A stretch of 64,000 bases of DNA from positions 1-64,000 of the forward strand of contig MKVQ01000034.1 of assembly GCA_001899635.1 (NCBI GenBank). Reading direction: 5' to 3'. Shown here piece after piece: positions 1-64,000 of the stretch. Origin of the DNA: Myxococcales bacterium 68-20 (GTDB lineage: Bacteria > Myxococcota_A > Polyangia > Polyangiales > Polyangiaceae). Made by a program: the position numbers and the translations under genes. Position 1 is the first letter of the stretch; the number at the start of each line of letters is the position of its first letter. The notes below the pieces were generated by a model. That model saw nothing but the letters and a program-made list of their open reading frames with translations. It did no database searches and was not told where the DNA came from.

Positions 1-66
1 CGACTTGCATGTGTTAGGCGCGCCGCTAACGTTCGTTCTGAGCCAGGATCAAACTCTCCAGTTGAA
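1..66 (-). rRNA. rrs: 16S rRNA, 5' end only
   Basis: The reverse strand reads AGAGTTTGATCCTGGCTCAG, the universal 16S 5' priming site, followed by GAACG and then the conserved CTAACACATGCAAGTCG segment at the window edge. Only the first 65 or so bases are present; the gene runs off the left edge. The exact 5' end is placed by analogy with other 16S genes, so it may be a few bases off. Confidence 0.97.
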
Positions 67-262
67 TTTTGCCCTCGTGCTCCGTGAGGAGTCGCGAAGG
101 ACTTAATTCTGGAGATCCGGTTTCTGCCTTGCGGCTTCGTCCGGTTGATCTGACATTCTCGTCAGAATTTGGAAGGTCACTTCTGCTCGAGCCACCGAAG
201 TGGTGGTCTACGGCATCGTGCCTTCCGGGAGCCCACTCTAGATCCGTCTAGAATGAGCGTAC

Positions 263-281
263 GATTCAGTTTTCAAGGACC
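263..281 (-). promoter_or_regulatory. boxA-like antitermination motif in rRNA leader
   Basis: On the reverse strand this reads GGTCCTTGAAAACTGAATC, about 200 bases upstream of the 16S gene. It resembles the CTTTGAAAACT-type boxA elements found in rRNA leaders, where NusB/S10 bind to stop premature termination. Placement and orientation fit; the match is by eye only. Confidence 0.45.
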
Positions 282-324
282 GAGGCCCCGCTCCCGCCGC
301 GTCTTCATCGCGTCAGGGAGGGCG

Positions 325-353
325 CATTCTCCTCAGAATCGCGGACAGGTCAA
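325..353 (-). promoter_or_regulatory. possible rRNA promoter
   Basis: The reverse strand has TTGACC (348-353) followed after 17 bases by AGAATG (325-330). The -35 is good, the -10 is poor. Position between the upstream gene and the boxA-like motif suits an rRNA promoter, but this is tentative. Confidence 0.25.
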
Positions 354-410
354 CACGAAAAATCTCCCGACATCGATTTCGTCCGGACGCCCCCCCGGAG
401 GGGGTCGAAG

Positions 411-2093
411 TCAGTTCGGACCGCCGGTCTTCTTGCAGGTCGCTGAGCAGCTGTCGCCGTTGACGAGGTTGCCGTCATCGCACTGCTCGCCGTGATCGGC
501 CTGAACGATGCCGTCTCCGCAGCGGGGCCCGAGCGTGCAGTCGGCGTTGCACTTGCCGTAGCCGCCCGTGTTGTCGGCGTTGCCGTCGTCACACGCCTCG
601 GTCCGCGTCTTGATCCCGTCGCCGCACACGCTCTTGCACTCGGTGCGGGCGCGCTCGAAGCCGCGGAGCGTCAGCTTGTAGTTCGAGGCGCTCGTGTGAC
701 GCTCGGCCTGGAAGACGGTGATCTCGTACATCCCGCCGTCGACGAGCCCGAGGTTCGTCGCGGTCGCGGCGTTGAGCGTCACCGACCCGCTCTGTGCTCC
801 GTGAACGCCGCCTAGATCGACCGCGAGGCGGTTGTTGATGAACACCCAGACGTCGTCGTCGCCTCGGAATTCGAGCGTCGGGTCGGTGCCCGCCGCGTAG
901 GTGAACCAGTACTTGAACTCGCTCGTGAAGTGGAAGTTGCGCTCTGCATTCGAGCCGTCCTTCATCCCGGTCTCGATGCCGAAGCCACGTGTATCGAGTG
1001 GGAAGAACTTGCCCACGGAGTACGGCGCCTCGTTGCTGTCGAACACGTACGAGCCGTCGGGGCGCTTGCGCAGCGTCAGCGTGTCGTCGATGCGCTTGTT
1101 GACCAGGAGGTTCTGGCCGTTCGTCAGTCCGTCGCGGTACCACTGACGAAAGGAGTCGGTGCTCGTCATCCAGGTCTTGGTCGCGTCGCACGCCTTCCCG
1201 TTCTTGAGGACCGGCTTGTTCTGCGCGTCGAGCGTCCTCTCGATGAGGCCGGCGCAGAACCCGGGGTTGTACTGCTCGAAATCCGGGTGCGCCGCGTACC
1301 CCGCCGGGATCGTCCCGCTGTAGCCGTGAGGGAGAAAGTCACGGTAGACGACAGGAAGCGTGAGCGCGTCCGGCGGCTCCGAGACGACGACCGTGCACGC
1401 GTAGCCTGCCTCGAGCTTGCAGTCCTTCGAGCACCCGTCGCCGTCGCGAAGGTTGCCGTCGTCGCACTCCTCACCCGGGAACTTGAGCCCGTCACCGCAG
1501 ACGGCAGTGCACGTGCCGCCCGAGCAGGAAGGCTCCAGCTCGCAGGTCGGCGAACATCCGTCGAACGCCTCCGTGTTGCCATCGTCGCACTGCTCGGTCC
1601 CCTCCTTTTTGCCGTCGCCGCAGACCGTCGCGACGCAAGCCTTCCCCGGTACAGGGCAGGCGAAGCCTTCGTTCAGCCGGCAGATCGGGGAGCAGCCGTC
1701 TCCGTCGACGTTGTTGCCGTCGTCGCAGTCCTCGTCACCGGCCACGATCCCGTCGCCACATGCACTTGCCTCGCAGGCCGCGCCGAGCACCGGGCACTTG
1801 TAGCCGGGCTCGATGGTGCAGGCGCTCGAACAGCCATCGCCGCTCCTGTCGTTGCCGTCATCGCAGGTCTCGTTGGCTTCGATGGCGCTGTTCCCGCAGA
1901 CCGGAACCCCTCCCCCGCCGCCATCGTCGTCCCCACCGCCGGGGCCGCCGCTCGAGAAGCCCCCGCTGCTCGTCTCCTCCCCGTTCCCGCCCGTAGAAGG
2001 CGTGAACGTCGACGATTCATCCCCACCACATGCAAAGCTGACGAGAACCCCCAACGTGACGAAGACGAGGGGAACAGAACGACCGAAGCGCAT
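411..2093 (-). CDS. fibro-slime domain lipoprotein with cysteine-rich CDDGN repeats
   Basis: A 560-residue exported lipoprotein: the N-terminus has a short basic stretch, a hydrophobic core and a lipobox ending SFAC at about residue 22, then a Ser/Gly linker. Residues ~65-225 and ~490-560 carry repeats of the form CGDG...E.CDDGN...GDGCS..C, the DUF4215 cysteine-rich repeats abundant in myxobacterial surface proteins. Between them, residues ~250-480 match the fibro-slime domain (a PA14-like fold), with the signature GDDDVWVFINNRLAVDLGGVH. The likely role is surface adhesion or carbohydrate binding, which is inferred from the domain. An SD-like GGAGG lies just before the ATG. It is transcribed toward the 16S gene. 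Confidence 0.88.
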   Translation of the reverse strand: MRFGRSVPLVFVTLGVLVSFACGGDESSTFTPSTGGNGEETSSGGFSSGGPGGGDDDGGGGGVPVCGNSAIEANETCDDGNDRSGDGCSSACTIEPGYKCPVLGAACEASACGDGIVAGDEDCDDGNNVDGDGCSPICRLNEGFACPVPGKACVATVCGDGKKEGTEQCDDGNTEAFDGCSPTCELEPSCSGGTCTAVCGDGLKFPGEECDDGNLRDGDGCSKDCKLEAGYACTVVVSEPPDALTLPVVYRDFLPHGYSGTIPAGYAAHPDFEQYNPGFCAGLIERTLDAQNKPVLKNGKACDATKTWMTSTDSFRQWYRDGLTNGQNLLVNKRIDDTLTLRKRPDGSYVFDSNEAPYSVGKFFPLDTRGFGIETGMKDGSNAERNFHFTSEFKYWFTYAAGTDPTLEFRGDDDVWVFINNRLAVDLGGVHGAQSGSVTLNAATATNLGLVDGGMYEITVFQAERHTSASNYKLTLRGFERARTECKSVCGDGIKTRTEACDDGNADNTGGYGKCNADCTLGPRCGDGIVQADHGEQCDDGNLVNGDSCSATCKKTGGPN

Positions 2094-2343
2094 AGACCTC
2101 CAAGACGCCGCGAGTAGTACGGGCCACGTTCGTACATACAGGACCGCAACCCGCGTCTCATCTCCGTCGTTGGCAGAAGCTCACTTTCGTGGGCGCGCTC
2201 CCCACGGTCGGCGCTCCGCTGCGGCGGTGTAGGCTCGCAACGCGTGGCCATCGAGCCGAGCCCGACGGCGCCGACCGGCTCATCGAGCATCGACCACGTT
2301 CGGCCTCCGCCGGATGCGCGAGGTCCCGCGGTCGATCCGCGCG

Positions 2344-3318
2344 TCAGCTCCGGAAACGGTCGAACGGCTCGAGCACCAGCCCCGACGCGTCGAACGCAGC
2401 GTCGACCTCCGACACGAAGCGCTCGGCATCGCTCGGAGAGCGCGCGAGCTCGGCGAGAGTGTCGGAGCGATCGAGGAGGCGCTCGAGGTCGTCGATCGCG
2501 AACGCGTCCGGAGCGGTCGTCTCGATCTCGGACCATGCGAGCGGCGTCGCGATCGTCGCGCGTGGCAGCGCGCGGAGCGAATACGGCGCGACGACGGTCG
2601 CGTTGGGGGTGTTCCGAAGCCAGTCGACGAAGACGCGCTTCCCGCGCAGCGTGACCCGGAACGCGATCGTGAGGACGTCGGGGTGCTTGCTCGCAAGAAG
2701 CGTCGCGAGCTTCTGGATCGTGATGAAGAGCACGTCCACGCCCACCGTCGGTCGGATCGCGCAGACGACGTGGTAGCCCTTCGACCCCGTCGCGACCGGC
2801 ACGCTCTCGAGCCCGAGCTCGCCAAGGGCGTCGCGGACGATCTGGGCGGCGCGACGCACGAGCGCGAGCTCGCCAGGTGGAGGATCGAGATCGAAGACGA
2901 TGCGATCGGGCCTGTACAGGTCCTCCGCGCGAGCCGTCGGTACGTGAAGCTCGATGGCGCCCTGGTTGGCGAGGTAGGCCAGGTGGCCCGCCTCGCGGAC
3001 GAGCGGATAGACCGTGACGTCTTTCGGCTCGGCGCCCTTACTGCGAGCATGCTTCTTCGAGGAAGCCTGGCGCCTCGGCACCTCGAAGCGTCCGATCGAC
3101 TCGGGGTAGTGAGGCGGCACGTTCTTCTGGAAGAACCCCGGAGCCGCGAGCCCCTTCGGGAAGCGCCGGACCGAGAGCGGGCGCCCGGCGACATGCGGCA
3201 GCACGCGCTCCGCGACGCGCTCGTAATACGAGACCACGTCGCCCTTCGTCCGGCCGATCGCCGGGAAGACGATGCGACCTGCATTCGAGACCTCGAGCAT
3301 GCTCGAAATGTACGGCAT
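2344..3318 (-). CDS. stand-alone LigD-type primase-polymerase (NHEJ polymerase domain)
   Basis: A 324-residue protein matching the polymerase (archaeo-eukaryotic primase) module of LigD, which fills gaps and adds ribonucleotides during non-homologous end joining. Visible hallmarks are the start MLEVSNAGRIVFP, the metal-binding IVFDLDPP near residue 140, the SKGYHV stretch, and the VFVDWLRN motif. No ligase or phosphoesterase domain follows, so it is the polymerase part alone, and no Ku gene is in the window. The ATG at 3318 is taken as start; the ATG at 3300 is equally plausible. A perfect palindrome lies 76 bases upstream. Confidence 0.9.
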   Translation of the reverse strand: MPYISSMLEVSNAGRIVFPAIGRTKGDVVSYYERVAERVLPHVAGRPLSVRRFPKGLAAPGFFQKNVPPHYPESIGRFEVPRRQASSKKHARSKGAEPKDVTVYPLVREAGHLAYLANQGAIELHVPTARAEDLYRPDRIVFDLDPPPGELALVRRAAQIVRDALGELGLESVPVATGSKGYHVVCAIRPTVGVDVLFITIQKLATLLASKHPDVLTIAFRVTLRGKRVFVDWLRNTPNATVVAPYSLRALPRATIATPLAWSEIETTAPDAFAIDDLERLLDRSDTLAELARSPSDAERFVSEVDAAFDASGLVLEPFDRFRS

Positions 3319-3390
3319 CGAGCTCGGCGCGTCCTATAGCGGTGCTCGCTCGCATGGACCGAGCTGAGCACTCGCATTCTACCATTCTTC

Positions 3391-3417
3391 GATCAGCGCA
3401 ACTGAGTTGCGCTGTAC
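3391..3417. promoter_or_regulatory. palindromic operator-like site upstream of the LigD-type gene
   Basis: The core CAGCGCAACT-G-AGTTGCGCTG (3394-3414) is a perfect inverted repeat with 10-bp arms. On the reverse strand it is preceded by TA, giving TACAGCGCAAC-N3-GTTGCGCTG. The same pattern occurs at 24905-24937 upstream of another minus-strand gene. Size and spacing resemble a TetR-family operator; which protein binds is unknown. Confidence 0.5.
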
Positions 3418-3492
3418 TGTAATCGGGACGAGAATCGCTGCGAGCTCTTCACCCATGCAACGTCGGTGAAGTCCAGGACGAGGTCCTCCGCA

Positions 3493-4623
3493 TCACTCGG
3501 CTTGCGTAGCGCTCCCGGTCGTCTTCACCCATGCCGTCGAGCGCACGGTGGCGTTGGTTCGGAGATTCATGAAATAGAGCTGGTATTCGATCGGATGGTA
3601 ATTGCCGGCGCCCATGACGCGGTCGAGCACCCGACTGGCGAGGTCACGCGGAACGGCACCGATCTTCGCCACCACCAGATTGCCGTCGACGCACTTGGCA
3701 TCCGCGAAGCCCAAGCGCGGCGAGCGATCCTCTGTCTCGAGGAAGACCGCCCCGAGGTTCTGATCCGCCGGGACGTGCTGCCCGTCCGGGCGCCAGCTGA
3801 GAGGATTGGTACAGAGTCGCTCGCGTCGGTCGCTCCCGTTGAGATCGAACCTCGTCGGCACGAACGCCGGGCCCCGCGCCTGATAGGCGACGACGCAATG
3901 GAGGTCGTCGTGCGACCGGCAGGGTTCGATGCCGGGCGTCCGTTCGCGCAGCCCTTCGCCCGTGACTTCGCCGCCGATGAGGTACGCGGCCACGAGCTGA
4001 TCGCGGAGCTCGCTGCCGTGAATGACGTCGGCGAGCAATCGCGTTGCCAGGATGGCCCCCTGACTATGTGCCGCCAATATGAACGGCCTATGGCTCCCTC
4101 GTCGGGCCTGAAAAGCCATGAACGCGCGCCGAACGTCGCCGTATGCGACGTCGATCGCGTGTTGCCCATCTTCGGATGGTCGGTAGAACGCCGTACCGTT
4201 GGCCTGCCGGTAGCGCGGGGCGTACACGGCGCAACATGCATTGAAGGCGGAGGCTTGGATTCCCGTCGCCACCCTGTCCGTATCGGCGTTCAGGCGAGCG
4301 TCGCTCGTCGACGCGTTCCATTCCGAGCCGACGTACGAAGTCGGATGTACGTAGAACGCGTCGACGGGTGCCGTGCGTTGATCGATCGACGCGAAACCCA
4401 CCGGATACTGGTCGGCCGCATCATCGCGCTCGGGCAGCGCACTCCAGCTCGAGTCATCCTCGTATTGCGGAGGCACAGGCACCGCGGTCACATCGAAGGA
4501 CGTGCGCGGGGTCATTGCCCAGTCGATCACGGATTCGATGTTCGCGACGGCGAGAGCCAGCACGAGCACCAGCGCAATGGCCACGAAACCCAAGATTCGG
4601 ACAAACCGTACGCGGAGCTTCAT
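3493..4623 (-). CDS. DUF3089 family alpha/beta hydrolase, membrane-anchored
   Basis: A 376-residue protein of the DUF3089 family, putative serine hydrolases with an alpha/beta fold. One N-terminal hydrophobic segment (residues ~8-30) probably anchors it, with the rest in the periplasm. The nucleophile elbow AAHSQGA near residue 195 and an early DAFYVHPTSYVG segment fit the family. Substrate is not known. Its ATG overlaps the stop of the TetR regulator by 4 bp, so the two are translationally coupled and probably co-repressed. Confidence 0.82.
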   Translation of the reverse strand: MKLRVRFVRILGFVAIALVLVLALAVANIESVIDWAMTPRTSFDVTAVPVPPQYEDDSSWSALPERDDAADQYPVGFASIDQRTAPVDAFYVHPTSYVGSEWNASTSDARLNADTDRVATGIQASAFNACCAVYAPRYRQANGTAFYRPSEDGQHAIDVAYGDVRRAFMAFQARRGSHRPFILAAHSQGAILATRLLADVIHGSELRDQLVAAYLIGGEVTGEGLRERTPGIEPCRSHDDLHCVVAYQARGPAFVPTRFDLNGSDRRERLCTNPLSWRPDGQHVPADQNLGAVFLETEDRSPRLGFADAKCVDGNLVVAKIGAVPRDLASRVLDRVMGAGNYHPIEYQLYFMNLRTNATVRSTAWVKTTGSATQAE

Positions 4624-5225
4624 GTTTTCCCCTCCTTCCGAGGGACGAAACCGAACGCCAAGACATCACCGAGATCTTGCAGCAGTCGTTCGAGGTCGAC
4701 CCCGTGACGTAGCTTCCCCGCGCGATGAAGGTTGATCGCGCCATGGGTCGCCGCCCACAGGACCTGACCGAGCCTCGCCGGTGGCAGCGTGGTGAGCCCG
4801 GCAGCATGGGCCTCGACGAGCGGTGATTCGGCCAACTCGCGGTAGCGCTTCACCGCCGCGTCGTGCTCGGGGCCACCCCCATGAGCATCGAAGATCATGT
4901 CGTAGAGGGCCGGCCTGCTCAACGCGAACTTCACGTAGGCGCGACCAACCGCGGCGAGCCTCGCTTCGAGCGACGGAGCGCCCTGCATCGCCTTCTCGGA
5001 CTCCGCGGACAGGGCACCAAGGGCCGCCACACGAACCGAATCGAGCAAGGCCTCCTTGTCGGGGAAGTACGTGTACGGGGTGGTGCGGCTCACGCCGGCG
5101 GCCGCGCCGACTCGACGCAGTGAGCACGCATCGCGCCCCTCGCGCTCGACGATACGCATCGCAACGGCCGTGAGGCGTGCGCGCATCCGCTGCGCTTCCT
5201 TCTCTGTCAGGATCCGCCCCTGCAC
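4620..5225 (-). CDS. TetR/AcrR family transcriptional regulator
   Basis: A 201-residue repressor-like protein with an N-terminal helix-turn-helix (residues ~15-65: AGVSRTTPYTYFPDKEALL is the recognition region) and a C-terminal ligand-binding part of the WHG type. It overlaps the downstream DUF3089 hydrolase by 4 bp. A perfect palindrome, TTTGAC-GCT-GTCAAA, sits about 22 bases upstream of its start and is the likely autoregulatory operator, so the regulator probably controls itself and the hydrolase in response to a ligand that is not apparent. Confidence 0.9.
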   Translation of the reverse strand: MQGRILTEKEAQRMRARLTAVAMRIVEREGRDACSLRRVGAAAGVSRTTPYTYFPDKEALLDSVRVAALGALSAESEKAMQGAPSLEARLAAVGRAYVKFALSRPALYDMIFDAHGGGPEHDAAVKRYRELAESPLVEAHAAGLTTLPPARLGQVLWAATHGAINLHRAGKLRHGVDLERLLQDLGDVLAFGFVPRKEGKT

Positions 5226-5246
5226 CGGACTGACGCTAGTCTAGAA

Positions 5247-5261
5247 TTTGACGCTGTCAAA
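5247..5261. promoter_or_regulatory. palindromic TetR-type operator
   Basis: TTTGAC-GCT-GTCAAA, 6-bp perfect arms around a 3-base centre, lies 22 bases upstream of the TetR start and would overlap its -35 region (TTGACA on the reverse strand). This is the usual arrangement for autorepression. Confidence 0.55.
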
Positions 5262-5342
5262 TAGTTGCCCGAAACGCCGATGCGAGGGCCGGCTCGAAGC
5301 TGCTACGCCTGCACCTTCGCGCCTCCCCGCTCGCGCGCTCGT

Positions 5343-6953
5343 TCACGGACGCGGCACGGCTGCGCGCACGTCGACTGGCATCTCGGGCGCGAAGGGCTCG
5401 AAGTTCTCGACGAACATCTGGGCGAGCCGGCGCGCTCGTTCGTCGTACGCGGCCGGGTCATGCCAGGTCTTGCGCGGATCGAGCAGCTCGGCAGGCACGT
5501 CCTTGCACGCCGTCGGGACCTCGACCCCGAGCGTCGGGTCGCGCCGGAACGCGACCTGGTCCAGAGAGCCATCGAGCGCAGCTCGGATCATCGCTCGCGT
5601 GTGCGCGATGGAGATGCGTTTGCCGGTACCGTACGGCCCGCCCGTCCAGCCCGTGTTGACGAGCCACGCAGCAGCCCGGTGGCGCTCGAGACGCTCACCG
5701 AGCAGTCGGGCATAGACCGGAGGCGGAAGCGGTAGGAAGGGCGCTCCGAAGCAGGCGCTGAAGACCGCCCGCGGCTCGGTCACGCCACGCTCGGTTCCGG
5801 CCACCTTGGCGGTGTATCCGGAGATGAACTGGAACATCGCCTGCGCCGTCGTGAGCTTCGAGATGGGCGGCAAGACGCCGAACGCGTCCGCCGTCAGCAT
5901 GATGATCGCGCTTGGGTGACCTGCCATGCCGTCGTGACGCGCGTTTTCGATGAACTCGAGCGGATAAGATGCGCGTGTGTTCTCGGTGAGCGAATCGTCG
6001 TCGAGATCGAGCTCTCGCGTACGAGCATCCATGGCGACGTTCTCGAGGATCGTCCCGAACCGGCGCGTCGTGGCGTAGATCTCTGGCTCGGCCAAGGGCG
6101 ACAAGCGGATCACCTTCGCATAACAGCCGCCCTCGAAATTGAAGGTGCCGTGATCGCTCCATCCATGCTCGTCGTCACCGACGAGCGGCCGAGAAGAATC
6201 CGTGGAGAGAGACGTCTTTCCGGTGCCGGAGAGCCCGAAGAAGATGGCCGTGTCGCCCCCGGTGCCGACGTTCACCGAGGAGTGCAGCGGCAGCACACCT
6301 TGCTGCGGGAGCACGAAGTTCATCACGGTGAACATCGCCTTCTTGATCTCGCCTGCGTACTGCGTGCCCCCGATCAGGATGAGGCGCCGAGCGAAGTGAA
6401 CGATGACGAACGACTCGGAATGAGTTCCGTCGATCGAGGGGTTGGCGTGAAAGCCGGGAGCATGGACCACCGTGAAGCGGGGCGACTCGACCGACACTTC
6501 GTCGCTCAGGCGGATGAACATGTTGTGGGCGAACAGGCTGTGCCAGGCCGTCTCGGTGAGCACGCGAACGGCGAGCCGATGGTCGGGGTCCGCTCCCACG
6601 GCGCAGTCCTGGACGAACAGGTCCTTCCCCTGCAGGTAGACGAAGAGCCGACGCCGCAACCTCTCGAACGATGCCTCGTCGATCGGTCTGTTCACGTCGC
6701 CCCACCAGATTCGCCCCTCGGTCGACGGTTCGCGAACCAGGAACTTGTCGTTCGGAGAGCGGCCCGTGTGTTGACCGGTACGAACCACGAGCGGGCCGCT
6801 GCGCGCGAGCCGGCCTTCGTGCCGACGGATGGCCTCCTCGTAGAGCACGGAAGTGACGAGGTTCCGACGCGCCAGCGCGAGCTTCGCGAGCGCATCCTCG
6901 TCGAGATCGGCGCGCTGCTGACGAGATGGAAACGCAGAGTCGGGCGTGAGCAT
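5343..6953 (-). CDS. pckA: phosphoenolpyruvate carboxykinase (ATP)
   Basis: A 536-residue enzyme that converts oxaloacetate and ATP to PEP, CO2 and ADP, the first committed step of gluconeogenesis in the cytoplasm. The family's usual length is ~540. The P-loop GLSGTGKTS is at residues 240-247, the metal-binding DDEHGW at 260-265, and the [14 protein letters not shown] substrate motif at 58-71. The ATG at 6953 was chosen because it has AGGTCC just before it and yields the normal family length; the open frame continues upstream without family similarity. It is a monocistronic unit as far as can be seen. Confidence 0.96.
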
Positions 6954-7252
6954 GGGACCTCCACCGGCACAGGACGGTCCCTCGAATCGCAAGGACCGTA
7001 CCCCGTGGGCCGGACGGGACCGTCCGCCCGCCATAGGCCGCCCCTTCGAAGCGCTCGCGCCTTCTCCACGAGGTCGACAGCGGCTACGCGCTCGACGAGC
7101 CCGGCCGGCGTACGCGGCAAGGCAGCCGCGCTTGTGGTGCGTTTGGGCTGCGCCGGCGTACCTCCGACCGGCACGCCTTTGGAGGCGAAACCGAGCGAGC
7201 AGAGCTCGAAGTGGCGCGAGCGACAGCGTGAGCTCGCGCCGGAGCTCGAAGG
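6954..7252. other. intergenic region upstream of pckA
   Basis: About 300 bases between the pckA start and the stop of the lamin-tail lipoprotein. I see no RNA gene and no clear regulatory palindrome; it should contain the pckA promoter. Confidence 0.5.
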
Positions 7253-7927
7253 CTACTTCGCCTTGTTCGGCGCGCCCGGCGTCGGGGCGGTGACCTCGAA
7301 CTCGCCGCTGGAGTCGCCGTTCGGCATGCGACCCCACGTGTCTTCGCCGCTCGCCGCCTTCGCCGGATAGACCACGCTCCCGACGATGCCGCCGTCGCTC
7401 GCGAGGAGGAAGATGGTCTCGCCGTTCTTGTTGCTGATCCCGAACTCGGCGTTGAAGCAGAACGACTGCCCGCCCTCGGGGCAGGTCTTACCGGCGTCGA
7501 CGCCGCCACCACGGACGATGCCATACGCTCCGGCAGCGAGCTTCGTACCCTCGGGGAACGTGACGGCCTCGGACAGCTTCGGCTCGCCGGTGGTCTTGTC
7601 GCTGTCGGCGACCTTCCAGCCACCGATGTCGATCGCCGTGGCGCTCGAGTTGACGAGCTCGATCCACTCGTCGCCAGCGGAGATCTCGTTGATGAGCACG
7701 GTGGAGGACGAGCCCGTGGTCGCGTCGAACGTGTTGCCGCTCGAGCCCGACGAGCCGCTCGAGCCCGACGAGCCGCTCGAGCCCGACGAGCCGCTCGAGC
7801 CGCTCGAGCCGCTCGAGCCGCCGCCATCGGCGACGTCGGAGGGCGTGACGCCATCGGTGGACTCCGAACATGCCCAGGCGAAGGTGGCGACCGAAGCGAG
7901 AGCGAAGACGACGAAGAAACGACGCAT
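7253..7927 (-). CDS. lamin-tail (LTD) domain lipoprotein with SGS linker
   Basis: A 224-residue exported protein. The signal peptide ends in a lipobox-like TFAWAC near residue 20. Residues ~40-75 are an almost uninterrupted Gly-Ser-Ser linker, encoded by a 9/18-bp tandem repeat (7736-7822). The C-terminal half is a lamin-tail domain (VLINEIS...[21 protein letters not shown]), an Ig-like fold found on bacterial surface proteins and nucleases; here no catalytic domain is attached. The ATG at 7927 has GGAGG five bases upstream, so it is preferred over the ATG at 7939. It follows the barrel gene by 11 bases and probably belongs to that operon. Confidence 0.82.
7736..7822. repeat. GC-rich tandem repeat coding a Ser-Gly linker
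   Basis: Three copies of an 18-bp unit (GAGCCCGACGAGCCGCTC) followed by three copies of its 9-bp half, inside the lamin-tail lipoprotein gene. It encodes repeating GSS and is a likely site of length variation between strains. Confidence 0.8.
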
Positions 7928-7938
7928 GAGGGCCTCCA

Positions 7939-9162
7939 TCAGAAGACGACACGAAGGACGGCGCGCAGGTCCCAGGCATCGGAGCCGGGGAGCTCGCTCT
8001 GCGCACGCTTGGTGGGGATTGAGCGGGTGAGCGCGAGGAAGGTCTCGACGGGGAGCGCGACGCGATAGCCCGCGCTTCCCCAGATGCTCGTGAGGAAGTC
8101 GTTCGGCTCGGTCTCGACGTCACGAACGACGTGATCGAGGCGGGCGCCGAAGAGCAGGCGCGGGAGCGGTTCGACGCGCACGAACGCGCTCGCGAGGATC
8201 GTGCGCTGGGTGCCGAGCTGGGCCACGCCCCATGCGTGCGTGAGGTAGGCGCCGGCGCGGACACGCTCTCCCTGCCAGACGAGGCCGCCCGTGACCCGGT
8301 CGGCGCGGGCACGTGAGGTCCCGGTCGATCCGGCAACGTAGGAGCCGAAGATGCCGAGCGGACGGAGCGCACCGTCCGGCAGCGGATGGACCTCGACGGC
8401 ACCTTCGAACGTCTTGCCGCGATTGAGCTCGCGGCTCGTGTAGCCCTCACCGTTGTAGGCCGCCGCCGCGATCCAGCCGTAACCGCGCGGCAGGTCTACG
8501 CGCGCCTTCGCGCCGAGGTCCGCGGGCGTCATGAGCCCGTTGGCCTCGAGCCCCGATGGCGCGACGGCACGGAGCATCCACGTTCCGTCGAGGTTCGGCA
8601 CCGTGAGCGTCGGGATCACTCCCGCCGAGATCTCGAGCGGGGTCGCGACGCGATAGGCGCCGTAGGCCTCGCGCACGCGCAGCACGAGGCTGTCGCCTGC
8701 CACGCCCACGAGGGATCCCTCGCTCGCCGAGCGGGTCGCCTCGAGCACCACGCGACCACGCGCCTTGTCGAGCTCACCCTCGACGGCTGCATGCACGCGC
8801 GGGACGTCGAACGTGTGGAACCAGGTCTTGTTGTTCCCCGGCCCGTCGAAGGCGCGATAGCTGTATTGCGCAATCACCTCGAGCCCGACCCGGACCGGTC
8901 CCTGCCCGCGCGTCGCGGCCTCGGTCGGCGGCGCGGCGTGTCCGACCGGAGCACCGTCCTCGGCGGTCGGCTTCGGCGCTCCCGCGTCCGGCTCGGCTGC
9001 GGGGGCAGCGGTCGTGGGCGGAGGCGCAGCGCCTGCATCGAGGTCGGCCGAAGGCGCGGGGGTGCCGGCGTCCTCGTCCTGCGCTGCAGCGGGAAGCGTG
9101 AATGTGATGAGGGTGAGCGCGAAGAAAGAAGCGAGCGCGGCGCGCAGCGTCGAGCGCATCAT
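7939..9162 (-). CDS. outer-membrane beta-barrel (porin-like) protein
   Basis: A 407-residue protein with an N-terminal signal peptide (ending LPAAAQ near residue 23), a Pro/Ala/Asp-rich linker to about residue 80, and a C-terminal region of alternating hydrophobic strands ending in LRAVLRVVF, a terminal aromatic typical of Omp85/BAM-assembled barrels. The architecture resembles phosphate-selective-porin-like barrels but I cannot assign a substrate. Its ATG overlaps the stop of the DUF2252 gene by 4 bp and there is no separate SD sequence because a 12-bp tandem repeat occupies the leader, so translation is probably coupled. Confidence 0.75.
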   Translation of the reverse strand: MMRSTLRAALASFFALTLITFTLPAAAQDEDAGTPAPSADLDAGAAPPPTTAAPAAEPDAGAPKPTAEDGAPVGHAAPPTEAATRGQGPVRVGLEVIAQYSYRAFDGPGNNKTWFHTFDVPRVHAAVEGELDKARGRVVLEATRSASEGSLVGVAGDSLVLRVREAYGAYRVATPLEISAGVIPTLTVPNLDGTWMLRAVAPSGLEANGLMTPADLGAKARVDLPRGYGWIAAAAYNGEGYTSRELNRGKTFEGAVEVHPLPDGALRPLGIFGSYVAGSTGTSRARADRVTGGLVWQGERVRAGAYLTHAWGVAQLGTQRTILASAFVRVEPLPRLLFGARLDHVVRDVETEPNDFLTSIWGSAGYRVALPVETFLALTRSIPTKRAQSELPGSDAWDLRAVLRVVF

Positions 9163-10820
9163 CGGGTGTCCGGGAGCGGAGGTAGGAGCGGAGGTAGGAG
9201 CGGAGGTAGGAGCGGAGGTAGGAGCGGAGGTAGGGGCGGAGGTAGGGGCGGAAGAGGGGGTGGAGTGCCGAAGAGGAGCGCGAGGTCCGGCCGCGGCGCA
9301 TCGCTCGGATCGAAGTGGATCCCGAGGCGGAGTCCGTTCGTGCGGTGGAGCGAGCGGACGAAGCGATGATGATCGGCGACGACGAGGTCTGCGTACGCGA
9401 CGCCCACGTCGGCTTGTTCGTCGCTGAAGCGATCGGGGGCGTGGGCAAAGCGCGCGAAGATCGCGCGCGCGTTCGCCGTGCCGTCGGGGCCGGAGGTGTG
9501 AACGCGCGCGACGATCGAGCCGAGGACGGTGCCGAGCGCGGAGATCGCCTCCACCGTTCCTTCCTCGTCGGCCATGCGCGCGACGCGGATGTTCTTCTGT
9601 CCCTCCGACTCGACGCGGATCTGACAGGGGAACCCGAGCCACTGCGTCCAGCCCCAGAGCGGCTCGGCATCCGGCCGCGCCCAGGCCTGCCGTGCGGAGC
9701 GGACGACGCGCTCGCCGACGGTGTCGTGGTAGACGCCTGGCGCGTACAGACCGCCGATCCCCGAGTCGGCGAGCTCCTTCAGCTCGAGGAGGACGTCATC
9801 CGCCGGATCGTCGGTCGGCCCGCGCACGAGCAGGATCGCGCGGAGGCGCGGCCAGCTCGCCACCCCGCTTCCGAACTCGCGCACGGCATCGAGGAGCTGG
9901 ACCTGCTCCGGCGGCGGCGGTGCGACGAGCGAGGTGCGCCAACGCTCGATCGCCTCGGGGAGCGACGCCAGCACGCTTGCCGGCAAGTCGGCGTAGACGT
10001 TCTGCGCATCATCCGGATCGATCGGTCCCCGAACGATGCGACGGCGGCCGTTCTCGAGCACGGTGAGATCGGCGAGCTCGCGGCGAGACGCATGGTCACG
10101 CTCCGAGCGCCTGAAGACGTCGGCGATGATCGGGCTCGCCGCCTCGGTGCCCCGTCCCGGCGGTGTCCCGCGTGCAGCCGCCTCGATCCCCGCGCGGTAG
10201 GCGTCCGCCGCGGCCCGTGCGATCGACCGACGTGCGTCGACTGCGAGCTGACGCGCCGCCGCGTCTTCGGGGTTCGACAACATCGCGGCGAGCGCCATCC
10301 CGGCGGTCAGGCGACGGACGTCCCAGAGGTACGGAGCGCGGTCGGCGGAGTCGAAGTCGTTGGGCTCGATCGCGATCGAGCCGTCGCTCGCGCGGAGCGC
10401 ACCGAAGTTCTCGGGATGCGGATCGCCGATGCTCGGCACGAGCGGGACGTCGAGGTCGAAGCCGGAGACGGCGACCGTGGTCGAGCCGGTCCGCACGTCG
10501 CTCCGGTAGACGGGGACTGTCCCGCGGTAGAACTCGAAGACGCCGCCCGCCATCCGCGTGTACTTCCCGGCGCTCAGGAGAGGCCGCGACCGGATGTACG
10601 GCTCATCGGCCGCTGCCATCACGGCGACGATCTGCCCTTCGCGCGCGTCCGCCGGAGCGTCGTCGCATCCGCTTCCGGCCGCGAGCAGGACGGCGGTGAG
10701 CGCGAGGCCGAGACGGCCGGCACGACGGCATGACTGCGTCAGGCGTGGCTGCGGCACCCGCCGTGTTGTGGTCGAGTTCAGTGACGAGAGCGAGGCAGGC
10801 GCGCAAGCTTCGGCGTCCAA
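9159..10820 (-). CDS. exported DUF2252 family protein
   Basis: A 553-residue DUF2252 protein, a family related to kinase-like/aminoglycoside-phosphotransferase folds. The two hallmark motifs are present: GDPHPENFG at 132-140 and NDFD at 154-157. Unusually it has an export signal with a lipobox-like GSGC at residues 49-52, so the predicted domain would sit outside the cytoplasm, where ATP is absent. The last ~35 residues are a PPLL repeat encoded by seven 12-bp units. The start is a TTG at 10820; a GTG at 10757 just before the signal peptide is an alternative and neither has a clear SD. It is coupled to the downstream barrel gene. Confidence 0.75.
   Translation of the reverse strand: MDAEACAPASLSSLNSTTTRRVPQPRLTQSCRRAGRLGLALTAVLLAAGSGCDDAPADAREGQIVAVMAAADEPYIRSRPLLSAGKYTRMAGGVFEFYRGTVPVYRSDVRTGSTTVAVSGFDLDVPLVPSIGDPHPENFGALRASDGSIAIEPNDFDSADRAPYLWDVRRLTAGMALAAMLSNPEDAAARQLAVDARRSIARAAADAYRAGIEAAARGTPPGRGTEAASPIIADVFRRSERDHASRRELADLTVLENGRRRIVRGPIDPDDAQNVYADLPASVLASLPEAIERWRTSLVAPPPPEQVQLLDAVREFGSGVASWPRLRAILLVRGPTDDPADDVLLELKELADSGIGGLYAPGVYHDTVGERVVRSARQAWARPDAEPLWGWTQWLGFPCQIRVESEGQKNIRVARMADEEGTVEAISALGTVLGSIVARVHTSGPDGTANARAIFARFAHAPDRFSDEQADVGVAYADLVVADHHRFVRSLHRTNGLRLGIHFDPSDAPRPDLALLFGTPPPLPPLPPPLPPLLPPLLPPLLPPLLPPLPDTR
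9174..9257. repeat. 12-bp tandem repeat at the end of the DUF2252 gene
   Basis: Seven copies of a 12-bp unit: GAGCGGAGGTAG five times, then two GGGCGGA-type variants. It encodes a PPLL repeat at the C-terminus of the DUF2252 protein and at the same time forms the leader directly in front of the barrel start codon at 9162. Confidence 0.9.
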
Positions 10821-10892
10821 CGTGGAACGAACGTGTGAACTCGTCCCTCGCCCCTCACGTCCACGGTCGGATGACAGTGAGGTCGCCGACGC

Positions 10893-11882
10893 CTAGAAGC
10901 TCCCGCCGATCCCCGCGCTCGTGCCCGCGAACCAAGGGGTCACCCGCCCCGTGGAAGCGGTCGTCCTCTCCTGCCCCGTGAGGAGGAAGTACGTGCCGAT
11001 TCCAACACCGATGAACCCGACTCCGAAGCCAATCGTCGAGGCGGTGGCTTGCAGCGTCAGCGAGTCGCCGGTGTTGCGTTCGGAGGTCGGGCAGATCCGG
11101 TCGGCACAACGCGCGTCTAGATCGGACTTCGTTCCGAGCGCGATCGCACCGAACACCGTTCCGGCAGCAAGCCCGACGACGCCGGCGCCGTAGCCGACGA
11201 AGACCATCGGCGAGAGGGGCTCGCGCGATGTCGGGTTCCCCGAGCCGCCCGAGACGTCACTGGTGGGCGCAGACGGCTTCTCCACTGGCACGGCAACGAG
11301 CTCGAGACGCACCTTCGTCGTATCGCCCCCTGCGAGCTCGACGGACTGCACGACCGGGACGTAGCCGTCTTTGGTGGCGCCGAACTTCCGGAGGCCTGCG
11401 CTCACGTCCACGGGACCAACCGGCGAAGCCCCGACCGACACGTCATCGACCGTGATCTGCGCGCCGGGAACGTTCGTCTCGATCGTGACCTTCGCGACGC
11501 GACCGTTGAGCTCCTCGATGTCCTTCTCCACTTGCTGACGGCGCTGCGCCGGCAGCTGAGGACCTTGCACACGAAGATACTCTTCGAGGGTCTGCAGCGC
11601 GGCGGCGTACTCGCGGAGCTGGAAGTACGTCTGACCGATGTTGTAGAGGATGGCGCGGTTCGCCGACAGGTCGTACGCACGCTTGAACTCGACGAGCGCC
11701 GCTCGGTAGTCCTCTTCGGAGTAGAGCTTCACACCGCGCTGGAAGTGGACCTTGGTCTCGGTGTCGTTCTGAGTCTCCGTCACCGGCGCCTTCGGCGCTG
11801 ACTGCGCGCTCGCGATCGAGCCGGCAAGAGTCGTCGCCACGAGCACCGCGAGGCGAACGAGACCAGCGTGGGCGCGGGTCAT
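10893..11882 (-). CDS. TPR and PEGA domain membrane protein
   Basis: A 329-residue protein with a signal peptide (ending SIASAQ near residue 26), TPR-like helices at ~45-120 (including ALVEFKRAYDLSANRAILYNIGQTYF), a PEGA domain at ~130-205 (VTIETNVPGAQITVDDVSVG...), a Pro/Ser linker and two C-terminal hydrophobic segments at ~235-260 and ~295-320. Such proteins are envelope-anchored scaffolds in myxobacteria, often encoded with Ser/Thr kinases. The ATG at 11882 overlaps the stop of the PstS-like gene by 4 bp and starts right before the signal peptide. Confidence 0.82.
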   Translation of the reverse strand: MTRAHAGLVRLAVLVATTLAGSIASAQSAPKAPVTETQNDTETKVHFQRGVKLYSEEDYRAALVEFKRAYDLSANRAILYNIGQTYFQLREYAAALQTLEEYLRVQGPQLPAQRRQQVEKDIEELNGRVAKVTIETNVPGAQITVDDVSVGASPVGPVDVSAGLRKFGATKDGYVPVVQSVELAGGDTTKVRLELVAVPVEKPSAPTSDVSGGSGNPTSREPLSPMVFVGYGAGVVGLAAGTVFGAIALGTKSDLDARCADRICPTSERNTGDSLTLQATASTIGFGVGFIGVGIGTYFLLTGQERTTASTGRVTPWFAGTSAGIGGSF

Positions 11883-13141
11883 TGCGCCTCGCAGAAGCCG
11901 AAGTTGCAGCTCTGTCCGGAGCTGCACTCGGCGTTGGACGAGCAGGCCTGGCACGTCGTCGATCCGGTGGCCTCACGATCGAAGGCGCAGCCGCAGGCAC
12001 GCGCCGGCTTGAAGGAAGACATCGCGCCCATCTCGCTCGTGCGCTGCACCCTCATCGCACACGGCGGGACCACGTGTTGCCGGACGGCGGTTCGAATCAG
12101 CTCCACCCCGAGCGGCGGCGGCTCGCTTCCCGCGAGATACGCGATGAGGTCGCGGGCGCGTGGATGCTTCGCGAGGCCCGTTCCGTCGACCTGCGTGAAG
12201 AGGTGAAGCGGGCCCCAGATCGCGTAGCGCCCGTCGCGCACGTTGCGCTTGTCGAGCGGGCGGACATCGGGAAGGTATCCGCACCGCTGGCCGAAGTGCT
12301 GGTAGGCGAGCTGCTTCAGCTCGGGACGAGCCGAATAGTCGGCCGCGAGAATGCCGATCGCCTTGTCGGCATCCGCCTGGGCGATGAGCCCCGAGAGGCT
12401 CGTGAAGATGTTGTCGCTATTGCCGCGGTCGATCCCTCGCCAGCGCTTTGCGTTCACCCCAATGGCGGCGCCGATCATCTGCTGGGTTCCCGAGAGGTCG
12501 TTGCGACGAAAGAGGAACGCATCGTCGAGCCATGGCGCGAGCGTCCCGAGGCCGAACGTCAGGTAAGCCGCCTCGGCGCTGATCGATTGCTCGCGCGAGC
12601 CCTTGTTCACCGCGAACGTCATCGCCTGGATCGGGCCCTGGAAGTCGACGACGCCTTGCGGCAGCCCTGCGCCGCCGAGCCCACACGTCTGAGCGAAGAC
12701 GTCGGAGATCCCGATGTCGGCGATCGTGCCGGCAGCGAGCGTGCACGTCTCTTCCTTGGCGGTCTTGGATCCGGCAGCGAGGGTCGCGCTGTTCGCATCC
12801 CAATAGCTCGCATTCGTCGAGTCGTTGCTCGCCATCGGCGCGCCCGAGAGGATCGCGCTCGCGCCGGTACATGACCCCTGGCTCAGGTAGACGATCGTGG
12901 CTGGACGCAGCGGATCGACGAAGATGGCCGGCGCCAACGCTGCGATCAGCGGCTTCGCTGCAGACGAGCCCGTGACATAGACGACCGTGGGGACGGGGGT
13001 CCCGGTACCAGCATCTGGAGCCACACCGCCGGGCTGGAGCTTCTGCAGTGCCGTGCAGCTCGCAGCGTCGGCATCGTTCGTCGCGAGGAAGGTCGCGGTG
13101 AGCGCGAGGAGCGCGCTTCCGAGGAGCTTCGATTTCTTCAC
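11879..13141 (-). CDS. orphan PstS-like periplasmic binding protein with Cys-rich tail
   Basis: A 420-residue exported protein. After a cleavable signal (ending TNDADA), residues ~50-350 resemble phosphate-type ABC substrate-binding proteins, with VYVTGSSAAKPLI as the usual first ligand-loop region and a later SGTQQMI segment. The C-terminal ~50 residues contain clustered cysteines (CGC, CQAC, CSS..C...C), like the small Cys-rich modules of myxobacterial surface proteins. No permease or ATPase is nearby, so a transport role is doubtful; sensing or binding for the kinase operon is an inference. Start is a GTG with AAGGGGG upstream, one base after the previous stop. Confidence 0.75.
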   Translation of the reverse strand: MKKSKLLGSALLALTATFLATNDADAASCTALQKLQPGGVAPDAGTGTPVPTVVYVTGSSAAKPLIAALAPAIFVDPLRPATIVYLSQGSCTGASAILSGAPMASNDSTNASYWDANSATLAAGSKTAKEETCTLAAGTIADIGISDVFAQTCGLGGAGLPQGVVDFQGPIQAMTFAVNKGSREQSISAEAAYLTFGLGTLAPWLDDAFLFRRNDLSGTQQMIGAAIGVNAKRWRGIDRGNSDNIFTSLSGLIAQADADKAIGILAADYSARPELKQLAYQHFGQRCGYLPDVRPLDKRNVRDGRYAIWGPLHLFTQVDGTGLAKHPRARDLIAYLAGSEPPPLGVELIRTAVRQHVVPPCAMRVQRTSEMGAMSSFKPARACGCAFDREATGSTTCQACSSNAECSSGQSCNFGFCEAQ

Positions 13142-13142
13142 G

Positions 13143-13520
13143 TCACGTACCCCCTTCAGGCGGCGGAAGAGGCGGGAGGCCCCCGTCGGGCAGGAGAAGG
13201 CCTTCGAGACGGTTGCGGTCGAACGGCGTGCATGGAGACTCGCCGCACGCGTTCAAGAACTGCTCGTTCGTCGCGGGCTCGCAGGCGTAACAGGTCGTGG
13301 TCAGGTCGTCGTCACAGCCCGCGTCCGACTCGGGCGCCATGACATCGGTCCCGACATCGGGGCTCCCCGCTTCGACGGGTTGGTCGCGAAAGTCGTAGGA
13401 GCCGACGACGAGATTGCAGCCGAAGGCGAATACGCCGACGGCGCCCACGAGAAGGCGACCCACGCGAGGGAAGCGACCCACGCGACGGGATGTGCGGTGC
13501 ATGCCGGAAGGCCGGTTCAT
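13143..13520 (-). CDS. small lipoprotein of unknown function
   Basis: A 125-residue protein with a basic N-terminus, a hydrophobic stretch and a lipobox-like FAFGC around residue 35. The mature part is short, acidic and contains six further cysteines, ending in a Pro/Gly-rich tail. I do not recognise a domain. It overlaps the kinase stop by 4 bp and precedes the PstS-like gene by one base, so it is the middle cistron of a tightly coupled group; a periplasmic partner role is only inferred from that position. Confidence 0.7.
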   Translation of the reverse strand: MNRPSGMHRTSRRVGRFPRVGRLLVGAVGVFAFGCNLVVGSYDFRDQPVEAGSPDVGTDVMAPESDAGCDDDLTTTCYACEPATNEQFLNACGESPCTPFDRNRLEGLLLPDGGLPPLPPPEGGT

Positions 13521-15394
13521 CTTGGTTCCAGGTCCGTGTCGATCGGTCGCTGGCGTTTGCCGGGTTTGGACGGCGGTGAGGCCGGGGCTTCGGGTGCTCC
13601 GGCGGAAGACGGCGGCGCCGCGGGCCGTCCGAGAGGTGCGGCCGGTCCGTTGTTCACGACGGGGGCCCGATCGAGCCTCAGCACGAGGTCGACGTCATGA
13701 TCGAAAACGACGACCTCGGTCCTCGTCACGTAGCCGGGGGCTTCGGCCCGAACCTGATGCGCGACGCCATCCCTGCGGATGGAAGCGACGTGCGGATTCG
13801 AAGGAAGCGCGACACCATCGAGCAGAAGGCGGGCGGTCGCCGGCGAGGCTCGAAGCTGCACGTGAACGGTCGCGGTTGCGGAGGGCACCGTCGTCGCGCT
13901 CGGCACCATGACCGTCGTGGCCTCGGGGGCTGCGGGTGCAGTCGTCTCGACCGACGCGGTCTCCGTCGCTCGCGCGCCTGCACGCGCCGCCGAGATCGCG
14001 AGCCCAGCGAGGAACGCGAGGACGAGCGTGCCGACGAGCACCCCCGCGAAGATCGCCGTGCGTGACCGTGGTGCCGGACGGTTCAGGACCGGAGGCGCCA
14101 TCACGGCCGACACGTGCGAGCCCGGCTGTGATCCGGGATGGGAGCCGGGCTGCGATCCGGGAACGGATCCCGCCCCGGGAACGGGCTCCATCAATCGCGG
14201 AAGGACCGCGTTTGCGCCCGACAGCGAGAGCATGGGCTGACTCTGCGACAGCCCCGGATGCGAGCCGCTCATTGCCGGATCGTTCAGGCGAACCAGACCG
14301 ATGCTCCACGAGCGACCGCTCGACGCGGCTTCGCGCAGGAGCTGCAGCTGGTTGTTCACCGCGGCAGAGACCTCTGCCCGTTCGGCCGCGAAGCCGCGCG
14401 TCATCTCCGCCCCCAGCTCACGGAGCGATTCATGGCCGCCGTCCGGACGTGTCGCCAGCCAGGCCTCGAGATCGCGACGGAGCATGTCGGCGGTCACGTA
14501 GCGTGCCTCCGGGAACGCAGCGGTGGCCCGTGCGACCACGTTGGCGAGCTGGATGTCGACGTCGGGAACTGCTTCGACGAGCGACGGCACGTCGTTGGTC
14601 ACGAGCCGACGGAGGACGCCTTCGGTCGAGTAGCCCGACCACATCCGCTTGCCGGCAACCGCCTCCCAGAGAAGGACGCCGATCCCGAAGATGTCGGCAC
14701 GTCGATCGATCGACTCGCTTCGAGCGTGCTCGGGCGCCATGTACGGCACTTTGCCCTTCACGACGCCGACGCTCGTCTCGTGACTCTGGCTCATCGCCTT
14801 GGCCACGCCGAAGTCGACGAGCTTCACCTGGCCGTCGTAGGTGACGAAGACGTTGTGCGGGCTGACATCGCGATGGACGACGTTCAACGGAACATCGTCG
14901 AGGTCGCGGAGCTCGTGGGCATAGTGGAGCCCGTTGCATGCCTCGGCGAGCACGCGTACGTGCGAGGCGAGCGGCAGGTTGCCGGAGCGCCCAAGACGTG
15001 AGCGGACGCGGAGCAGCGACTGACCGTCGAGATACTCCATCGCGAAGAACGCGCGGCCGTTCTCTACGTTCACCTCGTTCGTCTGCACGACGTTCGGATG
15101 GCTCAGCCGCGCCGAGAGGCGTGCCTCGTCGAGGAACATGTGGAGGAAGCCTTCTTCCTCGATCAGCGACGGCTTCAGCTCCTTGATGACGCTGAGCTTG
15201 GCGAAACCGGCCGGCCCCTGCGCCACCGCAAGGTACACGTGCCCCATGCCGCCCTGCGCGAGCTCGATGATGAGCCGATACCTTCCCAGCTGAAGGGCCG
15301 GCGGGGCGCTGTAGGATTGCGCGGTCACGTGCGGCCGGACGGTAATCGTTGCGCCGCACGGTTCCGCGCTCCCACAGCGACGGGAAGGTGACAT
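13517..15394 (-). CDS. Ser/Thr protein kinase with one transmembrane segment
   Basis: About 625 residues. The N-terminal Pkn2-type kinase domain has the Gly loop (AQGGMG), VIK lysine near 71, HRDVSPHN catalytic loop with Asp ~166, DFG at 184-186 and an APE-type MAPEHA, so it should be active. A Gly/Ser/Pro linker with GSQPGSHP repeats leads to a single transmembrane helix (FAGVLVGTLVLAFLAGLAI), and a periplasmic PEGA-like region follows. It heads a minus-strand operon of exported proteins, suggesting signalling across the inner membrane. The ATG at 15394 is used; a GTG at 15328, closer to the kinase domain, is possible. Confidence 0.88.
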   Translation of the reverse strand: MSPSRRCGSAEPCGATITVRPHVTAQSYSAPPALQLGRYRLIIELAQGGMGHVYLAVAQGPAGFAKLSVIKELKPSLIEEEGFLHMFLDEARLSARLSHPNVVQTNEVNVENGRAFFAMEYLDGQSLLRVRSRLGRSGNLPLASHVRVLAEACNGLHYAHELRDLDDVPLNVVHRDVSPHNVFVTYDGQVKLVDFGVAKAMSQSHETSVGVVKGKVPYMAPEHARSESIDRRADIFGIGVLLWEAVAGKRMWSGYSTEGVLRRLVTNDVPSLVEAVPDVDIQLANVVARATAAFPEARYVTADMLRRDLEAWLATRPDGGHESLRELGAEMTRGFAAERAEVSAAVNNQLQLLREAASSGRSWSIGLVRLNDPAMSGSHPGLSQSQPMLSLSGANAVLPRLMEPVPGAGSVPGSQPGSHPGSQPGSHVSAVMAPPVLNRPAPRSRTAIFAGVLVGTLVLAFLAGLAISAARAGARATETASVETTAPAAPEATTVMVPSATTVPSATATVHVQLRASPATARLLLDGVALPSNPHVASIRRDGVAHQVRAEAPGYVTRTEVVVFDHDVDLVLRLDRAPVVNNGPAAPLGRPAAPPSSAGAPEAPASPPSKPGKRQRPIDTDLEPR

Positions 15395-15596
15395 TACGCG
15401 GTCACGAAGCTCTCTCGACGGCGCGCGACGGAGGAGCGTGTGCGCGCGGCTGTTCTGCCCGAGCGTCATGCGGAGGCGGAGGGATGGACGACGCCACGCG
15501 CGCGAAGCTCATGCTTGGCCTCTCGAACGTCCGGAGCTTCCCCCCCGACGGTGACGCTGGCAGTGTCTGCGCCCAGCTACGGTGGAGTCCTCGTCG

Positions 15597-16973
15597 ATGA
15601 AGTCGTTTCGTCCCGATCGCGCTCGCGTGGCACGCGAGATCCGCGCCACGGTTCGCCTCGCGCTGCCGCTCATCCTCGCGCAGCTTGCGGCGGTCGGCAC
15701 CAACATGGTCGACGCGATCCTCGCAGGCCATCACAGCGCTCACGTGCTCGGAGCCGTCGCCGTGGGAGCCAGCATCTGGTCGCTTGGAATCTTCAGCGGC
15801 ATCGGCGTGATGATGGCCGTCCCGCCGTCGGTATCTCAACTCGACGGCGCCGGCCGCCGTCATGAGGTCGGTGCCGTGTTCCGCCAGGCGCTTTGGTTGG
15901 CGCTCGCCATGGGCATGTTGCTCTGGTTCGCCGTCCGCCATGCGGCTCCCCTCATCGCCCTCATCGGAGTCGCCCCGGGGCTTCGTGACGAGGTCGGGGA
16001 GTTCTTGCACGCGATCAGCTGGGGAGCGCCCGCTCTCACCTGCTACTTCGCGCTGCGCGGCCTGTCCGAAGGCCTGTCGATGACACGTCCGTCGATGTAC
16101 TTCAGCCTCGGCGGCCTGGCCGTCCTCGCGCCGCTCGGCTACGTGCTGATGTTCGGAAAGCTCGGCCTTCCGCCACAAGGCGCGCGTGGCTGCGGCATCG
16201 CTACGGCCCTCGTGCTCTGGCTCGAGATGGGCGCGTTCGCCATCTACATCGCACGCCACCGCAACTACCGAGGGCTTGGTCTCGGGGAGCGTTTCGACCC
16301 TCCACGTCTCGCGCGAATCGGCGAGCTGCTCTGGGTGGGCCTGCCGATGGCGGTGACGCTGCTCGCCGAGGGCGGCCTCTTCGTGGCGGTGGCGCTGGCG
16401 CTCGGAACGCTCGGCGAGGACGTGGTGGCCAGTCATCAGGTGGCGCTGAACATCGCCTCCTTCTTCTTCATGATCCCGCTCGGACTCGCGATGGCGATCA
16501 CCGTGCGGGTCGGGCATGCGGTCGGGCGTGGCGATGCGAGCGGCGTGCGCTACGCCGGCTTCTGCGGGATCGGCCTGACCCTCGTCACGCAGTTGGTCTC
16601 GGCAGGACTGATGCTGAGCATGCCGCACGTCATCGCGTCGCTCTACACCCGCGACGTGGCGGTGATCGCGACGGCAACCGAGCTCATCGTCCTGGCCGGG
16701 TTCTTCCAGTTCTCGGACGGGATCCAGGTGGCGTCGAACGGCGCGCTGCGCGGCCTCAAGGACACTCGCGTGCCGATGGTGTTCACCTTGTTCGCCTATT
16801 GGATGGTCGGCATGCCGGTCGGCTGGTGGCTCGCGTTTCGACAGGGGCTCGGCGCGCGCGGCATGTGGATGGGCCTCATCGCGGGGTTGAGCGTGGCCGC
16901 CGTGCTGCTCTTCACACGCTTCGCGCGGAGCTCCTCCCGTGAGCGCTGGCGGCGCGCGTCGACCGTGACCTGA
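15597..16973 (+). CDS. MATE family multidrug efflux transporter (NorM-like)
   Basis: A 458-residue inner-membrane protein with about twelve hydrophobic segments arranged as two similar halves, matching MatE-domain Na+ or H+ antiporters that export cationic drugs. Characteristic stretches include RLALPLILAQLAAVGTNMVD near the N-terminus and the second-half counterpart beginning LLWVGLPMAV. The start ATG at 15597 has GGAG nine bases upstream; an in-frame GTG lies at 15582. It is divergent from the kinase operon and convergent with the MBL gene. Confidence 0.92.
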   Translation: MKSFRPDRARVAREIRATVRLALPLILAQLAAVGTNMVDAILAGHHSAHVLGAVAVGASIWSLGIFSGIGVMMAVPPSVSQLDGAGRRHEVGAVFRQALWLALAMGMLLWFAVRHAAPLIALIGVAPGLRDEVGEFLHAISWGAPALTCYFALRGLSEGLSMTRPSMYFSLGGLAVLAPLGYVLMFGKLGLPPQGARGCGIATALVLWLEMGAFAIYIARHRNYRGLGLGERFDPPRLARIGELLWVGLPMAVTLLAEGGLFVAVALALGTLGEDVVASHQVALNIASFFFMIPLGLAMAITVRVGHAVGRGDASGVRYAGFCGIGLTLVTQLVSAGLMLSMPHVIASLYTRDVAVIATATELIVLAGFFQFSDGIQVASNGALRGLKDTRVPMVFTLFAYWMVGMPVGWWLAFRQGLGARGMWMGLIAGLSVAAVLLFTRFARSSSRERWRRASTVT

Positions 16974-17012
16974 AGCTTCCCGCCGGCGCCGGACCGTCCC
17001 GGAACCGATGTC

Positions 17013-17029
17013 GGCGGGTCGGGCCCGCC
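17013..17029. terminator. hairpin between convergent genes
   Basis: GGCGGG-TCGGG-CCCGCC is a perfect 6-bp stem located between the convergent stops at 16973 and 17031. There is no T-tract on either strand, so a bidirectional terminator role is only a suggestion. Confidence 0.35.
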
Positions 17030-17030
17030 G

Positions 17031-18317
17031 TCAGCAGGGGATCTCGCAGTCGACCCAGCGGTCCTGGCCGTCGCGCTCGAACGTTCCGTGAGCGGCGCCT
17101 TCAGCCCGCACGTCGGAACGCGCGTACGGCATCGCGTGCTTGTCGAACGTCTTCAGGATCTCGGGCCGCGGGATGCCGTTGCGGTATTGCCCCTTCCCCT
17201 TCTGCGTCGACATCATCGCGGGCGTGCCTTCGGCGAGGTGCTCGTCGAGGAAGACGAGCGGCGTCGCATTGTGGCTTCCGTGGTGGCCGACCTTGAAGAA
17301 GGTCGCGCTCGCAGCGAGAGCGAGGGAATCCGCATCCTCGAGGATCTTCATCCAGGCGCCGACCTCGGCATCGCCGGTGAGGAGCAGCTTCGCCGCGCCG
17401 AGCTCGATCACGAGCACGAGGCTCTCGCCGTTCAGATACGCATCCGTCGCCGCCGCGATGTCGGTGATGTCGCCGTTGAACTCGCGAATCATGTCGATCG
17501 ACTTGCGCTGGAAGGGAGGACGCGCAGGCGCTTTCTGGAGGCGCCACTCCGGACCGAACGGCAGCGAATCCGTCTCACCGCCTTCGGGCGCGACCCCCGC
17601 CATGACTCCCCAGCCCGCAGGCACGGACTTCTTTCGACGGTAGGCCGGGTCCCTCGACGGACCGAGCACGTGAATCGTCGCGCCGGGAAGCACCGGCGAT
17701 TCGAACTGAAACGGCAGCTTCTTGCCGTCCGGCAGATACCGCCGCTTGGCTCGACCTCCGTCCGCGCGCTTCATCCCACGACGGAGGTTCGCGATCCCCT
17801 CCGCATTCGTCCGCGCATTCCAGAGCATCCAGGCGAGGGCTTCCTTGTCCTCGTCGCTGCTCTTCGTCGCCGGAAGCGCTTTGGCAGCCGCGTCCTCGAG
17901 CACTCCATCGGGTTTGACGAGCCCATGAGCGGAGTCCATCAGACGATTCCAGAACGCGAGCGACGGCTCCTCCTTCTCGACGCCTTCCCGGGCAGTGAAC
18001 GGAAGCCAGACCTCCTCGACGCCGATCTCTTTCCACTGCTCCGTCTGCCCGAAACCGGAGATGTGGTCCTGATGGCGATGGGTCGCGACCACGACATCGA
18101 GACCTTCTCCGTCGAGGTCCTTCTTGATCTGTTCGATCAGCCCGCGATCATCGAACTTCCCTTTGCCGTTCGTGTGATAGCCGCAGTCGACCAACATCCG
18201 ACGCTCGCCGTCCTTCGTTGGAAGCCGGATCAAGAAACAATCTCCGAATCCGACGTTGTACATCCGGATTCGAATGCGCCGCTTCCCGGCCGGCGACATC
18301 GCCATCGCAGTGGTCAT
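17031..18317 (-). CDS. ComEC-like metallo-beta-lactamase-fold protein
   Basis: A 428-residue soluble protein of the metallo-beta-lactamase superfamily. The H-x-H-x-D-H motif is intact (His80, His82, Asp84, His85), preceded by VDCGYHTNGKG, and later LLLTGDAE and VGHHGSHNAT match the hydrolase domain of ComEC-type proteins. It lacks ComEC's membrane domain and any signal peptide, so a cytoplasmic nuclease or phosphodiesterase activity is plausible. Start ATG at 18317 has a strong GGGAGG and overlaps the upstream protease gene's stop by 4 bp. The pair probably forms one functional unit. Confidence 0.85.
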   Translation of the reverse strand: MTTAMAMSPAGKRRIRIRMYNVGFGDCFLIRLPTKDGERRMLVDCGYHTNGKGKFDDRGLIEQIKKDLDGEGLDVVVATHRHQDHISGFGQTEQWKEIGVEEVWLPFTAREGVEKEEPSLAFWNRLMDSAHGLVKPDGVLEDAAAKALPATKSSDEDKEALAWMLWNARTNAEGIANLRRGMKRADGGRAKRRYLPDGKKLPFQFESPVLPGATIHVLGPSRDPAYRRKKSVPAGWGVMAGVAPEGGETDSLPFGPEWRLQKAPARPPFQRKSIDMIREFNGDITDIAAATDAYLNGESLVLVIELGAAKLLLTGDAEVGAWMKILEDADSLALAASATFFKVGHHGSHNATPLVFLDEHLAEGTPAMMSTQKGKGQYRNGIPRPEILKTFDKHAMPYARSDVRAEGAAHGTFERDGQDRWVDCEIPC

Positions 18318-20161
18318 CGGGGCCTCCCTTCGTGCATGCCGCGATAGTCGACGGCGAATGGATCGCGACCGGCGCCGTGGAGCCTCCAGCCGAGCGCATT
18401 CGTGGTTGCGAGCGCCGCCGCTCGTTCGAGGTCGGCTTTGCGTGTGTTCGGAGCCTTGGTGCGAATCAGAAAGCGCAACTTGCCGTTCACGCCGATGACG
18501 AGCGTTGCGCCGGTCGGAAACGACATCGCCTCGCCGGACGCGAGCGTCACCGGTGTCATCTGGACGAGCTGAACGACGAGCCCGAACCGCAAGGTCCCGT
18601 CCGCCGTCACACGATGACTGCCGTGAAAACCGACCGTGCCGAGATCGCCGGCGGACAGTCGGAGCTCCGCTCGCTTCTCGGCATCGAGACCGGCAAACCA
18701 CGCCAGGATCGCGGCACGGAGCTGCTTTTGCGCGGGCACGTCTCGATCGGCCGAGTCTCCGCTCCCGCTCGAGACGACCTCCGGCGCTTGTTGCTTCGAG
18801 TCAGAGGCGCGTTCGCCTGACGCGAAGAGATCTGCTTCGTCATCGTCCTCGCGCGTGTCGGAGCGTTGCTGTTGCGCTCCGATCTGGACGGCCAGGTCGA
18901 CCCACTTCTGGAACTCGGGCTCGTGATCGCTCCACGCCTCGCGCGGCGGCGAGTCGAGGAGTAGTGCGCTGACGGCGAGCGAGCCGGCGTCCATCGCGAA
19001 GATGCCTCGACGGCGACACCCCTCGATGATTGCGGCCCGGAGACCGCTCTCGTCGAGCGGGTTGAGCTCCCAATCCGCGGTCACCAGGGCGCGGAGGAAG
19101 GCGCCGAAGTCGACGTCCGCCGGAGGCAGGTAGTCGAACGCGCGGATGCACATCGTCAGCACCCCCTGCGCCGTCCGAACGCATTCGGCGGTGAGGCGAG
19201 CGACGAGGTCGGGATGGAGCGCGCCCTCGGGGAGGATCCCGCTTCCGCCAGTCGCGATCCGGATCAGATCGGCGGAACGACGGTCGAACGTCGTTTGAAA
19301 CCCATCGAAGATGGCCGCGAGGAGGACCTCACCGAGGTCGTGCTCCTCCTCCACGTCCTGAATGCGCTTCGTCGAGCACAGTGCCGTGCGAAGCGCAGCG
19401 CCGCTCCCGAGTCCTTGACCGAACTGCGCGGCAATTTCCGTCAGCCGGGCGCTGTTGGCGAGCTTTCCGCGAGCTTCCTGCAGCGCTTGCTGGACGAGAT
19501 CACGAAACGTGAGCCGCTGGAACACCGCGACGATGTCTGCGAAGGCCTCGTGAAACGCACGCACATGCGGGTTGGTCGCGATGTTGAAGTGCGGTCGAAG
19601 CCGGTCGACGATGGCGTGCGTCACTTCGTGCGCCACGATGTCGTGCGAGAGACACGTGAAGATCGTCTGCCCGGGAAGGTTCTCTCCCGGCGACTCGTCG
19701 CTCGCACGGAAGTATCCGAACAGAACGGCGCGCAGCTTCGGGTGGTAGAAGGCATTCGCTCCGCGGAACGCATGCGGCACGAGTCGGAGCCGGCGCCGAC
19801 TCTTGAAGTAGATCATTCGCCCGAGCGCACGATCGAATTGCTCGAGCGTTCGCATCGCCACGGCGTAGACCATCTGCTGGTGGAACTGCGGGTCCGACTC
19901 CGACGGCTCGAGGCCGTGCTGCATCGCGATGTGAGCGCTGTCGAGGTCGACAGGCTCGAGCCAGACCGCCTCCTGGCCGGACGTATCGACATCGGCGACC
20001 TCGATCCGTCGTCCAAAGAAGCTCGCGTCTCTCCGTTCGAGCTCCTCGAAGCGCAGCTGGACCGTTGCTCTGTGCTCCCCCCCACGAGCCACCATCGGAT
20101 CGATCGCGAAGATCCGAAGGTGTCGATACTCCGGGCGCGTCTGCTCGGGCGATCTCCGCAT
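18314..20161 (-). CDS. gluzincin-type zinc metalloprotease (HEVTH...E)
   Basis: A 615-residue protein with HEVTH at 178-182 and a downstream HEAFAD whose Glu205 can be the third zinc ligand, the HExxH-(22)-E layout of thermolysin-like gluzincins. No signal peptide is seen, so it is probably cytoplasmic, unlike most M4 proteases. The catalytic region is followed by a helical segment to ~430, an acidic Ser-rich linker and a C-terminal globular part of unknown type. Start ATG at 20161 is preferred for its GAGGGGAG sequence; an earlier start at 20227 lacks this. It is coupled to the MBL gene by a 4-bp overlap. Confidence 0.78.
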   Translation of the reverse strand: MRRSPEQTRPEYRHLRIFAIDPMVARGGEHRATVQLRFEELERRDASFFGRRIEVADVDTSGQEAVWLEPVDLDSAHIAMQHGLEPSESDPQFHQQMVYAVAMRTLEQFDRALGRMIYFKSRRRLRLVPHAFRGANAFYHPKLRAVLFGYFRASDESPGENLPGQTIFTCLSHDIVAHEVTHAIVDRLRPHFNIATNPHVRAFHEAFADIVAVFQRLTFRDLVQQALQEARGKLANSARLTEIAAQFGQGLGSGAALRTALCSTKRIQDVEEEHDLGEVLLAAIFDGFQTTFDRRSADLIRIATGGSGILPEGALHPDLVARLTAECVRTAQGVLTMCIRAFDYLPPADVDFGAFLRALVTADWELNPLDESGLRAAIIEGCRRRGIFAMDAGSLAVSALLLDSPPREAWSDHEPEFQKWVDLAVQIGAQQQRSDTREDDDEADLFASGERASDSKQQAPEVVSSGSGDSADRDVPAQKQLRAAILAWFAGLDAEKRAELRLSAGDLGTVGFHGSHRVTADGTLRFGLVVQLVQMTPVTLASGEAMSFPTGATLVIGVNGKLRFLIRTKAPNTRKADLERAAALATTNALGWRLHGAGRDPFAVDYRGMHEGRPR

Positions 20162-20589
20162 TATCCCTCTCCCCTCGTCCTCGGCGCTGGCCGCGGAGCG
20201 AGCGCCGACATCTTCTCCGGCCACCACGAGCGCGACAAGTGTTCATGCTCCAAGGAGCCGACGTTCCACCGGTCGGGATGGTCGAGCGCTTGGGGGCCGG
20301 CGCCCTGGGATCCGCAACTCGAACGCGATCCCGACATGAACGGCGCAAGCGACTGGCGCCAAAGAGCCCTTCCAAGCTTCAGCGCCGAAGTTTGCTCGTG
20401 CGACTCACAATCGTCACACGACTGAAGTAGTGGTCACCGGGCGAGGCGTCCTACCCGCCCTTCCGACGGGCGCCTCGATCGGACGTAGCGGAACCGGTCC
20501 CGGGAATCGCGGAGATCGCGGGACGGCGCTTCGCTCGACGACGCAAACGTTGGCTCATGGCGGGCTCGAACGCCAGACAGGAGGCCCCG
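20162..20589. other. divergent intergenic region, protease / universal stress protein
   Basis: About 430 bases between divergently transcribed genes. I see no convincing gene or RNA; it should hold both promoters. The only clear element is the AGGAGG at 20579-20584, which sets the start of the downstream gene. Confidence 0.5.
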
Positions 20590-21039
20590 GTGTCGAACAT
20601 CCAACATCTTCTGGTCCCGACCGACTTCGGCGAAGCATCCAACGCGGCGATCGAGCTTGCGCTCGCGCTCGCCTCGAAGCTGGACGCAGAGGTCACCCTC
20701 CTGCACGCGACGTGGCTGCCCCCGGTCTACTACTCGACCTACGCCGGAGGGCTCGCCTGGCCGACCGACGAGCTCGAGGGAGAGGCCAAGAAGGAGCTCG
20801 ACGAGCTCGTGGCGAAGACTCGAACGCGCTACTCCAAGGTCAACGGGACGCTCGTGGCAGGCGATCCGTGGGAGTGCATCCTCGCCGCTGCGACGAAGCA
20901 TGGCGCCGACCTCATCGTGATGGGCACGCACGGCCGCCGTGGGATCCCGCGCGCTCTCCTCGGGAGCGTCGCCGAGAAGGTCGTCCGCTCGTCCCCCATT
21001 CCGGTCCTCACCACCTCCGCTACGAGCACTGCTCAGTAG
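20590..21039 (+). CDS. universal stress protein (UspA family)
   Basis: A 149-residue cytoplasmic USP domain protein. It begins with the typical IQHLLVPTDFGEAS strand and helix and ends with the ATP-binding pattern G-T-H-G-R-R-G...GSVAEKVVRSSPIPVL (consensus G-2x-G-9x-G-S/T). The start is a GTG at 20590 because a perfect AGGAGG lies five bases upstream; the in-frame ATG at 20557 has no such signal. It is convergent with the MCE gene. USPs usually respond to starvation or oxidative stress; no specific regulator is visible here. Confidence 0.93.
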   Translation: MSNIQHLLVPTDFGEASNAAIELALALASKLDAEVTLLHATWLPPVYYSTYAGGLAWPTDELEGEAKKELDELVAKTRTRYSKVNGTLVAGDPWECILAAATKHGADLIVMGTHGRRGIPRALLGSVAEKVVRSSPIPVLTTSATSTAQ

Positions 21040-21074
21040 CCGCTCCGCTCGGGAGACGAGCTCGCACCATCTCG

Positions 21075-22040
21075 TCAGCGTGCCTTCGCCTTCGCGCGGC
21101 CCTTGAGGAGCATATCGGGGTCGCGTTCGATCGCCTCCGCGAGCTCGGTGACGGCCTCGGCGGCCTCGCGGATGCCGCGCATCGTCGACTCGAGCTCGCG
21201 CGTCGTCCGCTTCGTCCCTCGGCCGAGGTCCTCGATCGCTCCGGCAGCGTGAGTTGCTCGAGCGAGCAGGCCGGCGTCTCCATCGATCCGATCGAACATG
21301 GCGTTCATCCGACCGACCGCCCCGTGGAGGTCGTCGAGCATGCGCGCCGACCGCTCGGGAAGCCCCGCGCGGTCGAGGCCCCGGACCACGTGGTCGAGCG
21401 AATCGAGGACCCGTTCGGCATGCGCGAGCGCCGAGGCGGCCTTATTCGTGACATCGTCCTCTTCCAGCCGCGCCATCATGCGGTCGAGGCGGGACATCGC
21501 CGCCACCACCGCGTCCGTGATCAGCGGGAGCTTCTCGATCGCCTTCATCGCAGCGCCCTCGAGGCTCTTCAGCGTGCTCGGAGCCGCCGGGATGTAGTTG
21601 GCCGGCGGGTGGAACGGGAGCTCGGGCGGCGGGATCACGCGCGGGTCGAAGAAGTCGAGCGACAGGTACTTCACGCCCGTGATCCCGATCGAGGCGACCT
21701 GCGCGCGGAGATCCATCGGCGATGTCATCCGAGAGGCATTCTCCTCGTGCTCGACGAAGCCGAGCCGCCGAAGCTCCTCGATCTCGAGGTCCTCGACGAC
21801 CTCGATGTGCCGGCGGTCGGGCGCGATGTCGATCGCACTGACGACTCCGACCGTCACGCCTCGGAACTTCACCGGCGCGCCGACGTCGAGCCCCTGAACC
21901 GACTCGTCGAAGTACGTCCGATACTCGACGGTGTCCGTCCGGAACAGGTGGATGCCGAGCGCGATCCCGAGTGCGACGAGCGCGACGAGCCCGATGACGA
22001 CGAAGAGCCCGATCTTGAAGCGGCTGACCGGAGTGGGCAT
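21075..22040 (-). CDS. mlaD: MlaD family (MCE) lipid-transport substrate-binding protein
   Basis: A 321-residue protein with one N-terminal transmembrane helix (residues ~8-30) and an MCE domain at ~38-125 (TYFDESVQGLDVGAPVKFRGVTVGVVSAI), the periplasmic lipid-binding module of Mla systems. A long alpha-helical region follows (~150-310), forming the coiled-coil-like tail typical of longer MCE proteins. It is the last gene of a three-gene operon, starting two bases after the ATPase stop, and would shuttle phospholipid between membranes with the permease and ATPase. Confidence 0.92.
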   Translation of the reverse strand: MPTPVSRFKIGLFVVIGLVALVALGIALGIHLFRTDTVEYRTYFDESVQGLDVGAPVKFRGVTVGVVSAIDIAPDRRHIEVVEDLEIEELRRLGFVEHEENASRMTSPMDLRAQVASIGITGVKYLSLDFFDPRVIPPPELPFHPPANYIPAAPSTLKSLEGAAMKAIEKLPLITDAVVAAMSRLDRMMARLEEDDVTNKAASALAHAERVLDSLDHVVRGLDRAGLPERSARMLDDLHGAVGRMNAMFDRIDGDAGLLARATHAAGAIEDLGRGTKRTTRELESTMRGIREAAEAVTELAEAIERDPDMLLKGRAKAKAR

Positions 22041-22042
22041 CC

Positions 22043-22807
22043 CTACCCCCTCCCGCCTCGGGTGAAGAACTCGCGAACGCGTGGGTCCGTGCTCTCCCGC
22101 AGCGCCCGAGGATCACCCTCCGCCACGATCCCGCCTCCTCGGTCGTCGAGGACGATGCAGCGGTCGGCGATCGCGAAGATGCTCTCGAGCTCGTGGGTCA
22201 CGACGATGCACGTGAGACCGAGACTCTCGTTGAGCGTCCGGATCAGGTCGTCGATCTCCTTCGCCGTGATCGGATCGAGCCCCGCCGAGGGCTCGTCGAG
22301 GAAGAGCAGCTCCGGATCGAGCGCGAGCGCGCGGGCGAGCGCGGCCCGCCGGACCATCCCGCCGGAGAGCTCCGAGGGTAACGTCTCGAACGCCCCTTCG
22401 AGGCCGACGAGGGCGAGCTTCGTTCGGGCGATGGCCGCGGCGGCCTTCGGCGGAAGGTCCGTCCATTCGGCGAGCGGCAGCTCCACGTTCTCGCCGACGG
22501 TCATCGAGCCGAACAGCGCTCCGGCCTGGAACATGACCCCGAACGGAGGAAGGCCCGTAGTCAGGTCGACCGGTCCCTGACCTGCGATGTCGACGTCGCC
22601 GGCGATCGGCCGCTCGAGGCCGATGAGGAAGCGAAGAAGCGTCGACTTGCCCGAGCCGCTCCGTCCCAGGATCGCGAAGACCTCTCCGCGGTCGACGTGA
22701 AACGTCAGGTCATGGTGCAGCACCCGGTCTCCCCAGCCGATCGTGAGCCCGCGGACGTCGAGAACACGTTCGCGCTCCGGAGGCGCCTCTTGCGGAGCGG
22801 CGTTCAT
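22043..22807 (-). CDS. mlaF: MlaF-type ABC transporter ATPase
   Basis: A 254-residue ATPase with Walker A GRSGSGKST near residue 47, signature LSGGMVRRAALARAL and Walker B ELLFLDEP followed by the D-loop SAGLDP. The LSGGM variant of the signature is typical of MlaF. It energises lipid transport across the cell envelope together with the STAS-MlaE permease. ATG at 22807 overlaps the permease stop by 4 bp. Confidence 0.94.
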   Translation of the reverse strand: MNAAPQEAPPERERVLDVRGLTIGWGDRVLHHDLTFHVDRGEVFAILGRSGSGKSTLLRFLIGLERPIAGDVDIAGQGPVDLTTGLPPFGVMFQAGALFGSMTVGENVELPLAEWTDLPPKAAAAIARTKLALVGLEGAFETLPSELSGGMVRRAALARALALDPELLFLDEPSAGLDPITAKEIDDLIRTLNESLGLTCIVVTHELESIFAIADRCIVLDDRGGGIVAEGDPRALRESTDPRVREFFTRGGRG

Positions 22808-23973
22808 AGTCCCAGCATCCGGAAGGTGAACGTGAACGCCGCGTCGAGGAGGACGAGGGCGAAGAGGCAGGTGACGACCGTCGTCGTCGTCCGCCGTCCC
22901 ACGCTCTCGGCGCCGCCGGACGCAGCGAACCCCTGCTGGCACGCGATGAGCGCGATCGCGAGCCCGAACGGCACGCTCTTGACCAGCCCTTGCCCGACGT
23001 CCCATGGGACCAGGCCCCGGCGCGTCTCGAGGAGATAGGCGCTCGCGGACACGTCCAGGCTCATCACCGCCACTACGAGACCGCCGGCGATGCCGATCAC
23101 GTCCGAGACGAGGACGAGGATCGGTAGGACGAGGACGAGCGCGAGCAGACGCGGGACGACGAGCCAGGCGATCGGACGGAGCCCCATCACACGCAAGGCG
23201 TCGACCTCGTCGCTCACCTTCATCGTGCTGATCTCCGCGGCGAACGCGGCCCCCGAACGTCCCGCAACGATGATCGCCGTCATCAGCGGCGCGAGCTCGC
23301 GCGTGATCGAGATGCCGACGAGGTCGGCGACGTACACGTTGGCACCGAAGCGCTCGAGCTGCCGCGCCGACTGGTACCCCATGACGAAGCCGACCAGGAA
23401 GGAGATGAGCGAGACGATTGGCAGAGCGTCGAAGCCGGCGCGCTGGACGAGCCAGGGAACCTCCTTCAGGTGCGCGCTCCGGGGCCGACGAAGGAGGCTC
23501 ACGAATGCGGAGGCGACCTCTGCGAGGAAGATGACCGCGACGCGCGTCGCAGCTGCCCACCGGACGGCGACGTCACCGATCGCCTCGATGGGGCCCAGCG
23601 CTGGACGCGGAGCGCGGACCGACGCCTCCTCCAGCCCGCCATAGAGCTCGAAGAGCGGGCGCACGTGCTCCGGTGTCGAGACGATCCGCGCGTTCACGCC
23701 GAGCGCAGCGAGCTCGTCCCGAGCCGCGACGATGAGGGCGATGACGCCGCCGTCGATCCGCTCCACCCCCGAGAGATCGAGCGCGAGCTCACCGGGCCCC
23801 GCCCCTGCGAACGCCGCATGGAGCTCGTCCCAAGCCCGCGCCGCATCCGTCGTCCGGAAGGTCCCCGAAAGGCGCACGCCCCCCTCCGCTCGCTCGATGG
23901 TGAAGCTCGCGGCGGGGTCGCAAGAGGCGCGTTGGCTTGCCCCAGCCGTGTGAGGCGCGGCCGCCGCGGTCAT
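22804..23973 (-). CDS. mlaE: MlaE permease with fused N-terminal STAS domain
   Basis: A 389-residue inner-membrane protein. Residues ~25-110 form a STAS domain (LALDLSGVERIDGGVIALI), the equivalent of the separate MlaB subunit, fused to an MlaE/YrbE permease with about five to six membrane helices. The conserved loop ITRELAPLMTAIIVAGRSGAAFAAEISTMKVSDEVDALRVMG-type region is intact. It starts the operon STAS-MlaE, MlaF, MlaD; no MlaA or MlaC is present in the window. The fusion is known in other lineages. Confidence 0.94.
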   Translation of the reverse strand: MTAAAAPHTAGASQRASCDPAASFTIERAEGGVRLSGTFRTTDAARAWDELHAAFAGAGPGELALDLSGVERIDGGVIALIVAARDELAALGVNARIVSTPEHVRPLFELYGGLEEASVRAPRPALGPIEAIGDVAVRWAAATRVAVIFLAEVASAFVSLLRRPRSAHLKEVPWLVQRAGFDALPIVSLISFLVGFVMGYQSARQLERFGANVYVADLVGISITRELAPLMTAIIVAGRSGAAFAAEISTMKVSDEVDALRVMGLRPIAWLVVPRLLALVLVLPILVLVSDVIGIAGGLVVAVMSLDVSASAYLLETRRGLVPWDVGQGLVKSVPFGLAIALIACQQGFAASGGAESVGRRTTTTVVTCLFALVLLDAAFTFTFRMLGL

Positions 23974-24398
23974 CGCCCGCTACGCGATGGGAATCGCTCT
24001 CCATCCTCCAGACGCATGGAACACGCACGCATTTGCAAGGCGCACGCCGAACCTCGATTTCGCACGGGAGACGCGCTGACCACCGCTGCGCCGGCCCGAT
24101 CTGCGCCCGGGCCGGGCGACGCCGTGAGGACGACACGCGCAGGGCCAGGGCGCGCGGTGTGCCCATGCGCGCACCGTCATGGCCGAGGCCATCACGTACG
24201 AGCGACGCCGGCCGGACGCAACGACACGGCACGAGCTCGCGCCGCTCGACTCAACGGTACCGTGGACGACGGGGCGACGAAGCTCGCGCTGCCGCGTTTC
24301 GTGACGAGCTCGAGGGATCGACAGCGGCCTCGTACCGCGGACGCATCGGCCGGCGCGTCGCGGCAGACGACATCGGTGCGCCGCCGCGCGCCGGTCCG
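23974..24398. other. gene-free region upstream of the Mla operon
   Basis: About 425 bases between the Mla permease start and the stop of a small lipoprotein. Frames here show no domain or codon pattern that I trust. It should contain the Mla operon promoter; I see no clear palindrome or RNA. Confidence 0.5.
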
Positions 24399-24845
24399 TT
24401 ACTTCTTCCGGCCGACGAAGCCGGAGGAGAAGTGGCGAACCGTGGCGGACATCTTGCCGCCGTTGGGCTGACCGCCGACGTCCTTGAAGGTCGGGTCGGC
24501 ACCGGTCGACCACCACATCGTGCTCGGCTGGCCATTATCGTTGAAGGGCATCGACATCACGACCGGCTCGGCGAAGGTCGTGCCGCTCGGCCCGCAGGTG
24601 AAGACCTTGGAGAGGGCGATGAAGCCCTCCGGCGGCCCAGCGTCGCTCGCCGCAATCGTGATGTCGACCGGAGTCGTGAGCGCGCCGCGAGGGATCGTGA
24701 CGGTGGCACCGCCGACCTCGATCGTCGCGCCATCGGGCCCGACCGTCTTCGTGACCGATGAGGCGCTCGCGCCGCCGGCCGGCTCGGTGTTGTCGCTGCA
24801 CGAGAGGGCCAAGATGGCGACCGCAAGACAGGGGAGGAAGCGCAT
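24399..24845 (-). CDS. small lipoprotein with ZU5-like fold
   Basis: A 148-residue protein with a signal peptide ending in the lipobox LALSC near residue 16. The mature part (GATIEVGGATVTIPRGALTTPVDITI...) resembles ZU5-like beta-sandwich modules that occur in bacterial surface proteins. Function is not known. The ATG at 24845 sits immediately before the signal peptide. A 33-bp near-perfect hairpin lies 60 bases upstream and may control its expression. Confidence 0.72.
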   Translation of the reverse strand: MRFLPCLAVAILALSCSDNTEPAGGASASSVTKTVGPDGATIEVGGATVTIPRGALTTPVDITIAASDAGPPEGFIALSKVFTCGPSGTTFAEPVVMSMPFNDNGQPSTMWWSTGADPTFKDVGGQPNGGKMSATVRHFSSGFVGRKK

Positions 24846-24904
24846 GGTGAGGCAGCAGCTTACCCGATCGCGAATCGGCCCGGGCATAGCGGGCGTCGAT
24901 GGGA

Positions 24905-24937
24905 GCCATACAGCGCAACCCCGTTGCGCTGTATGGC
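24905..24937. promoter_or_regulatory. 33-bp perfect inverted repeat
   Basis: Fifteen-base arms (GCCATACAGCGCAAC and its complement) around CCC. The core TACAGCGCAAC-N3-GTTGCGCTG is shared with the site at 3391-3417. It lies between the LysR stop and the lipoprotein start, 60 bases upstream of the latter. It could be an operator or, less likely without a T-tract, a terminator for the LysR gene. Confidence 0.6.
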
Positions 24938-25017
24938 AAAAGGAATGTTGCGAGTGCTCAGATCGGTGGCTTTAGACCGAGCACCGCTACGGGCGAGGCG
25001 ATCCTACCGAACTCGCG

Positions 25018-25977
25018 CTACATCGGCGTGCGCTCGTCGAGCCGTCGGCCGTAGGCCACGAGCGCGTCCTTCGTGTTCATCGCCGCGCGGGTGCGGTGCA
25101 TGTCGGCCCGGTAGACGAGCGCGATCGTGTCCGGAAAGAAGGGCAGGCTCGGGTGAAGCCGCACGAGCTTCCCCTCGTGACCGTATGCGGCGACCCGTCG
25201 GGGCAGCAGCGCAGGACCGATGCCGGCGAGAGCCAGGCTCTTCACCATCTCGAGGTCGCCGCAGACCAGCTTCCGCGTCGAGAGCAAGCTGCTCGCCGCG
25301 AGCAGATCGCAGAGCTCCTGGCACTGGAAGACGCGCCCGGCATAGATGAGCGGCCCGGCGAGCAAGCGCTCCCGCGCGGCGGTCAGCGCGGGATCGGTCG
25401 CGTCGATCCAGTAGGCCGGCCCTTCGCCCGTGGGAGTAGGCCGGCGCGACGGCGGCGGGGCTTCCTGCAAGATCACGACGTCCATCGCGTCGTGAAAGAG
25501 CTCCACGATCACGAGGTCGGGGTGGGGATGTGGGTTGACCACGATCCCGAAGTGCGTCCGCCGCTCGATCACGCTGTCTCGAACCTGAGCGCTCGTCTCG
25601 TTGGAGATGAGAAGGTCGATCTTCGGGTGCTCCCGGAAGAAGCGCGCCATGAAGTCGGGGAGGAAGTAGGCGCCGAGTGACTCGTGGCAGCCGAGGACGA
25701 AAGAGCCTTCGTCGTCGCGCTCGAGTCCCTTTATCCGCTGCTCGGCGCGCTCGAGGAGGTCGAACACCCCCTGAGCGTGCTTGAGGAGCTCCTCGCCGGT
25801 GGTCGTGAGGCGCACGCCGCTCCGCTCGCGGACGAAGAGCTGCGTAGCCAGCTCCTCCTCGAGGTGCTGCATCGCTACCGTCAGCGTCGGCTGGCTGACG
25901 TGGAGCGCTTTCGCGGCGGCCGTCATCGAGCCGCTGCGTGCGATGGCGGCGAAGTAGCGCAGGTCACGGAGATCCAC
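25018..25977 (-). CDS. LysR family transcriptional regulator
   Basis: A 319-residue regulator. The N-terminal winged helix (residues 1-60; FAAIARSGSMTAAAKALHVSQPTLTVAMQHLEEEL) is canonical, and residues ~90-300 form the periplasmic-binding-like effector domain. The start is a GTG with GGAGG close upstream. It lies in the same direction as, and downstream of, the large cytochrome gene with about 230 bases between, so it does not have the usual divergent target and its regulon is unclear. Confidence 0.93.
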   Translation of the reverse strand: MDLRDLRYFAAIARSGSMTAAAKALHVSQPTLTVAMQHLEEELATQLFVRERSGVRLTTTGEELLKHAQGVFDLLERAEQRIKGLERDDEGSFVLGCHESLGAYFLPDFMARFFREHPKIDLLISNETSAQVRDSVIERRTHFGIVVNPHPHPDLVIVELFHDAMDVVILQEAPPPSRRPTPTGEGPAYWIDATDPALTAARERLLAGPLIYAGRVFQCQELCDLLAASSLLSTRKLVCGDLEMVKSLALAGIGPALLPRRVAAYGHEGKLVRLHPSLPFFPDTIALVYRADMHRTRAAMNTKDALVAYGRRLDERTPM

Positions 25978-26102
25978 GGACCTCCATTCCTATCATGCGC
26001 CGTCTCCAAACCCCATGCATCGCTCATGCATCCACCCCAGGGTCCGGCCAGGAGGCGCGACCTCGCGCTCGCGAGCATCACGTCGGGCGGACGAGCGGAC
26101 AG

Positions 26103-26138
26103 GCCCTCGCTGCCCCGAGAACGGTGAGCAGCGAGGGC
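26103..26138 (-). terminator. hairpin downstream of the cytochrome gene
   Basis: GCCCTCGCTGC and its perfect 11-base complement are separated by 14 bases, about 70-105 bases beyond the stop of the cytochrome gene. No T-tract follows, so termination is likely but unproven. Confidence 0.45.
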
Positions 26139-26206
26139 GCTTGGCCTAGACGACGTCGGTGGAGAGCGTGGCGCGAACGAAGCGCAAACGACGCGGATGC
26201 TGGGCG

Positions 26207-28864
26207 TCACGGCGGAGGAGCGCAGAAGGTTCCGCCTTGGCCGCCCGCGGCCGGGATCGGAACGCTCGTGGTGTCGCCGTCGATCGAAAGGAGGAACTGC
26301 ACGAGCTGCTCGACCTTCGCGGCGCGCTCGTTCGGGTCTGCCTCGGTGAGGAGGTTCGGAGCGAGCGCCTGATAGTGCTCCTTGAACGTCGGGGAGAAGA
26401 GGCTCTCGAGCGTCGCGGCGCCGCCGGAGTGGAAGAAGGGCGCTCCGACCTGCACGCCGAGGAGCGACGGCGGGTTGAAGCCCCTGCCGTTCGTCTCGTT
26501 GCCCTGCCCCGCCGCCGTCATGTTCTGGCGGAGCTCCGCGGTCTTGCCCATCAGCGTGTCCGCCTTGGCGAAGGTACCGACCGGGCGGAGGATGCACTGG
26601 AGCTGATCGAGTGCGCCGACGTCGCCGTTCGCGAAGCGCATGAAGCGCTGATCGGTGGCCGGGAGGAGCGCCACGGGGAAGCCTGCCGGTGGCGCCCATG
26701 CCGTGGAGGCCAGCTTCTGGTTCGTCTGCGTCGACGGCTCGTAGAACTTCCGAGAGATGGTCCACTTGTCACCGCCGTGGCACCCCTGGCAGCTGCCTTC
26801 GGCGAGGAAGATCTGACGGCCAAAGTTGACCTTCGCACCGTCGAGGTTCGAGGGGCTCCGCGGCGCGCGGATCTGCTGGATGTACGCCTTGATCTCCTCC
26901 CAGTCCGTCAGAACGTTCTTCTGCGCGAGGTTCAAGGGATTGCTGGTGTCGACGACGTGCTCGATCGAGCCCGCGAGGCCGGCTGCGCCGACGGCGGCCG
27001 GATCGATGCGGTCGGCGTTCGCCGGCGGCGTGCTCTTCGTGTGCACGATCGCACCTACGCCGCCGGAGATGCCGCGCGTGTTGCCCTCGAAGTCGGCGAC
27101 CTCGTCGAAGATCGCCGTCCAGTTGAAGAGACGCTGATCCTTCGGGTCCTTCTTCGAGAAGCTACCCTCGAGGCTCGTCGACTGGCGCGGGCCGCGCGCG
27201 AAGAACCACGTCACGTTGTCCGAGAGGCCATCCATGTGGCACGCCTGACAGCCGTTCCACCCCTGACCTTTCAGCGACCAACGTCCCGTGGCGGTGTTGA
27301 AGAAACGCTTCCCCTTGCGAATCCTGTCCTCGGTCGAGTTCTCGCCCGGGAGCGCCGACGCGCGCACGACCACCGCGCTGTCGGAAGCGCCTCCCGCGAT
27401 CGCCTGAGTATTGAAGTCGATCACGCTCACGTTGCGGCTGACATCGTTGGCGACGAACGCGAAGCGCTTGTGCGCATCCTGGTTCGGCGTCGCGATACCG
27501 ATCGGGTTCTGCCCGCTCTTGTCCGCCGCGATCCCCGCGGGGTTCAGATTGATGAACGGCTGCGTTGGCGAGCTCACCTCGGTGATGGCGCTTGCCTGCG
27601 CGACGTCGTAGCGGACACGGAAGACGGAGTCTGCGCCGTTCGCGACGACGTAGCCGACCTGACCGCCGCGCACGAAGCCGATGTCCGCGGGCACGGCAGG
27701 GTAACGTCGGCTGCCGTCATCGGCGACGTTGTTGGCGGTGAAGTGTTCGTCGAAGCGGGCGTGGAGCGACGCCGTCGCTCCCGTCGCCTCCTTGTCCGCC
27801 GAGAGGTCGATGACGCTCACCACGCCGTGGGTCGTCGTCTTCACGTTCGCGACGTTCGGCTGTCCCCCTTGCGGGACGACGACGCCGACGGGCCCCTTCG
27901 GCGAGGCGCAGATGCTCGAGACGTAGGCGTACCTGTCCTGGATCGTGATCGACTGCAGCTGGTTCGGGTAGCAGCCGGCCTTACCGCCGTTCGAGTCTGC
28001 GAAGCCCATGTCGGCGAGAGGTGCGAGGCGGATCGTGGAGACAGACTTGTCGGAGAGCTTCACCTTGTAGACGAGCCCGGCCTTCGCGACGTCGGCGTTG
28101 GCGCCGTTGTCGGCCTCGGCCTCGATGCGCTGCGCGAAGTACTCCGTCACGTAGATGCTCTCGTCGTCCTCGCTCCGGTCGCCGTTGTTGGTGATCGCGA
28201 CCGAGCGGGGATGTGCAAGCGCAGGCCGGGCCTTGGCGTCCGGCCCGAGCAGACCGGTCGCGACCAGCGCGGTGTTGAGATCGATCGTCGAGCCCACCGT
28301 CATCGCCGCGGTGTCGACGCCGGTGAGCGTCCCATCCACCCAGTTCGCGACCCACGCACGCGTGCCGCCAGGCGTGAGCGCCACGCCCGTCGGCTCCGAA
28401 CCGACGGCAACCGAACCGGCGACGGCCGGGGTGGTCTTCAAGCCGCCGACCTTCACCAGCTTCTGGTCTTTGCGGAGGACCACATAAGCGGAGTCGCCGT
28501 CCGGAGAGAGGACGACCTGCCAGGGCTCGCCGCCGACGGGCACCTCGGCCTTCTTCTCCAGCTTCGCGGGAGTGCCGTCATCGGGGTAGCTTGCCGAGAA
28601 GACGGAGATCGATCCGACGTCCCGATTGACCGCGACTACGGTCGAATCGTCGGCCGAGATCGCGATTGCCGATCCGCGGCTCGGACCTGGCGCGATGGTG
28701 AGCGGCCCGCCGGCTTGCTCTCCGCCGTCGGGGTCGTCGATCCCTGGCTTGGCGCCCGGGTTCGCCGGATCATCGCCACCGCAGCCGACGAGCTGCAGGA
28801 GGACGAGCGCGGTGGTGCCGGCAACGGCGGCGAGCGGCATGAAGTGCGAGCGGAGGCTTCGCAT
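26207..28864 (-). CDS. beta-propeller (YVTN-like) di-heme cytochrome c lipoprotein
   Basis: An 885-residue exported lipoprotein (lipobox LVGC near residue 28). Residues ~55-480 look like repeated YVTN-type propeller blades (for example GGEPWQVVLSPDGDSAYVVLRKDQKLVKV). The C-terminal part has two CXXCH heme sites, CQACH and CQGCH, in a MauG/cytochrome c peroxidase-like context. It should be a periplasmic or surface-located redox protein; peroxidase activity is not shown. ATG 28864 has GGGAGA upstream. The LysR gene follows. Confidence 0.82.
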   Translation of the reverse strand: MRSLRSHFMPLAAVAGTTALVLLQLVGCGGDDPANPGAKPGIDDPDGGEQAGGPLTIAPGPSRGSAIAISADDSTVVAVNRDVGSISVFSASYPDDGTPAKLEKKAEVPVGGEPWQVVLSPDGDSAYVVLRKDQKLVKVGGLKTTPAVAGSVAVGSEPTGVALTPGGTRAWVANWVDGTLTGVDTAAMTVGSTIDLNTALVATGLLGPDAKARPALAHPRSVAITNNGDRSEDDESIYVTEYFAQRIEAEADNGANADVAKAGLVYKVKLSDKSVSTIRLAPLADMGFADSNGGKAGCYPNQLQSITIQDRYAYVSSICASPKGPVGVVVPQGGQPNVANVKTTTHGVVSVIDLSADKEATGATASLHARFDEHFTANNVADDGSRRYPAVPADIGFVRGGQVGYVVANGADSVFRVRYDVAQASAITEVSSPTQPFINLNPAGIAADKSGQNPIGIATPNQDAHKRFAFVANDVSRNVSVIDFNTQAIAGGASDSAVVVRASALPGENSTEDRIRKGKRFFNTATGRWSLKGQGWNGCQACHMDGLSDNVTWFFARGPRQSTSLEGSFSKKDPKDQRLFNWTAIFDEVADFEGNTRGISGGVGAIVHTKSTPPANADRIDPAAVGAAGLAGSIEHVVDTSNPLNLAQKNVLTDWEEIKAYIQQIRAPRSPSNLDGAKVNFGRQIFLAEGSCQGCHGGDKWTISRKFYEPSTQTNQKLASTAWAPPAGFPVALLPATDQRFMRFANGDVGALDQLQCILRPVGTFAKADTLMGKTAELRQNMTAAGQGNETNGRGFNPPSLLGVQVGAPFFHSGGAATLESLFSPTFKEHYQALAPNLLTEADPNERAAKVEQLVQFLLSIDGDTTSVPIPAAGGQGGTFCAPPP

Positions 28865-29297
28865 GCAGATGTCTCCCAGTGTCCGGGCCGCGGTCCGTTC
28901 TCTCTGGTGAAGAGGAGGGGTCCTCGTCACGCACCGGCACCGACACGCGTGGCCCGGCGTGACGGAGAAGCGAGCAGCCCGACTCTGCGTCTCTCGTCTG
29001 GGAAGACGCGAGACGCTGCCTGTCGGGCACCGATTCCGGTCGCAGCGACTCGCTCCCCGCCGCGCCCGCAAGAACTATGGGGCGCGCCTCCGCGACCCGG
29101 AACTAGTTCGTTCCGATGGGGGGCATAGCCGCCGCCCATGGCTCACTCCCCCCGCCACCCCGGCAATCACACCGCCAAGCTAATCCCGACCTGTTGGAAC
29201 CGCAGACACGCCCGCTCGCGCGACATCGCTCGAGAGCACGACCACGCGACACCAATCGAGTGGCCGCGAGCTCGACCAAGCAGCGCGTGGCGGAGCG
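28865..29297. other. region upstream of the cytochrome gene
   Basis: About 430 bases between the cytochrome start and the stop of a small protein gene. It contains an imperfect 12-bp-stem hairpin at 28987-29016 (GCGTCTCTCGTC, six-base loop) in what would be the cytochrome leader and a palindrome GAACTAGTTC at 29100-29109 that could be an operator. No protein-coding gene is convincing. Confidence 0.5.
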
Positions 29298-29546
29298 TCA
29301 CGACCCTCGACCGAGCCGCCACACCTCGCGCCCCTCGGCGTCGCGCTCGAGTCGCGCGAAACCACGCGAGACCATGGTATCGACGAGCTCCTCGGCCTCC
29401 AGCATCGAGCATTCGAGGTGCGCGGCAACGATGTCTCGCAGCAGAGAGCGGCCGACGAGGGCTCCGGAGAGCGGGGCCTCCGTCGTCCCGTGCACGACAT
29501 CGACGAGCTGCTCGAGGTCGACCGCTTCAACATCCAGCTTCGCCAT
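29298..29546 (-). CDS. small protein, possible winged-helix fold, unknown
   Basis: An 82-residue acidic protein starting MAKLDVEAVDLEQLVDVVHG. Alternating helices with a short C-terminal hairpin (GFARLERDAEGREVWRLG) suggest a small winged-helix, but there is no confident family. GGGAGC lies just before the ATG at 29546. It is divergent from the SDR gene and may be a real but uncharacterised gene; it could also be spurious. Confidence 0.45.
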   Translation of the reverse strand: MAKLDVEAVDLEQLVDVVHGTTEAPLSGALVGRSLLRDIVAAHLECSMLEAEELVDTMVSRGFARLERDAEGREVWRLGRGS

Positions 29547-29722
29547 GTTCGCTCCCGTGCTTGCGCTCCCGAGACGGCTGGGCAGCACGCAATCGCGGTG
29601 CCGTGCGCGCGGCCAGCGACGAGCCCCAAGCCCTTGCCGGCCAAAGTCGTGCGGGTGCGGGGTTTGCTCTGCGCCGGAGAGCACCGGGCGTGCAGCGCGA
29701 GCAGAAGCGGAAGGACCGGGTC

Positions 29723-30736
29723 ATGGGCGAGGTGTTCGAGCGAAAGATCGTCGTCGTGACAGGCGCCTCCGCGGGGGTCGGGCGCGCGATCGTGCGCGCG
29801 TTCGCGGCAAGAGGCGCGCACGTCGGCCTCATCGCTCGCGGGATCGACGGGCTCGAAGCGGCGCGTCACGAGGTCGAATCGATGGGAGGTCGCGCGCTCG
29901 TGCTTCCGCTCGACGTCGCCGACGCAAAGGCGGTCGACGACGCCGCCGAACGCGTCGAACGGGAGCTTGGCCCGATCGACATCTGGGTGAACGACGCGAT
30001 GGTCTCGGTCTTCGCGCCGATCGTCGACACCACCCCCGCCGAGTTCAAGCGTGTGACCGAGGTGACCTATCTCGGGTACGTGCACGGGACGCTCGCCGCC
30101 CTCCGGCGGATGCGCCCGCGCAACCGTGGAACGATCATCCAGATCGGCTCGGCGCTGGCTTACCGCTCGATCCCGCTGCAGGCGGCCTACTGCGCTGCCA
30201 AACACGCCGTGAAGGGCTTCTCGGAGTCGCTCCGCACGGAGCTGCTCCACGACGCGAGCAAGGTGAGGGTCACCCAGGTGCATCTGCCTGCGGTGAATAC
30301 GCCTCAGTTCACCTGGTCACGCGCGAAGCTCCCGCACGAGCCGCAGCCGGTGCCGCCCACCTTCCAACCGGAGGTCGTCGCCGACGCAGTGCTCTACGCC
30401 GCCACGCACGATCGGCGCGAGATCTGGGTCGGAGCTCCGACCGCCCTCGCGATCGTCGCCGAGAAAGTCGCTCCCGACGTCGCCGATCACTATCTGGCTT
30501 CCCACGGATACGAGAGCCAGCAGACCAAAAGGCCGCTCGACCCGCATCGGCCCGACAACCTCTTCGAGCCCGTACCAGGCGACCACGGCGCACACGGACC
30601 GTTCGACGACCTCGCGAAGGATCGAAGCACCGAATGGTGGGCCGCCAAACACCGCTACGCGCTCCTGACCGGCGCCCTCGGGCTCATCATGCTCGTCTCC
30701 GGGCTTCGCCGCTGGGCGCGGGCAGGTGGGTGGTGA
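29723..30736 (+). CDS. short-chain dehydrogenase/reductase with C-terminal membrane anchor
   Basis: A 337-residue SDR. The NAD(P)-binding TGASAGVG is at ~13-20, and the catalytic Ser (IGSALAYRS) and YCAAK are in place, so it should be an active oxidoreductase. Beyond the usual ~250 residues there is an extension ending in one hydrophobic helix (YALLTGALGLIMLVSGL), as seen in some long SDRs found beside GH15 genes. AAGGA precedes the ATG at 29723. Its stop overlaps the GTG of the GH15 gene, so the two are cotranslated. Substrate unknown. Confidence 0.9.
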   Translation: MGEVFERKIVVVTGASAGVGRAIVRAFAARGAHVGLIARGIDGLEAARHEVESMGGRALVLPLDVADAKAVDDAAERVERELGPIDIWVNDAMVSVFAPIVDTTPAEFKRVTEVTYLGYVHGTLAALRRMRPRNRGTIIQIGSALAYRSIPLQAAYCAAKHAVKGFSESLRTELLHDASKVRVTQVHLPAVNTPQFTWSRAKLPHEPQPVPPTFQPEVVADAVLYAATHDRREIWVGAPTALAIVAEKVAPDVADHYLASHGYESQQTKRPLDPHRPDNLFEPVPGDHGAHGPFDDLAKDRSTEWWAAKHRYALLTGALGLIMLVSGLRRWARAGGW

Positions 30737-32523
30737 ACATCGAGGACTACGCGGTCATCGGCGATACCCACTCGGTCGCGCTCGTCGGAAGGAACGGCTC
30801 GATCGACTGGCTCTGCCTGCCCCGCTTCGACTCCGGCGCCTGCTTCGCTGCGCTGCTCGGCGAGCCCGATCACGGACGATTCGCGCTCCACCCCGCGGCC
30901 GAAGCGCGAATCGAACGGCGCTATCAGGGCGAGTCGCTCGTCCTCGAGACCGTCTTCCACACGCACGAGGGGTCGGTACGGCTCGTGGACGCGATGCCGG
31001 TCCGTGGCACGCATCCCAACGTGGTGCGCATCGTCGAAGGCGTCTCCGGCGCGGTCGAGATGCGCCTCGAGCTCGTGATTCGCTTCGACTACGGCAGTGT
31101 CGTGCCCTGGGTCCGCAAGCTCGACGGTCGCCTCCTCGCGATCGGCGGTCCGGATGCGCTCGTCCTGTCGACGCCGGTCGAGACTCGCGGTGCCGGGATG
31201 ACGACGGTGGCCACGTTCACCGTCCGCGCCGGCGATCGCGTCCCCTTCGTGCTCACGTGGCATCCGTCCCACGAACCGTCGCCTCGCAGCGTCGAGGCGC
31301 CACGGGCGATCGACGAGACGAAGAGCTGGTGGCGCGCGTGGGTGGCCCGCCATCGACCGCCCTCGCTGTACCGTGGGCCCGTCACCCGCTCGCTCCTCAC
31401 GCTGAAGGCGCTGACGTACGCCCCCACCGGCGGGATCGTCGCCGCAGGCACGACCTCGCTCCCGGAGACGATCGGCGGACGGCGCAACTGGGACTACCGC
31501 TACTGCTGGCTCCGTGACGCGACCTTCACCCTCTACGCCCTGATGCATGCAGGTTACACCGAAGAAGCGAAGGCCTGGCGCGACTGGCTGCTTCGCGCGG
31601 TAGCGGGCGATCCGAGCAAGCTCCAGACGGTCTACGGGCCCGCCGGCGAGCGGCGGCTCGAGGAGCTGCCCCTCGAGTGGCTACCCGGCTACGAGGGCTC
31701 GCGTCCGGTCCGAGTCGGGAACCGCGCCTCCCGTCAGCTCCAGCTCGACGTCTACGGCGAGGTGCTCGACGCGCTCCACCAGAGCCGACGGATGGGCCTG
31801 CGGAGCGATCGCACAGCATGGGCCGTGCAGCGCGCCATCGGGGACTGGCTCGAGTCACGATGGCAAGAGCCCGACCACGGGCTCTGGGAGGTGCGCAACC
31901 CACGCCTCCAGTTCGTCCACTCGAAGGTGATGGCCTGGGTCGGGCTCGACCGCCTCGTGAAGGCCGTGGAGCAGCAAGGCCTCGACGGGCCTGTCGATCG
32001 CTGGCGCCGCGTCCGCGCCGAGATCCACGAGCAGATCTGCCGCCACGGCTTCGATGCGTCCCTCGGCAGCTTCACGCAGAGCTACGGCTCGAAGGTGCTC
32101 GATGCGAGCCTCCTGCTCATGCCGGTGCTCGGGTTCCTGCCGCCAGAGGATCCACGGATCCGCGGGACCATCACCGCCATCGAGCGGAACCTCGTTCGCG
32201 ACGGATTCGTGCTCCGTTACACGACGAGCGACGACGAGAACGTCGACGGCATCCGCGGCCGCGAGGGCGCGTTCATCGCGTGCTCGTTCTGGCTCGTCGA
32301 TGCGCTCGCTCTCACGGGACGCCGAGACGAGGCTCGCACGATGTTCGAGCGCGCACTCTCGGTGGCCAACGACGTCGGGCTGCTGTCGGAGGAGTACGAT
32401 CTCGAACGCCGGCGCCTCGTCGGCAACTTCCCGCAGGCCTTCTCGCACGTCGCCGTCATCAACTCCGCGCGCTCGCTCAGCCACCACGCCGAGGGCGCAG
32501 CGCCGCATCGAAGCACCACCTGA
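30733..32523 (+). CDS. GH15 family glycoside hydrolase (glucoamylase/trehalase-like)
   Basis: A 596-residue protein matching bacterial GH15 enzymes that cleave terminal alpha-glucosidic bonds, often trehalose. An N-terminal DUF5911-type domain (IEDYAVIGDTHSVALVGRNGSIDWLCLPRFDS) precedes the (alpha/alpha)6 barrel containing RNWDYRYCWLRDATFTLYAL and the conserved GREGAFIACSFWLVDALAL. No signal peptide, so cytoplasmic. Start is a GTG at 30733 overlapping the SDR stop (GTGA). Trehalose or glycogen turnover is a reasonable inference. Confidence 0.92.
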   Translation: MNIEDYAVIGDTHSVALVGRNGSIDWLCLPRFDSGACFAALLGEPDHGRFALHPAAEARIERRYQGESLVLETVFHTHEGSVRLVDAMPVRGTHPNVVRIVEGVSGAVEMRLELVIRFDYGSVVPWVRKLDGRLLAIGGPDALVLSTPVETRGAGMTTVATFTVRAGDRVPFVLTWHPSHEPSPRSVEAPRAIDETKSWWRAWVARHRPPSLYRGPVTRSLLTLKALTYAPTGGIVAAGTTSLPETIGGRRNWDYRYCWLRDATFTLYALMHAGYTEEAKAWRDWLLRAVAGDPSKLQTVYGPAGERRLEELPLEWLPGYEGSRPVRVGNRASRQLQLDVYGEVLDALHQSRRMGLRSDRTAWAVQRAIGDWLESRWQEPDHGLWEVRNPRLQFVHSKVMAWVGLDRLVKAVEQQGLDGPVDRWRRVRAEIHEQICRHGFDASLGSFTQSYGSKVLDASLLLMPVLGFLPPEDPRIRGTITAIERNLVRDGFVLRYTTSDDENVDGIRGREGAFIACSFWLVDALALTGRRDEARTMFERALSVANDVGLLSEEYDLERRRLVGNFPQAFSHVAVINSARSLSHHAEGAAPHRSTT

Positions 32524-32719
32524 GCGTCCGCGCTGCCGCTCGGCGCAGGAGCGGCAGCGATCACGGAGCACGGGCATGCGGTCCCGAAAGGCTGCCATCG
32601 AGGCGCGTCCTCGCTAGCCGCATGTGCGCTCGCGCTCGCTCGCTCCAAGTCGCTACACCAGAGCGCGACCCACATCAGCACGAGCCTCGTCGATCCGTGC
32701 GCGCAACGTGGCCCGGCGG

Positions 32720-33390
32720 ATGCACCGCGCCGCGCACTTTCGCGTGAACCTCTTCCCTGCGTACGCCAACCAGGTCTACTGGGTCGCGATCGGCGCCGTC
32801 GCCGCTGCGATCGTGGTCACGCCCGTGGCGTTGATCGTGTGGGCCCGCATGCCGTACGCGACGGGACAGGGCGAGCCTCCGGAGCAGCCGATCAAGTTCG
32901 ATCATCGTCATCACGTCCGCGATGACGGCATCTCCTGCGAGTACTGCCACGGCGGCGCCGAGCGCTCCCCGTTCGCCGGGATCCCCGCCACCTCCGTGTG
33001 CGTGAACTGTCACTCGCAGGTGTGGACCGCGAGCCCCGAGCTCGCCGAGGTTCGCCGGAGCTACTTCGCGAACGAGCCAATCCGCTGGCGACGCGTCAAT
33101 GCGCTGCCCGACTTCGTGTTCTTCAATCACTCGGCCCACGTGACGAAGGGCGTGGGCTGCGTCTCCTGTCACGGACGGGTCGACACGATGGGCCAAGTCT
33201 ACCAAGCCATGCCGCTGACCATGCGCTGGTGCCTCGAGTGCCATCGCGAACCCGAGAAGCACCTCCGGCCGCTCGACAAGATCACGGACATGGAGTGGAC
33301 ACCGGATCCCGCACGAGCGAAGGAGCTCGGACGCGAGCTCCGTACGACCCTCGGAGTTCGCTCCGTCGTCGAGTGCTCGGGGTGTCACCG

Positions 33391-33394
<4 letters not shown>
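32720..33394 (+). CDS. actA: Alternative Complex III pentaheme cytochrome c subunit
   Basis: A 224-residue protein with one N-terminal membrane helix (residues ~20-42) and five CXXCH heme sites in the periplasmic part: CEYCH, CVNCH, CVSCH, CLECH and CSGCH. This is the ActA subunit of Alternative Complex III, a quinol:cytochrome c/HiPIP oxidoreductase that replaces bc1. It is the first gene of a continuous operon of Act and Cox subunits. The ATG at 32720 gives a normal-length subunit. A GTG four codons upstream is possible. Confidence 0.94.
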
Positions 33395-36311
<2,917 letters not shown>

Positions 36312-36315
<4 letters not shown>

Positions 36316-37721
36316 GCGCGGCGACGTCCAACGCTCCGCGCGTCCGCGACGACGCCGATCACGAGCCTCCGGTGCTCGAGCATGCGGGCTCGCTTGCGGA
36401 TCTCACCGACGAGCTGCTCGACAAGGTCGTCCGACCTCCGCGATGGATGGGCCCCGCCCTGCTCGTCACGTTCCTCGGCACGCTCATGCTGTTCGCCGCG
36501 ATCGCTTACACGGTCACGACGGGGATCGGCGTCTGGGGGAACAACATCCCGGTCGCGTGGGCGTTCGGGATCACGAACTTCGTCTGGTGGATCGGGATCG
36601 GTCACGCCGGCACGTTCATCTCCGCCTTCCTCCTCCTCCTCGAGCAGCGGTGGCGGGCGTCGATCAACCGGTTCGCCGAGGCGATGACGCTGTTCGCGGT
36701 CATGCAGGCAGCGCTCTTCCCGCTCCTGCACCTCGGGAGGCCGTGGTTCTTCTACTGGCTCATCCCCTACCCGAGCACGATGAAGATCTGGCCGCAGTTC
36801 CGGAGCGCGCTCACCTGGGACGTCGCCGCGGTGATGACCTACTTCACGGTCTCGCTGCTCTTCTGGTACCTCGGGCTCGTCCCCGATCTCGCGGTCATGC
36901 GCGATCGTGCTCCCGGGCTCCTGCGCCGGCGCGTCTACGCCCTCTTCGCGCTCGGCTGGAAGGGCTCGGTGCACGACTGGCATCGCTGGCGCATCGGCTA
37001 CGGCTTGCTCGGCGGAATCGCCACGCCGCTCGTCGTCTCGGTGCACAGCATCGTTTCGAGCGACTTCGCGATCGCGAACCTCCCCGGCTGGCACTCGCTC
37101 ATCTTCCCGCCGTACTTCGTCGCGGGCGCGATCTACTCCGGCTTCGCGATGGTCCTCACCCTGATGATCCCCGCGCGCCGGCTGTACCGGATCGAGCACA
37201 TCATCACCACGCGTCACCTCGACAGCATGGCGAAGATGCTGCTCGTGACCGGCTGGATCGTCCTCTACAGCTACGCGGTCGAGGCGTGGTCCGCCTGGTA
37301 CTCGGGCGATCGGTACGAGGCCTACACCAACCTCGTGATGCGCCCGTTCGGCCCGTACGCGCTCGTGTACTGGGTCGTCATCACGTGCAACTGCGTGACC
37401 CCGCAGCTGTTCTGGTGGAGGCGCGCGAGGCGAAGCGCGCTCGCGCTGTGGGTCGCCTCGCTCTTCATCCAGGTCGGCATGTGGGCCGAGCGCTTCATGC
37501 TCATCGTCACCTCGCAAAGCCGTGACTTCCTCCCGTCATCCTGGGGCCTCTATCGACCGACGAGCGTCGACGTGGCGCTCCTGTCCGGGACGGTCTTCTT
37601 CTTTCTCTTCCTGTTCCTGCTCTTCCTCCGCTTCGTGCCGTTCATCCCCATCGCCGAGGTCAAGGAGCTGAAGCACGGCCTCGAGCGAGAGCGAGAGCCC
37701 GAGGAGCAGGTCCATGCGTGA
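36312..37721 (+). CDS. actC: Alternative Complex III subunit C, NrfD-like quinol-binding membrane protein
   Basis: A 469-residue integral membrane protein with about ten helices, matching the PsrC/NrfD fold that holds the quinol site of Alternative Complex III. Typical helices include [22 protein letters not shown] and [23 protein letters not shown]. It starts with ATG overlapping the actB stop by 4 bp and ends 8 bases inside actD. Confidence 0.95.
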
Positions 37722-38268
37722 GGTCGTCGTGGCCGAGCTCGACTCGCCCGAACGCGTCGTCCAGGCCGCACGCTCGGTCCGCGCGCTCGGGTACAGACGC
37801 GTCGAGGCGTTCGTCCCTTTCCCGATCCCCGAGCTCGATGCCGTGCTCGGTATCCGACGCACGAGGCTCCCCTACCTCGTCTTGCTCGCGGGCTTCGCCG
37901 GCGCGGCCCTGGCGCTCCTCATCCAGTGGTGGACGAACGCCATCGACTACCCGATCAACGTGGGCGCTCGCCCGCTCAACTCGCTCCCGACCGACATGCT
38001 GATCGTCTTCGAGTCGACGGTGCTGCTCTCGGCGGGGATGGCGTTCGCGACGGTGCTCCTCGGGTCGAGGCTGCCGCGCCTTCACGATCCGATCTTCGAC
38101 CTACCCGGCTTCGAGCGGACGAGCCTCGATCGATATTGGATCGTGATCGGTGACGCCTACGACACGGACAGCACCGTCCTCGACGAGGCGCTCGGCCTCC
38201 TCGACGGAGAGCTCGCGCGTCTCGGTGCCGTGGTCACCCGCGCCCGCATCGGCGAGCAGGCACCATGA
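37714..38268 (+). CDS. actD: Alternative Complex III subunit D
   Basis: A 184-residue protein with two central membrane helices (~50-75 and ~95-118) flanked by a cytoplasmic N-terminal alpha/beta domain ([19 protein letters not shown]...[13 protein letters not shown]) and a C-terminal region, the DUF3341 family. It contacts ActC in the known structures. It overlaps actC by 8 bp and actE by 4 bp. Confidence 0.93.
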
Positions 38269-38846
38269 GACGCCACTCGCCTCTCGGTCTTCTCGCGCTC
38301 CTCGCGTCGTTCGCGGTGCTCGACTGCGACAACCGGCAGGCGTGGCAGGAGCCGGATCCGACGTGGGCGCGGATGCTGTCGCAGCGTCGCGCCGATCCGT
38401 ACGAAGCGACGAGCGCGTTCCCCGACGGCAAGGTCATGCGCGCTCCGCCTGCCGGTGCAGTACCGGTCGACGACGACACCGATGCCCCACCGCCGCCAGT
38501 CACGCGAGAGCTCTTGCTCCTCGGGCAGAAGCGCTTCCGCGCGACCTGCTCGGTCTGCCACGGCCTGCGCGCCGACGGCGATAGCGTCGTCGCGACGAAG
38601 ATGGAGCTCCGGCGGCCTCCTTCGCTGCTCGATCCCGACAACCTCGCTCGCTCGCGCGAGGAACTCTTCGTCTACGCGACGAAGGGCTACGGGCTCATGC
38701 CGGCCTACGAGGACATGCTCGACCGGAACGAGCGCTGGGCGGTCGTCTCATGGGTGCAGACGCTCCAGTTGAGCCAGCGCGCACGCGTCGCCGAGCTCCC
38801 GCCCGAGCTTCGTGAGCGCCTGGAAAAGGAGGCAGAGCCGCAATGA
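38265..38846 (+). CDS. actE: Alternative Complex III mono-heme cytochrome c subunit
   Basis: A 193-residue exported protein with one heme site, CSVCH, and a distal Met supplied by YGLMP. N-terminal hydrophobic segment of ~20 residues ends in VLDC; Asp before Cys departs from the normal lipobox, although ActE is normally a lipoprotein. Its heme is the probable exit to the next electron acceptor. It overlaps actD and actF by 4 bp. Confidence 0.92.
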   Translation: MRRHSPLGLLALLASFAVLDCDNRQAWQEPDPTWARMLSQRRADPYEATSAFPDGKVMRAPPAGAVPVDDDTDAPPPPVTRELLLLGQKRFRATCSVCHGLRADGDSVVATKMELRRPPSLLDPDNLARSREELFVYATKGYGLMPAYEDMLDRNERWAVVSWVQTLQLSQRARVAELPPELRERLEKEAEPQ

Positions 38847-40006
38847 AGAGAGGCGTCACCGTACCGCTCGGGATCGGCCTCGCCGCGGCGGGCCTCACCG
38901 TCGCCTACGCGGCGTACGACACGCGACGGGCGCTCGTCGCGTGGATCGCCGCGTACGCATTCGTCGTCGCGACGGTGCTCGCAGCAACGATCCTCGTGAT
39001 GACCCTCCACGTCACTGGCGCGCACTGGTGGCGCGTGCTCCGGCGCGTCTTCGTCGCCGTGCTCGGGACGGCGCCGCTCTTGCCGGTCTTCTTCCTGCCG
39101 ATCGCAGCCTCGCTCGAGCTCGTCTATCCCTGGGAGTCGCCGCCCAGCGACCTCCCGCGACACATCGAGCGGGCGCTCGCGCACCAGCGCGTCTGGAATC
39201 ACCCGCAGGTCTTCCTCCCCCGCGCCCTCCTCTACCTCGCGACGTGGACCGTGTTCGCCGTGCTCCTCCGGAGAGCGGACGCGGCCTACCTGAAGGAGCC
39301 GTCGCCCGCGAACGCGCGACGCGAGCGCGTCATCTCCGCCGTCGGGCTTCCGATCGTGTCGTTCACGCTCACGTTCGCGGCGTTCGACTGGGTGATGTCC
39401 CTCCAGCCCGGCTGGGTGTCGAACATCTTCGGCCTCTACGTGTTCACGTCCGGGCTCGTGTCCGCGCTCGCCGTCATCGCGCTCGGCTCGTGGCTCGCGA
39501 TGCGGAACGGTCTCACCGCCGGCGTCGGCCCCGATCACTTCCACGCGGTGGGGAGGTTGACGCTGATGGCGGTCATCCTGTGGACGTACATCGCGTTCTT
39601 CCAGCTGCTCCTGGTCTGGGTCGCGAACCTGCCAGCCGAAGTCTCGTTCTACGCCATGCGCTCACGCGGCGCGTGGACCGGCATGGACGTGGTCCTCTTC
39701 CTCGGGAGGTTCGTCTTCCCATTCCTCATCCTCCTGTCGCGATCGCTCAAGCGCTCGCCGTCCTTCCTGGCGGCCGCCGGCATATGGCTCGTCGTGACGA
39801 CCGCCCTCGATTTCGAGTGGCTCGTCGTGCCGGCCGGAGGGCATGCGCTCTCGTTCGCCGACGCCGCGCCGTTCGTCTGCATCTTCGCCCTCACGTGGGC
39901 CTACGGCGCCCATCTCGTCTACGTACGAGGACGCGCCCCCGCGGCTCGCCCGGAGGTCACCGTCGATCCTGCGCTCGAAGACGCGCTGAGGTATCGGTCG
40001 CCATGA
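38843..40006 (+). CDS. actF: Alternative Complex III subunit F, integral membrane protein
   Basis: A 387-residue protein with about ten membrane helices, similar in fold to ActC but without assigned cofactors. The family-typical segments FAAFDWVMSLQPGWVSNIFGLY and HDxxG-type DHFHAVGRLTLMAVILWTY are present. It overlaps actE and the next small gene by 4 bp. Confidence 0.94.
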   Translation: MKRGVTVPLGIGLAAAGLTVAYAAYDTRRALVAWIAAYAFVVATVLAATILVMTLHVTGAHWWRVLRRVFVAVLGTAPLLPVFFLPIAASLELVYPWESPPSDLPRHIERALAHQRVWNHPQVFLPRALLYLATWTVFAVLLRRADAAYLKEPSPANARRERVISAVGLPIVSFTLTFAAFDWVMSLQPGWVSNIFGLYVFTSGLVSALAVIALGSWLAMRNGLTAGVGPDHFHAVGRLTLMAVILWTYIAFFQLLLVWVANLPAEVSFYAMRSRGAWTGMDVVLFLGRFVFPFLILLSRSLKRSPSFLAAAGIWLVVTTALDFEWLVVPAGGHALSFADAAPFVCIFALTWAYGAHLVYVRGRAPAARPEVTVDPALEDALRYRSP

Positions 40007-40458
40007 GCACCCCGGACACCCCGCTCGAGCCCGCGGTCCGGCAGGATCCGGACACGATCAACCGCCGCGGGATCGCTCTCGTGACGATCGCGAGCATCGT
40101 CATCATGGCGCTCGCCCTCGTAGCGGCGTGGGCCCTGCTCGAGCATTCGCAGCGAGGACGAGAGGTCGAGCGAGCCGTCCCCTCCGCAGCACCGCGCACG
40201 ATCGGCATGCTCGAACAAGCGCCGATCCTCGGCACCGGCCGCGGCCTCGATCTCAGGGCGCGCCAGGAGGCCGACCTCCATCGCTTCGGCTGGGTCGACC
40301 GCGACGCAGGAATCGCTCGCATCCCGATCGAAGACGCCGTGGATCTGCTCGTCGCCCATCCGCTACCGCCGGACCGCCCGCTCGTTCCGCGATCGGGGGC
40401 GAGTAGCGAGCGTGACCGCGATCGTGCTCCAGCGCAGGAGCGAAAGGAGGGGCGCTGA
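40003..40458 (+). CDS. single-helix periplasmic protein of the act-cox operon
   Basis: A 151-residue protein with one membrane helix (residues ~22-44) and a periplasmic part containing GWVDRDAGIARIPIEDAVDLL. That short motif recurs in small membrane proteins of caa3 and Alternative Complex III clusters, so an assembly or accessory subunit role is inferred; the biochemical function is not known. It overlaps actF and ends one base before coxB starts, so it is firmly in the operon. Confidence 0.82.
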   Translation: MSTPDTPLEPAVRQDPDTINRRGIALVTIASIVIMALALVAAWALLEHSQRGREVERAVPSAAPRTIGMLEQAPILGTGRGLDLRARQEADLHRFGWVDRDAGIARIPIEDAVDLLVAHPLPPDRPLVPRSGASSERDRDRAPAQERKEGR

Positions 40459-41513
40459 TGGATATCCTCCGCGCGATTCTCGCGCTCCCGAGCGGGGGCT
40501 CGACCGTCGCCGATCGCATCGATCTCCTCCACGGCTTCGTCATCACCGTGACGATGCTCGTGTCGACGTTCGTCTTCGTCACCGCGGCGTGGTTCACGGC
40601 TCGATATCACCGCAAGCAGGACGACCAGCTCACCGAGAACGTGTCGGCGACGCGCGGGGGAGAGGCCGTCCTCATCGTCGGGATCCTCTCCATGTTCCTC
40701 CTCTGGTGGGTCATCGGCTTCCGGCAGTACGTCGAGGTACGCGACCCGCCGGAGGGCTCGGAGGTCGTCTACGTCGATGCGAAGCAATGGATGTGGAAGT
40801 TCGCGTATGCCGACGGTCGCGTCTCGAACGACGCGCTCACCGTCCCCGTGGGTCGTCCGATCAAGCTGGTGATGACCTCGCGCGACGTCATTCACAGCTT
40901 CTACGTCCCCGGCTTCCGGGTGAAGCAGGACGTTCTGCCCGGTCGCTACACGACCCTCTGGTTCGAGGTGAAGGAGCCGGGCACGTACCCGATCTGGTGC
41001 GCCGAGTACTGCGGCGTGAGCCACTCCCTGATGCGCGGCGAGGTGAGAGCGCTCGGCGCGGACGACTACGCGCGGTGGAAGCGCCAAGGCGACAGGCCAC
41101 CGCCGGACGCGGACTGCGGGCGGGGCCCCGGATCGTGCGGAGACACGAGCCTCGTCGAGCAGGGGCGCCTCGTCGCCGAACGTCGCCAGTGCGTCGCCTG
41201 CCACACGCTCGACGGACAAAAGCACATCGGTCCGACGTGGGCGCGGCTCTACGGCTCCGAGCGCGTCCTCGCCGACGGCCGGCGCGTCATCGCCGACGAG
41301 GGCTATCTCACCCGATCGATGATGGAGCCGACAGCGGACGTCGTCGCGGGCTACCGCGAGGTGATGCCGTCGTATCGGGGCACGCTCACCGCGGGCGAGA
41401 CGTCCGCCCTCGTCGAGCTGATCCGCTCCCTCCGCGACGCCCCCGCGCCGTCCGGCATCACGCTTCCTCGGCTCGAGGTGACGGCGGCGAGCGACGGAGG
41501 GACCTCGCCATGA
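40458..41513 (+). CDS. coxB: cytochrome c oxidase subunit II fused to cytochrome c (caa3 type)
   Basis: A 351-residue protein. Two N-terminal helices (~28-48 and ~73-92) precede the cupredoxin domain with the CuA ligands in CAEYCGVSHSLM. Residues ~225-330 are a fused class I cytochrome c with CVACH and a distal Met (REVMPSY), making this a caa3-type subunit that accepts electrons directly and transfers them through CuA to subunit I. It ends at 41513, followed by the inverted-repeat element. Confidence 0.95.
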   Translation: MDILRAILALPSGGSTVADRIDLLHGFVITVTMLVSTFVFVTAAWFTARYHRKQDDQLTENVSATRGGEAVLIVGILSMFLLWWVIGFRQYVEVRDPPEGSEVVYVDAKQWMWKFAYADGRVSNDALTVPVGRPIKLVMTSRDVIHSFYVPGFRVKQDVLPGRYTTLWFEVKEPGTYPIWCAEYCGVSHSLMRGEVRALGADDYARWKRQGDRPPPDADCGRGPGSCGDTSLVEQGRLVAERRQCVACHTLDGQKHIGPTWARLYGSERVLADGRRVIADEGYLTRSMMEPTADVVAGYREVMPSYRGTLTAGETSALVELIRSLRDAPAPSGITLPRLEVTAASDGGTSP

Positions 41514-41515
41514 CC

Positions 41516-41764
41516 CAATGCCGTTCGGTTGAGCAGAGACGGACTCAGAACGGGGAACAGGGAACGGGAAATGAAACGGGAACAGGGAACAGGGAACAGG
41601 GAACGGGGAAATGAAACGCGAACGGGGAAGTGAAACGCGAACGGGAAACGGGCAAGTGAAACGGGAACAGGCCGGATCTCGCCGTTCCCCGTTCAACTTG
41701 CCTGTTCCCCGTTCCCTGTTCCGTGCTCCGGCATGCATTCGCTCGGCTCATCCGAACGGCATTG
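41516..41764. repeat. 249-bp inverted-repeat element between coxB and coxA
   Basis: The outer ends are a near-perfect inverted repeat: CAATGCCGTTCGGTTGAGC at 41516-41534 and its complement at 41746-41764 with one mismatch. Inside are tandem 7-bp AGGGAAC copies (about 41566-41605) and four AARTGAAACG units on the left, and a right arm CGTTCCCCGTTCAACTTGCC then TGTTCCCCGTTCCCTGTTCCG. That right arm recurs at 52852-52897. Most could fold into a long hairpin in the coxB-coxA mRNA. No protein is encoded. Confidence 0.85.
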
Positions 41765-41768
41765 CTCC

Positions 41769-43448
41769 ATGAGCACGACCCCGCTCGCACCGGCGGCTTC
41801 GCCCGCGCCCGAGGCCTCTCATGCGCCCGGGGCCTCCCCTCGCCCGGTCGCACACCCCAGCTACCTCGGCGTCGACACGACGCTCCGCTCGTGGCTGCTG
41901 ACGACCGACCACAAGCGGATCGGGGTCCTCTACCTGGTGACGCTGCTCGCCACGATGGCGCTCGGAGGCTTCTTCGCGCTCGCGCTCCGCATCGAGCACC
42001 TCACGCCCAACGCGACCATCGTGAGCGCGATGACCTACAACCGCATGTTCACGCTCCACGGCGTGATCATGGTGTGGCTCTTCCTGATCCCGTCGATCCC
42101 GTCGTCCTTCGGCAACTTCGTCCTGCCGATGATGGTCGGCGCGAAGGACGTCGCGTTCCCGCGACTCAATCTCCTCAGCTACTGGATCTTCGTCGCCGGC
42201 TCGATCCTCGTGCTCCTGTCGACGGGCATCGGCGGCATCGACACGGGCTGGACGTTCTATCCGCCGTACAGCTCCATCAGCGCGACCGCCGTTCCGCTCG
42301 CGCTCCTCGGCGTGTTCATCATCGGCTTCTCGACCATCCTCACCGGGCTCAACTTCATCGTCACGACCCACACGATGCGCGCGAAGGGGGTCGGCTGGAT
42401 GCGGCTGCCGCTGTTCGTGTGGTCGATCTACGCGACGAGCATCATCCAGGTCCTCGCCACGCCGGTGCTCGGGATGGTGCTCCTCTTCGTCGTCGTCGAC
42501 AACGGGCTCGGCTGGGGCCTCTTCGATCCGGCGCGCGGCGGCGATCCCGTGCTCTACCAGCACCTCTTCTGGTTCTACTCCCACCCCGCCGTCTACATCA
42601 TGGTCCTGCCGGGTATGGGAGTCGTCAGCGAGGTCGTCGCCAGCTACGCGCGCAAGAACCCGTTCTCGTACAAGGCGATCGCCTATTCGTCGCTCGGCAT
42701 CGCGTTCGTGGGCTTCCTCACCTGGGGGCACCACATGTTCGTCGCCGGGATGAGCAAATTCGACGCCGGAGCCTTCGGTGTTCTCTCGATGCTCGTGGCG
42801 GTGTTCTCCGCGATCAAGGTCTTCAACTGGACCTGGACGCTGAAGCGCGGAGCGGTCGCGCTGAAGACGCCGCTCCTCTACATCTTCGCCTTCCTCTTCC
42901 TGTTCGTCTTCGGCGGGATGACGGGAGTCGCGACTGCGTCGATGAGCCTCGACGTGCACTGGCACGATACGTACTTCATCGTCGCTCACTTCCACTTCAT
43001 CATGGTGGGCGGCACGCTGACCGCGTTCCTCGCGGGGCTCCACTACTGGTTCCCGAAGATGTGCGGGCGCATGTACCCCGAGCGACTCGGGATGCTCTCG
43101 GCGGCGCTCGTGTTCGCGGGCTTCTTCGTGACGTTCTTCCCCCAGTTCCTTCTCGGCAACGCCGGGATGCCACGCCGCTACTTCAACTATCCGCCGCAGT
43201 TCCAGGTGCTCCACATCGTCTCGACGGTGGGCTCGTGGGTGCTCGCCGCCGGCTTGATCCTCACCGCCTTCTACTTCCTCTGGTCGCTCCGCTGGGGCGC
43301 GCCCGCCGGCCCCAACCCGTGGGGCTCACGCTCGTTCGAGTGGCGCACGGCATCGCCTCCCCCGAAGCACAACTTCCGCCGCGAGCCTCCGTTCGAGATC
43401 GATCCGTACGACTACACCCAGCCGCTCCCCGACGAGGTGTACCAGTGA
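41769..43448 (+). CDS. coxA: cytochrome c oxidase subunit I, type A2
   Basis: A 559-residue heme-copper oxidase with about twelve helices. Ligand histidines are present in the first helix pair (LHGVIMVWLFLIP), HPAVY, WGHHMFV and the AHFHFIMVG segment. The helix VI motif is YSHPAVY rather than GHPEVY, the Tyr-Ser version that replaces the proton-channel glutamate and defines type A2 oxidases. The ATG at 41769 follows the repeat element by four bases; the open frame extends upstream into the element but lacks family similarity. Confidence 0.95.
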   Translation: MSTTPLAPAASPAPEASHAPGASPRPVAHPSYLGVDTTLRSWLLTTDHKRIGVLYLVTLLATMALGGFFALALRIEHLTPNATIVSAMTYNRMFTLHGVIMVWLFLIPSIPSSFGNFVLPMMVGAKDVAFPRLNLLSYWIFVAGSILVLLSTGIGGIDTGWTFYPPYSSISATAVPLALLGVFIIGFSTILTGLNFIVTTHTMRAKGVGWMRLPLFVWSIYATSIIQVLATPVLGMVLLFVVVDNGLGWGLFDPARGGDPVLYQHLFWFYSHPAVYIMVLPGMGVVSEVVASYARKNPFSYKAIAYSSLGIAFVGFLTWGHHMFVAGMSKFDAGAFGVLSMLVAVFSAIKVFNWTWTLKRGAVALKTPLLYIFAFLFLFVFGGMTGVATASMSLDVHWHDTYFIVAHFHFIMVGGTLTAFLAGLHYWFPKMCGRMYPERLGMLSAALVFAGFFVTFFPQFLLGNAGMPRRYFNYPPQFQVLHIVSTVGSWVLAAGLILTAFYFLWSLRWGAPAGPNPWGSRSFEWRTASPPPKHNFRREPPFEIDPYDYTQPLPDEVYQ

Positions 43449-44086
43449 GCAGCTCGATCCCCATCCGTCCCGCGGAGCACTTCGAGAATCTCGAACGGCA
43501 GGCACACGCTGCGCGCCTCGGGATGTGGGTCTTCCTCGCGACCGAGGTGCTCCTCTTCGGAGCCGCGTTCGCGCTCTTCGCGACGTATCAGGTGCAGTTC
43601 CCGCATGCGTTCAAGCTGGGCGTCGAGCACAACACGAAGGTCCTCGGCTCGCTCAACACCGGCGTCCTCCTCCTCAGCAGCACGCTCGTCGCCACCGGCG
43701 TCCACGCCCTCCGCGCCGGTCACCGCAAGGTCGCGAGCTGGCTCGTGACCGCCACGATCGGACTCGGGCTCGTGTTCCTCGTCATCAAGGGCATCGAGTA
43801 CGGGAAGCACTTCGACGAGGGGATCTACCCCGGCGGCGCCGGCCACTGGTTCGCCGAGCATCATGACCGCGGGCTCGCCGAGTTCTGGACGCTCTACTTC
43901 GGGATGACGGCGCTCCACGCGATCCACGTCACCATCGGAGCCTGCGTCCTCGGCGCGCTGCTCTCCTCGATCCTCCGCGGGCGGCTCGGGCAAGAGAACG
44001 CGCATCGCCTCGAGGTAGGCGCGATCTACTGGCACCTCGTCGACGTCATCTGGATCTTCCTCTGGCCCCTGTTCTACCTCGCATGA
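43445..44086 (+). CDS. coxC: cytochrome c oxidase subunit III
   Basis: A 213-residue membrane protein with about five helices, starting with AARLGMWVFLATEVLLFGAAF and ending YWHLVDVIWIFLWPLFYL, both typical of subunit III. GTG start overlaps the coxA stop. It overlaps coxD by 4 bp. Confidence 0.95.
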   Translation: MSSSIPIRPAEHFENLERQAHAARLGMWVFLATEVLLFGAAFALFATYQVQFPHAFKLGVEHNTKVLGSLNTGVLLLSSTLVATGVHALRAGHRKVASWLVTATIGLGLVFLVIKGIEYGKHFDEGIYPGGAGHWFAEHHDRGLAEFWTLYFGMTALHAIHVTIGACVLGALLSSILRGRLGQENAHRLEVGAIYWHLVDVIWIFLWPLFYLA

Positions 44087-44418
44087 GCTCCTTCGCCCTC
44101 CCGAAGACCGTCGTGCGTACCGGCCTCGCGCTCTTCGTGCTGTGGGCGGCGAGCTTCGGGCTCTCGTACGTCCACCTGGGCTCGGCATCGCTGCTCGTCG
44201 CGCTCGCGATCGCCGCGGTGAAGGCTGCGCTCGTCGTGATGTTCTTCATGGAGCTCCTGCACGAAAGCCTCTCGATGAAGCTCACGCTCGCTGCTGCAGG
44301 CGGGCTCCTCGCGATCCTCATCGGGCTCATGATCGCGGACGCCGCCACCCGCGAGCCGCCACCGCTGGTCCCGCCCGGCTACCCCGCTCCCGACGTAGCG
44401 AAGATCCCGTCGCGATGA
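44083..44418 (+). CDS. coxD: cytochrome c oxidase subunit IV (prokaryotic, COX4_pro)
   Basis: A 111-residue membrane protein with three helices, including KAALVVMFFMELLHES, a pattern seen in bacterial subunit IV proteins. It closes the operon. The C-terminus is Pro-rich. Confidence 0.87.
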   Translation: MSSFALPKTVVRTGLALFVLWAASFGLSYVHLGSASLLVALAIAAVKAALVVMFFMELLHESLSMKLTLAAAGGLLAILIGLMIADAATREPPPLVPPGYPAPDVAKIPSR

Positions 44419-44508
44419 GCAGGGCGACCTCGACGAGAAGCAAGGCCCTGCCTGGATGCACCTGAGCCTCGGGGTAGCGGCTCCTCGATTGCATGCACTC
44501 GCGGCATC

Positions 44509-44937
44509 ATGCAACCAGCATCACGCCTCATCCCTCTCTGCACCACCGTATTCGCGGTCGCGCTCGCGGCAGCGGCGTGCAGCGGAACGAAGACGACGCC
44601 GCTCGTGACGACCCCCGCGAGCCCTGCCGCCCAAGGCCAGGTCGAGACGCGACGCACGGCGAACCAGAACACCGAGGTCGATCTCGAGGTCCGCTACATG
44701 GCTCCGCCCGAGAAGGTCGCCAAGGACGCGACGGTCTACGTCGTCTGGGCGCAACCGGCTGCGCAGGACCTGCCTCCGCAGAACGTCGGATCGTTCGTCG
44801 TCAGCCAGGACCGCAAGGCCTCGCTGAAGACGGTTACCCCCTACGAGCGCTTCGACCTGATCGTCACTCCGGAGCCGACCGGGACCGTCGCCGCCCCGAC
44901 ACACGAGCCCGTGCTCAAGGCCAAGATCGAGCGCTGA
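44509..44937 (+). CDS. lipoprotein with anti-sigma-like extracytoplasmic domain, unknown
   Basis: A 142-residue lipoprotein (lipobox AAAC near residue 24). The mature domain contains DATVYVVWAQP...PQNVGSFVVSQDRKASLKTVTPYERFDLIVTPEP, a beta-sandwich pattern found in exported proteins of unknown role. It lies 90 bases downstream of coxD in the same direction and could be in the operon, but no functional link to the oxidase is evident. Confidence 0.7.
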   Translation: MQPASRLIPLCTTVFAVALAAAACSGTKTTPLVTTPASPAAQGQVETRRTANQNTEVDLEVRYMAPPEKVAKDATVYVVWAQPAAQDLPPQNVGSFVVSQDRKASLKTVTPYERFDLIVTPEPTGTVAAPTHEPVLKAKIER

Positions 44938-44943
44938 GCCTCG

Positions 44944-45357
44944 TCACGGCTTCGGCCGAACCGCGATGTCGAGCTCGACGCTGCCCGCATCGATGGCGAG
45001 CGAGGCCGGCGCACGCGGCGCTGGGATGCCCAGGTTGCGATCGCGATCGGCCGCCTGGACGATCGTGAGCGAGGCGTCGCTCGGGACCCACGACGGGCGA
45101 CGCTCCTTTTCCGTCGTCTCGGTCGTTTCGGTCGTCTCGGTCTTGACCGGCGCGGACGTAGGCGGCTCCTTCACTTCGGAGCCCGCGTCCACCGTAGGCG
45201 AGATCGCCTGCTCTTCGACGACGGTCGCGCTCATGGTCGATGCGTCCGCGCCCACGGCGGGTCCACGTCGCTCACATGCGATGAGAGCTCCGCCGAAGAG
45301 GCCAATCGCGAGCGCGGCGTTGAACGGCACGGTCGACATCGAGCGCCGACGACGCAT
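44944..45357 (-). CDS. short lipoprotein with Thr-Glu repeat, unknown
   Basis: A 137-residue protein with a signal peptide ending in a lipobox-like ALIAC near residue 28. Residues ~70-83 carry a TETTETTE stretch encoded by 9-bp tandem units (about 45116-45143). The C-terminal part is a short beta-rich segment (LAIDAGSVELDIAVRP). No family recognised. It is convergent with the preceding gene, six bases away. Confidence 0.6.
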   Translation of the reverse strand: MRRRRSMSTVPFNAALAIGLFGGALIACERRGPAVGADASTMSATVVEEQAISPTVDAGSEVKEPPTSAPVKTETTETTETTEKERRPSWVPSDASLTIVQAADRDRNLGIPAPRAPASLAIDAGSVELDIAVRPKP

Positions 45358-45605
45358 GGCTCGTGCCTGTGCTCCGGCCCGCTCGCGATCGTCCGTCCGC
45401 GCGTCTCGACCGACACCGAGGACGAGCTCGCGATCGCCCCGCGGCTTCCCCCGGCATCGCGCGGGGCATTACGCGCCGAACCGTCCTCCAAAGGTGTATG
45501 CGACGCTCGGCCACGAGCACGCGCGCGCGACCTTGGCGTGCTGGCGTGCGCAGCGTCGCGCGGCATGCGAGCTGCACCACGGCGCGCGCGACGAAGGAGA
45601 GCACG

Positions 45606-46346
45606 ATGGTCATCGAGACACCGTCCACCCCCGAGCTCGGAGCCCAGTCGCCTCCCGGCGCGAGCGTCGCGCCGGAGCCTCGAGCCAGCGTCGTCGACGA
45701 AGCTCGGGCGGAGACCATCCGTGAGCGCCGCCACGCGCGGCTCACGCGTGGCGTTTCGACGGGAGGCTCCGCCGCCGAGGCGCTCCTCGGGCTCGCGGCA
45801 GTGGTCCTGTCGATCCTCGCTCTCGCAGGAATGCGCGTGCTCCCGCTGACTGCATTCGCGGTCATCGCCGTCGGGGTAGCGCTCTTCTTCGAAAGCGCCT
45901 CCGTTGCTGCGCGCTCGGGGTTCGAGGGAACCGGAGCGGTCCGTTCGGTCGTCCTGGGCGGGACTGGAGCCGAAACGATCGCGGCCATCGCAGCGATCGC
46001 GCTCGGGGTGCTCGCCGCGCTCGGCATCGAGCCGCTCCTCCTCCTCCCGACCGCGATCCTCGTGCTCGGCGTCGGCCTGCTGTTCTCGGGTGCGCTGGCG
46101 CTCGTCGAACGCATCCGCTCCGCGATCATGAGAGCCGAGCCCGACGTCAGCGACGTCACCAGCGGACTCGCGGGGCTCCACATGCTCGTCGGCGCCGGCG
46201 CGCTCGTCCTCGGTGTCCTCGGCTTGATCAGCGGTGCGCCCATCCTGCTCACCGTCATCGGCACGTTGAGCATCGGCACGGCAGTCCTGCTGAGCGGGGC
46301 AGCGCTCGGCGGATCGACGACGCCGGTGAAACACGCGATGACCTGA
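45606..46346 (+). CDS. membrane protein of three repeated two-helix units
   Basis: A 246-residue protein. After a ~55-residue soluble N-terminus there are three similar blocks, at ~57-103, ~122-170 and ~190-236. Each has the pattern A-G/A-x-A-L-V-L-G-V-L-(5-8)-P-L-L-L-T-x-I-x-V-(L/I)-x-V-G-x-A-L-L-x-S-G-A. Together they form about six helices. I do not recognise the family. The ATG at 45606 has AAGGAGAG upstream. It precedes, by 15 bases, a secreted protein gene. Confidence 0.72.
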   Translation: MVIETPSTPELGAQSPPGASVAPEPRASVVDEARAETIRERRHARLTRGVSTGGSAAEALLGLAAVVLSILALAGMRVLPLTAFAVIAVGVALFFESASVAARSGFEGTGAVRSVVLGGTGAETIAAIAAIALGVLAALGIEPLLLLPTAILVLGVGLLFSGALALVERIRSAIMRAEPDVSDVTSGLAGLHMLVGAGALVLGVLGLISGAPILLTVIGTLSIGTAVLLSGAALGGSTTPVKHAMT

Positions 46347-46361
46347 ACCGAGGCAGCGGCG

Positions 46362-47000
46362 ATGCTCCCGAAGCGACACCAGCGATCGCCGCGCGCGCTC
46401 GAGAGGGCGCTCGGCGCTCTCGTTCTCTCCGCGGCGTGCGCCGCGTGTGCTTCGAGGGCGCTGGTCGCGTTGCCCTCGCTCGGGTCGGAGTGGGTCGACC
46501 CCTTCACGGCAAGGGCGTCGACCCCCGACGGCGTCACGGTCGAGGCCCGTACGCGCGGGTGGCCCGGACCTCCGCTCGAGCTCGGCGAGAACGCGACGCC
46601 CGTGTTCGTTCGTGTGGAGAACCGCGGACAGATCCCGCTCGAGCTCTCGCGCGCGAGCTTCGAGCTCGTTACCGGGACGGCGCAGTTCCGAGCGCTCCCC
46701 TCCGACCAAGTCGGAGGCGCGCATGTCGACCTTCGCCGGAGAGAGCTAAGGGCGGGCGTGCTCGATCCAGGAGAGTCGAGGGCCGGGTTCGTCTACTTCG
46801 AGCCGGTCATCGGCAAGTGGGGCTTCGTCCACCTCCGGGCCAGCCTGGTCGACGCGGAGACGAACGCACTGGTGGCGACGCTCGACGTTCCCTTCAGCTC
46901 GGGATATCTCGTGGGCTGCACGCTCGACTCCGCCGATCGCCGGCAGGCGCCGTCGTCCGAGGACATCCTCTTCCGCGGCTGCCTGCCTCCGCCCCCCTGA
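46362..47000 (+). CDS. exported lipoprotein, unknown
   Basis: A 212-residue protein with a basic N-terminus and hydrophobic segment ending in ACAAC, a lipobox, near residue 29. The mature part looks like an Ig-like beta-sandwich (ENATPVFVRVENRGQIPLELSRASFELV...GESRAGFVYFEP). It follows the triple-hairpin membrane protein by 15 bases and is probably cotranscribed. Convergent with the HtrA gene. Function unknown. Confidence 0.68.
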   Translation: MLPKRHQRSPRALERALGALVLSAACAACASRALVALPSLGSEWVDPFTARASTPDGVTVEARTRGWPGPPLELGENATPVFVRVENRGQIPLELSRASFELVTGTAQFRALPSDQVGGAHVDLRRRELRAGVLDPGESRAGFVYFEPVIGKWGFVHLRASLVDAETNALVATLDVPFSSGYLVGCTLDSADRRQAPSSEDILFRGCLPPPP

Positions 47001-47038
47001 GCGATCGACTCTCGTCTCGCTCACTTCTCCTCACTCTC

Positions 47039-48454
47039 TCATTTCTCCGCGCGATCGATCGCGATGAACCTGCTCGAGTCTCCGCGCTTCACCTTGAGGA
47101 GAATCGGCTTGTCCGCCGGAGCCTCGCGCACCCTCGAGCGGAGGTCGTTCGCCGAGGCGATCGGCTTCCTGTCCGCTTCGACGATCACGTCGCCGGGCTG
47201 GAGCGCGCCGGCGCTCGGCCCGCCGGGCGCGACGCGCCTGACGACCGCCCCTCCCCCTTCGGCATCGCCGACCTCGAGCCCGAGCCCGCCCGTCTCGGCC
47301 TTCTGACGGGCCGAGGGCGACTTCCCACGCCCCTCGTCTTCGAGCTGGGCGAGGGTGACCTGGACGTTCTTCGTCTGGCGGTCCCGATGAACGACGAGAT
47401 CGACCTTCGACCCCGGCGCATGACGGGCGATCGTGCGAGACAGGTCGCGCGCGTGTCGGATCGAAACGTCGCCCACGCGCACGATGACATCGCCGCTGAC
47501 GAGCCCCGCGCTCGAGGCCGGACCGCCCTTCTCGACGTCACCGACGAGCGCGCCGCGCACGTCACCGAGCCCGAGGGCGGAGGCGAGGTTGTCGTCGATC
47601 TCCTGGACTTGGACACCGAGCCGCCCGCGCTTCACGTGACCGTCGGCCACGAGCTGCGGGAGGACGACCTTTATCTCATCGGACGGGATCGCGAACCCGA
47701 TGCCCTGCCCAGCGGGGTTGATCGCCGTGTTCATCCCGATGACCTGGCCGCGAGCATCGAACAGGGGGCCGCCGCTGTTCCCTGGGTTGATCGACGCGTC
47801 CGTCTGGATGAAGTCGTCGTAGGGTCCGGCGCCGATCGCGCGGCCCTTTGCGCTGACGATGCCCGTCGTCACCGTGTGCCCCAGCCCGAACGGGTTTCCG
47901 ATCGCGACGACCGGCTCACCGACGCGCAGCGTGCCGCTGGGGCCGAACGGCACGAACGGCAGCGACGGTGCCCCCTGGATCTCCAGGACGGCGACGTCGA
48001 GCCGCTCGTCGCGACCTTTCACCTTCGCCGTCAACTCACGCTCGTCGGCGAGCTTCACCTTCACCACGTCGGCGCCTTCGACGACGTGCGCGTTCGTGAG
48101 CACGTGCCCCTTGTCGTCGAAGATGAAGCCGGATCCGAGCGCGCGCTGCTTTCGCGGAGCCTCGGAGCCGAAGCCGCCGGGCCCGTTGCGGAAGAAGAAC
48201 TCGAATGGCGACATCGGCTCACCGGCGCTCGCGCGCTTGGCCGTCTGCTCGACGGTGATGTTGACGACCGACGCCTTCACCTTCTCGACGAGAGACGCGG
48301 TGTCGAGCGCCGGTCCGGGAAGGGCCGTCTCCGCCGATGTCACGCCGGTCGTCGCGGTCTGCGCCGCTGCGGGGCTGCATCCAGCAGAGAGCGCAAGCGT
48401 GGGCAGGACCGAGAGGACGAGGTTGGGAACGAAGCGATGCGTTCGGAGCTTCAC
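47039..48454 (-). CDS. htrA: HtrA/Deg family serine protease with two PDZ domains
   Basis: A 471-residue periplasmic protease/chaperone for misfolded envelope proteins. A signal with a lipobox-like LSAGC at ~26 is followed by the trypsin-like domain with His (TNAHVV), Asp (RLDVAVL) and Ser (GNSGGPLF), then two PDZ domains (GRLGVQVQEID... and GGLGLEVGDAE...). The GTG at 48454 directly precedes the signal peptide; a GTG at 48481 is possible and neither has a good SD. Confidence 0.93.
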   Translation of the reverse strand: MKLRTHRFVPNLVLSVLPTLALSAGCSPAAAQTATTGVTSAETALPGPALDTASLVEKVKASVVNITVEQTAKRASAGEPMSPFEFFFRNGPGGFGSEAPRKQRALGSGFIFDDKGHVLTNAHVVEGADVVKVKLADERELTAKVKGRDERLDVAVLEIQGAPSLPFVPFGPSGTLRVGEPVVAIGNPFGLGHTVTTGIVSAKGRAIGAGPYDDFIQTDASINPGNSGGPLFDARGQVIGMNTAINPAGQGIGFAIPSDEIKVVLPQLVADGHVKRGRLGVQVQEIDDNLASALGLGDVRGALVGDVEKGGPASSAGLVSGDVIVRVGDVSIRHARDLSRTIARHAPGSKVDLVVHRDRQTKNVQVTLAQLEDEGRGKSPSARQKAETGGLGLEVGDAEGGGAVVRRVAPGGPSAGALQPGDVIVEADRKPIASANDLRSRVREAPADKPILLKVKRGDSSRFIAIDRAEK

Positions 48455-48549
48455 GGGGCATACAACACGAGAGCCGCCCACGTCTTCCCGGCTGCGCTGC
48501 GTTTGCCGCGAGGCCCGAGACGACGGATGCCCGCCCGTTCCCCGCGCGG

Positions 48550-49425
48550 TCAGCCCGAGATGGGCGCCTTCGGCTCGTACGACTGGAGCACCTCGACGGC
48601 ATCTCCGGGCTTCTCGTCGACGGCTGGAGGCGCGAGGCCTCCGCCGACGCCTGCGACGATCACGGTGATGTTGTCCATCCCACCACGCTCGTTCGCGAGC
48701 GCGACGAGCCTCTCTGCGGCCAGCTCCGGGCGCTTCGACTGGATGACGACGTCCCGGATCTCTTCGTCGCTCACTTCCCCCGTGAGCCCATCGGAGCAGA
48801 GGATGAGGCAGTCCCGATCGCGGAGCTCCATCATCCCGATCGCCACCTTGAGCTCGGGCTGATGGCCCATCGCCTGGAGGATGACGTTGCGCATCGGGGA
48901 TTGGCTCGCGTCCTCGGGGCTCATGATCCCGCTGTCGACGAGGAGCTGCACCATGCTCTGGTCGTGCGTGATCTGCGCGATCTCACCGCCGCGGACGAGG
49001 TAAGCGCGCGAATCGCCGACCTCGGCGATGTATGCTCGACCCGCGCGGACGAACACGGCCGTGAGCGTCGCGCCCATCCGTGCCTGCTCGCGCTGCCCGT
49101 GCTCCCGGACCACCTCGTGGGCGCGGCGGACGGCCTCCGTCAGGGTCGCGTCACGCGGCGTCTCGAGCGGAGCATCGGCGATCTCCCGCGTGATCGTCTC
49201 GACGACCAGTGCGCTCGCCACCTCCCCGGCCTGGGCGCCTCCCATCCCGTCCGAGACGGCCAGGAGGACGCCGCGTTCTCCGACGTCGAAGCGGGCGTGA
49301 GAGCGCTCTTGCAGGAGGGCGCCGCCGGTCAGGTCCGCCACGACGAACGCGTCTTCGTTGTTCTCGCGTACGAGTCCGACGTCGGACACCGCGGCGACGC
49401 TCACATAGTGGCTCACTGATGGCAT
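48550..49425 (-). CDS. PP2C family Ser/Thr protein phosphatase
   Basis: A 291-residue PPM phosphatase with the eleven-motif fold: [10 protein letters not shown] (metal-binding Asp), [48 protein letters not shown] and DNITVIV. It reverses kinase phosphorylation, and its natural partners may be the two kinases in the window. ATG 49425 has GAGGAGG upstream, preferred over an earlier frame start at 49497. It is divergent from lolD across 248 bases. Confidence 0.94.
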
Positions 49426-49673
49426 CGGTCCTCCTCGACCGCTCCTCATTGCACGAGCTTGGCCGGGCCTCGTACGGCCCGAAACCTGCGGATCCACGGC
49501 CCTGCTCGGGAGCGGCGGCAGTGCCGCCTGTGGCTGTCCTTCACGCTTGGGGCAGGCCGCCCCGAGGCCGCGCTCGCCGCCGGGGCGCGGCGGAGCCGAC
49601 CGCTCGAGGGGAAGGAGCCGACCGCTCGAAGGGAAACAGACGACGGGGCTCGTGTGCTAGAAGGAGCACGATC

Positions 49674-50420
49674 ATGGCTCGTCCAGTCGTCGTCGCCAGG
49701 GACGTCAAGAAGTCCTTCCAGCACATGGGGCGGACGCTCGACGTCCTTCGTGGGATCGACCTCACGATCAACGAAGGGGAGATGGTCGGCATCGTCGGCC
49801 AGTCCGGCGCGGGCAAATCCACGCTCCTCCACTGCATCGGCACGCTCGACGTCATCACCTCGGGCTCGCTCAAGATCGACGATGCCGAGCTGACCGATCT
49901 GTCGGGCACCCGCCTCGCGGCGCTCCGGAACCGGACGATCGGGTTCGTCTTCCAGTTCCACCACCTGCTCCCCGAGTTCAGCGCGCTCGAGAACGTGGTC
50001 ATGCCGGGGCTCATCCAGGGCCGCTCGCGTCGTGACATGGAACCCCGCGCCCGCGCCCTCCTCGAAGAGGTCGGCCTGAAGGAGCGCGTTCTCCACCGCC
50101 CCGGCGAGCTCTCCGGCGGCGAGCAGCAGCGTGTCGCGCTCGCTCGCGCGCTCGTCCTCGAGCCCAAGCTCCTCCTCGCCGACGAACCCACCGGCAACCT
50201 CGACTCACGGACCAGCGAGCAGATCCACCAGCTCTTCTACACCGTGAACGAGCAGCGCAAGACGACCATCGTGATCGTCACGCACAACGCGGCGCTCGCC
50301 GATGGGATGCCTCGCAAGATCACGCTCCGCGACGGACGCGTCGAGCGTGACGAGCGGCGGGCCCAAGGCTCGGTTGCCGCCAGCAGCGTGAGCGAGCGCA
50401 CCGGCAAAGTCGAAGTCTGA
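49674..50420 (+). CDS. lolD: LolD-like lipoprotein-releasing ABC ATPase
   Basis: A 248-residue ATPase with Walker [10 protein letters not shown] near 43, signature [15 protein letters not shown], Walker B LLLADEP and the TGNLD D-loop; the [16 protein letters not shown] segment identifies the LolD/MacB-type group. It would power lipoprotein extraction with LolC/LolE, which are not adjacent here. ATG 49674 has AAGGAG seven bases upstream. The C-terminus has a ~20-residue extension. Confidence 0.9.
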
Positions 50421-50435
50421 CTCGCGCTTCGCCCC

Positions 50436-52670
50436 CTAGCCGGCGCCGAGACGCCGGAGGAGCGCCATGGCCCCCGCCTGCGCGCGCCCGGACGTTGCGT
50501 GAAGTGTCCGTGTGACCTCGGCGTGGAGCTGCTGCGTGCGGACACGCCCTCGGTCGACCTGCGCGCCGATGCGCGCGACGGCCTCGAGGTCCACCGCGTC
50601 GATCTCGCGGAGCCCGACGATGGCCGCGACCAACACGCCGTCGTCGTCGTGCGCGACGAGGTGGAGCAACACCGGCCGGGCGCGCCCGCCCCAGACGCGC
50701 GGAAGCGCACGCGCGGCGGCACGACAAAGGGTCGGCACCGGTGAGGTCGCGAACTTCACGACGAGGTTCCCCGTGATCTCGTCGTTCGCCTTCGGCACGC
50801 TCAGGAGCAGGTCTTCGGCGAGCTCGGTCGCCACACGGTTCTGCCCCGTCCTCGCTTGCTCGAAGATCCGCTCGAGCGCCGCGCGCAGCACCGGAAAGGC
50901 GGAGTCGCCGAGCGACTTCATCGTCGTCACGAACGCGATGCGAGCTCGCGGATCGGCAAGCGACTTGGTTCGGGCGCCGTAGAGCGCGTACGCCCCGGCC
51001 ACACCTGCGTGCGCGATGAGCTCGACGGCCGCCGCCCCCGCGTCCTGCTGCGCGAGGAGGGCAACCGCGATCGGAGCGAGGACCTCCGGATCGACAAACG
51101 ACCGAGCGACACCGGCGAGCGAGTCGCGCGCAGCCGCGTCGTCGCGGACGCGCTCCTCGAGGCCCGCCACGATCAGGGAAACCTGCGCGAGCGTCCGCAC
51201 GTCGGCGCGCTGCGCGAGGATCCGCACGGCGTCGTCGAGCTCGGCGAGCCGGCGTACGAACGCGCGGGGATCGCGCTCGTGCACGATCTGGCCAAGCGCT
51301 GCCTTCACGTCCGTCGCGAGCGCGCCCGCGAGCGCCTGCCCCGGCGTCATCTGCGCCTCGCCCATGAAGCGCGCGTACCCATCGGCGCTGCTCTCTAGCC
51401 AGTCCGTAGCGAGCTCACTCGACGGAGGCGGAGCCAACCGAGCCGCGGGCAGCGAGGGGCTCGACGGCAAGTCCAAGCTCGGCACACCGCGAACCGACGA
51501 GGGGACCTCCGGGGTGAAGAGGGTCTTCAACTCGGCCCGGAGCTCCATCATGTCCGCATGGCGGTCGTCGCGACACTTCGAGAGCGCTCGCTGCACCAGC
51601 CGATCGAAGCGCGGATCCACGTCCGGCCTCCTGGCGGCGATCGGCGGAGCCGGCGCGCTCACCTGCATCCGGCGGATCGAGTCGGCGTCGTGCGCGAGGA
51701 ACGGCACCGTTCCCGTCGCGAGCTCGTACAGCATGATCCCGCACGCGTAGACGTCGCTGCGTGCGTCGAGCTCCTCACCGAGGCACTGCTCCGGGGACAT
51801 GTAGACGGGCGTCCCTGCGAGGCGCTGCGCAACCTCTCCGGACACGCTCGGAGGTACGGCGAAGCCGAAGTCGAGGACCTTCACCGTCTCGACACGCTTG
51901 CCGTCGTCGTCGTCCTTCGCGACGATCATCACGTTGTCCGGCTTCACGTCGCGGTGGATGAGACCACGGCTGTGAGCATGCCCGAGCCCCGCACAGACCT
52001 GCAGCATCAACGACGCTATCCGCGGCACGTCGAAGATCTGCTCGCGCTGCTGGATCGATCGGAGCGTGGCGCCGTTGACGAACGCCATCGAGAGATAGAG
52101 GAGGCCGTCGGGCTCCTGGCCGAAGTCGTAGATGTGAACCAGGTTCGTGTGATCGAGACGCGAGAGCGCGAGCGCCTCGGCATAGAAGCGACGACAGAAC
52201 TCGACGTCGCGCTGGAACGCCTCGTGGAGGACCTTCACCGCGACCGTGATGCCGAGGCCGAGGTGACGGGCGCGATAGACGGCGCCGATGCTGCCTTCGC
52301 CGAGCACCGAGAGGATCTCGACGCGCCCGCCCGCGATCACGCGCCCGACGAACTGGTCCGCCGACACCGAACCTTCGAGCAGCGGCGCGGCGGTCTCGCG
52401 CTCCTCTTCCTCGTAGGGGTAGAGCCGGAGCGCGCAACCATGCTCGCTCGTCGTGCCGAGCGGCTCCGCGAGCAGCCGAAGCGGGGAGCCCGTTCGCGAC
52501 GTGTACACCTCGAGGACGTGCGGTCCCGGCCGTGTAGGCTCGTGTTCGAGCCGAACCCACACCGCACGCCCGAGGAGCGACGCTTCCTCCAGCTCACGCG
52601 CAGCCTCCTCTTCGAGGAGAGCTGCGACGAGAATTGGCAGCGCCTCAGCCATCCACGACCAAGGTCCCAT
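50436..52670 (-). CDS. large Ser/Thr protein kinase with helical-repeat tail
   Basis: A 744-residue protein. A ~100-residue N-terminal domain of unknown type leads to the kinase domain (~112-375) with LGEGSIGAVY, VAVKVLHEA lysine, IHRDVKPDNV, DFGF and YMSPEQCLGEELDARSDVYA, so it is catalytically complete. After a Ser/Pro linker, residues ~430-744 are predicted helical HEAT/ARM-like repeats. No membrane helix, so cytoplasmic. It converges on lolD at 15 bases. An internal ATG at 52652 is an alternative start. A repeat element lies just upstream. Confidence 0.9.
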   Translation of the reverse strand: MGPWSWMAEALPILVAALLEEEAARELEEASLLGRAVWVRLEHEPTRPGPHVLEVYTSRTGSPLRLLAEPLGTTSEHGCALRLYPYEEEERETAAPLLEGSVSADQFVGRVIAGGRVEILSVLGEGSIGAVYRARHLGLGITVAVKVLHEAFQRDVEFCRRFYAEALALSRLDHTNLVHIYDFGQEPDGLLYLSMAFVNGATLRSIQQREQIFDVPRIASLMLQVCAGLGHAHSRGLIHRDVKPDNVMIVAKDDDDGKRVETVKVLDFGFAVPPSVSGEVAQRLAGTPVYMSPEQCLGEELDARSDVYACGIMLYELATGTVPFLAHDADSIRRMQVSAPAPPIAARRPDVDPRFDRLVQRALSKCRDDRHADMMELRAELKTLFTPEVPSSVRGVPSLDLPSSPSLPAARLAPPPSSELATDWLESSADGYARFMGEAQMTPGQALAGALATDVKAALGQIVHERDPRAFVRRLAELDDAVRILAQRADVRTLAQVSLIVAGLEERVRDDAAARDSLAGVARSFVDPEVLAPIAVALLAQQDAGAAAVELIAHAGVAGAYALYGARTKSLADPRARIAFVTTMKSLGDSAFPVLRAALERIFEQARTGQNRVATELAEDLLLSVPKANDEITGNLVVKFATSPVPTLCRAAARALPRVWGGRARPVLLHLVAHDDDGVLVAAIVGLREIDAVDLEAVARIGAQVDRGRVRTQQLHAEVTRTLHATSGRAQAGAMALLRRLGAG

Positions 52671-52741
52671 CCTCGCTGCGATCGATCAAGCGCCGACGGC
52701 CGACGACGATCGCTGCATCCGTTGGCCAGCTCAGCCGGTGA

Positions 52742-52897
52742 GGAAACAGGGAACAGGAAAGGGCAAGTGAAACGGGGAACGGGCACCCTGCCGACTGTAG
52801 GCCGAGCGATTCGCGCTCATCGGCCTCAGGGAAACGGTCGAGCCCTGGCGAGGCCCGTTCCCCGTTCTACTTGCCGGTTCCCCGTTCCCTGTTCCGG
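52742..52897. repeat. second copy of the hairpin repeat family
   Basis: Left arm 52742-52785 (GGAAACAGGGAACAGGAAAG then GGCAAGTGAAACGGGGAACG) and right arm 52852-52897 are near-complementary over ~45 bases, enclosing ~66 bases. The right arm CGTTCCCCGTTCTACTTGCC then GGTTCCCCGTTCCCTGTTCCG matches that of the element at 41516-41764 with two or so differences over ~41 bases. Non-coding. Confidence 0.85.
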
Positions 52898-52951
52898 ATA
52901 GGGCACGTTCGGCCCACTCGCTCGAGAGAGGTGCAGATGAGGTGCTGCGGT

Positions 52952-52967
52952 CTCGGAACGTTCCGAG
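52952..52967. promoter_or_regulatory. 16-bp perfect palindrome
   Basis: CTCGGAACGTTCCGAG, fully symmetric, in the gene-free region between ybbR and the kinase. It has the form of a dimeric regulator's operator. No binding protein can be named. Confidence 0.35.
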
Positions 52968-53116
52968 CGCGCGTCGTACTTCGACAGCTCCCCCGTCGAA
53001 CGTCTACCGAGGTGGCCGCGTCGGGGCGAACCACATTGCTGCGTTCGCCACGGTGGCGCTCTTCACGGGACATATCGCGCGAAGCGTGGGCGCGCTCGGG
53101 CTCGAGTCGCGCCGGC

Positions 53117-54034
53117 TCACCAGCGCACGGCCACCCGGGGCGGCGTGATGAACGCGTCGCACTTGTCGATGCGGACCGTGACCGGCAGGCTCATGCTGCC
53201 GGCTGGCTCTTTCGACGTGACCTCGACCTCCGGGACGATCTGCTCGGACCGGAGGCTGCGAACGATCTCGGGCGGGCAGACGAGGCGGACGTCCACCTCT
53301 GCCGGCGTCGCCTTGCCCTTGGGTGTTCCGAGGACGACAACCGGCAGCTTCGGGTACAGGCCCTCGGCGACCTCGCGCGCGATCTCCGCCGTGACGGTGA
53401 TGCTCTGCGGCTCGATCTTCAAGCGCGGGTTCGGCTTCTCGATCGCGAGCTGCCTCGGATACTCCCCCTCGGCAGAGAGCGCCCGGACATCGAACGCGTC
53501 GGCGCGCACGTGCTGGAGGACCATGACGTCGCTCTGGGGGCCTCGCACCTTCACGGTCTTCGGCTCGGCGACGAGCGGCGCCTTCACGACATAGCCGTCG
53601 GCAGGCGCCCCGACGACGCTCACCTGCACGGGGACGTCGCGCGTCACGCGCTGCTCCCACTTCAGATCGATCGACGGAGGCTCGAACTGCTCGATCTCGA
53701 CCCTCATCCCTTCGGGCAGCCGCACCATCTTCTCGTTGAAGACGACCCGCTCGGGCGAGCGCGTCAGGTCGAGGATGATGTGCACCGCGCCGCCGCGGAG
53801 GTTGTCGATCGTCCCCGCCGAGCCGCGCACGAAGATGCGGACGTCGCGCGGGATCGTGCCGGTGAAGACCTTGTCGCCGCTCTCCGGCGGAAGGTTCACC
53901 TCGAGATCGACGGAGATCGAACCGCGCGAGTCCTGGCCCCCGTGCACGAGCGAGTAGAGGACGAGCGCGAACGCGAAGCTCAAGAGCTTCAGGTTCAGGT
54001 TCTCCGTGAGCATCGCCTTGATGCGGTCCCACAT
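53117..54034 (-). CDS. ybbR: YbbR-domain regulator of the diadenylate cyclase (CdaR)
   Basis: A 305-residue protein with one N-terminal membrane helix (~14-32; LLSFAFALVLYSLVHGG) and two or three YbbR beta domains (IDLKWEQRVTRDVPVQVSVVGAPADGYVV is typical). In firmicutes the equivalent CdaR binds and modulates CdaA. It follows cdaA by about 43 bases in the same direction. The next gene in the classic cluster, glmM, is missing here. Confidence 0.91.
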   Translation of the reverse strand: MWDRIKAMLTENLNLKLLSFAFALVLYSLVHGGQDSRGSISVDLEVNLPPESGDKVFTGTIPRDVRIFVRGSAGTIDNLRGGAVHIILDLTRSPERVVFNEKMVRLPEGMRVEIEQFEPPSIDLKWEQRVTRDVPVQVSVVGAPADGYVVKAPLVAEPKTVKVRGPQSDVMVLQHVRADAFDVRALSAEGEYPRQLAIEKPNPRLKIEPQSITVTAEIAREVAEGLYPKLPVVVLGTPKGKATPAEVDVRLVCPPEIVRSLRSEQIVPEVEVTSKEPAGSMSLPVTVRIDKCDAFITPPRVAVRW

Positions 54035-54077
54035 GGCTCGTCGTCCTCAATAGGTTAAGGCGAAGGGAAAGTCCTGC

Positions 54078-55262
54078 TCAGCCGCTGCCGTCCTTCGGCG
54101 TCGGGGTCGACGAGCTCCGCTGCATCGGGATCGGCGTGGGGATCGGCGTCGTGAGCGTCTGCTTCGGGACGGAGCCCGGCAGCGGGGTCGTGAGGGTCTG
54201 CTTCGGAGCGGAGGTCGGCAGCGGCGTGGCGAGGGAGGGGGACGGCTGCATCGGCCGTGTCGCGCCGGGATCGGTGAAGCGCGCCGCCGGTACGGAGTCC
54301 TCGGGGAGGACCGACGCACGACGCCCCGCCTGGGCCATCGCGTCGACGGTGAACGAGGTGCGCTGTTCCCTCTGGTCGCCAACCGTCGGCGTCTGGGGCG
54401 GGAGCGTGATCCGGAGCGCACCGGGGGCCGGAGCCATCGAGGTCCGCTGCTTCGCCCCCTTCTTCTTCGCGCGCGCACGCTGGCCGAAGAGACCGAGGAG
54501 CGCTTGCTTGAGCGAGGCACCGTCGAGGTTCGGCACGATGTTGCCGTTGAAGCAGAAGCTGATGGTGCCGCGCTCCTCGGAGACGACGACGACGACGGCG
54601 TCGGTCTCCTCGGTGATCCCGAGCGCCGCGCGGTGGCGTGAGCCGAGCGACTTGTCGAGCACCTTCATGTCCGGCATCGGGAAGAAGACACCGGCCTTCG
54701 CGATTCGCAGGTTCCGGATGACGACCGCGCCGTCGTGGAGCTTGTTCAAGCTCTCGGGGATGAACATGCTCACGAGCAGCTCGCGCTGGACCTGAGCGTC
54801 GACCGGGGTGCCCTGACCGACGACGAACTCGTCGAGGTTGGCGTCTTGCTCGAAGCAGATCAGCGCGCCGATACGGTGACGCGCGAGCTCGGTCGAGGCC
54901 GCCACCACTTCGTCGATGACGCGCGTCTCCTGCTGGCGCGCCATCCCGGCGAAGAACGCACGAGAGCCGACGCGCATGAGACCGCGCCGGATGTCGTTCT
55001 GGAAGACGACGACGACGATGAGGATGATCGACGAGAGGAGCGACGAGAGGAGGTTGAAGAGGGTGAGGAGGCCGGCCCACTTCGCGACCACGTAGACGAG
55101 GAAGATGACACCGAGGCCGGTGCCCATCTGCATCGCGCGCGTTCCGCGCAAGACGAGGAGCGCGCGGTAGACGACATAGGTGACGATGAGGAGGTCGCCG
55201 ACATCGACGAGGACCTGGAGGATCGGGCGCCCCGCGAAGAGATGGCGAAGACCTTCCAACAT
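54078..55262 (-). CDS. cdaA: diadenylate cyclase CdaA with Pro/Thr-rich tail
   Basis: A 394-residue protein making c-di-AMP from two ATP. Three N-terminal membrane helices (~15-35, ~45-62, ~65-87) lead to the DAC domain with the catalytic DGA at 177-179 and GSRHRAALG at 207-215. The family is usually ~270 residues; here a ~125-residue low-complexity tail contains two copies of a 15-residue KQTLTTPLP-type repeat. It overlaps folP by one base (TGATG), so they are coupled. Confidence 0.93.
   Translation of the reverse strand: MLEGLRHLFAGRPILQVLVDVGDLLIVTYVVYRALLVLRGTRAMQMGTGLGVIFLVYVVAKWAGLLTLFNLLSSLLSSIILIVVVVFQNDIRRGLMRVGSRAFFAGMARQQETRVIDEVVAASTELARHRIGALICFEQDANLDEFVVGQGTPVDAQVQRELLVSMFIPESLNKLHDGAVVIRNLRIAKAGVFFPMPDMKVLDKSLGSRHRAALGITEETDAVVVVVSEERGTISFCFNGNIVPNLDGASLKQALLGLFGQRARAKKKGAKQRTSMAPAPGALRITLPPQTPTVGDQREQRTSFTVDAMAQAGRRASVLPEDSVPAARFTDPGATRPMQPSPSLATPLPTSAPKQTLTTPLPGSVPKQTLTTPIPTPIPMQRSSSTPTPKDGSG
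54139..54235. repeat. ~45-bp tandem repeat in the cdaA tail
   Basis: Two imperfect copies of a ~45-bp unit encode (G/T)S(V/A)PKQTLTTP(L/I)P at the end of CdaA. It is in frame, so copy-number change would lengthen or shorten the tail without a frameshift. Confidence 0.7.
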
Positions 55263-56173
55263 CAGATCTTCCTCCGGGGAGTCCCGAGGACGATCTCCAT
55301 GTCGATGGCCTGCCGCGTCGCGCGGACGTCGTGAACGCGAAGGATGTGGACGCCGGCGCGGACCGCATGCAGCGCCGCTGCGATCGACGCGCCTTCGCGC
55401 TCGGCAGGCTCCGCCTTCGATGCGCCCGGCTTCTGCGGGTCCACGAGCGTGAGGAACGACTTGCGGCTCGCACCGAACAGGACGGGCACTTCGCCGTTCT
55501 TGCTCACGGCCTCGACGACCTGGCCGGCGCGACGGAGGAGCTCGAAGCTATGACGCGACGCCTTCGAGAAGCCGAGCCCGGGATCCATGACGAGCGAGGA
55601 ACGCGGAACGCCGAGCTCGTTCGCTCGAGCTGCAGCGCGCTCCCACTCCGCGACCACGTCCACGACGACGTCGTCGTAGGCGCCGAGCGGCCAGCCGCCG
55701 TAGCCGCTCATCTGCTCCTGAGGAGCACGTGAGTGCGAGAGGACGAGGCAAGCGCCGCTGCCTCCGACCACTCGCGCGAGGTCTTCGTCACGCAGGAGCG
55801 ACACGTCGTTGACCGCGTGCGCTCCCGCATCGAGGCAGACGGCGGCAACCTCCACGCTCGTGGTGTCGATCGAGACGCACGCCCCGCGCTCCACGGCATA
55901 CCGGATGACCGGTAGGACGCGTTCGAGCTGCTCGCGGGGAGGCACGGGCTTGCTCCCAGGACGCGTCGATTCGCCGCCGACATCGACGATGTCGGCTCCC
56001 GCCGCGATGAGCTCGTCCACGCGGGTACGTGCGGCATCGCGATCGAGGAAGCGGCCGCCGTCGCTGAAGGAGTCGGGCGTCACGTTGCAGATCCCCATCA
56101 GGGCTGCACCGCGGCGAGCCACGGCCCCTCTCACGACGCCAGCGAATCTCGAGCTTCGCGTCATGACCAACAT
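55262..56173 (-). CDS. folP: dihydropteroate synthase
   Basis: A 303-residue TIM-barrel enzyme of folate synthesis that joins p-aminobenzoate to dihydropterin pyrophosphate, the sulfonamide target. Both signatures are present: MGICNVTPDSFSDGGRF near residue 26 and IVDVGGESTRPGS near 62, with SIDTTS and the GASRKSFL phosphate-binding segment. Cytoplasmic. It is the first gene of folP-cdaA-ybbR. ATG 56173 is used; ATG 56164 is also possible and neither has a clear SD. Confidence 0.95.
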   Translation of the reverse strand: MLVMTRSSRFAGVVRGAVARRGAALMGICNVTPDSFSDGGRFLDRDAARTRVDELIAAGADIVDVGGESTRPGSKPVPPREQLERVLPVIRYAVERGACVSIDTTSVEVAAVCLDAGAHAVNDVSLLRDEDLARVVGGSGACLVLSHSRAPQEQMSGYGGWPLGAYDDVVVDVVAEWERAAARANELGVPRSSLVMDPGLGFSKASRHSFELLRRAGQVVEAVSKNGEVPVLFGASRKSFLTLVDPQKPGASKAEPAEREGASIAAALHAVRAGVHILRVHDVRATRQAIDMEIVLGTPRRKI

Positions 56174-56498
56174 GAACCCGTAGCAAGACGTGCGCCGACG
56201 GGCAACCCTTCATGCCCACATTGATAGTTTCCACATGTCCGCCGGGTCGCGTGGCGCGTGTCGGCGGTCTCGTTTCCGCGCTCGCTTCCGCGCTCGTGGT
56301 GCCGTCCCGGCGGCGTCCGGTATCTGGACAGGTGCTCACGCAGGTATTTTGGCAGGTATTTTGGCAGGTGCTCGAGCAGGTATTTGGGGACGCGACGTCT
56401 CTCGACAAGCCCAAGCCCACGCCGGACGCACGATCGCCCGCGTGCCTCAGTCCGACGCGAGGCGAGCACGGGTCTGGAGCGCCCCCAGCTCGGGGAGC
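56174..56498. other. intergenic region with 12-bp tandem repeats
   Basis: About 325 bases between folP and a MarR gene (both minus strand, the MarR upstream), containing the repeat at 56329-56388. The flanking sequence has no convincing gene. Confidence 0.6.
56329..56388. repeat. five 12-bp tandem repeats
   Basis: Units start with CAGGT: CAGGTGCTCACG, CAGGTATTTTGG twice, CAGGTGCTCGAG, CAGGTATTTGGG. They alternate between two forms, and a degenerate copy (GGTATCTGGA) precedes. AT content is above the surroundings. All three frames of the repeat are free of stops on at least one strand, but no gene is supported. Confidence 0.85.
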
Positions 56499-57020
56499 TC
56501 ACTCAGGCTCGCCACGCTCTCGCGTCCGTCTGGGACGAAGCGCCTGCGCCGCCTTCGTGAGCCGCCTCAGCGAGCGTACCTGGCTGTCGAGCTCACCATC
56601 GAGCGCCGAGGCAATGGCGGCCTGAGCCTTCTTCCAGATCGGGAAGCCGCGTGCGAGCGCAGCACGGCCAGGACGCGTGAGGCTGACGATGCGCTCACGA
56701 CGATCCTGTTCCCCAGGAACGAGCCTGACGTAGCCGAGGCGCTCGAGCACGGCGACATTCCGCGAGAGCGAGGACTGCTCGAGCACGAGGGTCTCGGCGA
56801 GCTCGCTGAGCGTCGGCGCCTTCTGGTCGTACCATGCGAGCGCAGCCAGAGCCGTGAACTGCGACGCCTTCAGCCCCACCTCGTCGAAGTAGCCGTCGAA
56901 GAACAGCGTCACTGCGCGCGATGCGCGACGCAGGTTGTGCCATGCACAGCTCGAGCTCATCTGCGCGCAGTCGCTCGGACTGGGCCCCGAACGAGCCGCT
57001 CTCGCCGTCTCCCTGGCCAT
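56499..57020 (-). CDS. MarR family transcriptional regulator
   Basis: A 173-residue protein with a winged helix-turn-helix (residues ~45-125): SQFTALAALAWYDQKAPTLSELAETLVLEQSSLSRNVAVLERLGYVRLVPGEQDRRERIVSLT, with the DxR wing of MarR proteins. The first ~20 residues are outside the domain and an ATG at 56960 is an alternative start. It is divergent from the acyl-CoA dehydrogenase gene, with 162 bases between, and so may regulate it. Confidence 0.92.
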   Translation of the reverse strand: MARETARAARSGPSPSDCAQMSSSCAWHNLRRASRAVTLFFDGYFDEVGLKASQFTALAALAWYDQKAPTLSELAETLVLEQSSLSRNVAVLERLGYVRLVPGEQDRRERIVSLTRPGRAALARGFPIWKKAQAAIASALDGELDSQVRSLRRLTKAAQALRPRRTRERGEPE

Positions 57021-57182
57021 GGTCCAGCCATATTCCTCGGTGTGCGGGCCGTCAAATCCGCCCGATCCAACAAATCGCGGTCTATCCGGCTCCGATCAGC
57101 TCCGATCGCGACCGCATCGTGACCGCGGAGCGCGTCGAGCGAGAGCAGCGCGCTCGCTCCGCTTTGTGCGATTCTACGGAGG

Positions 57183-58979
57183 ATGCCGCCGCCTCCCGCA
57201 ATCCCGCCCTCGAGCCCCGGTTCGGGCCCGCTCCCGACCGCCTCGGGAACCGGCGACGAGTCCTTCGCCAAGAGCTTCTTCGTCGGATCGCCTGCAGAAG
57301 GCCTCATCTTCCCGTATCCCGAGCCCTCACGCTCCGAGGTGGACGAGATCAACGGCGTCCTCGATGGCATCCGCCGCTTCGCCTCCAAGCAGATCGACGC
57401 GTCGCGTATCGATCGCGAGGAGACGATTGGTCCCGAAGTGCTCGCCGGGCTGCGAGAGCTCGGCCTGTTCGGGCTGCTCGTTCCGAAGGCTCACGGCGGC
57501 TCGGGCTTCGGGCTCACCGCCTACGCCCGCGTCATCCAGGAGCTCGCCGCGCACGACGGGTCCGTGGCGCTCACGGTCAGCGCTCACCAGTCCCTGGGGC
57601 TCGCTGCCCTGCTCTATTTCGGGAGCGAGGAGCTCAAGGCGACCTACCTGCCGCGTTGCGCGCGCGGCGAGACGCTCGCGGCCTTCGCGCTGGTCGAGGT
57701 CGGGTCGGGCAGCGACGCAGGCTCGATCCAGACGCGCGCCGATCGCGACGGCGACAGCTATGTGATCAACGGCGAGAAGATCTGGGTCACGAACGGCGGA
57801 CTGGCAGACCTCTTCACCGTCTTCGCACGCACCTCGCCGGCCGAGGACGGAGCAAAGCCCCGCCTCACGGCGTTCATCGTGGAGCGCAAGAGCGGCGCGT
57901 CGAACAGCCGGACCGAGCCCACCCTCGGGCTGCGCGGGGCGTCGACGACGAACCTGAACCTCCCGTCGGTGCGTGTGCCCAGCTCACACGTGCTCGGCGA
58001 CGTGGGACGCGGCTTCAAGGTCGCGATGGAAGTGCTGACGAGCGCGCGCCTCGCCCTCGCCTCGAGCTGCATCGGCGCGTCGAAGCGCCTGCTCCGGCTC
58101 GCGGTCGAGCGCGCCACCGAGCGCAAGACGTACGGACGGAGCATCGCCGAGTTCCCGATGGTGAAGGACAAGATCGCCTCGATGTCGGCCGACATCTTCG
58201 CGCTCGAGAGCATGACGTACCTGACGACGGGGCTCGTCGACGCAGGGCGCACGGACTTCTCGATCGAGAGCGCGATCTGCAAGGTCTTCGGCTCGGAGAC
58301 GCTGTGGCGGGTGGCGAACGAGTCCGCGCAGATCGCAGGCTCGCTCGGCTACACGCAGAATGCGCCGTGGGAGCGCATGATCCGCGATGCGCGCGCGGCG
58401 ATGGTGTTCGAGGGCACCAACGAGATCCTGCGCTGCTTCATCGCGCTCTCCGGGATGCAGGGCCCCGGGCTCGCGCTCTCCGGCTCGGGGCTGCTCGAGG
58501 ACGTGTCGAAGGCGATGCGCGAGCCGATCAAGGGCTTCGGACTCCTCAGCGATTTCGCTTTGCGAAAGGCACGGAGCGTCCTCTCGCGCGATCGGCTCAC
58601 ACGCGTGCACCCGATCCTCTCTCGCGAAGCGGCGCTGGTGATCACCTACGCGCAGCACCTCGCCCGATGCGTGGACCAGGCTCTACGCCGTCACGGCAAG
58701 AACATCGCCGAGATGCAGTACACGCAGAAGCGCATCGCCGACATCGCGATCGACCTGTACGCCGTCTCGAGCTGCCTCGCACGGACCACGCGCTCGATCG
58801 AGAAGCGCGGCGAGGAAGGGGCACGCCGCGAGATCGACCTGCTCACGATGTTCGCGCGGGCAGCCGACAAGCGCCTCGCCGAGAACGTCGCCTCGTTCGA
58901 CGACAACGACGACGAGCTCCGGAAGGCGATCGCCCACAAGGCCTGCGCCGACGGCGGCTACCCGCTCGACATCCTCTGA
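57183..58979 (+). CDS. acyl-CoA dehydrogenase (VLCAD/ACAD9-like)
   Basis: A 598-residue flavoprotein that oxidises acyl-CoA at the alpha-beta bond. It has the N-terminal helical, beta-barrel (FALVEVGSGSDAGSIQTRA) and C-terminal domains, with the catalytic-glutamate region FEGTNEILR. A ~150-residue C-terminal extension beyond the usual ~380-residue core and a Pro-rich N-terminus match very-long-chain/ACAD9 types. A divergent MarR regulator sits upstream, consistent with a fatty-acid-responsive pair. Confidence 0.93.
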   Translation: MPPPPAIPPSSPGSGPLPTASGTGDESFAKSFFVGSPAEGLIFPYPEPSRSEVDEINGVLDGIRRFASKQIDASRIDREETIGPEVLAGLRELGLFGLLVPKAHGGSGFGLTAYARVIQELAAHDGSVALTVSAHQSLGLAALLYFGSEELKATYLPRCARGETLAAFALVEVGSGSDAGSIQTRADRDGDSYVINGEKIWVTNGGLADLFTVFARTSPAEDGAKPRLTAFIVERKSGASNSRTEPTLGLRGASTTNLNLPSVRVPSSHVLGDVGRGFKVAMEVLTSARLALASSCIGASKRLLRLAVERATERKTYGRSIAEFPMVKDKIASMSADIFALESMTYLTTGLVDAGRTDFSIESAICKVFGSETLWRVANESAQIAGSLGYTQNAPWERMIRDARAAMVFEGTNEILRCFIALSGMQGPGLALSGSGLLEDVSKAMREPIKGFGLLSDFALRKARSVLSRDRLTRVHPILSREAALVITYAQHLARCVDQALRRHGKNIAEMQYTQKRIADIAIDLYAVSSCLARTTRSIEKRGEEGARREIDLLTMFARAADKRLAENVASFDDNDDELRKAIAHKACADGGYPLDIL

Positions 58980-58985
58980 TAGACA

Positions 58986-59002
58986 TTCGCCCGTCGGGCG
59001 AA
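58986..59002 (+). terminator. hairpin after the acyl-CoA dehydrogenase gene
   Basis: TTCGCCC-GTC-GGGCGAA, a perfect 7-bp stem with a 3-base loop, seven bases after the stop codon. There is no T-tract following, so termination is possible only. Confidence 0.4.
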
Positions 59003-59236
59003 GGGCTCGTGGCTTCAGGCTTCAGGGCGAGACTCGAGGGAGATCTCGCCTCACGCCTGAAAGCACGACGTGGGTTTCCATCGCGAACGAAGCAGGAGCG
59101 AGAGTCAGCCGAGACCGTAGTGGCGAGCGGGATGCCAAGCCGCACGTCGGAGGGCGAGGATACCGATCAACGTCGGTAACATTGCTCCTTTCGATGCCCC
59201 CATGACCACGGGGTTGGACTGCGGTTAGGATCGCTC

Positions 59237-60544
59237 GTGATGCTTCGATCGTCCTGGAAGTCCGTCGCCTTCGGTGTGGGCCTGGCGTCGATCGCTGCTG
59301 CGAGCTGCGCGAGCGGCGAAGGACAGTGCCGCTACAACAGCGATTGCTTGGGCGCGTATTGCCACGAGGGCGCGTGCAAGAAAGACTGCGTGGATTCGAC
59401 GCTGGACTGTCCCCGCGGATACACCTGCAGCTTGACGGCGCAGTGCGTGCCGGCGGACGGCGACGGTACGCCCGGGGAGAAGCCGCAGGCCGACGCCGGG
59501 CCGGAAGGCCCCGACGGCAACGCACCGGACGGCGGGCCCGGCCCCGGCCCCGACAGCGGCACGACCACGGTAAACAGGGCGCTACTCGACGCCTGCACGA
59601 ACGACAGCCAGTGCAGCTCCGGCCTCTGCAAGCCGTATTACACCGGCGGGCCCTCGCGCTGCACCAAGTCGTGCAGCTCGAACGCCGACTGCATGCAAAA
59701 CGCACGATGTATCGTTCTCGGCGGGCAGTCGGTCTGCGTGGGGAACGACGTCGGACGCGACTGCAACCTCGCGACGGATTGCAGCTTCGCCTGCCTCACC
59801 GCGCAGCGCTACTGCACGGCGTCCTGCACGACTGCGTCGGACTGCCCGAACGGCTACGGCTGCATGCCCGTCGGAACACCGGCGCAGAGGGTTTGTGTGA
59901 AGGCGGCGGCCCCGTGTGGGCCAGGCGACACCGGCGCTTGCATCGCTTCCTCGGCGTGCGACCAGACCGGGCTCGTCTCGTCGTGCACGCTTGCGTGCAG
60001 CTCGGCCGCCGACTGCCCGCAGCGCGCGCAAGGGCTCGCGCCCTGGTACTGCGACGGCGTCTGCCGGCGGCCGGCGGATGTTTACGGTCCGCTCGGGAAC
60101 GGTGAGCCGGCGGAGTATGCGTGCAATGCGTCGAGTACGGTCATCTCGATTTGCAATGACGCACAGCACATGAACTTCGGGGCGTTCACGGTGCCGAACC
60201 CGCCTGCGGTGAGCTGTGCGGCGGCGACGACCACGCCCGGCGCCGCCGGTGACGTCTGCGTGGATTCCTGTCGATACAGCGGAGGCTGCACGTTCGGTCA
60301 TGCCTGCACGGCCCTCGGTGGCGTCGGCGGCCAGCGCATCGGCCTCTGCTTGCCCTCGCTCGGGAATGGCGAGGTCGGCACGTCGTGTACGACGGACGGA
60401 GACTGCTTCTTTGGCTATTGCAACCGCAACACCAGCAAGTGCTCCCGCGACTGTACTGTAGATGGCCTGTGCCCGACGGGCTCGACGTGCGTGGCAGGGA
60501 CCGCGCCCAACGTCGAAGGCCGCGTGTTCAAACGATGCGAGTGA
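59237..60544 (+). CDS. cysteine-rich surface lipoprotein
   Basis: A 435-residue exported protein with a signal peptide and lipobox-like AAASC around residue 24. It contains many paired cysteines in EGF-like or Cys-rich modules (CRYNSDCLGAYCHEGACKKDC, CTNDSQCSSGLC, CSSAADC, CTTDGDCFFGYC), and a Pro/Gly/Asp linker at ~75-110. The modules recur through the length. It should form a disulfide-rich surface protein; ligand unknown. GTG at 59237 is used and the next codon is ATG. Confidence 0.82.
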   Translation: MMLRSSWKSVAFGVGLASIAAASCASGEGQCRYNSDCLGAYCHEGACKKDCVDSTLDCPRGYTCSLTAQCVPADGDGTPGEKPQADAGPEGPDGNAPDGGPGPGPDSGTTTVNRALLDACTNDSQCSSGLCKPYYTGGPSRCTKSCSSNADCMQNARCIVLGGQSVCVGNDVGRDCNLATDCSFACLTAQRYCTASCTTASDCPNGYGCMPVGTPAQRVCVKAAAPCGPGDTGACIASSACDQTGLVSSCTLACSSAADCPQRAQGLAPWYCDGVCRRPADVYGPLGNGEPAEYACNASSTVISICNDAQHMNFGAFTVPNPPAVSCAAATTTPGAAGDVCVDSCRYSGGCTFGHACTALGGVGGQRIGLCLPSLGNGEVGTSCTTDGDCFFGYCNRNTSKCSRDCTVDGLCPTGSTCVAGTAPNVEGRVFKRCE

Positions 60545-60563
60545 GGCCCGCTGAATGCGCGAG

Positions 60564-61196
60564 TCAGTACGTGCACTGGTCGCGGCGCCAGACGTGCGAG
60601 ACCTTGTCGCCGGTGAAGCGCACGCAGAACGCGGGGTAGAGCAAGTCGAACGATCCCTGCTCCGCGCGCGGAAGCCACGACTGCGGGCGCCCGGCGACAG
60701 CCGTCACCTCGCGCCGAGTCATGCCGGTCTTCACGCCGCGCGTGCCGATCTCGTACTCACGGACGACGCTGGTCACTCCGAGCGCGCGCTCCGCTTCGCG
60801 CGAGCGCTTCACGCGCAGACGTCGCTGCGCCACGTAGCGTGGACGCTGCGCGCTCTTCGGCTCGTATCGAGCGACGACGAAGTCGAGGTTGGTTCCGTCG
60901 AATGCGTGGAAGAACCAGCGCGGGTGCCCCGCCCGCCCGTAGGCGATGTTGAACTCGATCTCCACCGCCTCGCGCGTCTGCACCGCGGTGTGGAGATCGA
61001 CGTCGACGAACGAGACGATGTCGAAGTTCTCGAGCCCCACGTGAACGAGCTCGTTCGGGACGACATGGCGACCGACGCGCCCGCTCGCCTTGGGCGCGCA
61101 GCCGTTCGCGCACAGGAGCACGCCGACGGCGATGGCGGTCTTGAGCGCCGCGGCGATGGCGCCCGAAGTGAACCGGCTCACGATGACCTTGGCCAC
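60564..61196 (-). CDS. lipoprotein with SmpA/BamE-like C-terminus
   Basis: A 210-residue exported protein with signal and lipobox-like CANGC near residue 33. The C-terminal ~50 residues (VKTGMTRREVTAVAGRPQSW...FCVRFTGDKVSHVW) resemble the BamE/SmpA fold, whose GMT..EV...GxP pattern is characteristic. The central region has no clear match. It could associate with the outer membrane. It is convergent with the Cys-rich gene. Confidence 0.7.
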   Translation of the reverse strand: MAKVIVSRFTSGAIAAALKTAIAVGVLLCANGCAPKASGRVGRHVVPNELVHVGLENFDIVSFVDVDLHTAVQTREAVEIEFNIAYGRAGHPRWFFHAFDGTNLDFVVARYEPKSAQRPRYVAQRRLRVKRSREAERALGVTSVVREYEIGTRGVKTGMTRREVTAVAGRPQSWLPRAEQGSFDLLYPAFCVRFTGDKVSHVWRRDQCTY

Positions 61197-61292
61197 TTCT
61201 CCTAAACGTGGCCTGCGAACCGGCGCTCGTCGAGGACAAACGGAGCGGCGCCTCCAAGCTCTGCCGAAGGGTCGAGCGCGCCCGGCCGGCGC

Positions 61293-62351
61293 TCAACGCA
61301 CGCGGAACGAGGCGACGCTCTCCCCGGCCTGACGCCCACGGGTCTCCTCCGTCAGGTTCGGGCGAAAGTCCCGATACGACATCGTGACGAAGCGAAGCGG
61401 GGTGGCGTAGATGCACGCGGCGACGAAGAAGGCGCCCGACGGGGAAGAGCCGCTCCACCGCGCCTGCGTCGTGTGATCGGCCTCGAGGAAGCGCACCTCG
61501 GTGAAGCGGCAGTCTGCGCCCGCCTCGGCGCGGATGTCGGCCATCTGCTCCTGGACCTTGCGCCCGATCGCATCCTGCCGCTCGTCGGGATCGAGCTTCT
61601 CGGGCAACGGGGTGACGGTCACGAGGATCTGCCGCTCGCCGGTCACCTCGAGGAACTCGAACTCGTTCGGTCCGAGCTCGCTCTCGTTCCACGAGCCGAG
61701 GAGGGCGATCTTGAACTCCGGGCGAGCGAAGCGGGAGACGCGGCGCGAGAGCTCGAGGGACCCGAGATCGCTCGGAGCGAGGATCGCGGTGAGCTCCGTC
61801 GGAGGCGGACCGAGCTCGTACGCGTAGCGGCTGGCGTTGAGGCCGTTCTCGTCGACTTGCGCGCGGTCGGCTCCTGCACGGATGAGCACGCGGACCGTCT
61901 CGACGAGGTGTCCGCGCGCGGCCTGCATCAGCGCGGTGGTGCCGTACCGGTTGGCGCGGCACGGGCTGGCCCCGGCCTTGAGGAGGACGATCACCGCTTC
62001 GACGAGGCCATGACGCGCGCAGAGCATCAGCGCGTCGTTGCCTTCCTTGTTGGCGAGGTTCGGATCGGCGCCACGCGCGATGAGCAGCTCGACGCCCGCG
62101 ATCTCCCGCGTCGTCCGGGCGAACGCACACGCCGCGAGGAGCGCCGTCATTCCGTCCGGAGCCGGCAGGTCGATCGTCGCGCCGCAGTCGATGAGCGACG
62201 TCATGACTTCGACGCGGCCGGTCATCGCCGCCATCATCAGGGTCGTGACGCCGTCTTCGCGTCGCCAGTCGGGATCCGCGCCGTCGGCGACGAGCCGCGA
62301 GATGTGGTCTGCACGTCCGAGCTGCGCGTAGAGCAGCAGGTCTTCGGACAT
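61293..62351 (-). CDS. ankyrin-repeat protein
   Basis: A 352-residue cytoplasmic protein. Residues ~1-175 carry five ankyrin repeats (ALxLAARxGHxExVxxLLxxGADP-like: GVTTLMMAAMTGRVEVMTSLIDCGATIDLP, GNDALMLCARHGLVEAVIVLLKAGASP, GTTALMQAARGHLVETVRVLIRAGAD). The remainder (~195-352) is an alpha/beta region of unknown type with FEFLEVTGERQILVTVTPLPE. It may be a protein-interaction partner of neighbours; the next upstream gene ends six bases away and is probably cotranscribed. Confidence 0.85.
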   Translation of the reverse strand: MSEDLLLYAQLGRADHISRLVADGADPDWRREDGVTTLMMAAMTGRVEVMTSLIDCGATIDLPAPDGMTALLAACAFARTTREIAGVELLIARGADPNLANKEGNDALMLCARHGLVEAVIVLLKAGASPCRANRYGTTALMQAARGHLVETVRVLIRAGADRAQVDENGLNASRYAYELGPPPTELTAILAPSDLGSLELSRRVSRFARPEFKIALLGSWNESELGPNEFEFLEVTGERQILVTVTPLPEKLDPDERQDAIGRKVQEQMADIRAEAGADCRFTEVRFLEADHTTQARWSGSSPSGAFFVAACIYATPLRFVTMSYRDFRPNLTEETRGRQAGESVASFRVR

Positions 62352-62357
62352 GGCGCT

Positions 62358-63584
62358 TCAACCTGGGCCGGGGCGACGATCCGCCGGATGCTCTTCGAGA
62401 GAAGACGACACGACCCGTGCCGCGCATTCGGCCGCGCGGGCGATCGACGCTGCCCTCGGGTCTTCGAGCACGATCGGCCTCGTGCCATCCGGCGTCCACT
62501 GGACGAGCCCGGACGGGGATGCGGTCTCGAGCGCAGGCGAGTGGGCGAGCGGAACGAGCTCGCCTCCGTCCATGATGCCGATCGCGATCCGGACGATCGC
62601 GTTCTCGGGGAGATCGCGCAGCACGAGCTCACCGGCGGTCGGATTGCATGCGACGTCGTGCGTCGTTCGCTCGGGCCCGTCCCAGGTCGGCACGAAGACA
62701 GCCGCGCGGACGAAGAAGAAGGCCTCCTCGGCGATCCGTCGCACCTCGGGTGTGAGCCGCCACCAGACGTAGAAGCTCCCGTGCCCGAGCGGGATCGCGA
62801 TGCACTCCGTCTGCACGACCGCGCGCGGGAGGGTCGCCGGTTCGGACGCGCGCGCCGTCTCGGGCTCGGGCTCGGGCTCGGGCTCGGCCTCAGGCTCGGA
62901 CTCGGGCTCGGCCTCGGCTGCGTGTGCCTCTTCCACGGCCGGGGGCGCGGGCTCGAGCTCCGCGCTCACCGCGACCGCCTCTGCGGCCGGCGTCGCCGCT
63001 TCCCCGTTCAATTCGCTCGAGGCGGTCGAGGCCGGCAGCGCGCCCGTCTCGTCCGCGCCCGGTGAACTGACCCCGAGGTGCGCGCCAATCTCGTCGCTGG
63101 CGGGCTCCTCCGCCTCCGGAGGAACCGGGGCGCGCGGCAGGATGTAGTCCACGGCCTCGAGCTTCTCGAGGAGCGCCCGCGCAGCTCCGTGCTCCGGCTC
63201 GGTGTCGAGCACCCGCAAGAGCGTCTCGATGGCGCGAAGCTTGTGACCCTGCGCAGCGTAGATCTCCGCGAGCGTGACCGTGGGCACCGCCTGCGGCTCG
63301 GGCCGCGGGACCTGCGGGAGCGAGGTGCCGAGCGCTGCGCGGAGCCGATCGGCCGCGTCCGGCAGATGCAGCCCGCGCTCGACGACCCGGGAGAGCAGAT
63401 CGCGCGCGATGCCGAAGAAGCCGCGGCTCCTCTTGAGCTGCGTCGGATCGACGGAGGGTTCGAGCCGGAGCAGCTCGTCGATGAGCTCCGGCCGCGTGAG
63501 GACACGGGCTCGCCGAACACCTGCCGCTTGCGCACGCAGGATCAGGCCTTCGCGATCGAGACGCTCGAGCTCTGCGCGATCCAT
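62358..63584 (-). CDS. TPR-like protein with Glu/Pro-rich linker and DUF4912-like C-terminus
   Basis: A 408-residue protein. The N-terminus has a SAP/Rho-N-like helical segment (LILRAQAAGVRRARVLTRPELIDELLRL), then a TPR-like motif (VTLAEIYAAQGHKLRAIETLLRVLDTEPEHGAARALLEKLE), then an acidic EPEPEPE linker encoded by CTCGGG-type 6-bp repeats (about 62860-62920). The C-terminal ~130 residues (GSFYVWWRLTPE...) resemble DUF4912-type domains, by eye. ATG 63584 directly precedes the N-terminal domain. Function unknown. Confidence 0.7.
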   Translation of the reverse strand: MDRAELERLDREGLILRAQAAGVRRARVLTRPELIDELLRLEPSVDPTQLKRSRGFFGIARDLLSRVVERGLHLPDAADRLRAALGTSLPQVPRPEPQAVPTVTLAEIYAAQGHKLRAIETLLRVLDTEPEHGAARALLEKLEAVDYILPRAPVPPEAEEPASDEIGAHLGVSSPGADETGALPASTASSELNGEAATPAAEAVAVSAELEPAPPAVEEAHAAEAEPESEPEAEPEPEPEPETARASEPATLPRAVVQTECIAIPLGHGSFYVWWRLTPEVRRIAEEAFFFVRAAVFVPTWDGPERTTHDVACNPTAGELVLRDLPENAIVRIAIGIMDGGELVPLAHSPALETASPSGLVQWTPDGTRPIVLEDPRAASIARAAECAARVVSSSLEEHPADRRPGPG

Positions 63585-63703
63585 CTGGATGCTCTCGTCG
63601 TACCCGGTTTGTCGGGCCCGAACCACCCTGATCGGGCGGGCGAAGCGCTCTCGAGGGCCGCCCCGGCCCCCCTCGGGTCGTTCCGGGGGTCGGTGACCGG
63701 GGC

Positions 63704-64000
63704 TCAGGGCCGGGCGTTCACCTGAACCGAGGCGACGTAGTCATAGGTCCCGCTCTCCTGGACGCTGGCGAAGAGCTGGACGTCGTAGGTCCCAGTCGCG
63801 GGAAAATCGCAGCGGGCCCGGGTGTGGAAGTCGCTCTCGCAGCGGACGCGAGGCCCACCGCTCCCGGCCCCCTTCGCCTCGAACTGCACGAGCAGGAACA
63901 CGTTGTTGGGGTTCGCCAGCGTGAGCTCCAACGAGCCGCTGGCCGAGACCTGCGACCGATCGGGCGACCGGAGCTCGAGGCCGTGAGCAATGAAGGCGGG
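63704..64000 (-). CDS. 3' end of an unknown gene, truncated at window edge
   Basis: The last 98 codons of a gene running off the right edge; no in-frame stop occurs up to position 64000. The visible part is a beta-sandwich-like domain (SGSLELTLANPNNVFLLVQFEAKG...GTYDVQLFASVQESGTYDYVASVQVNARP), as found at the C-termini of exported transglutaminase-like and other surface proteins. An internal TTG at 63931 should not be taken as the start because the frame continues. Confidence 0.7.
   Translation of the reverse strand, partial: PAFIAHGLELRSPDRSQVSASGSLELTLANPNNVFLLVQFEAKGAGSGGPRVRCESDFHTRARCDFPATGTYDVQLFASVQESGTYDYVASVQVNARP

What the first reader, a model, noticed from the sequence alone, without database searches (positions are those of the whole stretch)
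41516..41764. Long inverted-repeat element with terminal repeats inserted in an operon between coxB and coxA
A 249-bp segment starts two bases after the coxB stop and ends four bases before the coxA start. It has 19-bp terminal inverted repeats (one mismatch), internal AGGGAAC tandem copies, four AARTGAAACG units and a right arm that pairs with the left. It looks like a MITE or bacterial interspersed mosaic element that settled in an operon. It could also act as an mRNA processing or stability element that sets CoxB:CoxA stoichiometry. The outer repeats were not found at the second copy.
Basis: partly seen in the sequence, partly recalled or inferred. Interest (0 to 1): 0.7.

Follow-up and report, generated by a model that had tools for sequence, protein, structure and literature searches.

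The report
Miniature transposon splitting coxB from coxA
A short, gene-less jumping element landed exactly on the four bases shared by two overlapping respiration genes of a myxobacterium, and because it copied its landing site both genes kept their ends while a large predicted RNA hairpin now sits between them.

Summary
The segment is a MITE: 12-bp terminal inverted repeats (AATGCCGTTCGG; 19 bp with one mismatch), no gene of its own, and 12 other places in the genome with related sequence at E<1e-3. The same ends bound a second core in this genome and a third in a genome of another family of the order. Over 27 TIR-bounded elements the flanks agree at a 12-bp target duplication (z 7.6; 0 of 2000 permutations), and CTAG in the flanks lies only at its centre. 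The ten best-scoring relatives lack the insert: coxB and coxA overlap there by four bases, ATGA or GTGA. The insertion duplicated that overlap, so coxB kept its stop and coxA its start, but coxA lost the GGAGG 9 bases upstream. The mRNA is predicted to fold into a very stable hairpin (z -7.2) whose base pairs coxB's stop region with coxA's AUG. I infer that coxA translation still depends on ribosomes finishing coxB; this is untested. The transposase was not found. In passing: S23/IVP four-helix-bundle genes in this order are often flanked by arrays of 6-8-bp repeats, frequently inverted.

The parts
40458..41513 (+). coxB, cytochrome c oxidase subunit II with a cytochrome c domain
   Evidence: Pfam COX2, Cupredoxin_1, Cytochrom_C
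41496..41501 (+). GGAGGG in the 3' end of coxB: inferred ancestral Shine-Dalgarno of coxA
   Evidence: 9 nt before the ATG of the overlap; GGAGG 5-10 nt before the start reported in 5 of 9 relatives listed, at 9 nt in L066; none in L069
41505..41516 (+). left copy of the 12-bp target duplication (TCGCCATGACCC), holds the coxB stop
   Evidence: 8/12 identical to the right copy; family-wide TSD length 12
41517..41763 (.). the MITE (247 bp from TIR end to TIR end)
41517..41534 (+). left terminal inverted repeat AATGCCGTTCGGTTGAGC
41548..41671 (+). left arm: tandem GAACAGG-type units with four AARTGAAACG units; 75-80 nt longer than in the closest of five other copies aligned
   Evidence: TRF period 7 (locus L065); alignment
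41672..41725 (+). conserved right arm, pairs with the left arm
41746..41763 (-). right terminal inverted repeat AATGCCGTTCGGATGAGC (read on the minus strand)
41764..41775 (+). right copy of the target duplication (GCTCCATGAGCA), holds the coxA start
41769..43448 (+). coxA, cytochrome c oxidase subunit I
   Evidence: Pfam COX1 E=1.6e-138
52741..52896 (+). related hairpin core without TIRs (second copy in the window)

Best explanation
It is a non-autonomous DNA transposon (MITE) of a family with 12-bp TIRs AATGCCGTTCGG, presumably moved in trans by a transposase that makes a 12-bp staggered cut and favours a central CTAG. It landed on the 4-nt coxB/coxA overlap (CCATGAGC). Because the overlap lies inside the 12 bp that are duplicated, one copy kept the coxB stop and the other the coxA start, so no coding sequence was lost (shown by comparison with relatives). 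The insertion moved coxA away from the GGAGGG at the end of coxB. Inferred and untested: in a shared mRNA the element folds into one long hairpin that brings the coxB stop and coxA AUG side by side, and the two CATG copies pair, closing coxA until a ribosome ending coxB opens the base. Translational coupling would thus survive, probably weakened, with RNase III cutting as a possible side effect.
For: TIR and hairpin. Twelve other places with related sequence at E<1e-3. Same TIR on other cores: type B in this genome and a mostly 221-232-bp element in G030 of another family. TIR pattern with at most 1 mismatch: 18 hits in own genome against 0 for the reversed pattern; 12 against 1 in G030. TSD of 12 bp: identity 0.56 against 0.37 permuted, z 7.6, 0 of 2000; exact 12-mer at L052, exact 14-mer at L003/L010; CTAG at the centre in 6 left and 8 right flanks of 27 elements and at none of the other offsets tested. 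Empty site: the 10 best-scoring relatives of 29 fetched read ATGA (7) or GTGA (3) at the junction. coxA AUG predicted paired (unpaired 0.01) with CATG 41509-41512. No sigma-70 promoter-like or terminator-like site in 41400-41900 and no Pfam match in three ORFs that cross the element.
Against: No transposase with these ends was recovered: the six PF01609 matches of the genome lack the TIR in the fetched flanks, and in G030 only about the first 127 bp of a longer element are assembled; the search of 183 genomes scored only 4 candidates per genome. The window's own TSD is only 8/12 identical with centre CATG, not CTAG; 14 of the 27 elements have 6 or fewer of 12 identical (one of these, L003, has the exact 14-mer). 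No strain-level polymorphism was seen, so present mobility is not shown. The functional steps rest on single-sequence folding; there are no expression data.
Confidence: 0.85

Rival explanations
1. A functional mRNA processing element: RNase III cuts the hairpin and separates coxB and coxA messages so that their levels differ. The MITE origin stays, but the element is retained because it is useful.
For: Very stable predicted hairpin. RNase III cleavage of mRNAs at MITE TIRs is described for Correia elements (review PMC10969869, section 12 read). TIRs here are almost perfect while the window's TSD has decayed to 8/12, which would fit upkeep of the stem.
Against: No such insert at this junction in the ten best-scoring relatives, so no long-term conservation at this site. 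Other copies of the family sit at unrelated places. No expression data.
Confidence: 0.3
2. A REP/BIME-type or other palindromic repeat spread by a RAYT-like (single-strand) transposase rather than a TIR/TSD transposon.
For: Palindromic multi-copy element; hairpin cores also occur without TIRs in this genome.
Against: A fixed 12-bp target duplication with a central CTAG is not expected of that mechanism (general knowledge).
Confidence: 0.04
3. The inner hairpin (inverted arrays of short tandem repeats) is derived from an IVS-like element whose full form carries an S23/IVP four-helix-bundle gene; the TIRs are a later or separate coat.
For: Four-helix-bundle loci in the order often have period-6-8 arrays nearby, inverted in about a third; cores occur without TIRs; a four-helix-bundle gene of G009 (L136/L034) has GTTCCCC-type arms.
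Against: No significant four-helix-bundle remnant in the own-genome TIR and arm loci scanned (G030 copies were not scanned); a 20-residue resemblance seen by eye in L017 is not significant; units differ from locus to locus, so homology cannot be shown.
Confidence: 0.12

Closest known systems
Chunjie MITE of Geobacter uraniireducens (Chen et al. 2008; seen only in passages and the reference list of the review PMC10969869)
   Same: 235-bp MITE in a bacterial operon, conserved TIRs and direct repeats, many intergenic copies; the cited title says it did not disturb the operon structure (the review's text says it disrupts one copy of the operon).
   Different: Different organism; its TIR and TSD sequences were not compared here because the paper is not held.
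BrickBuilt MITE of Porphyromonas gingivalis (PMC4596501, passages)
   Same: MITE whose interior is a tandem repeat array.
   Different: 23-nt units, TIRs like those of IS5-family elements, no fixed TSD length; here 7-nt units arranged as inverted arms, 12-bp TSD.
Correia elements of Neisseria (review PMC10969869, section 12)
   Same: Short TIR elements next to genes; transcripts holding them can be cut by RNase III.
   Different: RNase III processing is not tested here; TIR sequences were not compared.
23S rRNA intervening sequences (IVS) of Coxiella and others (PMC4990558, passages)
   Same: Inverted terminal repeats forming a long stem in a transcript.
   Different: IVS sit in 23S rRNA and that of Coxiella holds an S23 ORF; this element lies between two protein genes and holds no such ORF.
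IS4-type insertion sequences (recalled: 10-13-bp target duplications)
   Same: Length of the duplication.
   Different: No transposase linked to the TIR was found; the assignment is from memory and not tested.

Membership tests
MITE | Terminal inverted repeats | tested here: met
   12-bp perfect, 19 bp with one mismatch
MITE | Target-site duplication of fixed length | tested here: met
   12 bp, z 7.6 over 27 elements; window copy 8/12
MITE | Short, no transposase gene | tested here: met
   247 bp; three ORFs that cross it have no Pfam match
MITE | Multiple dispersed copies | tested here: met
   12 further places at E<1e-3
MITE | Empty site in relatives | tested here: met
   10 of the 10 best-scoring junctions overlap by 4 nt; 19 lower-scoring or cut loci not used
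MITE | TIRs shared with an autonomous element | tested here: inconclusive
   longer element with the same TIR in G030, only about 127 bp assembled; none found at the six PF01609 matches of the own genome
REP/BIME | Spread without target duplication, RAYT partner | tested here: not met
   12-bp duplication; RAYT genes not searched
23S rRNA IVS | Location in 23S rRNA | tested here: not met
   lies between coxB and coxA
23S rRNA IVS | S23/IVP gene inside | tested here: not met
   the window locus L001 and the other own-genome TIR loci scanned gave no significant hit; none of the five PF05635 matches of the genome lies in a TIR element
IS4-type element | DDE_Tnp_1 transposase between the TIRs | tested here: inconclusive
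   6 PF01609 matches in own genome, none with the TIR in the fetched flanks; other transposase families not searched

The most novel reading that the evidence does not exclude
The element's core belongs to a large, undescribed class of hairpin elements of Polyangiales in which inverted arrays of 6-8-bp tandem repeats, with a unit private to each locus but matched between the two arms, flank an S23/IVP four-helix-bundle gene. Some lost the gene and became MITE-like hairpins. The arms would be rewritten in concert (for example by fold-back copying), the four-helix-bundle protein would bind the hairpin, and insertion into gene overlaps would leave genes intact and install a removable RNA hairpin between them.
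Probability: 0.13. Interest if true: 0.78.

Novelty: new member of a known kind. Interest (0 to 1): 0.46.

Why it matters
It shows how a transposon with a long target duplication can enter the tightest possible junction in an operon, a 4-base gene overlap, without damaging either gene. It also gives a natural test of what happens to translational coupling when a 250-nt hairpin is placed between stop and start in a core respiratory operon. The preference for CTAG, which in these genomes is found at the stop codon of a long frame about half the time (37 of 79 sites), may be a simple way for a selfish element to do little harm. The side observation on four-helix-bundle genes and inverted short-repeat arrays may open a question about IVS-like elements outside rRNA.

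Tried and rejected
Homology of distant hits: the G025 and G031 matches that I looked at (six loci) are plain GGGAAC-type hexamer runs, and I saw no TIR in them; rejected as relatives. The right-arm core gave no exact match in genome contigs, where the own genome may be left out.

Own slips: the coxA translation was one base out of frame (corrected); one search did not turn minus-strand loci and was replaced.

Autonomous partner: the own PF01609 matches lack the TIR. A TIR pair 2 kb apart on C5 encloses a group II intron, a nested insertion, not a transposase. In G030 five contig ends run into a longer element (C325 lacks the first 11 nt of the TIR); its inside was not found. A search of 183 genomes of the order, scoring only 4 candidates per genome, gave only weak 22-31-nt matches outside G030, and the plasmid collection none. 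One of those, 27 nt in G045 (L234), lies in what looks by eye like a recombinase gene; too weak to use.

Stop-codon targeting as a separate property: 22 of 24 elements have the stop of a frame of at least 80 codons within 40 nt, against 27% of random positions; 12 of 24 have the stop of a frame of at least 150 codons inside the 12-mer, against 203 of 7326 random 12-mers, but 37 of 79 CTAG-centred 12-mers elsewhere do too. The CTAG preference alone explains it. For some searches I dropped three of the 27 elements by eye (window 12350-12563, L016, L056: probable false pairs or nested) and re-paired L047.

TSD length: a first pass with all 54 candidate pairs, several right ends per element, gave z 5.0 at 12 and 2.5 at 14; one search keeps the pair with fewest TIR mismatches.

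Known RNA: no Rfam match at its gathering score in 41300-42000; sub-threshold hits are mostly eukaryotic microRNA hairpins. Four-helix-bundle remnant in L017: not significant. Literature: the listings of searches (1 to 15 titles each, some out of thousands of papers) showed no paper on this element, on MITEs of Labilithrix, or on four-helix-bundle genes flanked by inverted short tandem arrays; the library holds open-licence papers only, so this is weak evidence of absence.

Full report
What was reported is there. coxB ends at 41513 and coxA starts at 41769. Between them lies a segment with 19-bp inverted ends (one mismatch), a tandem GAACAGG-type left arm with four AARTGAAACG units, and a right arm complementary to the left. 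As RNA it folds at -125.4 kcal/mol against -90.1 (sd 4.9) for shuffles, z -7.2, 0 of 200 as good. 0 of 60 mononucleotide shuffles of the element have such a 19-bp inverted repeat. A scan of 41400-41900 found no sigma-70 promoter-like and no terminator-like site.

It is a family. In the same 11.9-Mb genome, 12 other places match at E<1e-3. I call those with the GGGAAC-type core type A. The window copy and five others that I chose align over the two ends and the right arm, though L012 lacks most of the right end. The window copy is the longest of the six (247 against 119-174 bp) because its left arm carries 75-80 nt of extra tandem units. A second set, type B, has the same TIR but another core (AACAGGAAGGCGGGAAG ... 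CTTCCCGCCTTCCTGTT), with 13 places at E<=1.1e-18 for one copy as query, that copy included. The TIR pattern with at most one mismatch occurs 18 times in this genome, against 0 for the reversed control, and 12 times against 1 in G030, a genome of another family of the order. Eleven other genomes of the 58 searched have 1-2 hits, about what the control gives. In G030 the pairs bound elements with yet another hairpin core: 12 elements, 11 of them 221-232 bp and one of 164 bp.

It transposes with a 12-bp target duplication. I paired TIRs by TIR mismatches alone, without regard to the flanks, requiring one of the core motifs inside, and got 27 elements (15 in this genome, 12 in G030). Some are probably false pairs (window 12350-12563, L016, the intron-bearing L056, and L047 with a wrong right end). 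Even so, flank identity at n=12 is 0.56 against 0.37 for permuted pairs (z 7.6, 0 of 2000). It holds in each genome on its own (z 4.5 and 5.0). Of the other lengths tested from 4 to 16 only 14 stands out (z 2.8), which owes something to one exact 14-mer at L003 (the same place as L010). Best cases: GGCGCTAGCCTC on both sides of L052; 10 of 12 at L188, L200, L208 and L209. Against this, 14 of the 27 have 6 or fewer of 12 identical (L003 with its 14-mer among them). CTAG occurs at the exact centre in 6 left and 8 right flanks (10 of 27 elements) and at none of the other offsets tested. The window copy has TCGCCATGACCC / GCTCCATGAGCA, 8 of 12, centre CATG.

The empty site is visible in relatives. 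coxB was searched in 58 genomes (own included); 50 had a match, and 29 loci of relatives were fetched besides the window's own. In the ten best-scoring (L066-L075, coxB identity 44-81%) the coxB stop is written ATGA (7) or GTGA (3), i.e. coxA starts inside it. The script listed a coxA start at -4 in six of these; in the other four it printed no junction because the coxA alignment began at or before the coxB stop, and I read the overlap directly, in frame with that alignment. L076 starts inside coxB at a contig end and was not used. The remaining 18 are lower-scoring coxB genes: 12 show an in-frame coxA start 2-81 nt behind the stop, two show none, four were not resolved. The two nearest relatives are, by matching contig coordinates, Labilithrix sp. 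ACE_MYX5 and ACE_MYX7. coxB and coxA of the window end and start at the homologous codons, so the insert added 247 bp plus one 12-bp duplication and took away no coding sequence.

What it does now is inferred. In the window the ancestral junction would have had GGAGGG at 41496-41501, with 9 nt between GGAGG and the start codon. L066 has GGAGG at the same distance, and L068, L070, L074 and L075 have it at 5-10 nt. L067 and L072 also contain GGAGG, although the script reported another motif first; L071 has only GAGG and L069 none. After insertion, coxA is preceded by GCATTGCTCC, without a recognisable ribosome site. The predicted fold of 41480-41830 brings the coxB stop and coxA AUG to the two sides of the hairpin base, and pairs CATG 41768-41771, holding the coxA AUG, with CATG 41509-41512 (AUG unpaired probability 0.01). 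A ribosome ending on coxB would open exactly this pairing. I therefore propose that coupling is retained through the hairpin, with reduced efficiency (probability about 0.35 for this part). RNase III cutting is the main alternative or addition; it is on record for Correia MITEs in Neisseria (PMC10969869, section 12 read). The TIR stem is near perfect while the TSD has decayed to 8/12, which would fit selection on the stem, but one copy cannot prove that.

The preference for CTAG brings insertions to stop codons. Twelve of 24 curated elements have the stop of a frame of at least 150 codons within the 12-mer, against 203 of 7326 random 12-mers; CTAG-centred 12-mers elsewhere do so as often (37 of 79), so the CTAG preference is sufficient as a cause. 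At a gene overlap the duplication gives each gene its own copy of the shared bases. The window shows this for a codirectional ATGA overlap, and L174 shows open frames of at least 497 and of 426 codons ending in the two TAG copies from opposite sides.

The transposase is missing. The six PF01609 matches of this genome have no such TIR in the fetched flanks; other transposase families were not searched. Five G030 contig ends enter a longer element and stop within about 130 bp (four of them show the TIR). A search of 183 genomes of the order found it in no other genome, but scored only 4 candidates per genome. A 2-kb TIR pair at L095 holds a group II intron (Rfam RF02005, E 1e-30; RVT_1 E 4.8e-40) and is a nested insertion.

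Known relatives. [quoted passage not shown] title and a short description seen in the review; the paper itself is not held). A tandem array inside a MITE is known from BrickBuilt (passages). So this is a new family of a known kind; the exact duplication of a start/stop overlap is a neat case rather than a new class.

A side observation may be more novel. PF05635 (S23/IVP four-helix-bundle) genes occur in 35 of 58 genomes. I took 34 loci, chosen by score and not by flanks; 31 have at least 250 nt on each side. In 11 of the 31, the upstream flank matches the reverse complement of its own downstream flank with score >= 20, against 1.9% of mismatched pairs and 0 of 130 control windows cut from 26 coxB loci; direct matches of that score occur in 5 of 31. 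Arrays of period 6-8 with at least 4.5 copies lie within 600 nt on one side at least in 22 of 31 and on both sides in 10 of 31, against 3 and 0 of 130 control windows. The unit differs between many loci but the arms match: ACGTGG/CGTCCA at L113, TCGTAC/CGAGTA at L133, CCGAGC/TCGGGC at L124. Against this, L131 and L146 have direct instead of inverted arrays, 20 of 31 fail the inverted test and 9 of 31 have no array by the test. The control windows overlap and come from one gene neighbourhood. Whether the MITE cores belong to this class is unproven: no four-helix-bundle remnant was found at a significant score in the own-genome loci scanned.

Noticed in passing
L113, L119, L121, L124, L130, L133, L136, L137, L139, L140, L143 (PF05635 loci, own genome and other Polyangiales): S23/IVP four-helix-bundle genes are often flanked by reverse-complementary stretches, many of them arrays of 6-8-bp tandem repeats with a unit of their own (11 of 31 inverted pairs against 0 of 130 control windows; arrays on at least one side in 22 of 31 against 3 of 130).
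   Followed up: partly
L095 4230-6276 (G000 C5:230729-232775): A group II intron with reverse transcriptase lies between a left and a right end of the TIR family: a nested insertion.
   Followed up: partly
L238-L249 (own genome): Type B hairpin cores (AACAGGAAGGCGGGAAG ...) also occur without the TIR and with other outer palindromes; L239 and L241 carry a longer insert with shared stretches inside the hairpin.
   Followed up: partly
G030 contig ends C82, C130, C132, C325, C457 (L192, L194, L201-L203): A repeated longer element with the same end, broken by the assembly, is the best lead to the transposase.
   Followed up: partly
L116 and L117 (own genome): Two related four-helix-bundle genes share a palindromic leader (GCCGGGCCGAGACGCCCGGC) just upstream of the start codon.
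   Followed up: no
L011 (G000 C42:200748-200977): Two left ends in tandem separated by a direct repeat GTTCGCCTAAGGCCG: one copy inserted beside or into another.
   Followed up: no
L181 (G005 C24:155649): The same TIR in another genome of the genus, followed by an interior with CCGGATCC-type palindromic stretches; single hit, no right end identified.
   Followed up: no
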